Source of the DNA: a bacterium
GTDB lineage: Bacteria; Elusimicrobiota; Elusimicrobia; UBA1565; UBA9628
DNA: 37,591 nucleotides
Direction: 5' to 3'
Assembly: GCA_021806745.1 (NCBI GenBank)
Contig: JAJZQS010000016.1
Location: forward strand, 1 to 37,591
Numbering within the stretch: position 1 is the stretch's first letter; each line of letters opens with the position of its first letter. The notes under the pieces were generated by a model. That model was not told the DNA's origin. It saw nothing but the letters and a program-made list of their open reading frames with translations, and did not search any database. Both the position numbers and the translations under genes were made by a program. Shown one piece after another: positions 1 through 37,591 of this stretch.

Positions 1-46
1 ACGCCAGCGCGGCGACGGCGCCAATCGTCCGTCTCAGTCGAATCAT
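1..46 (-). CDS. N-terminus of a probable secreted protein (partial)
   Basis: Reading the minus strand from an ATG at 46 gives MIRLRRTIGAVAALA before the window ends. Two arginine-rich residue groups followed by a hydrophobic stretch look like the start of a signal peptide. An AGGAG lies four bases upstream of the ATG, at 51-55, so the start is credible. The gene is divergent from the outer-membrane barrel gene at 186. Nothing can be said of its function, and only 15 codons are visible. Confidence 0.45.
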   Translation of the reverse strand, partial: MIRLRRTIGAVAALA

Positions 47-173
47 GGGGCTCCTGGACCTCGGTGACACAGTATGGACGAGAGTTCGGATTTTCGCCAG
101 GCCCGAGAGGCCCAGGACGGCCTAGGCTCTTGGGCCCACGAATGCGCCCGCAGGCGTCAAATGCGGTAGGATG

Positions 174-179
174 TATCAT
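174..179 (+). promoter_or_regulatory. -10 element of a probable leaderless promoter
   Basis: TATCAT is followed by six bases (AAGGCC) and then the ATG at 186. A transcript started here would begin at or next to the start codon. No -35 match is evident 17 bases upstream. The same geometry recurs at several other genes in this window. Confidence 0.5.
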
Positions 180-185
180 AAGGCC

Positions 186-1388
186 ATGGCGATTTCTTCC
201 CGCCGGAGCACGCGGCGCGCCCGCCTCGCGGCGGCCGTTTTCGTTCTTTTCTGCTCGGCGCTCCTGCATCCCGCCCAAGCGCGCGCCCAAGCCGCGCCGC
301 CGCGGCTTGAGCGCGCCCGCAGCCTGCTCAACCAAGGCAAGGCGCAGGAGGCGCTGCCGCTGCTGGAAGCGGCCGTTCTGACCGCGCCGCAAGACCTGGA
401 TCTGCGCTGCGATTTGGCTCGCGCCCTGGCCTGGACCGGGCGCTACGACGACGCGCAAAAGCAGTATGCGCTCGTTTTAGCGAAAAATCCGAAGCACCGC
501 GAGGCCCTGCTGGGCCTGCTGCGCCTGCGCGGCTACCAAGGGCGGCCGCAAGACGCGCTCGCGCTGGCCCGGCAGGGCCTGAAGGACTATCCGCAGGATC
601 CGGAGTTTCTTCAGGAACTCGCGCGTCTGCAGGCGCTGATCCGCCGCGCCGACTGCGAGAAGCCGCGGCGCTTCACCGCGCGCACCGGCTACTATCACGA
701 GGACTACAATTTCGTCGGCCCCGGAAACGGGACGGAGCTGTCTTTGGAGGACCGGCAATTCCACGGTTGGAACGTTCTGGGAGGCGCGACCTACCAACAT
801 CGCTTCGGCCTGGACGACACGGACTTCGGCGTGGAGGCGGACCACAAGCTGGGCGGACACGGCGCGTGGGCGGGATTTGCCGCCGGCGGGGCCACCTCGG
901 GCACCATCCTGCCCTCCGCGCGCGGCGCGCTCCACGGCGGGCTGCCCCTGGGCGCGGGCTTCTCGGCCGAGGCCGCCGCGTCCTACCAGCACTACGACGC
1001 CGCCGACGTCTACGGCTTGGCCCCGACTTTGACCTGGGAGGGCCTGGGTCTGGCGGCCAGCGTGGGCTACTCCACGACGCAAAGCGCCTTCACCTCCGGC
1101 GGCGCCAGCGGCTGGCTGGGCGCCTACAACACGCGCCTGGCTTGGGAAGAATGGTGCCGGTTCAAGCCCTGGATTTCCTACACCCACGCCAACGAGGCCT
1201 TCCAGCCGGGGCTATCGCTTCCTCCGGGAAATTTCCGCTCCGACAGCTACGGCGCCGGCTTTTCCCTGCGCGTGACGCCGGCCGTGGAGTTGACGCCCTA
1301 CTACACCTACGAGTCGCGGCCCACCTTGGCCCAGCGCGTGCGCTACGTCGGCGCCGGGATGTCCTACTCGTGGGGCGACATGAAGTAA
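186..1388 (+). CDS. TPR-containing outer-membrane beta-barrel protein, YaiO-like
   Basis: The 400-residue product starts with an arginine-rich, hydrophobic signal peptide that would be cut after an AQA-type site around residues 33-36. Residues about 40-160 form TPR-like helical pairs (ARSLLNQGKAQEALPLLEAA, then a second unit with GRYDDAQKQYALVLAKNP). The remaining 240 residues alternate short polar and aromatic strands rich in Gly, Tyr and Trp and end SYSWGDMK, typical of a small outer-membrane barrel. TPR plus barrel is the YaiO arrangement; its molecular role is poorly known and I assign none. I chose ATG 186 rather than 171 because 171 would overlap the TATCAT element. Barrels usually end on an aromatic residue, so the four residues after SYSW may be sequence picked up at the junction discussed for 1389. 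Confidence 0.75.
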   Translation: MAISSRRSTRRARLAAAVFVLFCSALLHPAQARAQAAPPRLERARSLLNQGKAQEALPLLEAAVLTAPQDLDLRCDLARALAWTGRYDDAQKQYALVLAKNPKHREALLGLLRLRGYQGRPQDALALARQGLKDYPQDPEFLQELARLQALIRRADCEKPRRFTARTGYYHEDYNFVGPGNGTELSLEDRQFHGWNVLGGATYQHRFGLDDTDFGVEADHKLGGHGAWAGFAAGGATSGTILPSARGALHGGLPLGAGFSAEAAASYQHYDAADVYGLAPTLTWEGLGLAASVGYSTTQSAFTSGGASGWLGAYNTRLAWEEWCRFKPWISYTHANEAFQPGLSLPPGNFRSDSYGAGFSLRVTPAVELTPYYTYESRPTLAQRVRYVGAGMSYSWGDMK

Positions 1389-1468
1389 TCCTTCTGAAGT
1401 TCCTTGACGGCCTCTTCCGCCTGCTTATGCGAATCATAAACGGCAACGACCGGTTCATTCATGGTCAT
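1364..1468 (-). pseudogene. N-terminal remnant of a YflT-like general stress protein
   Basis: The minus strand has a good ribosome binding site (AGGGGAC) and an ATG at 1468. It encodes MTMNEPVVAVYDSHKQAEEA then VKELQK, the classic beginning of the YflT/general stress protein 17M family (PF11181 type). After VKELQK, at about 1390, the similarity stops, and a TAG follows at 1364 inside the opposite-strand barrel gene. Family members run to about 170 residues, so this is a 5' fragment. The break coincides with the stop codon of the barrel gene (1386-1388). It is the best evidence for a recombination or assembly junction here. Confidence 0.6.
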
Positions 1469-1516
1469 ATGTCCCCTTTCAATGTGCTCGATTTTCTTCG
1501 CCGCGTTTCCCTCAGT

Positions 1517-2443
1517 CTAGGCTTCCGAGCCGTTCGTCTTCTTGAGCTCCCTCGCCTTCTGTTCTCGGTCCTGCAATCCCATCGTGAGCGCCGTCATTCC
1601 GGCAAGGCCGCCGAGCTGCATGGTTTCCACGGCCGAGCTTGGCACGATCACGATCGTGGAATTCTCCTTCAAGCCCTCATAAAGCATGTTCATCGCTCGC
1701 AGGTGCAGGGCGATGGGATCGTCGGCGTAGGTCCTTGCCGCCTCCCCGAACTTCTCCGCAACTTGCCGCTCTGAATCGCCCAGGATCACCCGGGCCTGAC
1801 GCTCTCTTTCCGCTTGGGCCTGCATCGACATCGCGTCCTCAAGGGCTGTGGGGATCAGCACGTCTTTGACTTCCACCGAAATGATGCTGATGCCCCAGGG
1901 CTCGGCGCGCGCGTCGATGATCTTCTGCAGTTCGCTGCCAATCTTCTCCCGACCTTCCAGCATGTCCGAGAGCATGGTCTTGCCGATGACGTCGCGCAGT
2001 GCCGTTTGGGAGGCCCAGCCGATGGCGCCCTGATAATTGGCGACGTCCAGGGCCGCTTTCTTCGGGTCAAAGACCTTCCAAAACAGCACCGCATCGACGT
2101 CGACCGGCACGGTGTCCTTGGTCAAGGTCTTTTCCGCCTTGAAAGAAACCGTGATCACGCGGGTATCGATCCAGTAAGGGATCGTGTCGACGATCGGGAT
2201 GATGAAGAACAGCCCGGGCCCCTCAAGAGAGCGGAACTTGCCGAGGCGCAAGATCACCGCCTTTTCCCACTGATCAGCGACGTTCGTCGCGAGAAAGCCG
2301 GCAAAGGCGAAAACAAGGGCAATGGCCCCGATCCATTCGCTGTTCGCGTCGCCCGTGACTCGATACACGACGAACGCCAATGCCCACCCGACGACGATGA
2401 TTCCGATGAAGATCAATGCCGCAAAAGAGCTTCGAGTTCTCAT
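1517..2443 (-). CDS. Slipin / SPFH (band 7) domain membrane protein
   Basis: The 308-residue protein begins with two hydrophobic spans (about residues 7-28 and 37-54). An SPFH/stomatin domain follows: EKAVILRLGKFRSLEGPGLF, IDTRVITVSF, TKDTVPVDVDAVLFWKV, and the helical part with ALRDVIG, LDEMLEGRE-like (here SDMLEGREKIG) and WGISIISVEVKDV. An Ala/Gln/Arg-rich coiled coil (AQAERERQARVILGDSERQ) and a short C-terminal tail end it. Slipins oligomerise in the membrane and organise lipid microdomains; they often accompany NfeD proteases, but none is seen here. GGGAGGTG seven bases before the ATG supports the start. It lies between two remnants of a general stress gene and downstream of the SOD, all on the minus strand, suggesting a stress-related unit. 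Confidence 0.9.
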   Translation of the reverse strand: MRTRSSFAALIFIGIIVVGWALAFVVYRVTGDANSEWIGAIALVFAFAGFLATNVADQWEKAVILRLGKFRSLEGPGLFFIIPIVDTIPYWIDTRVITVSFKAEKTLTKDTVPVDVDAVLFWKVFDPKKAALDVANYQGAIGWASQTALRDVIGKTMLSDMLEGREKIGSELQKIIDARAEPWGISIISVEVKDVLIPTALEDAMSMQAQAERERQARVILGDSERQVAEKFGEAARTYADDPIALHLRAMNMLYEGLKENSTIVIVPSSAVETMQLGGLAGMTALTMGLQDREQKARELKKTNGSEA

Positions 2444-2464
2444 TTAATGCACCTCCCAATTTAA

Positions 2465-2598
2465 GCGCCGTTGTCCGTCGTTTCTCGCGCGTCGGATTCA
2501 TGATCGTTTTGGCGCGGACGACGCCTTCCGGCGTCCCGTGCGCGATGACCACCACGAACCGGTTCGCCTTCAGGGCGATTTCATATCTGATCGCTCAT
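2465..2598 (-). pseudogene. C-terminal remnant of a YflT-like general stress protein, frameshifted
   Basis: An AGGAGAGA at 2603-2610 precedes ATG 2598, which opens a five-codon frame (MSDQI, stop). One base out of frame from there the sequence reads YEIALKANRFVVVIAHGTPE followed by GVVRAKTIMN. That matches the conserved C-terminus of YflT-like general stress proteins, where YETALKADKF...AHGT...A is the usual pattern. A single inserted base near 2584-2586 would explain the frame break, and the native stop is also missing because the frame runs on into the slipin gene. The corresponding N-terminal piece lies about 1 kb away, beyond the slipin gene (1390-1468), and the middle of the gene is absent from the window. 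Confidence 0.5.
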
Positions 2599-2648
2599 GA
2601 TGTCTCTCCTATCAATATCCCCGGCATCTCCGGAGTTTCGTCGGACCG

Positions 2649-3404
2649 CTATTTCCCGATCTCCTGCCACTGCGACTCCTGAGTCGCAAAACCCAGGACC
2701 TGTTCCACCTTCGGCCAATCGACGTTCTTGAGAAAAGCATCGATGTAGGCCGGCCGGCCCGCGACCCCCGCATCCACCATGTACGCATGCTCCCAGACGT
2801 CCATGACCAGGATCGGAACGAACCCCGACGGATGGCCGCCCTCGTGCAGGCCGATCCAATGGTTGGTCAGCACCTGCGCCCGCGGGTCGTAATACAGGAT
2901 CACCCAACCCACTCCGCGCATCTTGCCCATGACATAAAACTCCTCCAACCACTTGCCGTACCCGCCGAACGATTTCTTCAGCAGTTTGGTCAGCTTGGCG
3001 TTTTCGCCCAACGGCATTTCGCCGGCTTTCAGGATGCCGAAATAGTGCTCATGAAGGATCATCCCGTCGTACTCGAAGCCCAAGTGCCGCTTGAGCTCCG
3101 CGAACTCCACGCCGAAGTCGCCCTTCTCCGAGAGCGCCGCGAGCTTCCCGTTGAAAAGATTGACGTTCTTCACATAGCCCTCGTACAACGACCAATGCTG
3201 CGTGATCTGCGACTCGCTGATGCCCGACAGCCCTTTCGGCCGCAGTTCCGTACGCACCTGATATTTGTAGTGCATGCAAACCTCCTCTACCGCATTTTGA
3301 ACGCCGCTCGTCACCCTGGCCGAATCGCTCGCCGGGAAAGATTCCTCGAGAGCCTCGTCGAGCCTCGCCTCGAGCGGTTTCATTTCCTCTTCTTTCTTCG
3401 TCAT
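2649..3404 (-). CDS. Fe/Mn superoxide dismutase with an N-terminal FPASD peptide
   Basis: The enzyme core is the last 208 residues, starting MHYKYQV. It is a complete Fe/Mn SOD that disproportionates superoxide, with metal ligands readable as H27 (TQHWSLYEGY), H77 (LHEHYF), D159 and H163 (DVWEHAYMVD). In the same frame upstream are 43 residues with LDEALEESFPASDSARVT, a motif found in many short free-standing stress-associated proteins. ATG 3404 has GAGGAG five bases upstream, and ATG 3275 has its own very strong AGAGGAGG (3281-3288). Either the two are translated as a 251-residue fusion, or two products arise, or the peptide lost its stop codon. No signal peptide is seen, so a cytoplasmic enzyme is expected. 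Identity as SOD is firm; the start is the uncertain part. Confidence 0.88.
   Translation of the reverse strand: MTKKEEEMKPLEARLDEALEESFPASDSARVTSGVQNAVEEVCMHYKYQVRTELRPKGLSGISESQITQHWSLYEGYVKNVNLFNGKLAALSEKGDFGVEFAELKRHLGFEYDGMILHEHYFGILKAGEMPLGENAKLTKLLKKSFGGYGKWLEEFYVMGKMRGVGWVILYYDPRAQVLTNHWIGLHEGGHPSGFVPILVMDVWEHAYMVDAGVAGRPAYIDAFLKNVDWPKVEQVLGFATQESQWQEIGK
3281..3288 (-). promoter_or_regulatory. Internal ribosome binding site for the SOD core
   Basis: AGAGGAGG lies five bases before ATG 3275, where the catalytic SOD domain begins, although the upstream reading frame passes through it without a stop. It is the strongest Shine-Dalgarno match in this block and implies that the 208-residue SOD can be made by itself. 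Confidence 0.7.
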
Positions 3405-3494
3405 AGCGCTCCTCGAACGAGAAAGACCTCGGTGATTCGATCGTTCATGAGATTTTCCGTTACCGGGGACGCTCCATCCACAAGAAAGAATCAT

Positions 3495-4652
3495 TCAGGG
3501 CGTCTCCTGTCGACGCGCGGCGGCTCGCCGAGTCGCTCGCCCCCTCCATAGCGGCAAGGCGAAGGAGAAGCGCGAACCGCCGCCCGGCGAACTCTCGACG
3601 CTGAGCCTGCTTCCGTGGTGCGAGAGCAGCTCCTGGCATATCTTAAGGCCGAGGCCGAGACCCGACGCCGTCCGCATCCCGTCTGCGGTGCGTTGTCCCG
3701 AGAGAATGAGCGGGATTTCCTTCGTTTTGATTCCGATCCCGCTGTCTTTTACGGAGATTCGCAGCATAGATCCATTGACCGGCCTGACCCCCACCGTGAT
3801 GTGCCCCCCCGCCGGAGTGTATTTGATCGCGTTGGAAATGAGGTTGGCGATCACCAAGGACACCGCGTCGGCATCGGCCTTGATGGCCCCGGTTTTGGCT
3901 GCGGCGAGGGAACTCAACCTCATGCCGATCTTCTTGTGTTGGGCCAACGGACGCAGCATCTTGATGCTTTCCTTGAGCAGCTCGTTGATCGGCGTCTTGC
4001 ACACGTTGATGATCAAGCTGCCGGACTCGAGCCTCGCGCTGTCGAGCCAGTTGGCGACGTTTTTCTTGAGCCGGTTCAGCGTCCTATCGATGACGTCGTA
4101 GGTACACCGGCGGTCTTTGGCGAGCTTCCCGCGTTCCCCCCTTTTTAGAACATGGCTGGAGGTTATCAACATCGTCAAGGAGTTGTTGAATTCATGGCAG
4201 ATCCAGGTCACCATTTCCGACTTAAACCGCGAGGACTCGGTCTTGTCGCGTTCCGCGATGTCCCGGGCGATCAAGGCCGCTCCAGCCACGCGCCCCGCCC
4301 CGTTCCTGATCGGCAAAATGGAGAGGCGGATTTTCAGGCGCCGTCCATCCTTTCCGACGAATTCCGTTTCATGGTGATGGAAGCGGCCTCCTCGCGATAT
4401 CCTCTTGTTGAATTGAGGCACGGCATCGCTCCTGTCCGGCGGCGCCAGGAGAGACACGGACTTTCCCAGCATCTCGTGCGGAGCGTAGCCGAAGAGGCGC
4501 TCGGCGCCCGGATTCCAGGCGGTGAGAGTCTCATCCAGTGTGGCGCTCATGATGGCGTCGTCGGACGCCTCGACGATGGCGGCCAATTGAGAGGCCGCGA
4601 GTTCCGGTTCGAGCTGCAGTCGCAACGTGCTTGTTTCGGCACGATGTCGCAT
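3495..4652 (-). CDS. PAS-domain sensor histidine kinase
   Basis: The 385-residue cytoplasmic kinase has no membrane span. Residues about 20-135 are a PAS domain (AIVEASDDAIMSATLDETLT, WNPGAERLFGY, then a PAC-like RDIAERDK). A HisKA domain follows with the phosphorylated histidine probably H153 in ICHEFNNSLT, and a HATPase has N box N274 (NLISNAIKYTP), G1 box DSGIG 303-307 and G2 box GLGLGL 331-336. AAGGGG about eight bases upstream supports ATG 4652 over longer in-frame starts. No receiver domain is attached; the PhoB-like regulator divergently placed at 5401 is a possible partner. The H box replaces the usual HELRTPL with HEFNNSL, a known variant. The signal sensed is unknown. Confidence 0.9.
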   Translation of the reverse strand: MRHRAETSTLRLQLEPELAASQLAAIVEASDDAIMSATLDETLTAWNPGAERLFGYAPHEMLGKSVSLLAPPDRSDAVPQFNKRISRGGRFHHHETEFVGKDGRRLKIRLSILPIRNGAGRVAGAALIARDIAERDKTESSRFKSEMVTWICHEFNNSLTMLITSSHVLKRGERGKLAKDRRCTYDVIDRTLNRLKKNVANWLDSARLESGSLIINVCKTPINELLKESIKMLRPLAQHKKIGMRLSSLAAAKTGAIKADADAVSLVIANLISNAIKYTPAGGHITVGVRPVNGSMLRISVKDSGIGIKTKEIPLILSGQRTADGMRTASGLGLGLKICQELLSHHGSRLSVESSPGGGSRFSFALPLWRGRATRRAAARRQETP

Positions 4653-4756
4653 ATGACTGTTCCCCTTTCGGCACCCGAGCGGGGACGGACAACGCCCTCC
4701 CCCGCCCGGCGTGCCGCCGCCGGCGTCGGTTGTCGCGAAAACCGCGCCATCCCGGG

Positions 4757-5086
4757 TCAATCGAGCCTGACCTCGAATATTCTGGGCTCGGACGACGCGA
4801 TCGTCCCGTCCGGCCTGCGCAGTCGGGCCAGGGCCCGGTGCTCGCTGGCGTGATAGCCAGTCCAGTCGTACCACCAGAGGCCTATGGATTCCCGGCACGG
4901 CTGCCAATCGCCTCCGTCGATGCATATCTCGACGCTCTCCGCCGGTTCGGCGACGGCGACTTGGAACGTATAGTTCGTGTGCGAGACGGTCTCCTTCTCG
5001 TCGGGATGAACGACGCTGACCGACGGGTTCTTCCGCCGAGCGCGCGGTTTTTCCGCGACGGCTCCGCTTTTCTTGAATATCGACAT
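4757..5086 (-). CDS. Small beta-rich protein with WWYDW motif, unknown function
   Basis: The 109-residue protein has no signal peptide or membrane span. After a basic N-terminus (KPRARRKNP) it reads as alternating strands (SVSVVHPDEKETV, YTFQVAVAEPAESVEICIDG), a conserved-looking aromatic patch (DWQPCRESIGLWWYDW) and a final HRALARLRRPDG...EPRIFEV. The pattern suggests a single Ig-like or carbohydrate-module-like beta sandwich kept in the cytoplasm. AAGGAG seven bases upstream supports the ATG. It lies 104 bases ahead of the PAS kinase on the same strand and divergent from the response regulator. It could be an accessory or adaptor of that signalling pair, but no function is assigned. Confidence 0.75.
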   Translation of the reverse strand: MSIFKKSGAVAEKPRARRKNPSVSVVHPDEKETVSHTNYTFQVAVAEPAESVEICIDGGDWQPCRESIGLWWYDWTGYHASEHRALARLRRPDGTIASSEPRIFEVRLD

Positions 5087-5400
5087 TTGTTTCTCCTTTG
5101 CGAAGTTTAGATTCCGGCCAAACTCAGACCGGGTGCTGCCGATGCCGCGTCCGTATTCCGGCTCGATCCGGCCGTAATCCGGTTCCGGGCCCGATGCGAA
5201 GTGGAACTATTGTAAAACGAAGCCAGGTCTCGTCATGGAAAATGAAATGTAAATGTTTTGTCTACGAAATCGCACCAGTCGCGCGACTCCGTCGTCGGAG
5301 GATTCTGTTTTTGGGATGAGACCGGCATCCCACATTCCCGCCCCAATCATCGTCTCCCCGGAGGTTCGGCGGCTCTTTGCTAGAATCGGAGGGTACCCGC
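5087..5400. other. Divergent regulatory region, no gene
   Basis: These 314 bases separate the small WWYDW gene (minus) from the response regulator gene (plus). The middle (about 5205-5310) is the most AT-rich part of the window. No credible ORF is visible. A TAGAAT preceded by TGC at about 5379-5387 and GGAGGG at 5388-5393 precede the regulator start. On the minus strand an ATGACG/TACAAT pair is present (see separate entry). Confidence 0.6.
5209..5236 (-). promoter_or_regulatory. Candidate promoter toward the WWYDW gene
   Basis: On the minus strand ATGACG (5231-5236) and TACAAT (5209-5214) are spaced by 16 bases and match sigma-70 hexamers at four and five of six positions. This would leave a leader of about 115 bases. 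The AT-rich context favours it, but the match is moderate. Confidence 0.35.
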
Positions 5401-6111
5401 ATGGCTCATAAATCGATGATTCTTATCGTTGAGGACGAGGGGCCTATGCGGGAGCTCTTGCGGTTCAATCTGCGCGAGGACGGTTATCGCGTGCTCACCG
5501 CCGGCTCGGCCGAGCGCGGCTTGTCCCTCGTCCGCAGCCGCAAACCCGACCTGATCGTGCTCGACGTGATGCTTCCAGGCATGGACGGATTGGAGATGTG
5601 CCGCCGGGTGCGTCAGCAGAGGGACATCCCCATCCTGTTCCTGACCGCCAAGAAGGGCGAGGTCGACAAGGTGATCGGACTCAAGCTCGGGGGAGACGAC
5701 TACGTCACCAAGCCGTTCTCCTTGAGGGAGCTCCTCGCGAGGATCGAGGCGCTCGATCGCCGGGCCAAGGGTGCGGCGCGCTCCGCTGGCCGGCTCCGTT
5801 CGGCCGGGAAAGTGACCCTCGACGCGGACAGCCGGGAAGCCGCGGTGCGGGGAAAGTCCGTATCGCTGTCCCCCAAGGAGTTCGAGCTCATGAACGCACT
5901 CATGGCCGCCGATGGAAGGATTCTTTCGCGCGAACGGCTCATGAAAATTGTTTGGGGCTATGAACCCAGCCTCGAACTCGAGTCCCGGACGGTGGATCAA
6001 CACATCGCTTTGCTGCGCAAGAAGCTTCGGCCGGAGCAAGACTTGATCGAAACGGTCTCGAAGGGCGGCTACCGCCTCAGGGCCGGGAAGTCGAGGGCAC
6101 GGACTCGGTGA
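5401..6111 (+). CDS. OmpR/PhoB-family response regulator
   Basis: The 236-residue protein has a receiver domain (acidic pocket E11/D12, phosphoacceptor D55 in LIVLDVMLPGMDG, T82 in FLTAKKG, K104 in YVTKPF). A winged-helix DNA-binding domain follows (KEFELMNALMAADGRILSRE, RTVDQHIALLRKKL, TVSKGGYRL). Start 5401 is chosen because GGAGGG lies upstream at about eight bases; an in-frame ATG 24 bases earlier has no such site. Its last four bases overlap the GTG of the CheB-CheR kinase gene, so the two are co-translated, and that kinase is its most likely phosphodonor. The divergent PAS kinase may also act on it. Confidence 0.93.
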   Translation: MAHKSMILIVEDEGPMRELLRFNLREDGYRVLTAGSAERGLSLVRSRKPDLIVLDVMLPGMDGLEMCRRVRQQRDIPILFLTAKKGEVDKVIGLKLGGDDYVTKPFSLRELLARIEALDRRAKGAARSAGRLRSAGKVTLDADSREAAVRGKSVSLSPKEFELMNALMAADGRILSRERLMKIVWGYEPSLELESRTVDQHIALLRKKLRPEQDLIETVSKGGYRLRAGKSRARTR

Positions 6112-9100
6112 GGAACGGCTTCCCGATCGTGGGCGTGGGCGCCTCGGCGGGAGGTCTCGAGGCCGTCTCCAGATTGCTGCGAGCCCTGCCGCCTCGCCCG
6201 GGCATGTCTTTCGTTCTCATTCAGCACCTGTCCCCGACGGGCGTCAGCAACCTGCCCGCCATCCTCTCCAAGTCCACGGGGATGGCCGTCCGACGGGCCG
6301 AGGCCGGCGTGAAGGCCCGTCCCGATTTCCTTTACATCGTGCCGCCGGATAGGGATGTCGTGATCCGCAAGGGCGTCTTGCGCCTGGTCGCCCGCCCGGT
6401 CCGGACGAGCCGACATTCCCCGATTGATCTTTTTCTGGCCAGTCTCGCCGCGGATCAGGGACCGCGCGCCATGGGGATCATCCTGTCGGGAGAAGCGTCC
6501 GACGGGACGGCGGGCCTGGAAACGCTCAAGGCCGCGGGAGGAATCACCTTCGCCCAAGACCTGGACAGCGCCGCCCATCCCAGCATGCCGCTTTCGGCCG
6601 CCTCCTCCGGCTGCGTCGACTTCGTGCTGTCCCCGGAAAGGATCGCCGAAGAGTTGACAAGGATCGGGCGGCATCCGTACCTCAACGGGAGCGCGTCGAA
6701 GACGGCTTACGCCGCAAGGCTCGCCGACGAGGCCGCTCTCAATAGAATCTTCATCCTTCTGCGGAAGGCGACGGGAGTCGAGTTCACCCACTACAAACGA
6801 ACTACCATCCATCGGCGGATTCAGCGGAGGATGGCGCTCCAGAAGCTCGACACCTTCGAGTCTTACGCGGCTCTGCTGGAGGAGCGGCGCGACGAGCTCG
6901 ACCTCCTGTTCGACGATCTCCTCATCCACGTGACCAGCTTCTTTCGCGACCCCGCCATGTTCAAGGCTCTCGCGCGCCGGGTCTACCCCAAACTGCTGCG
7001 CGGCCGCGCCAAGGGACCCGTCCGGATATGGATTCCCGGTTGCTCTACGGGCGAGGAGGCGTACTCGCACGCCATCAATGTCTTGGAGTTCCTCGGCCGG
7101 GCGGCCTCTCCGACTGCGGTACAGATATTCGCGACGGACGTCAACGACAGGGTGATCTCCAAAGCTCGCCAAGGCTTTTATTCTGACCGCGCCGTTCTTG
7201 GAGTCGACCGCAAGCGCCTGAAGCGCTATTTCGTCCGCAAGGGACGGGGCTATAAGATATCCAGCTCCATCCGGGACATCTGCGTCTTCGCCCGGCACGA
7301 CCTGACCTGCGACCCGCCTTTCTCCAACATGGACCTGATCAGTTGCCGGAATGTGATGATCTACCTGGACTCCGCCCTGCAGAAAAAGGTGGTTCCTTTC
7401 ATGCATTACGCGCTCCGACCCGGGGGTTTCCTCGTCTTGGGCGGCTCGGAGATGATCGGCGACGCCTCGCGATTCTTCTTGCTGGATAAGAAGAATCGAA
7501 TTTACTCCCGCAAGCCGGGAGCGGCGCCGGCGCAGATTCCTCTTGTCGCCGTGTCGACGGACACTCCCATAGCGCCGACCCGGTCTTTCGCGTCCGTCTC
7601 GGCTTACAAAGGGCCGGATCTTCAGCAGGAGATCGACCGCGTGCTCTTGGAACGCTACGCCCCGGCGGGCGTGATGATCGACGACCGGCTTGAGATTTTG
7701 CAGTTCCGCGGCCAGACCAGTCCCTTCTTGGAGCCGGCCCCCGGCAAAGCCAGCCTCAACCTCCTGAAAATGGCGCGAGAAGGGCTTCTCCTGCAACTCA
7801 ACTCCGCCGTCCGCGAAGCGAGGGAGACCGCGGCCCCGGTCCGCAGAGAAGGAATCGCGTTCTCATGGAACGGGCAGCAGGAGACGGCGAGCTTCGAGAT
7901 CATTCCCTTCTCGCCCACGGAAACGGGACGCTGCTTCCTGGTCCTCTTCCAAAAGGGCGCGGCGGCGGGCCCGGACGGTAAACCCGCTCGGCACAACGCG
8001 CGCAAACTCGAACACGAGCTCGCCTCGGCCAGGAGCGATCTCCGAACGGCGTTCGACGAGCAGTTGATCGCTGACGAGGAACTCAAATCCGCCAACGAGG
8101 AGCTTCAGAGCTCCAACGAAGAACTCGTGACCTCCAAAGAAGAGCTTCAAAGCAGCAACGAGGAGCTTCAGAGCTCCAACGATGAGCTCAACCATGCGGT
8201 CCTCGAGCTGACGCGCGCCAACGACGACTGGGCCAACTTCATCGCGAGTACTCGGATTCCGTGCGTCGTATTGAGCGCGGATCTCAACATCCGGCGTTTC
8301 ACGCCCGCCGCCGCTAAGATTTTCAATCTCCTCCCAGGCGACATCGGCAGGCCGATCTCCCAACTGCGACCGGCTCTGCGAGGCGTCGACGTCAGGAGGA
8401 TGGCCGTCGAGACGCTCAACGGCGTCAAGTTTCCCCGCCGGGAAATCCGCGACCGGAGCGGCCGCTGGCACTTGCTCATCGTGCGCCCCTACAGGACGGG
8501 CGCTAAAAAGACCGACGGCGTGACGATCGTCCTTATCAATATCGACGAGGTCCGACGCGGACAGGAGCGGCTCGAGCATTCTCGAAAGGCCCTGGCGGAG
8601 AGCGAGGCCAAACGCCTGCGCGTCTACGTGGAGTCGGCGCCGACCGGCATACTGGCGGCCGACGCGGCAGGCCGGATCGTCCTCGTCAACGCCCGCCTCG
8701 AAGCGATCTTCGGTTACAGACGCAAGGAAATTCTCGGCAAGCCGGTGGAACTCCTGGTGCCCAAGAGCCTCCAAGCCGGCCGGCGGAGAAAACGCCGTTC
8801 CTCCACGGCGGACGCGTGGGCCCGCGCCATAGGCGGCAACCGCCGGCAGCTCAGCGGGTTGCGAAAGGACGGAAGCAGCATTCCCATCGAGGTGAAGCTA
8901 AGCCCGATCCGTGCCGACGCGGACGGCTGGATCGTGGCGACTGTCGAGGACATCGCGAGTCGCGTCCAGATGCAGCAGGACGAGGCCAAGAAGAATCGTG
9001 AGCAGATTCGGGGCGAGCTCATCGCCGACCTGGCGCACGAGCTCAAGACCCCCCTCGCCACTCTCCGGGCAAGCGCGGAGACTTTGCTGCATCGGGAACT

Positions 9101-9680
9101 CGGCGTTTCGAAGCGGGGCGCTCCCTTTCTGAACGCCATCGAAAGCCAGACCGAACGGCTCTCCATGCTGGTCAGCAATCTTCTCCAACTCTCGTCGTTG
9201 GATGCGGGATACAGGAAGCCGCAGCGGGAGCGCCTGTCCCTCTCCAAACTGGTCGGTGACAGCGTGCGCGACCACAAGTTCCAAGCCAAGGAGCGGGGTC
9301 TCGATCTTCGGGACAGGCTTGAACCCGGCATCGTGGCCCGCGTCGACTGCAACGACATTCATCGGGCCATCGATAATCTCATCGATAACGCGATCCATTA
9401 CAACTGTCCGGGAGGCAAGATCATCGTTTCGCTGCGGCGAGTCGGGAGCGCGGCCCGCCTGACGGTCCAAGACACCGGGATCGGCATCGTCAAATCGGAT
9501 ATACCCAAGCTGTTCGGGCACTTCCATCGGACGCGCCGGGCTAGGAAGCTCAAGTCCTCCGGGGTCGGCCTCGGCCTAGCGATCGTCAAGCAAGTGGCCG
9601 AGAGCCACGGGGGATGGATCAGGGTGTCGAGCCTTGCGGGCCGCGGCTCGACTTTCCGCTTGAGCCTTCCGCTCGCCTGA
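6108..9680 (+). CDS. CheB-CheR-PAS hybrid histidine kinase
   Basis: The 1190-residue multidomain protein starts at a GTG overlapping the regulator's stop (GTGA). Domains in order are: CheB methylesterase (about 1-190; catalytic S13 in GASAGG, H40 in QHLSP, D132 in EASDGTAG); CheR methyltransferase (about 205-465; SAM motif WIPGCSTGEEAYS, later NMDLISCRNVMIYLD); a coiled coil built from ELQSSNE heptads (about 640-705); a PAS domain (about 715-820); a second PAS domain (about 840-960); HisKA with H977 (LAHELKTPLA); and HATPase (NLIDNAIHYN, DTGIGI, GVGLGLAI). Such CheBR-PAS proteins are known as stand-alone sensory kinases in which methylation chemistry sits beside phosphotransfer, usually outside a flagellar system. 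No receptor or flagellar gene is present here. The protein lacks a membrane span and a receiver domain, matching its pairing with the upstream regulator. Confidence 0.92.
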   Translation: MRNGFPIVGVGASAGGLEAVSRLLRALPPRPGMSFVLIQHLSPTGVSNLPAILSKSTGMAVRRAEAGVKARPDFLYIVPPDRDVVIRKGVLRLVARPVRTSRHSPIDLFLASLAADQGPRAMGIILSGEASDGTAGLETLKAAGGITFAQDLDSAAHPSMPLSAASSGCVDFVLSPERIAEELTRIGRHPYLNGSASKTAYAARLADEAALNRIFILLRKATGVEFTHYKRTTIHRRIQRRMALQKLDTFESYAALLEERRDELDLLFDDLLIHVTSFFRDPAMFKALARRVYPKLLRGRAKGPVRIWIPGCSTGEEAYSHAINVLEFLGRAASPTAVQIFATDVNDRVISKARQGFYSDRAVLGVDRKRLKRYFVRKGRGYKISSSIRDICVFARHDLTCDPPFSNMDLISCRNVMIYLDSALQKKVVPFMHYALRPGGFLVLGGSEMIGDASRFFLLDKKNRIYSRKPGAAPAQIPLVAVSTDTPIAPTRSFASVSAYKGPDLQQEIDRVLLERYAPAGVMIDDRLEILQFRGQTSPFLEPAPGKASLNLLKMAREGLLLQLNSAVREARETAAPVRREGIAFSWNGQQETASFEIIPFSPTETGRCFLVLFQKGAAAGPDGKPARHNARKLEHELASARSDLRTAFDEQLIADEELKSANEELQSSNEELVTSKEELQSSNEELQSSNDELNHAVLELTRANDDWANFIASTRIPCVVLSADLNIRRFTPAAAKIFNLLPGDIGRPISQLRPALRGVDVRRMAVETLNGVKFPRREIRDRSGRWHLLIVRPYRTGAKKTDGVTIVLINIDEVRRGQERLEHSRKALAESEAKRLRVYVESAPTGILAADAAGRIVLVNARLEAIFGYRRKEILGKPVELLVPKSLQAGRRRKRRSSTADAWARAIGGNRRQLSGLRKDGSSIPIEVKLSPIRADADGWIVATVEDIASRVQMQQDEAKKNREQIRGELIADLAHELKTPLATLRASAETLLHRELGVSKRGAPFLNAIESQTERLSMLVSNLLQLSSLDAGYRKPQRERLSLSKLVGDSVRDHKFQAKERGLDLRDRLEPGIVARVDCNDIHRAIDNLIDNAIHYNCPGGKIIVSLRRVGSAARLTVQDTGIGIVKSDIPKLFGHFHRTRRARKLKSSGVGLGLAIVKQVAESHGGWIRVSSLAGRGSTFRLSLPLA
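8094..8182 (+). repeat. Internal coding repeat in the coiled-coil linker
   Basis: The segment encodes five heptads of the ELQSSNE type. A 26-base stretch at 8094-8119 recurs identically at 8157-8182, 63 bases later. It forms the signalling coiled coil between CheR and the first PAS domain. Identical heptad DNA allows slippage by whole heptads and could change linker length. Confidence 0.8.
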
Positions 9681-9762
9681 TCTTCAGCGGAAGTCGATCA
9701 TCTCCGCACGCACGCCGCCCAGGACCGCAGCAATCGCGTCGGCGCGACGGCCTCAAAAGCGG

Positions 9763-9768
9763 TAACAT
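9763..9768 (+). promoter_or_regulatory. -10 element of a probable leaderless promoter
   Basis: TAACAT ends five bases before ATG 9774. No Shine-Dalgarno sequence is present. It fits the TAnnnT hexamer plus short gap seen at other genes in the window. Confidence 0.35.
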
Positions 9769-9773
9769 CCCCG

Positions 9774-9992
9774 ATGAACATCCCACCCGCCGCGAATAAG
9801 GCGCCCTCGACGCGCGAGCCCGAGTCGACCGAGGAAGTCCGCATCCGCCAGTCCATGACCCGCTGGACGAAGATGAACGAGACGGCGCGCCTGCTGGGGC
9901 GCGGCCTTGGCCGGCGCGAGCTCGTCGAGCGCGTGGCGCTGGAAACCGGCGCCAGCGCGCGAGCGGTGCACGACGCTCTGAAGCGCGCCTAG
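9774..9992 (+). CDS. Small hypothetical protein, helical C-terminus
   Basis: The 72-residue product has a disordered N-terminus and a helical second half (TRWTKMNETARLLGRGLG, ELVERVALETGASARAVHDA) that resembles a small helix-turn-helix or oligomerisation unit. GC and codon choice return here to the high-GC style of the chromosome after the island. The TAACAT five bases upstream supports expression. I do not recognise the family, and a chance ORF cannot be excluded. Confidence 0.45.
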   Translation: MNIPPAANKAPSTREPESTEEVRIRQSMTRWTKMNETARLLGRGLGRRELVERVALETGASARAVHDALKRA

Positions 9993-9998
9993 CCCTCG

Positions 9999-10049
9999 TT
10001 CGTCTTGGTCGCGCGCGTCCGGGACGAATTGACGAGCGTCCTGGACGAA
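9999..10049. repeat. Tandem short palindromes CGTCC-N-GGACGAA
   Basis: GCGTCCGGGACGAA (10015-10028) and GCGTCCTGGACGAA (10036-10049) are 21 bases apart. Each contains the inverted repeat CGTCC-N-GGACG. A third, diverged inverted copy (TTCGTCTTGGTCG) lies at 9999-10011. The spacing of two helical turns would suit a protein-binding site, but this stretch lies between two convergent genes, so a terminator or mRNA-end role is equally possible. Confidence 0.4.
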
Positions 10050-10077
10050 AGACCGCGGCCGGCGCCTGGAACGGGTC

Positions 10078-10332
10078 TTATCGGACCTTGCGGAGGTAGC
10101 GCTCCTTGACGTTGGCGTCGATGAAGGTGCCCAACCCCTTGCCCGCGAGCGCGAGAGACTTCATCTTGCGTATGTTGCCGGGATCGGCGCTCTGATTGGT
10201 GTAGCGGTAGACGGAATGGTCCGTGAACCGGATCGTGATGCCGTCTTTCTTCAGCTCATACGCCGCGACTTTTGAATCCTTGCTGAGATTCTGGTAGCGC
10301 TTGAACAGTTTGAATCGCGTGGGGGTTTTCAT
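10078..10332 (-). CDS. KTSC-like small protein
   Basis: The 84-residue product contains KVAAYELKKDGITIRFTDHS, then VYRYTNQSADPGNIRKMKSL and AGKGLGTFIDANVKERY. This is the pattern of small bacterial proteins in which a strand pair is followed by Y-x-Y, then K-x-L-A-x-x-G-x-G-L-x-x-F-I, close to the KTSC domain. Function is not established; KTSC domains occur alone or with nucleic-acid enzymes. I chose ATG 10332 because CATAAT lies six bases upstream (10339-10344). The in-frame start at 10428 would place the tRNA terminator inside the coding region. No regulatory partner is apparent. Confidence 0.7.
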   Translation of the reverse strand: MKTPTRFKLFKRYQNLSKDSKVAAYELKKDGITIRFTDHSVYRYTNQSADPGNIRKMKSLALAGKGLGTFIDANVKERYLRKVR

Positions 10333-10338
10333 CCCGTC

Positions 10339-10344
10339 ATTATG
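10339..10344 (-). promoter_or_regulatory. -10 element of a probable leaderless promoter
   Basis: CATAAT on the minus strand ends six bases before ATG 10332, with GACGGG between. This geometry leaves no leader for a ribosome binding site. Confidence 0.45.
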
Positions 10345-10394
10345 CGACATTCGCGGCCGTTCCGCCGGTACATTCCGTCGCGAATTCGGGCGAT

Positions 10395-10425
10395 AAAAAA
10401 CCAGCGGGTGTTGATTCCGCTGGTT
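10395..10425 (-). terminator. Rho-independent terminator of tRNA-Gly
   Basis: On the minus strand a perfect nine-base stem AACCAGCGG/CCGCTGGTT (10417-10425 with 10399-10407) with a nine-base loop is followed directly by a run of T. It lies about 40 bases past the tRNA 3' end. Confidence 0.85.
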
Positions 10426-10463
10426 CATCGACGAAAAGCGCCCGGCTTTTAAGTCTTGAAATC

Positions 10464-10537
10464 TGGAGCGGGCGAGCGGAATCGAACCGCCGTCTGATCC
10501 TTGGCAAGGACCCGTTCTACCATTGAACCACGCCCGC
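10464..10537 (-). tRNA. tRNA-Gly (anticodon GCC)
   Basis: The minus strand folds as a standard tRNA. The acceptor stem GCGGGCG (10531-10537) pairs with CGCCCGC, the D-arm is GTTCAATGGTAGAAC, the anticodon loop CTTGCCAAG gives anticodon GCC, and the T-loop is GGTTCGATTCC. The discriminator T is followed by an encoded CCA (10464-10466). It has its own promoter and terminator. Confidence 0.97.
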
Positions 10538-10548
10538 GGTTCCCGACC

Positions 10549-10578
10549 ATTCTAGCACGAACGCGGGCGGCGCGACAA
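10549..10578 (-). promoter_or_regulatory. Promoter of tRNA-Gly
   Basis: On the minus strand TTGTCG (10573-10578) and TAGAAT (10549-10554) are separated by 18 bases. TGC directly before the -10 gives an extended -10. Transcription would start a few bases before the tRNA 5' end at 10537. Confidence 0.65.
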
Positions 10579-10588
10579 CGGCTGGGCC

Positions 10589-11445
10589 TCACTCGGCCGC
10601 GCGCCGCGCGAAGGCCATCCGGTCCCGTCCCTGGGCGTCCTTCTTGACGCGCGCCTGCGCCAAGCCCGCCGCGCTCAGTATGCTCAGCACCGCCGCGCCT
10701 TGGCGCGCGCCGATTTCCAGCGCCAGCGTCCCCCCGGGCTTGAGCGTGCGCGCCGCCGACGGCACGATCGCGCGCACGGCGTCGAGCCCGTCGCGCCCGC
10801 CGTCGAGCGCCAACGCCGGTTCGCGGCGCACCTCCGCAGCCAGGTTCGCGAGCTCGCGCGTGGGGATGTAGGGCGGATTGGAGACCACCAGGTCGGCCCA
10901 GCCGCGCAGGCCGGGCTTGCCCGAGAACATGTCCTCGCGAATGAGGCGAACCCGATCCTGCACGCGGTGCGCCAGGGCGTTGCGCCGCGCCAGTTCCAGC
11001 GCGGCCGCGCTCACGTCGGTGGCGTAGACCGTGGCGCCGGCAAGCAGCCGCGCCAGCGCCACCGCGACGCAGCCGGTGCCGGTGCCGATCTCAACGATTT
11101 TCGGCGCCGCCTCGCCCGACTCGCGCAACAGCCGCGCGCACTCGAGCGCGAGTTCCTCGGTTTCCGGACGCGGGATCAGGCAGTCGCGCGAGATTTCCAC
11201 GCGCAAATCCAGGAACGGCTGCCAGCCCAATATGTAGGCCAGCGGCTCCCGACGGCCGCGCTCCTTGATCCAGCGCCAGAAGCGGTGTCCCACCTTGTCG
11301 TCGAGCGGCTGGCCGCCGCGGGCCAGCACCGCGGCGCGGCCCGCGCCCATCGCCTCGGCCAGCAAAAACTCCGCGCTGGCCCGAGCCTCGGGCACGCCGC
11401 GCTCGTCCAGGAACGCGACCGCCCGCTCAAGCCACTGCGCGACGG

Positions 11446-11449
<4 letters not shown>
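10589..11449 (-). CDS. prmC: Peptide chain release factor N5-glutamine methyltransferase
   Basis: PrmC (HemK) methylates the glutamine of the GGQ motif of release factors using S-adenosylmethionine. The 286-residue protein has the helical N-terminal substrate-binding domain (residues 1-80), RPETEEL at 94-100, the SAM-binding motif [10 protein letters not shown] (118-127) and the diagnostic NPPY (191-194) that holds the target glutamine. Its ATG overlaps the prfA stop (ATGA), so the enzyme is translationally coupled to its substrate RF1. Full length for the family. Confidence 0.97.
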
Positions 11450-12498
<1,049 letters not shown>

Positions 12499-12509
12499 GG
12501 ACTTGGCCT

Positions 12510-12546
12510 AAAAAAGCGGAGCCCCGGCCTCGCGGCCGGGGCTCCG
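12510..12546 (-). terminator. Strong Rho-independent terminator after rpmE
   Basis: A perfect 13-base stem (CGGAGCCCCGGCC, loop of four, complement) at 12517-12546 is followed on the minus strand by G, C and six T (12510-12515). It lies 16 bases past the rpmE stop and immediately before the prfA start. Confidence 0.92.
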
Positions 12547-12562
12547 ATCGGGAACTGGACCG

Positions 12563-12979
12563 CTAGGCGTCTTTCTTGGCGGGAGCCTTCTCCTTCTTGG
12601 GCCCGGCCTTCTTGGCGGTCTTGTCGTCCTTCTTCACCGCGGTCGAGAGGACCTTGTCGCGCTTGGCCGTATGGCCGACATGGGCGAGGGTCTTGACCGC
12701 GGCCTTGGCGGCCTTGCGCGCCACGGTCTTGCCGCCGCTGGCCTCGAAGCGCTTCTTGAAGCGGTCGATGCGGCCCGCAGTGTCGACCAGGCGCTGCTGG
12801 CCGGTGTAGAACGGGTGCGAGAACGCGGAGATGTCCATCTTGACGAGAGGGTAGGTCTTGCCGTCTTCCCAGGCGATCGTGTCGCGGGACCTGACGGTGG
12901 AGCGGGTGATGAACGACTGGCCGGCCTGGACGTCCTGGAAGACGACCGGGCGGTAGACGGGATGGATGCCTTTCTTCAT
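12563..12979 (-). CDS. rpmE2: Ribosomal protein L31 type B with long basic tail
   Basis: The first 80 residues are L31 ([71 protein letters not shown]). There is no cysteine, so this is the zinc-free form, and the spacing is that of type B. The remaining 55 or so residues are almost entirely Lys and Ala ([35 protein letters not shown]), unusual for L31, which is normally 70-90 residues. The tail could bind rRNA or DNA like a histone H1-type extension. ATG 12979 has GAGGAA about ten bases upstream; the longer frame from 13024 is less likely because it covers the promoter. Confidence 0.92.
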
Positions 12980-13014
12980 TGACGCGGGTTCCTCGGAAAT
13001 AGAGCGACCCGGGC

Positions 13015-13023
13015 AGTATAGCA
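13015..13023 (-). promoter_or_regulatory. Extended -10 promoter of rpmE
   Basis: TGC followed by TATACT on the minus strand (TGn-TATAAT type), with a run of six T just upstream. No good -35 is seen. The leader would be about 30 bases and contains the GAGGAA ribosome binding site. Confidence 0.6.
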
Positions 13024-13051
13024 AAAAAGGCCGCGCGGCTTGCGTCGGGCG

Positions 13052-14425
13052 CTACTTCGCCGCGATCCAGCGCATGACGGCGGCGTCCCAAACGCGTTTG
13101 GCCTCGGCCGTCCAGGGCAGGCTCTCGGCCGCGGCGACGATGGACATGAAGCGGCGTCCCGGCCCCGGCTCCTCGAACACGCGCCGCATGCCGTCGGGCG
13201 CGGACGCGGCCCAGGACAGGATCTCGGCGGCGCGGCCGGCCAGCGCCGGGCTCAGCGCGGCCAGACGAAACAACGCCTCGGATGCGTCAGGCGCGCGGCG
13301 CAAAAACGCGGGCACGACGCGCAATCCATCGCCCACATCGACTTCGCGCAGAAGGGCGCGCCGCGCCAGCCACTCGCGTCCGCGCGGACCCGCGGCTTCA
13401 AGCGCCCGCGCGCCGGCCGCGCGCGCGTCCGGCGACAACTCCCGCCCGGCGGCGGCCGCCGCCGCCGACTCCAAATCCGAACGCAGGCGCGGGTTCCCCT
13501 CGCCGAGGTAGGCGCCCGCGGTCTGCGGCGAGCCCAGGCTGAGCTGGTAAATCGGATCGGCGCGCATCACCGCGGTCATGCGCTCGGCGCGCAGGGACGC
13601 CAGGAACGCCGCCATCGCGGCGGCCCCGCCGCGCTCGTGCAGTTCGTGCCAGATCGGCGTGCCCTCGGCGTAGGCGTTGTCCTCCGACTTCAGCCAGCGC
13701 AGGCGCGCGTCGAGCAGGCGCCGCGCGTCGGCCGCGTCGCGCTCCGACAGGCCCAGTTCGGCGGCGTCGCGCAGCATCCCGCGCAGCACCAAGCGCTCGC
13801 ACTGGACCGCGAAGCCCTCGGTCATCGCGTCGTAGGAGGAGTCGCGCGGGCGCGCGGCGTCCCGGCGGCCGATCGCGTCGTCGAAAAGCGCGTGGGCGAA
13901 CTCATGCACGCTCGTGACGATCTGCTCGATCTTGGGCTGCACGCGCGTCTCGCCCGGCGGCCCGATGGCCGAGAGCACGAGGCCGTCGGGGTCGGGCTCG
14001 GCGGGTGTCAGCGTGATCTCGTGTCCGGACTCGGGCGTGAATGTGTGCCCCCCTCCAGGTCCGAGGTTCGATTCCTCGTAGCCGTAGCGCACCGCGATCG
14101 GGCGGTAGAGCTCGGGCAGGTAGCGCGCGATCAGCGCGCGCGTGACGGCCTCAAGCCCCTTCAAATCCGGCGCCGCGGGACCGGGCGCGGCCAGAACGGC
14201 CGCGGCATGAGCCGTCGTCGGCGCGGCGGACGGGACGAAAGAAACCGCCGAAGCCGGCGGCGGCAGCGCGAGCGGGATGGACGGCGCCGGCAGGGCCGCC
14301 GTCGCCGCGGCCCCGGCCGCGGGCGTGAGCGCGTCGACGGCGACCTGCGCGCGAGGCGCCTCGACGGCGACCTGCGCCCGCGCGGCGCAAGACCAGGCGA
14401 GCAGGGCCAAGACGAGGGACTTCAT
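13052..14425 (-). CDS. Secreted putative gluzincin metallopeptidase
   Basis: The 457-residue product starts with a short signal peptide (cut probably after AARA at residue 17) and then an Ala/Pro-rich low-complexity stretch to about residue 85. A zinc-peptidase signature H174-EFA-H178 (SVHEFAHALFDD) is followed 25 residues later by YDAMTEGFAVQCE, where E203 would be the third ligand, the gluzincin layout. The rest (about 210-457) is helical and Ala/Arg-rich with no recognised domain. I cannot assign a substrate. The start is supported by a CACAAT hexamer six bases upstream (14432-14437), a weaker version of the leaderless pattern. It is a single gene with no partner in the flanks; its 3' end runs into a short hairpin and T-run before rpmE. 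Confidence 0.7.
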   Translation of the reverse strand: MKSLVLALLAWSCAARAQVAVEAPRAQVAVDALTPAAGAAATAALPAPSIPLALPPPASAVSFVPSAAPTTAHAAAVLAAPGPAAPDLKGLEAVTRALIARYLPELYRPIAVRYGYEESNLGPGGGHTFTPESGHEITLTPAEPDPDGLVLSAIGPPGETRVQPKIEQIVTSVHEFAHALFDDAIGRRDAARPRDSSYDAMTEGFAVQCERLVLRGMLRDAAELGLSERDAADARRLLDARLRWLKSEDNAYAEGTPIWHELHERGGAAAMAAFLASLRAERMTAVMRADPIYQLSLGSPQTAGAYLGEGNPRLRSDLESAAAAAAGRELSPDARAAGARALEAAGPRGREWLARRALLREVDVGDGLRVVPAFLRRAPDASEALFRLAALSPALAGRAAEILSWAASAPDGMRRVFEEPGPGRRFMSIVAAAESLPWTAEAKRVWDAAVMRWIAAK

Positions 14426-14534
14426 CGCCTCATTGTGGCGCGAAGCTCGGTCGAGCGCCTGGGACCGCCGCGGCCGAACGCCGAAACAACCGGCCCAGGC
14501 CGATTTGGGACTTATGACGTCCCGCGAATCCCGA

Positions 14535-14834
14535 TTACGCAGCGACGATGCGGATGAGGAGCCGGCCTTTCAGCGCCCGCGCGATCCGATCCAGCGTCTC
14601 GACCGTCACGTTTTGAGCTCCCTGCTCGATCCGGGAGATGATTTGCTGCCTGGTCTTGAGCGCGCGCGCCAACTCTCCCTGGGACATCCGCGCCGCGCCG
14701 CGCGCCTTGGCGACCTCCAGCGCCACTTTCATCTCGATATCCGCCTCTTCATAAAAACGCCTGAACTCGGGGTCACGCATTTCCCCCGCCAAATACTCCT
14801 TGAGCGTCGTCCCTCGTCCCGCCTTTTTCTTCAT
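14535..14834 (-). CDS. HigA-type XRE antitoxin
   Basis: The 99-residue protein has a helix-turn-helix of the XRE/Cro family in its second half (MSQGELARALKTRQQIISRI, then NVTVETLDRIARAL). The N-terminal part (TTLKEYLAGEMRDPEFRRFYEEADIE) is typical of HigA-like antitoxins paired with Gp49-type toxins. It would neutralise the toxin encoded just upstream and repress the operon. ATG 14834 overlaps the toxin stop (ATGA), the usual toxin-first HigBA order. A longer in-frame start exists inside the toxin gene but is not needed. Confidence 0.9.
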   Translation of the reverse strand: MKKKAGRGTTLKEYLAGEMRDPEFRRFYEEADIEMKVALEVAKARGAARMSQGELARALKTRQQIISRIEQGAQNVTVETLDRIARALKGRLLIRIVAA

Positions 14835-15172
14835 GTATGGCTCCCAAAGCGCTCCAGCCAATCTTCTCGGCGACGCCGCGCGCGCGCCAGTTCCTCCGCG
14901 GGTACCGCAGAGTCTTTTTTCAAAAATGCGCTCTCCTGCCCATGAAAGAAATAGAGCAAGCGATGCTGATGCCCTTCGACCGCAACACGCAATTCGTAGA
15001 GCCCCTCTTGCAAATAGTCCGCCAGAGGCCGTCTGGCCAAACATCCCAATTCCTCAAGCGCCGCCAGTGCCCGTCCGATCTTCGCATGGTGCGGCTTCAC
15101 CTGCGCCCGAACATAATCCAGAGCCGGCTCGTCTCCTCGCCGTGAACGGTAGAACTCCAGCCGATGCGTCAT
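14831..15172 (-). CDS. HigB/RelE-type toxin (Gp49-like)
   Basis: The 113-residue basic protein matches the phage-derived Gp49/HigB-like fold: LEFYRSRRGDEPALDYVRAQ, KIGRALAALEELG, LQEGLYELRVAVEGHQHRLL, YFFHGQESAFLKK, and a C-terminal helix with ELARARRRREDWLE. Family members are mRNA interferases that act on the ribosome and arrest growth. GGGAGAG lies six bases before ATG 15172. It is followed by the overlapping antitoxin and preceded by a perfect palindrome, so the pair looks intact. Confidence 0.9.
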   Translation of the reverse strand: MTHRLEFYRSRRGDEPALDYVRAQVKPHHAKIGRALAALEELGCLARRPLADYLQEGLYELRVAVEGHQHRLLYFFHGQESAFLKKDSAVPAEELARARRRREDWLERFGSHT

Positions 15173-15184
15173 CGGCTCTCCCGG

Positions 15185-15206
15185 AATACATCTTTTAAGA
15201 TGTATT
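15185..15206. promoter_or_regulatory. Palindromic operator of the toxin-antitoxin operon
   Basis: AATACATCTT and its exact reverse complement AAGATGTATT are separated by two T, making 22 bases of perfect dyad, 12 bases before the toxin ATG. The position and AT-rich sequence in a GC-rich background fit a HigA binding site for autorepression. A TTGATC on the minus strand about 20 bases further up may be the -35. Confidence 0.75.
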
Positions 15207-15299
15207 TCCCAGGCCCACGATCAAAAACCATCCCTACATACGAATGGCCCGTCCGTTTAGTTCCATGCGGCGGCCGCGGCGGAACGGCCGCGGCTCGAT

Positions 15300-16061
15300 C
15301 TACAATCCGCTCAAAAACGAGACCAAGGTCTCATTGAAGGCCGCGGGGTTCTCGGCGCTGGAGAAGTGCCCGGCGCCGGGGATCACGCGCAGGCTCGCGC
15401 CGGGGATGCGCGAGCGCAGAAGCTCCGCCGCGGACAGGGGCGTGATCTTGTCGTGCGCGCCGACCAGCACGCAAGTCGCGACCGCGATTTTGGGCAGGAA
15501 CTCGGTCATGTCCGCTCGCGCGGCGAGGGCGGCCAGCGCGGCCATGACGGACTCGGGCGCGGCGCTCTCGGCCACGCCGCGCAAAAACTCGAAGGCGGAC
15601 GAGCCCTCGGCGCCCGGCGCCAGGGCGTCCTTGAGAAACGGGCGAACGAAGGAGGCCGTGCCCCGCGCGCGCACGAACTCCACCGCGGCCGCGCGCTTGA
15701 GCTTGGCCTCGTTGCCGTCGGCCTCGGCGCGCGTGTCGCAAAGCGCCAGCGCGAGCACGCGCTCCGGCGCCTTCTGCGCCGCGCGCAGGGCCACGTAGCC
15801 GCCCATCGACAGGCCGACCAAGGCCGCGCGCTCCACACCCGCCGCCGACAGCGTCTCCAGGAGATCGTCGACCGCGTTCTCGATGAACCACGGCGCGACG
15901 AGCGGCGTGCCCCCGAAGCCGCGCAGATCGGGCGTCAGCACGCGAAAGCGCTTCAGCGCGGCCAACTGCGGCTCCCACATCGCGCTCGACATCGGAAACG
16001 CGTGAAGCAAGACGACGGGAAGACCCTTCGCATCGCCCGACTCCCGCGCGGAGAGCTTCAT
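15300..16061 (-). CDS. Alpha/beta hydrolase
   Basis: The 253-residue enzyme has the alpha/beta hydrolase core. It has the HAFPMSS oxyanion region, PDLRGFGGT, nucleophile S85 in GLSMGG, the acid D in VGAHDKITP and the histidine in GAGHFS near the C-terminus. It resembles BioH/3-oxoadipate enol-lactonase-like esterases, but the substrate cannot be read from the sequence. No signal peptide. Its ATG overlaps the stop of the M23 peptidase gene (ATGA), making it the last gene of the long minus-strand run; a small terminator-like hairpin lies in its final codons. Confidence 0.9.
   Translation of the reverse strand: MKLSARESGDAKGLPVVLLHAFPMSSAMWEPQLAALKRFRVLTPDLRGFGGTPLVAPWFIENAVDDLLETLSAAGVERAALVGLSMGGYVALRAAQKAPERVLALALCDTRAEADGNEAKLKRAAAVEFVRARGTASFVRPFLKDALAPGAEGSSAFEFLRGVAESAAPESVMAALAALAARADMTEFLPKIAVATCVLVGAHDKITPLSAAELLRSRIPGASLRVIPGAGHFSSAENPAAFNETLVSFLSGL
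15313..15332 (-). terminator. Possible terminator within the 3' end of the hydrolase gene
   Basis: On the minus strand GAGAC-CTTG-GTCTC is followed by G and five T (15313-15317), overlapping the last ten codons of the hydrolase gene. The stem is only five or six base pairs, so termination is uncertain. Confidence 0.4.
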
Positions 16062-16998
16062 TTCCGGGGCGCGCCGCGCACCGCCGAGCGGCCGATCGCG
16101 GTCTTCGGATTGACCGGATTGCCGTGACGGTCGCGGACCTCGAAGTGCAGGTGCGGGCCCGTGGACAGGCCCGTCGATCCCACGCGCCCGATCAAGGTCT
16201 TGCCGCGCTGCACGCGCTGGCCGGCGTGCACGAAGATCTTGGACAGATGGCCGTAGCGCGTGGACTCGCCGTTGGCGTGGCGGATCTCGATGAGCAGGCC
16301 GTAGCCCTCGTGCCAGCCCGCCATCGTCACCACGCCCGAGCGCGCCGGATAGACCGGCGTGCCGTAGGGCTTGGGGATGTCGAAGCCGTCGTGGAAGCGG
16401 CGGCGGTGGAGGATCGGGTGGTAGCGGTAGCCGAAACCCGAGGAGATGCGCGGCCAGGCCTGCGACTCGAACGGGAAGCGGTAGGTGTCGAAGGCCACGC
16501 GCACGCCGGGAATGAGCAGCTTGCGCCCAGGCTCGAGCTCGTAGGGCGCGAGCAGAGCGATGCCGGGCAGGTTGTTGGCGCGCACGATCAGTTCCTTGAA
16601 CGCGCGCCGCGAGGCCGCGCCGGAACGGAATTTCGCGACCACCGAGTCCAGCGTCTGCGAGGTGCGGCGCACCGTGTAGAGCTCGCCGTCGCGGTTGAGC
16701 ACGGTCAGGCGCATGCCCGGATACATCAGGTAGAGCTCGTTGTCGTTGGTGGCCTGAAGCGCGGCCAGCGTCGTGCCGTAGGCCTTGGCCAGGCGCGCGG
16801 CGCTGGTCTCGCCCTTGGCCACGCGGTGCACCGCGTAGAGCAACCGCCGGGCGTGCGCCAGCGCCGCGGGACTGGGCTCGTCTGGCCCCGGCGGAGTCAG
16901 AACCGAGAAGCGCGCGAAGTTGCCCGCCGCGTCCGCGGGACCGGCGGCGCGCGCCGTCTTGGCGGCGACCAGCAGAAGAAAAGCCGCGAGAGCGCGCA

Positions 16999-16999
<1 letters not shown>
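16058..16999 (-). CDS. M23 (LytM) peptidoglycan endopeptidase with LysM-like region
   Basis: The 313-residue protein has an N-terminal signal peptide (LAAFLLLVAAKTARA). A LysM-like segment follows (VHRVAKGETSAARLAKAYGT, ALQATNDN, MYPGMRL), then a second one starting YTVRRTSQTLDSVV. The C-terminal M23 domain carries all the zinc ligands, H and D in RRFHDGFDIP and HxH in GPHLHFEV, plus the supporting GHLSK. It should act in the periplasm on peptide cross-links during cell division or remodelling, or activate an amidase. The start codon shares a base with the rho stop (TGATG). Confidence 0.93.
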
Positions 17000-18319
<1,320 letters not shown>

Positions 18320-18345
<26 letters not shown>

Positions 18346-18955
18346 TCGGCGTTCCTCCATGCAGCAAAGTCAGCCCGGCGTACAGGCGGCGCACCTTCGC
18401 GCGCAGCGCGGCGCGCGAGCCGCCGTTGTCCAGGCGCAAATCGGCCAGCGCGCGCTTGCGCCGCTCGGGCCACTGCGCGCGCGCGCGGCGCGCGGCGTCC
18501 GCGGCGGAAATCCCGTCGCGGCGGCGCACGCGGCGCAGGCGCTCGGGCAGCGGGCAGGTCACCAGCGCGGTCGCGTCGAAGCGCCGCTCGAGGCCGCCCT
18601 CGAAAAGCAGCGGCACGTCGGCGACGACGAGCCCGCGCGCCCGCGCGATGCGCCGCGACAGTTCGCGCAAAATCGGCGGGTGCGCCGCGCGCTCCAGACG
18701 CCGACGCGCGGCCGCGTCGGAAAACACCCGCGCGGCCAGCGCCGCGCGGTCGAGTTCGCCGCGCGCGTCGAGCACGCCGCGGCCGAACGCGCGAACGACC
18801 CCGCGCCAGCCCGGGCCGCCGCGCCGCGCCTGGGCGCGCGCGATCTCGTCGGCGTCCACGACGCTCGCGCCCAGCCGCGCGAACTCGGCCAGCGCCGCGG
18901 ACTTGCCCGAGCCGATGCCGCCGGTCAGGCCCAGAACGAAGCGCGCCGGCTTCAT
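18320..18955 (-). CDS. coaE: Dephospho-CoA kinase
   Basis: CoaE phosphorylates the ribose 3' hydroxyl of dephospho-CoA, the last step of CoA synthesis. The 211-residue product has the P-loop [11 protein letters not shown] (residues 9-19), [19 protein letters not shown] with the catalytic aspartate region, and RRDGIS. The C-terminus is Arg-rich. The ATG overlaps the rhomboid stop (ATGA) and the end overlaps the rho start. Confidence 0.95.
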
Positions 18956-19815
18956 GACGGCCGCTCCTTCTGGGACTGCGAGTAGCGGCGCATGATCTCG
19001 CGCTCGTCGTCGGTCAGCGACTCCAGGCCGTCGGAGAGGATCTTGTCGAGGATGCGGTCGACTTCGTCCATGCCCCCCGGCCGGGGCCGAGCCTGCGGCG
19101 GCGGCGGCGCGCGCCGCGCCGCCGGCTCGGGGCGCGGCGGCGGCTCGTCGCGCTCGAACAAGCCCTTGGCGAAGGATTTTGCGTTGACCTTCCACGCGAA
19201 CCACCAGCGGATGTAGATGTAGCCGGCGATCATTCCGCCCAGATGGGCGAAGCGCGCGATGCCGGGAGTGGAGTTGGCCGCGCCGGCGAAGAACTCCAGC
19301 GCTCCGAAGAGGATGGCCATGTGCGCGGCCTTGACCGGAATCAGGAAGTACAAGTAGACGACCGCGTCCGGATACAGCATCGCGAAGGCCACGAGCATCC
19401 CGTAGACGGACGCGGACGCGCCGATGACGGGGATCGTCGAGTGCGGAGTCAGCGCGCAGGTCAGCAGCGCGCCGCTGACGCCGCAAACGAAGTAGTACTT
19501 CAGGAACTCCGCCGGTCCCCACTGCGCCTCCACCGGCATGCCGAACATCCACAACGCGAACAGGTTGAAGAGAAGGTGCCAGATGTCGCCGTGCAGGAAC
19601 AAATAGGTGAACGGCTGCCAGAGCCATCGGTCGAAGACCGTGCTTTGCGGCACCAGGCCGAAGAGATCGTCCACCCTCGGGCCGGCGAGCTTGGACAGGA
19701 AAAACCCCGCGACCGTGGCCAGGATCAGGCCCTTGATGGCCGGAGGCAGGGCGCGGAAGTCGATGGGGTCGTGGCGGAAAACGCGGCTCAAGGGATTTTC
19801 TCCATGTCCTGCCAA
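18952..19815 (-). CDS. Rhomboid-family intramembrane serine protease
   Basis: The 287-residue integral membrane protein has about six spans. Rhomboid marks are HGDIWHLLFNLFALWMFG (the HxxxN segment), the nucleophile region GASASVYG with S134, and H191 in RFAHLGGMIAGY. The C-terminal 70 residues are cytoplasmic, with a Pro-rich linker and a short helical tail (MDEVDRILDKILSDGLESL) common to GlpG-like rhomboids of several phyla. Two starts are possible: ATG 19815, overlapping polA by 28 bases, or TTG 19791 which overlaps the polA stop (TTGA) and has GGAGA upstream. The latter resembles the other junctions here. Confidence 0.93.
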   Translation of the reverse strand: MAGHGENPLSRVFRHDPIDFRALPPAIKGLILATVAGFFLSKLAGPRVDDLFGLVPQSTVFDRWLWQPFTYLFLHGDIWHLLFNLFALWMFGMPVEAQWGPAEFLKYYFVCGVSGALLTCALTPHSTIPVIGASASVYGMLVAFAMLYPDAVVYLYFLIPVKAAHMAILFGALEFFAGAANSTPGIARFAHLGGMIAGYIYIRWWFAWKVNAKSFAKGLFERDEPPPRPEPAARRAPPPPQARPRPGGMDEVDRILDKILSDGLESLTDDEREIMRRYSQSQKERPS

Positions 19816-22379
19816 TTGGGTCCGGATTTCACATCCGCGACGAGCGGGACTTTCAGCTTCACCGCACCCTCCATCTCGCCGCGCACCCAGGCCGCGAACT
19901 CGGCGACCCGCGGGGCCTCGACCTCGAAGACGAGTTCGTCGTGCACCTGCAGCAGCATGACCGCCCCGCGCCGCCCGCTCTCCAGGCCGCGCGCGACGGC
20001 GAGCATCGCCAACTTGATGATGTCGGCCGAGCCGCCCTGGATGGGCGTGTTGCGCGCGGCGCGCTCGCCGAACTGGCGCACTGCGGCGTTCTTGGCCGAA
20101 AGCTCCGGTATCCAGCGCACTCGGCCCAGCAGCGTGCGCACGCCGCCGTCGCGCTTGGCCTGCGCCAGGTTCTTCTCGACCCAGGCCGACACGCCGGGGT
20201 AGCGCTCCAGGTAGCGCTTGATGTAGGCGGCGGCCTCGCCCTGCGGGATGCCGAGCTGGTGCGACAGGCCGAACGCGGTTTGCCCGTAGACGATGCCGAA
20301 ATTGATGGCCTTGGCCGCGCGCCGCTGATCGACGGTCAGCGCCTCGGGCGAAACATGGAAGACCTCGCAGGCGGTGCGGGCGTGGATGTCCTCCCCGTTG
20401 CGGAACGACGCGATCAAAGTCTCGTCGCCGGACTCGTGCGCGAGCACGCGCAAGTCGATTTGCGAGTAGTCGGCCGAGACCAGCAGCTTGCCCTTGGGCG
20501 CCACGAACGCGCGGCGGATGCGCCGCCCGGCCTCGGTGCGGATGGGGATGTTCTGCAAATTGGGATCCAGGCTCGACAGGCGCCCGGTCAACGCGCCGGT
20601 CTGGTCGAAGGTCGTGTGCACGCGCCGGGTCTCGGGGTCCAGGCGCTCGAGCAGGCCGCGAACGTAGGTGGACTCGAGCTTGGCGATCTCGCGAAACTCC
20701 AGGATCTTGCCGGGCAGCGCGTGCTGGGAAGCCAGAGCCTGCAGGGTCTCCTCGTCGACCGAGCGCCCGCCCTTGGCCGTCTTGTGAAGCACCGGCAGGC
20801 CCAGCTTGTCGAAGAGCAGTTCGCCGATCTGCTTGGGCGATTGGACGTTGAGCGGCGCGCCCGCGAGCGAATCGATCTCCTTTTGCAGTCCGTCCAAGGA
20901 CTCCAGAAACTCGCGCGACAAGGACTTCAGATATTTATCGTCGACGAGAATTCCCGCGCGCTCCATTTCATGAAGCACGGCCGACAGCGGCATCTCGACT
21001 TTCTCGAAGAGCTCGAGCACCCCGGCGGCCTTCATGCGCGCGCGCAAGCTCTCGCGGCCCAACGCCGCCGCGGCGCGCGCCAGCGCGGCCTCCTGCGGGC
21101 CGTCCGCCTTCGGGTCCTTGGCCGAGGCGGGGTCCAGGCAGTAGGCCGCAAGCTTCGCGTCGAAGTCGGGGCCGGCAAGCTCCAGGCCCACGCGCTCAAG
21201 CGCCGCCCGAGAGGCCTTCAGGTCCCAGCCCACTTTCAGCGCGGGGCCGCCCAGCGCGGCGGCGGGCGCCTTCTGCCTCGCCTCGGTCTCATCGAGAAGC
21301 GCCACGCGCCCGCTCTCGGCGCCCAGCGCGACGCGCACGCGCGAGGCCGTCAGCAGTTCCCCCTCGCCCGCGGCGTCGGGCACGGCCGCCACGAGCACCG
21401 CCTTCGCCTTGGCCAGTTCCTTGGCCACCGTCTTCCAATCGGCGCGCTCGGCCTTGGGCGGCGGCGCGGCGGCGGGCACGGCGTCGGAGGGCGCGGCGGC
21501 GGCCGGAGCGTCGGCGATCGGCGCGCCCAATTCCTTGGCCAGCGCGCGGAAGCCGAATTCGCTCAAGCCCGCGGAGAGCTTCGCCGGCTCCGGCGCGGAC
21601 ACTCGGCAGTCCTCGGGCTGTTCGTCGAGCGGCACATCCTCGTCCAACGCGATCAGCGCCAGCGAGAGCTCGGCCGTCTTTTCGCCGTCCTTGAGCGCCT
21701 GCGCGAGCTTGGGACTCAGCGCCGGGTCTCCCTTCTTGGCCGCGGCGATGGCTCCCTTGAGCGAGCCGTAGGCCTTGAGAAGCTTCGCCGCGCCCACCGG
21801 CCCCACGCCCTTGACTCCGGGGATGTTGTCGGAGGAGTCGCCGACGATGGCCAGGTAGTCGCGCACCGACGACGGGCCGATGCCGAATTTTTCCTCGACC
21901 TGAGGCGGGTCCATCCAGAGATTTTTAGAGACGTTGAAGACGCGGATGCCGGGGCCGATCAGTTGAAGCGCGTCCTTGTCTCCGGTCACCAGCACGGCCT
22001 GCCAGCCGCGCTCCACCGCCTTGCGGGCCATGGTGGCCATCAAGTCGTCGGCCTCGTAGCCGGATTTTTCCAGGCACTTGAAGCCCAGCGTCTCGGCCAG
22101 TGCGCGCGCGCGCCCGAGTTGGACCAAAAGATCCTCGTCGATGGCCTGGCGCGTGGCCTTGTAGTTCGCATACATCTTGTCGCGGAAGGTGGGGCCGGGC
22201 ATGTCCAGGCAGACGGCCAGGCCCTCAGGCTTGTCGCGGCGCTGGATTTGGATCAAGGTGCGCGCAAAGCCGTACAGAGCCCCGACCGGCCGCCCCTGCG
22301 CGTCGGTCAGCGGGGGCAGCGCGTGGTAGGCCCTATGAAGGTAGGCGTGGGCGTCGACGAGGTAGAGGCGTGGCTTCAT
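19788..22379 (-). CDS. polA: DNA polymerase I, proofreading domain degenerate
   Basis: The 863-residue enzyme replaces RNA primers and fills repair gaps. Residues 1-270 are the 5'-3' nuclease (VDAHAYLHRAYHA, EADDLMA, VTGDKDALQL, GDSSDNIPGVKGVGPVGA). Residues about 310-450 occupy the place of the 3'-5' exonuclease, but the DxE motif is gone (the strand reads AVLVAAVPDAAGEGE), so proofreading is probably lost. The polymerase domain is intact: motif A DYSQIDLRVLAHES, motif B KAINFGIVYG, motif C VHDE. No ribosome binding site is obvious before ATG 22379, which lies 45 bases after trxA. Confidence 0.97.
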   Translation of the reverse strand: MKPRLYLVDAHAYLHRAYHALPPLTDAQGRPVGALYGFARTLIQIQRRDKPEGLAVCLDMPGPTFRDKMYANYKATRQAIDEDLLVQLGRARALAETLGFKCLEKSGYEADDLMATMARKAVERGWQAVLVTGDKDALQLIGPGIRVFNVSKNLWMDPPQVEEKFGIGPSSVRDYLAIVGDSSDNIPGVKGVGPVGAAKLLKAYGSLKGAIAAAKKGDPALSPKLAQALKDGEKTAELSLALIALDEDVPLDEQPEDCRVSAPEPAKLSAGLSEFGFRALAKELGAPIADAPAAAAPSDAVPAAAPPPKAERADWKTVAKELAKAKAVLVAAVPDAAGEGELLTASRVRVALGAESGRVALLDETEARQKAPAAALGGPALKVGWDLKASRAALERVGLELAGPDFDAKLAAYCLDPASAKDPKADGPQEAALARAAAALGRESLRARMKAAGVLELFEKVEMPLSAVLHEMERAGILVDDKYLKSLSREFLESLDGLQKEIDSLAGAPLNVQSPKQIGELLFDKLGLPVLHKTAKGGRSVDEETLQALASQHALPGKILEFREIAKLESTYVRGLLERLDPETRRVHTTFDQTGALTGRLSSLDPNLQNIPIRTEAGRRIRRAFVAPKGKLLVSADYSQIDLRVLAHESGDETLIASFRNGEDIHARTACEVFHVSPEALTVDQRRAAKAINFGIVYGQTAFGLSHQLGIPQGEAAAYIKRYLERYPGVSAWVEKNLAQAKRDGGVRTLLGRVRWIPELSAKNAAVRQFGERAARNTPIQGGSADIIKLAMLAVARGLESGRRGAVMLLQVHDELVFEVEAPRVAEFAAWVRGEMEGAVKLKVPLVADVKSGPNWQDMEKIP

Positions 22380-22424
22380 CGACCGGGAGGTCGAAAAGAA
22401 CGACGGACGACGCGACGATGCGGC

Positions 22425-22751
22425 TTACGCGGACAGAAGGCCGTCGAGCAGCTTCTTGATGTCGGCCTTGGACAGCACGCCGACGCGCGACTCCACGAGC
22501 TTGCCGCCCTTGAAGAACAAAAGCGTGGGAATGGCCGAGATGCGATAACGCCCCGGAGCGTTGGGATGCTCGTCGGTGTTGAGCTTGGCGACCTTCACCT
22601 TGCCCGAGTATTCCTTGGCGATCTCCTCGACGACGGGCCCCAACATCCGGCACGGTCCGCACCACGGCGCCCAGAAATCGACCAGCACGGGCTGGGCGCT
22701 CTGCAGGACTTCCTTGTCGAAAGTGTCGTCGGTCAGTTGGATTTCGGACAT
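22425..22751 (-). CDS. trxA: Thioredoxin
   Basis: The 108-residue cytoplasmic disulfide reductant has the active site WCGPC (C31, C34), the cis-proline in SAIPTL and the usual FFKGGKLVESRVGV strand. GAGAGG about nine bases before ATG 22751 supports the start; the longer in-frame ORF is upstream noise. It heads the trxA-polA-rhomboid-coaE-rho-M23-hydrolase series and has a near-consensus promoter. Confidence 0.97.
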   Translation of the reverse strand: MSEIQLTDDTFDKEVLQSAQPVLVDFWAPWCGPCRMLGPVVEEIAKEYSGKVKVAKLNTDEHPNAPGRYRISAIPTLLFFKGGKLVESRVGVLSKADIKKLLDGLLSA

Positions 22752-22781
22752 CGGGAATACCTCTCGAACGGCGTCGTTTCG

Positions 22782-22810
22782 ATGATAGCAGGACCGGCGC
22801 GGAGTGTCAA
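22782..22810 (-). promoter_or_regulatory. Sigma-70-type promoter of trxA
   Basis: TTGACA (22805-22810), a 17-base spacer and TATCAT (22782-22787) preceded by TGC make the best promoter in the window. The TGA stop of the HD-GYP gene (22807-22809) is part of the -35 hexamer. Confidence 0.85.
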
Positions 22811-24006
22811 GCCGACCGCGACGCCGGGCCGGGACCGGTGCCGGAGCCGTTGCGCGCTGCGTCGGCGCCGGCCTCGCGGGCATCGTCGACGATGATGCGG
22901 GCGTTCTCCTCGTCGCGCGCCTGGAGTATCTCGGGAAAGCGCTCGCGCAAGACGGCGACCACGCGCGGATCGAATTGCACCCCGGCGCGCTCCTCGATGT
23001 ATTTGAGCGCGTCCTCGACGGTCCACTCTCCCTTGTAGACGCGCTTGGACGACAGCGCGTCGAAGACATCGGCCACGGTGACGATGCGCGCCTCCAGCGG
23101 GATGTCCTCGCCCTTGAGCCCGGCCGGGTAGCCGGTGCCGTCGAACCATTCGTGATGGCCGACCGCGATCTTGGCGGCCAGGCGCAGCAGGCGGCTCTCG
23201 GCGTTGACGAGCATGCGCGCGCCGTAGGTGGTGTGCTTTTTCATCTCCTCGAATTCCTCGGCCGTGAGCTTGCCGGGCTTGCGCAAGATCGCGTCGGGAA
23301 TGGCCACCTTGCCGATGTCGTGCAGCGGCGCGGCGTAGCGGATGTCCTCGGCCTCGGGCCCGGACAGGCCCATGCCCAGCGCGAGTATGCCCGAAAACCG
23401 CGACATGCGCCGCAGGTGGCGGCCGGTGTCTTCCTGGTCGCGGTACTCGGCGACGAGAGCCATCCGATAGATCGTTTCCAAATGGGAACGGCGCAAGTCC
23501 TCGTAGAGCGTGGCGGTCTCGATGAAGCTCGCGGCCATCGTCGCCAGGATGCGCAAAAGGCCCTCGTCTTCCTCGGTGAAGGGGCCTCGGCTTTTGTTGA
23601 GCACCTCGAAAACGCCCAGCGCCTTGCCGTCGCGCCCGCGCAACGGCACGGCCAGCACCGAGCGGGTCTGGTAGCCGGTGATGCGGTCGAGATCCTGAGC
23701 GAAGCGCGTGTCCTTATACGCGTCGCGGATGTTGACCGCCGAGCCGGTCTTGGCCACGAAGCCGGCCACGCCCTGGCCCAGCGGCACGCGCAGGATTTTC
23801 TCCTCCAGGCCCAGCGCGACTTTCGTCCACAGCTCGCCTTTGTAGGCGTCGACGAGAAACACCGAGCAGCGGTCGGCGCCGAGGATGTTGCGGACCTCCT
23901 CGGCGATGATCATCAGCAGGCCGTCGAGGTGGCTTTCTGCCGCGATCATGCGGCCGAAGCGCGCCAGCAGGGCCTGACGCTTCTCGAGCTCCTGCCTACG
24001 GCCCAT
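22807..24006 (-). CDS. GAF / HD-GYP domain cyclic-di-GMP phosphodiesterase
   Basis: The 399-residue cytoplasmic protein has an N-terminal GAF sensor domain (about 20-165; GADRCSVFLVD, LGQGVAGFVAKTG, SVLAVPLRG). The HD-GYP domain has HD at 229-230 (LHDIGK), HHE at 284-286 and DGTGYP at 289-294. Intact motifs indicate hydrolysis of cyclic di-GMP to GMP. ATG 24006 is preceded by GGGGGAA and overlaps the glcF end by 11 bases; the longer start at 24033 lacks a site. No diguanylate cyclase is present nearby. The C-terminal 30 residues are low complexity. Confidence 0.93.
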   Translation of the reverse strand: MGRRQELEKRQALLARFGRMIAAESHLDGLLMIIAEEVRNILGADRCSVFLVDAYKGELWTKVALGLEEKILRVPLGQGVAGFVAKTGSAVNIRDAYKDTRFAQDLDRITGYQTRSVLAVPLRGRDGKALGVFEVLNKSRGPFTEEDEGLLRILATMAASFIETATLYEDLRRSHLETIYRMALVAEYRDQEDTGRHLRRMSRFSGILALGMGLSGPEAEDIRYAAPLHDIGKVAIPDAILRKPGKLTAEEFEEMKKHTTYGARMLVNAESRLLRLAAKIAVGHHEWFDGTGYPAGLKGEDIPLEARIVTVADVFDALSSKRVYKGEWTVEDALKYIEERAGVQFDPRVVAVLRERFPEILQARDEENARIIVDDAREAGADAARNGSGTGPGPASRSA

Positions 24007-25282
24007 GCTTTTCCCCCAAGGCCCGAGCGACATACTCGGAGATGTGGATCACTTCGGCGTCAGGATAGTACATCCGAAAACCCCGGGCAAGCTGGATCAG
24101 GCACGAGGTGGAGCCGGCCACCACCGTACGCGCCTGCGCGGCGGCCGCGCCGGAGACCTTCGCGCGCAGCAGCTCGTCGGAAAGCTCCGGCCGCGTGAAC
24201 GCGAACGCGCCGGCCCCGCCGCAGCACGCGTCGGCGCGCGGCATCTCGCGAAACTCCTCCCCGGCGATCGCGCGCGCCACGCGGCGCGGTTCGTCTTTGA
24301 GCCCCTCGCCGTTGAGACCCCGGCAGGAGTCGTGCCAACAAGTCGCGCCGAGCCCGGGCGCGGGCGGCAGGCGGGCGGCGTCCTGAGCGTAGATCTCGAC
24401 GGCGTCGCGCACGCGCGCGGCGAAGCGCTGAGCGCGGCGGCGCCAGCCGTCTTGTCCGGGGCTCAGGAACAACTGCGGGTAGGATTTCAGGAACGCCGCG
24501 CACGATGAGCAGTCGGCCACGATCGGCCCCGGCCCCCAAGACTCGGCCTCGGAGATGTTGCGCCGCGCCAGCTCCCGGGCGCCCTCCAACTCCCCGTAGT
24601 TGTGCGCGAGCAGGCCGCAGCAGCGGTTGTCGCGAAAGCGCCCCGGGCCGCGCAGGCGCTTGAGCACGGACTGCGTGGCCAGCGCCGCGCGCGGAAACAA
24701 GTACCGCGGCCCGCACGGCGCGAAGTAGGTCCAGTTCTCGCCCTCGGGGCCGGGCGCGCGCCGCCGCTCGTCGTCGAAAATCCTCTCGGGCACCCGCCGC
24801 ACGTGCTCATCCATCTCGGCCAGCACTCCAAGCCCCAGCGCGCGCAGCACCGGCCGCGCCGCTCGGGAAAGGCCCAGACGCTTGGCCAGATAGGCGAGCT
24901 TGAGCAGGCGTTCAAGCGTGCGCGGACTGCGCAGTTGCAGGCGCGTCAGCGCGCGCACCGCCGCCGGCGCGCGCGCGCGCAGCGCGCGCCGCCCCTCCAG
25001 CACGAGGTCGGGCGTGGGCACCTTCGCGTAGCACGCGGTCGTGCACGCGCCGCACAGCAGGCACGACGACAGCGCGTCGAGCGCGCCCTCGGGGTCGTCG
25101 AGCTTGCCCTCCAGCATCAGGCGCACGATCTGGTTGCGGCCGCGCGGCGAGTAGGCCTCTCGCCCGGTGGCCGTGTAGGTGGGGCAGGCCTGCTCGCAGT
25201 AGCCGCAGCGCGAGCATTGGCTGGCCGCGTCGTAGGCCGAGCGCTCGCCCAAGTCCGTCAGCAGCCGCCCCAAGGTCTCCAT
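23996..25282 (-). CDS. glcF: Glycolate oxidase iron-sulfur subunit-like (GlcF)
   Basis: The 428-residue protein carries two 4Fe-4S motifs, CSRCGYCEQACPTY and CLLCGACTTACYAKVP, and two CCG domains (DNRCCGLLAHNYGE and ADACCGGAGAF). This is the GlcF/LutA/HdrB-type electron-transfer subunit that serves a flavin 2-hydroxyacid dehydrogenase. The matching flavin subunit is probably the GlcD-GlcE fusion at 36222-37591, some 11 kb away. I start at ATG 25282, because the ATG at 25291 overlaps a perfect TATAAT; the hexamer ends seven bases before 25282, so the mRNA would be leaderless. It is co-transcribed with the HD-GYP gene. Confidence 0.9.
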   Translation of the reverse strand: METLGRLLTDLGERSAYDAASQCSRCGYCEQACPTYTATGREAYSPRGRNQIVRLMLEGKLDDPEGALDALSSCLLCGACTTACYAKVPTPDLVLEGRRALRARAPAAVRALTRLQLRSPRTLERLLKLAYLAKRLGLSRAARPVLRALGLGVLAEMDEHVRRVPERIFDDERRRAPGPEGENWTYFAPCGPRYLFPRAALATQSVLKRLRGPGRFRDNRCCGLLAHNYGELEGARELARRNISEAESWGPGPIVADCSSCAAFLKSYPQLFLSPGQDGWRRRAQRFAARVRDAVEIYAQDAARLPPAPGLGATCWHDSCRGLNGEGLKDEPRRVARAIAGEEFREMPRADACCGGAGAFAFTRPELSDELLRAKVSGAAAAQARTVVAGSTSCLIQLARGFRMYYPDAEVIHISEYVARALGEKHGP

Positions 25283-25289
25283 GCCTTCC

Positions 25290-25295
25290 ATTATA
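25290..25295 (-). promoter_or_regulatory. -10 element of a probable leaderless promoter (glcF)
   Basis: Consensus TATAAT on the minus strand is followed by seven bases and the ATG at 25282. The hexamer itself contains the ATG at 25291, which an automatic caller could select as the start. Confidence 0.65.
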
Positions 25296-25331
25296 CCCCC
25301 CGCGGCGCTGGCGCGAGCGGGCCGTATTTCC

Positions 25332-25337
25332 TAGGAT
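25332..25337 (+). promoter_or_regulatory. -10 element of a probable leaderless promoter (AidB-like gene)
   Basis: TAGGAT is followed by six bases (CGCGCC) and ATG 25344. Together with the TATAAT at 25290 on the other strand it places two leaderless-type promoters back to back in a 61-base gap. Confidence 0.5.
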
Positions 25338-25343
25338 CGCGCC

Positions 25344-26789
25344 ATGACCACGCTCAGCGACGATACGGCGGTGCTGCCGGGCTACGCGGGCACGCGCGGA
25401 CTCAACGTCTGGAGCGCCGACGCGGATTTGCGCGACGCGGTCTTGCCCCGCCTCCCGGGCCCCGCGTCGGAAAAGCGCCTGCACGCGTTCGGCGCTCTGG
25501 TCGGCGGACGGCTGGGGGATTTGATCGAGACCGCTCACAAGCCCGAGAATCTGCCGCGTCTGCTCGAGCGCGAGATCGGCGGCGAACGCGCAGCCGAGAT
25601 CGTCTACTGTCCGGAGCAAATCGAGGCGCGGCGCCTGCTGGCGCGCGCGGTCTACGGGGAGCCGGGGCTGTCCTTGGTCGAACGCATGACGCTGTCGGTG
25701 CTGTCGAACTACGCCGGCGAGGGCGGCATCACCTGCCCGCTGGCGATGACCGAGGGACTCATCGGCCTGCTCGAGCGCCGCGGCACGCCCGAACAGCGGG
25801 CGCTGCTGCCGCGCCTGCGCGGCGACGACGCGGTCTGGGCTCTCACCGGCGGGCAATTCATCACCGAGCGCCAGGGAGGCTCCAACGTCTCGGCCAACGA
25901 GACCGAAGCCCGCCCCCTGGGCGACGGCTCCTACGCGCTGACCGGCGTCAAGTGGTTCTGCTCGAACCCCGGTGAGGCCTGGGTCACCACCGCGAAGGTC
26001 GCGGGAACGCCCTACATCGGGCTGTTCGTCGTGCTGCGGCGCGGAGCCGACGGACGCCTCAACGGCCACAAGATCCTGCGCAAAAAAGAGATCGGAGGCA
26101 CGCGCGGCAAGGCCACGGTCGAAGTCGAATACCTCGGCGCGCGTGCCGAGCTCGTCGGCAAGCCGCGCGAGGGGCTGGCGCTGCTCGTCGACGAGATTCT
26201 GTCGGTGTCTCGCCTGCACGTGGCCGGCGCGGCGCTGGGGTTCGCGTCGCGCGCGTGGCTTGAGGCCGAGACCTTCGCCGCGTGGCGCGTCGCCTACGGC
26301 CGGCGCATAGCCGACATGCCCTCGGTCAAGGCGCGCCTGGAGCGCCTGCGCCGCGAGCGGCGAGGCATGATCGCGGCGTTCTACGCGGGAGTGGACGCCG
26401 TCGCGGCCTCCGCGCCCGAGGCAGAGGCGCTGGTGCCCATGCTCAAGACCGAGGTTTCGCGCCGCGCCAGCGGCATGGTCCGCGAGGCCCAACTGCTCGT
26501 CGGCGGCCACGGCATCCTCGACGACTTCTCGCCGCTCAATCGCCTGGCCGACGACGCGGTGGTCAACGAGATCTGGGAGGGCACACACCCCATCCTGGCC
26601 GGACACGCCGCCAAGGCCCTGCGCCGCCCGCGCGTGCTGGAGGCGTTCCTGCGCCGGGTCGGCGACGCACCGCTGGCCGCCGAGCTACGCGCACGCGTCC
26701 AGGCCAGCCGAGCGTCCGCCGAAGACGAGCGCGCGCTCGCCGACGAGGGGCTGGTCTGTCTCGCCTACGAGGCGGTCGCGGGCGTCTAG
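25344..26789 (+). CDS. AidB-like acyl-CoA dehydrogenase
   Basis: The 481-residue flavoprotein is of the acyl-CoA dehydrogenase superfamily, nearest in layout to AidB. Recognisable parts are FITERQGGSNVSANETEA (FAD and substrate pocket), SYALTGVKWFCSNP, EIGGTRGKATVEVEYLGA, LLVGGHGILDDFSPLNRL and NEIWEGTHPIL near the C-terminus, where the glutamate is the family's catalytic-base position. AidB binds DNA and protects it from alkylation, while other members oxidise acyl-CoAs, so the reaction here is open. It lies 14 bases before the type III polyketide synthase and is probably co-transcribed with it, which favours a role in making or trimming the acyl starter. Confidence 0.88.
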   Translation: MTTLSDDTAVLPGYAGTRGLNVWSADADLRDAVLPRLPGPASEKRLHAFGALVGGRLGDLIETAHKPENLPRLLEREIGGERAAEIVYCPEQIEARRLLARAVYGEPGLSLVERMTLSVLSNYAGEGGITCPLAMTEGLIGLLERRGTPEQRALLPRLRGDDAVWALTGGQFITERQGGSNVSANETEARPLGDGSYALTGVKWFCSNPGEAWVTTAKVAGTPYIGLFVVLRRGADGRLNGHKILRKKEIGGTRGKATVEVEYLGARAELVGKPREGLALLVDEILSVSRLHVAGAALGFASRAWLEAETFAAWRVAYGRRIADMPSVKARLERLRRERRGMIAAFYAGVDAVAASAPEAEALVPMLKTEVSRRASGMVREAQLLVGGHGILDDFSPLNRLADDAVVNEIWEGTHPILAGHAAKALRRPRVLEAFLRRVGDAPLAAELRARVQASRASAEDERALADEGLVCLAYEAVAGV

Positions 26790-26803
26790 CCCGCGCGCCC
26801 GCG

Positions 26804-27934
26804 ATGCCGCCAAGCCGCTCCCCCGTCCACCTGAGCGGCTTTCGCCCTCTCGATTTCGGCACGCGCCTGGCCCAGCCCGACGCCGTCGCCTGGCTGAGGC
26901 GCGCGCTGGCGCGCGCTCACGCCGGAGCCTTCGGCCCCGCGCACAAGCGCGCGGATTCACTGTATGCACGGCTGGGACGCGGCGAAAGCATCGCGGCGCG
27001 CGTCAGCGCCGCGGCCGACTACGGGCAAAGCGATTGGGAACGCATGACTTTGTTCAAGCCCGCGGCGGGCGCGCCGTGGCATCGGCCTCCCCTGGAGACG
27101 CGCATGGCGCTGTTTGAAGAGACGGCCCTGCGCCTGGCCGAGGCGGCCTTTCCCGCGGGGGAGGCCGCGCCCGACGCCCTGGTTCAGGTCTCGTGCACCG
27201 GCTACGCCTCGCCTCACGCGGTCCAGCGCGTCGCCGCGCGGCGCGGCTGGACGCCGCGAGTGCTTCATCTCGGGCACATGGGCTGCTACGCGTGCGTGCC
27301 GGCGGCGGCCGCGGCGGCGGCGCTGGCGCGCGACGCGGCGCAAGACGGCGGCGAGGGCCGCGCCGCCGTGTTCGTGATCGAACTGCCGACGCTGCACCTG
27401 CGCCCGGAGGCCGTCGCCGACGAGCAGGTGGTCGTCAACACCCTGTTCGGCGACGGCGCGATCCGCTTCGACGCGAGCGTCGCCGAGCGCGGGCACGCGC
27501 TGGCCTTGCTGGGCACGGCGGAGACGATCCTGCCGTCGTCGGAAGACGAGATGACCTGGCGCCTGCGCGACTGCGCGTTCGAGATGACGCTCAGCCGCGA
27601 GGTGCCCGCGCGCGTGGGCGCGGCGGTCGCGGACTTCGCGGCGCGATTCCTGAAGAGGCACGGCCTGGCCCTGAGCGACGTCGCGCATTTCGCGATCCAC
27701 CCCGGCGGCCCGCGCGTGATCGAAAGCGTCCTGCGCGCTCTTGGCCTTCCCGAAAGCGCGGCCGCGCACAGCCGCGAACTCCTGCGCGAGCGCGGCAACA
27801 TGTCCTCGGCGACGCTGCCGCACGCCTGGGCGCGGATGTTGGCCGACCCCAGCGTGCGCCGCGGCGAGCGCATCCTGTCGCTGGCCTTCGGGCCGGGATT
27901 GACCGCGGTCGCGAACCTTTTGGAAAAAAGATGA
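26804..27934 (+). CDS. Type III polyketide synthase
   Basis: The 376-residue protein is of the chalcone/stilbene synthase-like family, which condenses an acyl-CoA starter with malonyl-CoA units. The complete catalytic triad is readable: C161 in HLGHMGCYACVP, H299 in AHFAIHPGGPRV, and N332 in ERGNMSSATLPHAW, at almost the same numbers as in plant chalcone synthase (164, 303, 336). Bacterial members with lipid starters make alkylresorcinols or alkylpyrones. No ribosome binding site is seen, so translation may depend on coupling to the upstream gene. The stop overlaps the start of the methyltransferase gene (ATGA). Confidence 0.93.
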   Translation: MPPSRSPVHLSGFRPLDFGTRLAQPDAVAWLRRALARAHAGAFGPAHKRADSLYARLGRGESIAARVSAAADYGQSDWERMTLFKPAAGAPWHRPPLETRMALFEETALRLAEAAFPAGEAAPDALVQVSCTGYASPHAVQRVAARRGWTPRVLHLGHMGCYACVPAAAAAAALARDAAQDGGEGRAAVFVIELPTLHLRPEAVADEQVVVNTLFGDGAIRFDASVAERGHALALLGTAETILPSSEDEMTWRLRDCAFEMTLSREVPARVGAAVADFAARFLKRHGLALSDVAHFAIHPGGPRVIESVLRALGLPESAAAHSRELLRERGNMSSATLPHAWARMLADPSVRRGERILSLAFGPGLTAVANLLEKR

Positions 27935-29148
27935 GTCCGCTGGGAGACCTGCTGGCCGCGCTGGCCCTGCCGCTGTCCGCGGCGCAGGCGGGCGTCATGC
28001 TGATCGACGAGGCGGTACATCATCGCCGTCGCGGCCTGGGCGTTTGGGAGGCTCGCGGCCACGTGCTGGACTCGCTGATCTTCGCGGCGGCACTGGCGCC
28101 CGCGGCGCTTCTTGCGCCGACGCGCGGCGCCGCGCTTCTGTTCGCGGCGCTGGCCACGGCTTCCAGCCTTCTGGCGACCAAGGACGAGTGGATCCACGCG
28201 GGCGAGTGCGCGCCCGCGGAGCACTGGATACATGCGCTTTTGTTCGTGTTGCATCCGTGCGTGCTGATCGCGGTGGGCGCGCTGTGGTCGCGCGGCGAAG
28301 GCCGGTTCCTGCGGACGGCCCTGCCGGCGCTGGCGCTGGGCTACGCGTTCTATCAGTGGGCGTATTGGCTGGCGGGGCGCCGCGCGCGGCCCGACGCGCA
28401 GGCCATCGACAACGCGTTCTACGACGAGCTCGGCGCGCTCTGGCACGAGGGCGACGCGCACGCGGTGGCGCTGCTGCGCGCGGAAACGCCCGTGCGCCTG
28501 GACTACGTGCGCTCGGTCTTCGCGCGCGAGGGCGTGCGGCCCGGCGCGCGCGTGCTCGACGTCGGCTGCGGCGGCGGATTGCTGTCCTTGCCTTTGGCCG
28601 CCGGCGGCTGGCGCGTCAAAGGCGTGGACCTCTCGCCCTCGTCCTTGGACGCGGCGCGCGCGCGCTTGGCGCCGGGCGCGGACGCGGAGTTTTCCGTGGG
28701 CGACGCGCTCGACTTGCGCGAGGGTCCCGACGCCTACGACGCGGTGTTGGTCATGGACCTGCTCGAACACCTGGAGGAGCCCGCCCGCGCCGTGGCCGAG
28801 GCCGCGCGCGCTCTCAAGCCCGGAGGCGTCCTGCTCTTTCACACCTTCAACCGCACGCCGTTGTCGTGGCTGCTGGCGGTCAAGGGCATCGGCCTGGTCA
28901 CGACCGGCGGGCCGCACAACGTGCACGTCTACCGCCTGCTGGTCAAACCCGCGGAACTGGAGGCCGCGGCTCGCGCGGCGGGACTTGAACTTCGCGGCTT
29001 GACGGGCATCCGCCCGGTCCTCAACGGCGCTTTTTTGCGCTCCCTTCTGCGCCGGCGAGTGCACCCGGGATTTTCCTTCACCTTGACCGCCTCCACGGCC
29101 GTGGGCTATCTCGGCTACTTCAAGAAGGCGGCGCGGGCTCGTGTATAA
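27931..29148 (+). CDS. Membrane-anchored UbiG-like methyltransferase
   Basis: The 405-residue product is a fusion. Residues 1-150 form about four or five membrane helices with a polar signature TKDEWIHAGECAPAEHWIHA followed by LLFVLHP. Residues about 180-405 are a class I SAM methyltransferase: RVLDVGCGGGLLSLPLA (about 207-220), VKGVDLSPSSLDAARARL, MDLLEHLEEP and LKPGGVLLFHTFNRT. The order resembles UbiG 3-O-methyltransferases of ubiquinone synthesis. Directly after the type III polyketide synthase, it probably O- or C-methylates a phenolic lipid held in the membrane. The stop codon TAA is part of the TATAAT promoter of nupC. Confidence 0.9.
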   Translation: MSPLGDLLAALALPLSAAQAGVMLIDEAVHHRRRGLGVWEARGHVLDSLIFAAALAPAALLAPTRGAALLFAALATASSLLATKDEWIHAGECAPAEHWIHALLFVLHPCVLIAVGALWSRGEGRFLRTALPALALGYAFYQWAYWLAGRRARPDAQAIDNAFYDELGALWHEGDAHAVALLRAETPVRLDYVRSVFAREGVRPGARVLDVGCGGGLLSLPLAAGGWRVKGVDLSPSSLDAARARLAPGADAEFSVGDALDLREGPDAYDAVLVMDLLEHLEEPARAVAEAARALKPGGVLLFHTFNRTPLSWLLAVKGIGLVTTGGPHNVHVYRLLVKPAELEAAARAAGLELRGLTGIRPVLNGAFLRSLLRRRVHPGFSFTLTASTAVGYLGYFKKAARARV

Positions 29149-29149
29149 T
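29144..29149 (+). promoter_or_regulatory. -10 element of the nupC promoter
   Basis: Consensus TATAAT overlaps the TAA stop of the methyltransferase gene and is followed by a 20-base leader containing GGAGGA before ATG 29170. No clear -35. Confidence 0.6.
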
Positions 29150-29169
29150 AACCGCCTCCCCGGAGGAGC

Positions 29170-30435
29170 ATGAACGTCCACCAGCTCGTCAGCGCCTGCG
29201 GCGTCTTCGTGATGATCGCCATCGGCTGGCTGTTCTCGAAAAACCGCAAGGCCGTCAACTGGCGCACGATCGGCTGGGCCACGGCCCTGCAGGTGGTCTT
29301 CGCGCTGCTGGTGCTCAAGACGCCTCCCGGACGATGGTTTTTCTCCGGCGCCAACGCGGCGGCCTCGGGGCTCATCGGCTTCCAGGAGGAGGGCGCCAAG
29401 TTCGTCTTCGGCGCGCTGGCGGTGCCGCCGGGAGAGCCGGGCTCGATGGGATTTTTCTTCGCGTTCCAGGTGCTGACCTCGGTGGTCTTCCTGGCCTCGC
29501 TGATGTCGATCCTCTATTACCTGGGCGTGCTCCAGCGCGTGGTCCTGTTTTTCTCGCGCATCATGACCTACACCTGCGGCACCTCCGGCGCGGAAACGCT
29601 CAACGCCGTGGCGGTCCCCTTCCTCGGCCAGACCGAAGCGCCCCTGATGATCAAGCCCTACATCGAGTCGATGACCGAGTCGGAGCTTCTGTGCCTGATG
29701 GTGGCCGGCATGGCCACCATCGCCAGCGGCGTGATGGTGGTCTACGCGGCGATGCTCAAGCCCTACTTCCCGGACTCGGCCGGGCAAATCCTGGCCGCGT
29801 GCATGATGGAAGCGCCCGCGGCGCTTTTGATGGCCAAGCTGCTGATCCCCGAGACCGGCAAACCCAAGACCTTGGGCGGCGTCAAGCTCGAATACCACGA
29901 CAAGGCCGCCAACGTCTTCGAGGCCGCCGCCAACGGGGCGTCGACGGGCATCCATCTGGCCTTCAACGTCGCCGCGATGCTGGTGGCCTTCATGTCCCTG
30001 CTCGCGATGGTCAACGGAGCCTTCCACGTGGTCTTCGGCCTCTTCGGCCATCCGACCGTCGGCCTTCAAGACGTGCTGGGTTGGGCGCTGTCGCCGCTGG
30101 CCTGGATCATGGGCGTGCCGTGGAAGGATTGCGCGGTGATCGGCCAACTTATCGGCGAGAAGACCGTACTCAACGAATTCGTCGCCTACTCCGAAATGGC
30201 CCGCTGGGCGGGCGCGCACCTGGCCGCGCCGATGGACCGGCGCTCGTTCATGATCGGCATCCACGCGCTTTGCGGCTTCGCCAACTTCCTGTCCATCGCC
30301 ATCCAGATCGGGGGCCTGAGCGTACTGGCGCCGGGACGCAAGTCCGACGTGGCGCGTCTGGGGCTTTACGCTCTGCTGGGCGGCTCGCTGGCCAGCTTCA
30401 TGACCGGCTGCATCGCCGGAATGATCGTGCCCTGA
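29170..30435 (+). CDS. nupC: Concentrative nucleoside transporter, NupC family
   Basis: The 421-residue inner-membrane symporter imports nucleosides with H+ or Na+. Family marks are the core GQTEAPLMIKPY and EKTVLNEFVAYSEM, plus the first gate helices MFVMIAIGWLFSKNRKAV-like and TCGTSGAETLNAVAVPFLG. Around eight to ten spans are visible, full length for the CNT family. The ribosome binding site GGAGGA precedes ATG 29170 by about four bases. It has its own TATAAT and is separate from the lipid operon. Converges on the next gene with only nine bases between stops. Confidence 0.95.
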   Translation: MNVHQLVSACGVFVMIAIGWLFSKNRKAVNWRTIGWATALQVVFALLVLKTPPGRWFFSGANAAASGLIGFQEEGAKFVFGALAVPPGEPGSMGFFFAFQVLTSVVFLASLMSILYYLGVLQRVVLFFSRIMTYTCGTSGAETLNAVAVPFLGQTEAPLMIKPYIESMTESELLCLMVAGMATIASGVMVVYAAMLKPYFPDSAGQILAACMMEAPAALLMAKLLIPETGKPKTLGGVKLEYHDKAANVFEAAANGASTGIHLAFNVAAMLVAFMSLLAMVNGAFHVVFGLFGHPTVGLQDVLGWALSPLAWIMGVPWKDCAVIGQLIGEKTVLNEFVAYSEMARWAGAHLAAPMDRRSFMIGIHALCGFANFLSIAIQIGGLSVLAPGRKSDVARLGLYALLGGSLASFMTGCIAGMIVP

Positions 30436-30448
30436 CGCGCCGCGTCAG
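30432..30448. terminator. Hairpin containing both convergent stop codons
   Basis: CTGACGC-GCC-GCGTCAG is a perfect seven-base stem with a three-base loop. It contains the nupC TGA (30433-30435) and the TGA of the opposite gene (complement 30445-30447). No T-run follows on either strand. It may stop RNA polymerase or stabilise both mRNA ends. Confidence 0.35.
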
Positions 30449-31194
30449 CGTCCGACGATCACGGCCGCGTACTGAACCGACTGCAGCACCATGCCGGCCG
30501 CGATGAGGGCAAAGCCCATCGCCGCCAGCACTCGCTCGGGCAGGTGCTCGACGCGCCACTCCACGACCGGGCTGATGGTCCCCACGACGAAGCTGACCAG
30601 GCCGACGGTCAAGCCGATGGTCATGCCCAACGCCGCCGCGTGCGCGCGACGGCCCTCGAACCAGCCGGCGGCCGCGCCGGAAGCGCCGATGGCGAGCGCG
30701 CGCAGAAACGAGGCGCGGCGAGTGACCGCGCTCAGCTTCAGCACGGGGGCGGCCTGATACTCGTGGGTGGAGCCGTAGCGCAGGCGGAACAAGACGAACA
30801 GAAAAATCGCGTTGAGCCCGCCGAACACCGCCGAGAAGCGCCAGCCGAAGCGCGGCAGCGCCGCCGCGCCCAAGATCAGCCCGCGCCAGATTCCCATCGG
30901 AGCCGGGGAATGCAGCGGAGAGTGTCCGTAAATCCTCTGATGATGCGCCAAGCTCCAGAACTCGAAGGCGAGCAAGCCGCCCAGGCCCAAGCCCGCGATC
31001 GCGCCGAACGCGGGGCCGAAGGCCAAGCCGTAGCCGAGCGAAAACAGTATCCCGTAGGTCGCCGCGCGCGTGATGAGTCCCAACGGGCCGCGGCTGCCGC
31101 CGAGCAAATCGTAGGTCAAATACAGCCCGCCAACGGCGTCGCAGAGAGTTCCGGCCACGCCGTACCAGGCCAGCGTCTTGTTCGAGATGATCAT
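30445..31194 (-). CDS. Multi-span integral membrane protein, unknown function
   Basis: The 249-residue product has about six hydrophobic, Gly/Ala-rich segments. Two similar parts can be seen, each with Gly-rich helices (ITRAATYGILFSLGYGLAFG and MTIGLTVGLVSFVVGTISP), separated by a polar stretch with LRYGSTHEYQAAPV. The N-terminus (ISNKTLAWYGVAGTLCDAVG) has no signal peptide cleavage site. I do not recognise the family. It diverges from the DCC-LMF gene, with which it shares a palindromic TATATAAT promoter region, and converges on nupC. Confidence 0.75.
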   Translation of the reverse strand: MIISNKTLAWYGVAGTLCDAVGGLYLTYDLLGGSRGPLGLITRAATYGILFSLGYGLAFGPAFGAIAGLGLGGLLAFEFWSLAHHQRIYGHSPLHSPAPMGIWRGLILGAAALPRFGWRFSAVFGGLNAIFLFVLFRLRYGSTHEYQAAPVLKLSAVTRRASFLRALAIGASGAAAGWFEGRRAHAAALGMTIGLTVGLVSFVVGTISPVVEWRVEHLPERVLAAMGFALIAAGMVLQSVQYAAVIVGR

Positions 31195-31218
31195 GGGCGC
31201 CGCGGCCGCGGCCGCGCG

Positions 31219-31228
31219 ATTATATAAT
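31219..31228. promoter_or_regulatory. Palindromic -10 serving both strands
   Basis: ATTATATAAT is its own reverse complement. On the plus strand TATAAT (31223-31228) ends seven bases before ATG 31236; on the minus strand TATAAT (31219-31224) gives a 24-base leader before ATG 31194. It is isolated in a GC-rich surrounding, including a CGCGGCCGCGGCCGCG run at 31201-31216. Confidence 0.6.
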
Positions 31229-31235
31229 GAACGCG

Positions 31236-33005
31236 ATGGGCCAAGAGCGCGCCGCCGCGGTCGTTCTCTTTGACGGCGACTGCGGCTTCTGCCGGCTGTG
31301 GGTGGAGCGCTGGCGCGCGGCCACGGGTCCCGCGGTCGCCTACGAGCCCTACCAATCCGCGGCCGCGCGCTTTCCGCAGATCTCGCGCGACGAGTGCGCG
31401 AAAGCCGTGCACCTCGTCGAACCGGACGGCCGCGTGCGCCGCGGCGCGGACGCGGTCTTCGCGGCGCTCTCGCGCGCCGGAGGCCTCCAGCGTGCGTGGA
31501 GTTCTTTGTATGAGGCGAGCCCGCCGTTCCGACGACTGAGCGAAGCCGCCTACGCGTTCGTCGCCTCCCGACGGATTCTGTTTTCGCGCCTGACGAGACT
31601 CTTGTGGGGCTTGCCGGCGCCGCCGCCCGTCGATGGGACGCGCCGCGCGCTGCTGGCGGGGCTCGGGCTGTGCTACCTGCTGGCCTTCGCCTCGCTCGGC
31701 GTGCAAATCCGGGGACTCATCGGCGCGCACGGCCTTCTTCCCGCCGCCGACTTGCTGTCTTCCGCGGGCGTTCGACTCGGCGTTTGGCGCTTCTACCTGA
31801 TCCCTTCCCTCGCCTGGCTGAACTCCTCCGACGCCGCTCTCGTCGGCTTATGCGCGGCCGGCGCGGCGGCCTCGCTTGGCCTTGCCGCCGACTTCTGGGC
31901 GGGACCGTGCGCTCTGGCGTGCTGGGCCGCGTACCTGTCGCTGTGCGCGGTCGGCGGGGATTTCTTGAGCTACCAATGGGACGCGCTGCTGCTGGAGGCG
32001 GGATTGATCGCGGTCTTTCTGGCGCCGTGGTCGCGCCGCGCGCGCGCCCCGGCGCCGCGCCTGCCCCTCCTGCTCATGCGCCTGCTTCTGGCCAAGCTCG
32101 TCTTCGAGTCCGCGCTGGTCAAAATCTTGAGCGGCGATCCCGCCTGGCGCGACCTCACCGCGCTGAACTACCACTGGTGGACCCAGCCGCTGCCCACGCC
32201 GGCGGCCTGGTACGCGGCGCGGCTGCCCGCGCTCCTGCAAAAAGCGGCCTGCGCCGGGATGTTCGCCGTCGAGTTCGGCGCGCCGGTCCTGCTGCTCATG
32301 CCGCGCCGCCCGCGGATGCTCGGCGCGGCGCTCATCGCCGCGCTGATGACCGCCATCGCCCTGACCGGCAACTACGGCTTCTTCAATCTTCTGACGGCCG
32401 TGCTGTGCCTGTCGGCGCTCGACGACGGCGTCCGGCCGCTGCCGCGCCTGGCGCCCGCCGCGTCCGCGACGCCCGCCGCGCCGCCGCCTCGCGCCGCCGC
32501 GCGCGCGCGCGCGGCGTTCGCCGCGCTGTGGCTGTGGTCGAGCCTGGCCGGCGCAGGCCCGCTGGCGCCGCTGCGCTCGTTCAACTCCTACGGATTGTTC
32601 GCCGTCATGACGCGCACGCGCGACGAGATCTCCCTGGAGGTCTCCGTCGACGGCCGAGATTGGCGCGAATGGCCCTTCCGCTGGAAGCCCGGCGACCCGC
32701 GCCGCGCGCCGCCCTGGATCGCGCCGCACATGCCCCGACTCGACTGGCAGATGTGGTTCGCGTCGCTCGGCGCCCCGAGCCCCTGGCTTGCGGGCCTGTT
32801 CGCGCGCGTGCTGCAAGGCGAGCCCGCCGTGCTGGGATTGCTCGGCCCCTCTCCGCTGGGCGCCGTGCGCCCGCGCTACGCGCGCGCGGTGCTCTGGCGC
32901 ACGCGATTTTCCACGCCCGCCGAGCGCCGCGAAGACGGAGCGTGGTGGACCCGCGAACCCGCGGGGCTTTTCGCGCCGCCGGTCCGCCTGCGCGGACGCG
33001 ATTGA
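31236..33005 (+). CDS. DCC-family thiol-oxidoreductase fused to lipase maturation factor
   Basis: The 589-residue product joins two domains. Residues 1-125 are a DUF393/DCC thioredoxin-like domain with the motif DGDCGFC (D13 to C19). The rest is a multi-span lipase maturation factor-like domain: LRLGVW, FLSYQWDALLLEAG, LNYHWWTQPLPTPAAWY, GNYGFFNLLTAV, FNSYGLFAVMT, DGRDWREWPFRWKPGD and PHMPRLDWQMWFASLG. Animal LMF1 helps lipases fold in the ER with disulfide formation; bacterial LMF-like proteins are uncharacterised. An N-terminal thiol domain on the same chain suggests a redox role at the membrane. I use ATG 31236, because the ATG at 31227 is inside the TATAAT. Confidence 0.85.
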   Translation: MGQERAAAVVLFDGDCGFCRLWVERWRAATGPAVAYEPYQSAAARFPQISRDECAKAVHLVEPDGRVRRGADAVFAALSRAGGLQRAWSSLYEASPPFRRLSEAAYAFVASRRILFSRLTRLLWGLPAPPPVDGTRRALLAGLGLCYLLAFASLGVQIRGLIGAHGLLPAADLLSSAGVRLGVWRFYLIPSLAWLNSSDAALVGLCAAGAAASLGLAADFWAGPCALACWAAYLSLCAVGGDFLSYQWDALLLEAGLIAVFLAPWSRRARAPAPRLPLLLMRLLLAKLVFESALVKILSGDPAWRDLTALNYHWWTQPLPTPAAWYAARLPALLQKAACAGMFAVEFGAPVLLLMPRRPRMLGAALIAALMTAIALTGNYGFFNLLTAVLCLSALDDGVRPLPRLAPAASATPAAPPPRAAARARAAFAALWLWSSLAGAGPLAPLRSFNSYGLFAVMTRTRDEISLEVSVDGRDWREWPFRWKPGDPRRAPPWIAPHMPRLDWQMWFASLGAPSPWLAGLFARVLQGEPAVLGLLGPSPLGAVRPRYARAVLWRTRFSTPAERREDGAWWTREPAGLFAPPVRLRGRD

Positions 33006-33031
33006 CGCCCGCGGCCGCAACGAGGTATCCT
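33002..33031 (+). promoter_or_regulatory. Promoter of citrate synthase gene
   Basis: TTGACG (33002-33007), 18 bases, TATCCT (33026-33031). The upstream TGA stop lies inside the -35 hexamer. The leader of about 25 bases carries GGAGGAA before ATG 33063. Confidence 0.6.
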
Positions 33032-33062
33032 CGGCGTGTCGCTCAAGCGCACGGAGGAATCA

Positions 33063-34210
33063 TGGCCGCGCCCCTCGCCGCACCCCAGAGCAAAGGCGGA
33101 CTGGAAGGCGTCGTCGCCGCCGAGACCAAGCTCAGCCACGTCGACGGCCAGAACGGCGTATTGATCATCGCCGGCTACCCCATCGAGGAGTTCGCCGGCA
33201 AGGTCTCCATCGAGGAAGCCGCGATGCTGCTGTGGACCGGCAGCCTGCCCTCGCCCGAGGAGGCGCCGCTGCTGCAAAAAGAACTCGCCGGCTGGCGCGC
33301 CCTGCGCCCCGAAACGCTCGACATCATCAAGACCGCGCGCAACGCGCCCCCGATCGACGCGCTGCGCATGGCCTGCGCCACGCTGTCGCTTGACGTCTCC
33401 AATCCCAACGACATCTCGCCCGCCGGCGACCTGGCGCTGGCCAAGCGCCTGCTGTCGAGGTTTCCCACCGTCGTCGCCGCGCACGCGCGGCTGCGCCAGG
33501 GCCTTGAGCCCATCGCGCCGCGCGCGGACCTGAGCCTCGCGGCCAATTTTCTCTACATGACTTTCGGCGTCGAGCCCGATCCGCTGGCGGCCAAGGCCCT
33601 CGAGACCTACTGGGTCACGGTGTCCGACCACGGGATGAACGCGTCGACTTTCGCCGCGCGCGTGATCGCGTCCACGCGCTCGGACATGGTCAGCGCGGTC
33701 ACGGGAGCCGTCGGCGCGCTCAAGGGGCCGCTGCACGGCGGCGCGCCGGGGCCGGTGCTCGACATGCTCGTCGACATCAAGACCGCCGACCGCGCCGAAG
33801 CGTGGCTGCGCGGCGAGATCAACGCCGGGCGGCGCGTGATGGGATTTGGCCACCGCGTCTACAAGGTCCGCGACCCGCGCGCCGAGGTGCTGGCCAAGAC
33901 CGCCGAGCAGATGGCCGGCGCGCACCTGCAGAACGCCAAGCTCTACGACCTGGCGCGCGCGGTGGAAAAAACCGCCCTGCGCGTACTCGACGAGCTCAAG
34001 CCCGGCCGCAACCTGAAGACCAACGTCGAGTTCTACACCGCGCTCGTCCTGCAGTCCATCGGCCTGCAGCCCGACCAATTCGTGGCGATGTTCGCCTGCG
34101 GCCGCGTCGCCGGCTGGTGCGCGCACGTGATGGAGCAGCACGCCCAGGACAAGCTGATCCGCCCGCAGTCGACCTACACGGGCCCGCGCCACTCGGCGCT
34201 GAAGCGCTAG
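33063..34210 (+). CDS. Citrate (or 2-methylcitrate) synthase
   Basis: The 382-residue enzyme condenses acetyl- (or propionyl-) CoA with oxaloacetate. Conserved regions are VSDHGMNAST (H190), GALKGPLHGG (H225), GFGHRVYKVRDPR (H264) and TNVEFYTALVLQSIGL. At the usual aspartate of PNVDFY it has E323, a substitution seen in some bacterial citrate-synthase branches. Sequence cannot separate citrate from methylcitrate synthase; no prpB/prpD is present. The promoter overlaps the preceding stop, and the HExxH gene follows after 28 bases, so both may be transcribed together. Confidence 0.92.
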
Positions 34211-34238
34211 GCGAGGATTTGCCGCGTCGTCTCGCGCC

Positions 34239-35627
34239 ATGAAGCTCGACGAAAAGCTGTGGGCCGTCGGCGGGGGTGCCGGAGCGCAGTGGCGCGCCGT
34301 TCACCGGCGCAGGACCCTCGACGCGCGCGCGCGTCTGCGGGAGGCGGTGCGTCGACTGCGCGGCCAGGCGCCCGCCGCTGTCCGGCGCGCCGGGCTCGAC
34401 GGCTCGGCGCGGTTTTTGCTGTCGGCGCGCGGCCCCAAGGCCGAGCGGGCGCTCGGCCACCCGGCCGTCGATTATTGGCTGTCGCTGTGGGAGTCCCATT
34501 TCGCCCGCGCCTGCCCCGCCGAGGATTGGCGCCTGCACTGGGGGCAGCTCGGCGGCGCGGCGGCCGCTCTGGCGCTGGAGACGGGCGCCGCGCTTGACGC
34601 CGCGGCCGAGCTCGACCCGGACGGAAGCCTGTATCTGTACGGCACGCCCTGGGCGCTGGATGTTCCCAAGCGCGCGCGCGCCGCCGTGCGCCTGCGCGTT
34701 CGCGGCAAGATCTTGCGCGTGGAAGCGCCCGGCCTGCGCGCGACGCTGGCGCCGGACTCGCCGCCCGCCGCGCCGTGGCGCCGCCTCGACGAGGTCGCGC
34801 CCGGCATCGTCGTCGACGACCGCGGCTGGCTGCAGCTTCACGGCGTGACGATGCACGGGCGCGCGCGGCTTGACGACGCGGCTCGCGCGGCCTTCGCGCG
34901 CACGATCGCGCGCGCGATGTCGGACATGGCGGAGCGTGATCCGCTTCTTCACGCCGAGATGATCGACCTTCTGCGGGTGCTGGCTCCGCTGGAAAACCCG
35001 AAGAACTACGGCTCGGTGTCGTCGTCGTACGCGAACCTGCGGGGCCTCATCGCCCTCTCTCCCTCCGATGACGCTCTGCTTCAAGCCGAGACGCTGATCC
35101 ATGAGTTCTGCCACATGAAGATCAACCAGCTCTCGGCGGCCGACCCGCTCATCTTCCCCGGCCAAAGCGGCCAGGTCTTCTATTCGCCCTGGCGCCCCGA
35201 CGCCCGCCGCCTGCGCGGCCTGCTGCTGGGCGCGCACGCCTTCCTCAACGTCGCGCGCTACCTGGCACGCTCGCTGGAGCGCGAGGAGTTCGACGAAACG
35301 CGGCGCCTGGCGGTGATGTCCAACGTCGCGCGGCGCGTCTTCCAGGTGGAGGCCGCGCTGAGCGCGTGCGCCGAGCACGCCGACTTCACCGAGTTCGGAC
35401 GCCGGCTGCTGTTGGAGATGTGGCGAGAGTTGGGCTTGGTGCGCCACGCGATGTTGTGGTTTCCCGCGAAGCTCGTCGCCGAGCAACGCGGCCTGTGCGA
35501 TGCGCACCGCCGCGAGCGCACCGTGTTCGGCACCTGGATTCACAAGTCCCCGGAGTTCGTCGACGCCGCGCCCAGGCCCCGCTTCACGACGACCGCGACT
35601 CCTGCTCGCGCGCAGGGTAAAAAATGA
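34239..35627 (+). CDS. HExxH protein of the putative peptide-modification family
   Basis: The 462-residue product has no signal peptide. Its core is ETLIHEFCHMKINQL with H288, E289 and H292, followed about 25 residues later by YSPWRPDARRLRGLLLGAHA. This is the pattern of the mod_HExxH domain (TIGR04267), known as the C-terminal part of FxsB radical-SAM proteins and as free-standing proteins near ribosomally made peptides. The chemistry of this family cannot be stated from sequence. Residues 1-270 hold a less conserved helical and beta region. No precursor peptide ORF or radical-SAM gene is visible. Its stop overlaps the ATG of the next gene, making a probable functional pair. Confidence 0.8.
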   Translation: MKLDEKLWAVGGGAGAQWRAVHRRRTLDARARLREAVRRLRGQAPAAVRRAGLDGSARFLLSARGPKAERALGHPAVDYWLSLWESHFARACPAEDWRLHWGQLGGAAAALALETGAALDAAAELDPDGSLYLYGTPWALDVPKRARAAVRLRVRGKILRVEAPGLRATLAPDSPPAAPWRRLDEVAPGIVVDDRGWLQLHGVTMHGRARLDDAARAAFARTIARAMSDMAERDPLLHAEMIDLLRVLAPLENPKNYGSVSSSYANLRGLIALSPSDDALLQAETLIHEFCHMKINQLSAADPLIFPGQSGQVFYSPWRPDARRLRGLLLGAHAFLNVARYLARSLEREEFDETRRLAVMSNVARRVFQVEAALSACAEHADFTEFGRRLLLEMWRELGLVRHAMLWFPAKLVAEQRGLCDAHRRERTVFGTWIHKSPEFVDAAPRPRFTTTATPARAQGKK

Positions 35628-36217
35628 ACTCCCTCCAATTGAAGGGAGCCCTCGCGGCTCTGGGCGCGGCGCCCGGCTCGCCGGATTTTTCGGGCCCCGC
35701 CGCGCTGCTCGCGGCCGTCGCCGACGCTCGCCCCGGCGTCGAATGGCTCGCGTCGGTGCGCGCGGGCTCGCCCGAACGCCTGCGCCTGAGCTTTGAAGCC
35801 GACGCCGACTCGCGCCGCGCCGCGGCGCGGGCGCTGGGCCGCGCGGATTTCCCGGGGAAAGGTCGAGGCTTGATCGAAGCCGACTGGGATGGAGCGCGCA
35901 AGGCTTGGATCGCCGCCGGTCCGCGCGCGCCGCGTCCGCGCGCGCGGTTTTCCCCCGAGGCGTTTCCCTCGCCCATCGCAGAGGGTCTGGCCGCCTTCCA
36001 CGCGCGGGAACCGCTGGCGGGCGTCGAGTTCGGTCCCGGGTCGGGGGTGTGGACTTTGCTGCCCGCGCGTCCGGTGCCGTGGCCGAGGTTTTTGCGTTGC
36101 GACCTCTCGGCGGCGTTCGCCCCCCGCGCGGCGGCGCTGTGCCTGGCGTTTCGCGACGCGCGCATCGTCGCGCTGGAATTCGACGCAACGGCGCTTTGGG
36201 CTCGGCTGACCGGCTAG
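35624..36217 (+). CDS. Unknown partner of the HExxH protein
   Basis: The 197-residue product has no signal peptide or membrane span. It begins NSLQLKGALAALGA, and the middle carries RLRLSFEADADSRRA and a final strand-rich LCLAFRDARIVALEFDA. I do not recognise a domain. The ATGA overlap with the HExxH gene shows co-translation, so it may bind or deliver its substrate. The ribosome binding site AGGG lies upstream. It converges with the GlcDE gene at a hairpin covering both stops. Confidence 0.75.
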   Translation: MNSLQLKGALAALGAAPGSPDFSGPAALLAAVADARPGVEWLASVRAGSPERLRLSFEADADSRRAAARALGRADFPGKGRGLIEADWDGARKAWIAAGPRAPRPRARFSPEAFPSPIAEGLAAFHAREPLAGVEFGPGSGVWTLLPARPVPWPRFLRCDLSAAFAPRAAALCLAFRDARIVALEFDATALWARLTG

Positions 36218-36228
36218 GCGGCTAGCCG
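36211..36228. terminator. Hairpin containing both convergent stop codons
   Basis: CGGCTAG-GCGG-CTAGCCG is a seven-base stem with a four-base loop. It includes the TAG of the unknown gene (36215-36217) and the TAG of the GlcDE gene (complement 36222-36224). No T-run is seen. This is the same design as at 30432-30448. Confidence 0.35.
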
Positions 36229-37591
36229 ATCAGCCAAGGGTTGAGCCGGCCTTCCGGGTCGAAAGCGGCGCGCGCGCGCAAGGCCCACGGGCTCCAGGAG
36301 CGCGGCGGCCGCGCCTCGGCGGCCGGCTTCGCCGGCCAGGAGCGCGCGTGAAGCTTGAAGGTCGCCTCCAGGATCACCGCGAAAGTTCCCCAGGTCCCCA
36401 GCAGAAGGCGGGACAGATCGTAGCCCGCCACATTCTTGACCACTTTTCCGCCCAGTTCGACGACCTCGCCCGTGGACAGCAGCGCACGCACGCCGAGGAT
36501 GTCCTCTCGGACATCGGGACTGGGACGAGCCGCCAGCAGGCCGCCCACGGTTCCGCCCGACTCCGGCAGACGGACGTGAAGGCCCTGCTCCGCCAGCACC
36601 CGCCTTAAATCGCGCATCGCGACGCCCGCCTCGACGGTCAAGGTCAGATTGCCGCGGTCGATCTCCACGATCCGGTTCATGCCCGCCGTCGCCAGTTCGA
36701 CGGCGTCCGGCGGCGTCGGCGCGTCCCAGCGCGTCGAAGCACCCCGAACGCGCAGCGGCGTACGCGGCGAAGTCTCGCGCGCGAGCTCGACCAGGCGGAG
36801 GGCCGCGTCGGACAGCGGCCGGCTCGCGGGGCGCGAAAACGGACGCGGCCCGCCCGCGGCGGACTCGGCGGGAAACAGCTTTTCAGGATTGGCCAGCAGG
36901 GCCGGGTCGAAGGCTTTCTTCACCCGGCGAAACAGCGCCAAGGTCGGCGCGTCGAAAAGCCAGGACATCGCCTCGCGCTTGTCGCAGCCGATTCCGTGCT
37001 CGCCCGACAGCGAGCCGCCCAGTTCCACGCACGCGCCCATCATCTCGTCTCCCGCCGCGTGCACGCGGGCCGTCTGCTCGGCGTCGCGCTCGTCGAAGAC
37101 GATGTTCGGGTGGATGTTGCCGTCGCCGGCGTGGAAGAGGAGGTAGGCCTTCACGCCTCGGCGCGCGGCGATCTCCCGGATGCGGCGCACGATCTCCGGC
37201 AGCTTGTCGCGTGGCACCACGCCGTCTTCGACCAGGACGTTCGGCGCCAGCCGCGCCAGCGCGGCGTACGCGCCGCGCCGCGCCTCCCAGAGCCGCTCGC
37301 GCTCGAGAGGATCGCACGCGCCGCGCAGGCTCGCCGCTCCCGCCTCGCGGCAGAGGCGCTCGACGACCGCTGCGTCCGCGGCGACTTCCGCGGCCGAACC
37401 GTCAAGTTCAATGAGCAAAACGGCCTCGTCTTTCGGGTAGCCGCAGTCGCCGCGGGCCTCCACCGATTCCACGGTCGCGCGGTCCATGGCCTCCAGCGCC
37501 CGCGGCAGAACTCCCGCGGCGATGATCGCCGACACGGCCGCGGCCGCCGCGTCGATGGATGGGAATCCCGCCAGCACGGCGCGCACGCTCT
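36222..37591 (-). CDS. GlcD-GlcE fusion flavin oxidase (partial, 5' end outside window)
   Basis: The frame is open to the window edge. The upstream part is the FAD-oxidase C-terminal domain of GlcD: HAGDGNIHPNIVFDERD and SGEHGIGCDKREAM are classical. It continues without a stop into an FAD_binding_4 domain like GlcE: ASTRWDAPTPPDAVELATAG, LPESGGTVGGLLAARPSP, VVKNVAGYDLSRLLLGTWGT and AFDPEGRLNPWL at the end. Together it would be a single chain oxidising a 2-hydroxyacid such as glycolate, passing electrons to GlcF (23996-25282). The N-terminal FAD domain of GlcD lies outside the window. Confidence 0.9.
   Translation of the reverse strand, partial: SVRAVLAGFPSIDAAAAAVSAIIAAGVLPRALEAMDRATVESVEARGDCGYPKDEAVLLIELDGSAAEVAADAAVVERLCREAGAASLRGACDPLERERLWEARRGAYAALARLAPNVLVEDGVVPRDKLPEIVRRIREIAARRGVKAYLLFHAGDGNIHPNIVFDERDAEQTARVHAAGDEMMGACVELGGSLSGEHGIGCDKREAMSWLFDAPTLALFRRVKKAFDPALLANPEKLFPAESAAGGPRPFSRPASRPLSDAALRLVELARETSPRTPLRVRGASTRWDAPTPPDAVELATAGMNRIVEIDRGNLTLTVEAGVAMRDLRRVLAEQGLHVRLPESGGTVGGLLAARPSPDVREDILGVRALLSTGEVVELGGKVVKNVAGYDLSRLLLGTWGTFAVILEATFKLHARSWPAKPAAEARPPRSWSPWALRARAAFDPEGRLNPWLIG

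Follow-up and report, generated by a model that had tools for sequence, protein, structure and literature searches.

The pkq and Streptomyces griseus phenolic-lipid operons make a long-chain resorcinol with a type III polyketide synthase (PKS) and then modify the ring (PMC9927152). Ring hydroxylation in the pkq and srs operons is carried out by an FAD oxidoreductase. A long-chain alkylresorcinol core is also found in the products of hidABC and of a Planctomycetota operon (PMC10896814). In the ArsB/ArsC pair a Trp/Gly switch sets alkylresorcinol versus alkylpyrone cyclisation; wild-type ArsC is an alkylpyrone synthase, and its Gly-to-Trp mutant (G284W) moves the product towards resorcinols (PMC6274091). 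antiSMASH lists type III PKS clusters for Chlamydiae (PMC9666466) and for Bdellovibrio bacteriovorus LR3 (PMC12843806); the main texts of the two papers, as searched here, describe no membrane partner, gene order or product. In the open-licence literature we found no product assigned to the type III PKS clusters of environmental Chlamydiota or Bdellovibrio, and nothing relevant on Elusimicrobiota polyketides, on chalcone-type genes of Bdellovibrio or on a PKS combined with UbiG and a membrane protein.

Locus layout and gene linkage

We analysed a window of 37,591 nucleotides from an Elusimicrobiota genome, which carries the following features:

25344-26789, + strand: AidB/ACDH-11-like acyl-CoA dehydrogenase (ACAD; open reading frame with Pfam/NCBIfam matches), a neighbour in this genome only
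26804-27934, + strand: type III PKS of the ArsB/ArsC alkylresorcinol/alkylpyrone type (profiles, catalytic triad, PMC6274091)
27284-27286, + strand: PKS catalytic C161
27557-27559, + strand: PKS W252, aligned with ArsB W281 and ArsC G284
27698-27700, + strand: PKS catalytic H299
27797-27799, + strand: PKS catalytic N332
27931-29148, + strand: fusion protein with an N-terminal five-helix membrane domain and a C-terminal UbiG-like SAM methyltransferase
27931-28386, + strand: membrane domain (fusion residues 1-152), from a family with no prior description
28408-29130, + strand: UbiG-like methyltransferase domain (fusion residues ~160-400)

The preliminary description had read the three genes as one tightly packed candidate lipid pathway. 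The packing was borne out by the ORF coordinates, with a 14-nt gap between ACAD stop and PKS start on the same strand and an ATGA overlap shared by the PKS and methyltransferase ORFs. The reading itself stood in part: the lipid-type PKS and its pairing with the methyltransferase held, while pathway membership of the ACAD and the tether role given to the N-terminal part of the fusion did not.

The ACAD scored 65.7 bits against Acyl-CoA_dh_1, fell just under the AidB_N cut-off, and has the Glu of the WEG motif (E412 in NEIWEGT); AidB and ACDH-11 were among its best PDB matches. It had been proposed to make an unsaturated starter for the PKS, as the 14-nt gap and shared strand might suggest. A strong ACAD match was found in 16 of 19 genomes of the genus, compared with 5 of 19 for the PKS, and many genomes have the ACAD but no such PKS. 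None of the five relatives bearing the PKS-methyltransferase pair has the ACAD in front of it; in all five it sits on a different contig or at a distance of ~101 kb, with clpP/hrcA/grpE/dnaK and a class I methyltransferase plus a SIS protein as conserved neighbours. Synteny thus refutes the trio as a conserved unit; the ACAD is an unrelated neighbour outside it, and we consider a starter-making role very improbable.

The PKS is followed by the methyltransferase fusion in 5/5 Elusimicrobiota relatives, with variable genes upstream (Usp, PPK2, ArgR, topoisomerase VI subunit A). Elsewhere the membrane protein is a separate gene, present in 68 of 234 Chlamydiota genomes; its family occurs in 90 of 291 Bdellovibrionota genomes, a count that includes a weaker PKS-free subfamily. 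The order PKS, membrane gene, UbiG-like methyltransferase was seen at 51 of the 55 Chlamydiota loci inspected, the four exceptions being two contig edges, one GNAT insertion and one locus without a PKS in the 436 nt available. The Chlamydiae and Bdellovibrio clusters listed by antiSMASH are probably these same loci, known by their class label. At all 26 strong Bdellovibrionota loci the PKS lies immediately upstream of the membrane gene, and a methyltransferase is present at 21. In the other five (L191, L194, L197-L199) the PKS overlaps the membrane gene by 4 nt and the methyltransferase is missing, and therefore these two genes make up the core. The linkage of the cassette genes is well supported.

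Split cases were also found: two Elusimicrobiota genomes (L080, L081) have the fusion with no adjoining PKS, and in Rubricoccaceae (L088, L089) the membrane gene is missing while PKS and methyltransferase are present. The cassette parts can therefore work apart. In the tree, cassette PKSs of four phyla formed one clade (support 100/100), separate from Actinomycetota PKSs and from the Elusimicrobiota paralogues of PKS-methyltransferase-FAD operons, which also occur in this genus (L038, L039) with a PKS of another clade. Apart from the family itself, no gene was common to at least three of the 14 loci of Bdellovibrionota subfamily-2, and so its neighbourhoods give no hint at function. The membrane family was found in 0 of 345 Bacteroidota genomes, a set that held no known positive. 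Plasmid carriage was looked for and none was found.

The polyketide synthase and the methyltransferase

The PKS scored 59.6 bits against Chal_sti_synt_C (cut-off 27) and 19.9 bits, below cut-off, against the N-terminal chalcone/stilbene-synthase model. The catalytic triad reported earlier is intact, with C, H and N at residues 161, 299 and 332, and is kept throughout the cassette PKS family. Azotobacter ArsC was the best PDB match for both the window PKS and the Bdellovibrionota PKSs. All cassette PKSs have Trp at the ArsB W281 position. The same Trp is also common among non-cassette bacterial type III PKSs, and we dropped it as a cassette-specific marker. Since its nearest solved relative is ArsC and its cyclisation switch holds a Trp, the enzyme is predicted to be an alkylresorcinol synthase, in agreement with the lipid-type PKS originally proposed.

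Alternatively, the PKS might yield alkylpyrones or a non-lipid product that the rest of the cassette modifies. The Bacillus bps operon is a precedent for an alkylpyrone-type product with modification, and the nearest solved relative is, as wild type, itself an alkylpyrone synthase. However, Trp rather than Gly stands at the ArsC G284 position in every cassette PKS, that of the window included, and the G284W mutant, whose products shift towards resorcinols, matches the window PKS better. We regard this alternative as quite unlikely.

The methyltransferase domain has UbiG as its best structural and profile match, scoring 122.6 bits against TIGR01983, above the equivalog cut-off of 102.95. Such a score could denote an ordinary ubiquinone-pathway enzyme. 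Against this, neither UbiA nor a Ubi-hydroxylase exceeded its curated cut-off in any of 15 cassette genomes, this one included, while three control genomes passed. In addition, the location of the gene is bound to the PKS. Unlike UbiG, it is fused to or lies beside the membrane protein; Chlamydiota, Rubricoccaceae and most Bdellovibrionota encode it separately. We rejected the ubiquinone assignment, to which we give almost no weight.

The membrane domain

The first ~150 hydrophobic residues of the fusion belong to a family of five-helix membrane proteins. No Pfam or NCBIfam family matched the domain, and Foldseek searches of PDB and BFVD gave nothing with an E value below 1. FA_hydroxylase was hit by one of nine family members (E 0.052), at 14.4 bits against a cut-off of 31. 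In an alignment of 90 sequences, whose identity falls as low as 25%, we found fifteen invariant polar residues (Q19, D26, E27, H31, R34, E40, H44, D47, S78, K84, D85, H89, E97, H101 and H108), including four [D/E]xxxH motifs (E27/H31, E40/H44, D85/H89 and E97/H101). The PKS-free, orphan subfamily is without H44, D85 and H89, and mostly without H31. An AlphaFold2 model from a seven-sequence alignment (pLDDT 85) has five helices, with the motifs at the ends of helices 1 and 3 and the starts of helices 2 and 4 and the candidate ligands on one face of each helix. The motifs are thus predicted to cluster at helix ends on one side of the membrane, probably the cytoplasmic one, because there are five helices and the SAM domain at the C-terminus is cytosolic.

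From conservation and model together, the domain looks more like a metal enzyme than an anchor, and it may bind metal and hydroxylate its substrate, though the invariant residues could instead ligate haem or carry out proton transfer. The preliminary description took this part for a tether, and a non-catalytic tether, scaffold or lipid-handling module might hold the PKS and the methyltransferase to the membrane or deliver the product; the domain is indeed membrane-embedded, forms one protein with the methyltransferase in Elusimicrobiota and adjoins the PKS elsewhere. Nevertheless, a scaffold does not need fifteen invariant polar residues across such diverged sequences, precisely some of the motif residues are missing from the PKS-free subfamily, and the protein forms a conserved family of its own whose separate gene, beside the same PKS clade, persists even at loci that offer no methyltransferase for it to anchor. 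We disfavour a plain anchor, and a non-catalytic role is unlikely.

A different enzyme or redox partner, working on the product of the PKS or in its pathway, is a little easier to accept, but still rather unlikely; it could be a haem- or quinone-binding electron carrier, a metal-dependent hydrolase or decarboxylase, or an enzyme of the acyl-starter step. It would share the PKS linkage and the invariant His/acid cluster with its five His, and the absence of a fold match leaves the chemistry unconstrained. Against a haem partner, the helix-end [D/E]xxxH motifs do not resemble the bis-His haem sites of b561-type proteins, which sit mid-membrane.

A putative phenolic-lipid cassette and its known counterparts

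Our preferred reading, held tentatively, is that PKS and membrane protein, with or without methyltransferase, form a phenolic-lipid cassette with a putative metalloenzyme step, from which the ACAD is excluded. We infer the chemistry as follows. The PKS would use malonyl-CoA to elongate a long-chain acyl starter, which it would then cyclise to a 5-alkylresorcinol. The membrane domain, presumably metal-dependent and with its site where helices 1-4 end on the cytoplasmic side, would then modify the ring carried by this lipid, hydroxylation being the likeliest reaction. Finally, the UbiG-like domain would O-methylate a hydroxyl group of the ring, and the product would be a phenolic membrane lipid or a methoxylated alkyl-hydroquinone or quinone. 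In Elusimicrobiota the proteins of the second and third steps are fused, and in some Bdellovibrionota the pair has no methyltransferase next to it. The phenolic or quinone-like product suggested at the outset is plausible.

A bolder proposal, possible but doubtful, is that the membrane protein founds a new integral-membrane dimetal family, built as a helical bundle with four [D/E]xxxH motifs, which would replace flavin hydroxylases in the oxidation of type III polyketide lipids to quinones. FAD_binding_3 proteins are absent from 7 of 21 cassette genomes outside Elusimicrobiota and encoded elsewhere in the other 14, and universal loss of FAD hydroxylases was discarded as proof of replacement. 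If the dimetal proposal were true, an unrecognised polyketide-quinone pathway would be common to many environmental Chlamydiota and Bdellovibrionota. The conserved partners of the Chlamydiota and Bdellovibrio type III PKS clusters are now defined and residues for mutation are named, with the membrane protein as a candidate metalloenzyme family that has no solved relative. The cassette suggests that intracellular and predatory bacteria may have either another kind of electron carrier or a membrane lipid with a protective role.

Among known systems, Azotobacter vinelandii ArsB/ArsC are the closest solved PKSs and have the Trp/Gly cyclisation switch (PMC6274091). The ars operon, unlike the locus described here, draws starters from its own fatty acid synthase. 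We know of no membrane protein or UbiG partner for it. The hidABC operon of picocyanobacteria and the Planctomycetota operon are similar as three-gene type III PKS operons with a methyltransferase (PMC10896814), but have an FAD-dependent oxidoreductase where the cassette has the membrane protein. The combination of PKS, methyltransferase and oxidoreductase that marks pkqABC and hidABC does not occur here, the oxidoreductase being absent from the unit. The pkqABC operons of Mycobacterium smegmatis and Streptomyces sp. MNU77 and the S. griseus phenolic-lipid operon resemble the cassette in a type III PKS resorcinol, ring modification by a methyltransferase and Trp at the same switch position; they use a separate oxidoreductase or hydroxylase, whereas here a membrane protein takes its place and the methyltransferase is UbiG-like.

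The dehydrogenase and the synthase-methyltransferase pair

The preliminary description had proposed three adjacent genes as a lipid pathway with a membrane-tethered methyltransferase. The names of all three were backed by Pfam, NCBIfam and PDB comparisons, and their positions were confirmed:

25344-26789, + strand, AidB-like acyl-CoA dehydrogenase (ACAD)
26804-27934, + strand, type III polyketide synthase (PKS)
27931-29148, + strand, methyltransferase (membrane domain, residues 1-152, then a UbiG-like domain)

The 14-nt ACAD-PKS gap, the PKS-methyltransferase ATGA overlap and the PKS triad C161-H299-N332 were also present as claimed. The window, contig 51 of a 2.78 Mb assembly, additionally encodes, at 31227-33005, a predicted DCC1-like thiol-disulfide oxidoreductase fused to a lipase maturation factor (LMF1 plus LMF1_C). 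Against the Pfam N-terminal chalcone synthase model the PKS scored 19.9 bits, below the cut-off of 27, and a genome search with this model gave no match; surveys resting on that model alone would thus overlook this PKS clade.

The trio did not hold as a unit. PKS orthologues (62-89% identity) were found in five of 58 relatives searched (G017, G010, G005, G011 and G029), divided over two contig ends in G010 and seemingly frameshifted in G011. The methyltransferase followed the PKS in all five. The upstream gene was a universal stress protein (G017, G010), polyphosphate kinase 2 (G005), a divergent arginine repressor (G029) or topoisomerase VI subunit A (G011). ACAD was on a different contig from the PKS in G017, G010, G005 and G029 and ~101 kb away in G011. 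ACAD orthologues occurred in 16/19 genus genomes, the majority of these 16 without a window-type PKS. The neighbours of ACAD in relatives were clpP/hrcA/grpE/dnaK, together with genes for a class I methyltransferase and a SIS-domain protein. Given this separation and the changing upstream genes, the ACAD-PKS neighbourhood looks like a local accident of the window genome.

At three loci in relatives (L062:6067-9311, L065:6939-10862, L066:5076-8998), beside clpP/hrcA/grpE/dnaK, ACAD was found with a SIS-domain protein and a class I methyltransferase of ~285 aa. G026 and G032 (L080, L081) carry a membrane-methyltransferase fusion, ~45% identical to that of the window, without an adjoining PKS and flanked by arginine-decarboxylase-like and ribD-like genes.

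The membrane domain as a protein family

When the entire collection was scanned with the PKS alignment, relatives also turned up beyond the Elusimicrobiota. The PKS of one Chlamydiae MAG (L092) was followed by a stand-alone protein aligning to window methyltransferase residues 19-146, with no methyltransferase domain in the remaining 90 nt of contig; in Rubricoccaceae (L088, L089) the PKS was followed by the UbiG-like domain alone. Membrane-family counts were obtained with A4, a profile of the membrane domain, which matched 68/234 genomes in the phylum of the Chlamydiota record and 90/291 in that of the Bdellovibrionales record. The order PKS, membrane gene, methyltransferase, with small gaps, was seen in 51 of 55 Chlamydiota loci inspected; the exceptions were two contig edges, one GNAT insertion before the methyltransferase and one locus without a PKS in the 436 nt available. 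The inserted GNAT acetyltransferase-like gene (L143, reverse strand) separates the membrane gene from the methyltransferase. The PKS was immediately upstream of the membrane gene in 26/26 strongly matching Bdellovibrionota loci inspected, 21 with the methyltransferase also present and five with PKS and membrane gene only, overlapping by 4 nt. The 14 loci retrieved for a Bdellovibrionota subfamily with weaker matches (L200-L213) were orphans, with no PKS and no neighbours in common. The membrane domain is therefore a protein family in its own right, and in Elusimicrobiota two genes that are elsewhere independent have been fused into one.

An alignment of 90 PKS-linked or fused membrane sequences, which span three phyla and fall to 25% in pairwise identity, showed Q19, D26, E27, H31, R34, E40, H44, D47, S78, K84, D85, H89, E97, H101 and H108 to be invariant wherever aligned and C93 almost so. 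The invariant residues include four [D/E]-x3-H motifs (27/31, 40/44, 85/89, 97/101), each confined to one helical face. The orphan subfamily retains D26, R34, E40, D47, K84, E97, H101 and H108, with D85 replaced by N, H89 by Y, H44 mostly by hydrophobic residues and H31 mostly by N. AlphaFold2 (seven sequences; mean pLDDT 85, pTM 0.78) predicted five helices (12-34, 38-60, 65-92, 95-120, 125-152), placing the motifs where H1 ends, H2 begins, H3 ends and H4 begins, all on the same membrane side. With five helices and a C-terminal SAM-dependent domain, we infer that this side faces the cytoplasm. The motifs would probably form a dimetal site. No counterpart of the fold was found among the PDB or viral folds searched, and no Pfam or NCBIfam family matched.

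Synthase clade and comparison with known operons

The closest solved relative of the window PKS was Azotobacter ArsC (154 bits, 86 for the second); a Bdellovibrionota PKS gave 218 bits against ArsC and 86 for the next match. The window PKS scored higher against ArsC G284W than against wild-type ArsC because it carries Trp at this position (ArsB W281), which sets the resorcinol versus pyrone outcome (PMC6274091). This Trp is present in all cassette PKSs (those encoded with the membrane protein, the UbiG-like methyltransferase or both) and is frequent in other bacterial type III PKSs, so it is not exclusive to them. In a maximum-likelihood tree, cassette PKSs of Elusimicrobiota, Chlamydiota, Bacteroidota and Bdellovibrionota formed one clade (100/100), separate from same-genus Elusimicrobiota PKS-methyltransferase-FAD paralogues and from Actinomycetota.

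Those paralogues lie in hid/pkq-like PKS, methyltransferase, FAD oxidoreductase operons (L038:2745-5661 and L039:7377-10416, from G007 and G018). Another type III PKS (L112:4833-6080), from a record labelled Chlamydiae, carries His instead of Asn in the triad and lacks the switch-position Trp. It clusters with PKSs of Actinomycetota, so a binning error may underlie the label.

Type III PKS clusters have been recorded in Chlamydiae by antiSMASH, with no function given (PMC9666466), and one in Bdellovibrio bacteriovorus LR3 (PMC12843806). The open-licence literature searched yielded no account of the membrane partner or of the cassette gene order, and we file the cassette as a phenolic-lipid PKS operon with a previously undescribed membrane component. 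The PKS would make a resorcinol, which the membrane domain, using its putative metal site, may hydroxylate and the UbiG-like domain may O-methylate; the end product could serve as a quinone or a membrane lipid. A ubiquinone role for the UbiG-like domain was rejected, since no UbiA or Ubi-hydroxylase scored above cut-off in 15 cassette genomes. No FAD_binding_3 protein was found in 7/21 cassette genomes outside Elusimicrobiota, which argues that an FAD-type hydroxylase is not generally needed. Known operons that combine type III PKS, methyltransferase and hydroxylase/oxidoreductase yield either methoxylated alkyl quinones with an electron-carrier function (pkq; PMC9927152) or, in the case of the hid and Planctomycetota operons, methylated resorcinols (PMC10896814). 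Unlike the pkq and hid operons, the cassette has no oxidoreductase, and the membrane protein fills that slot.
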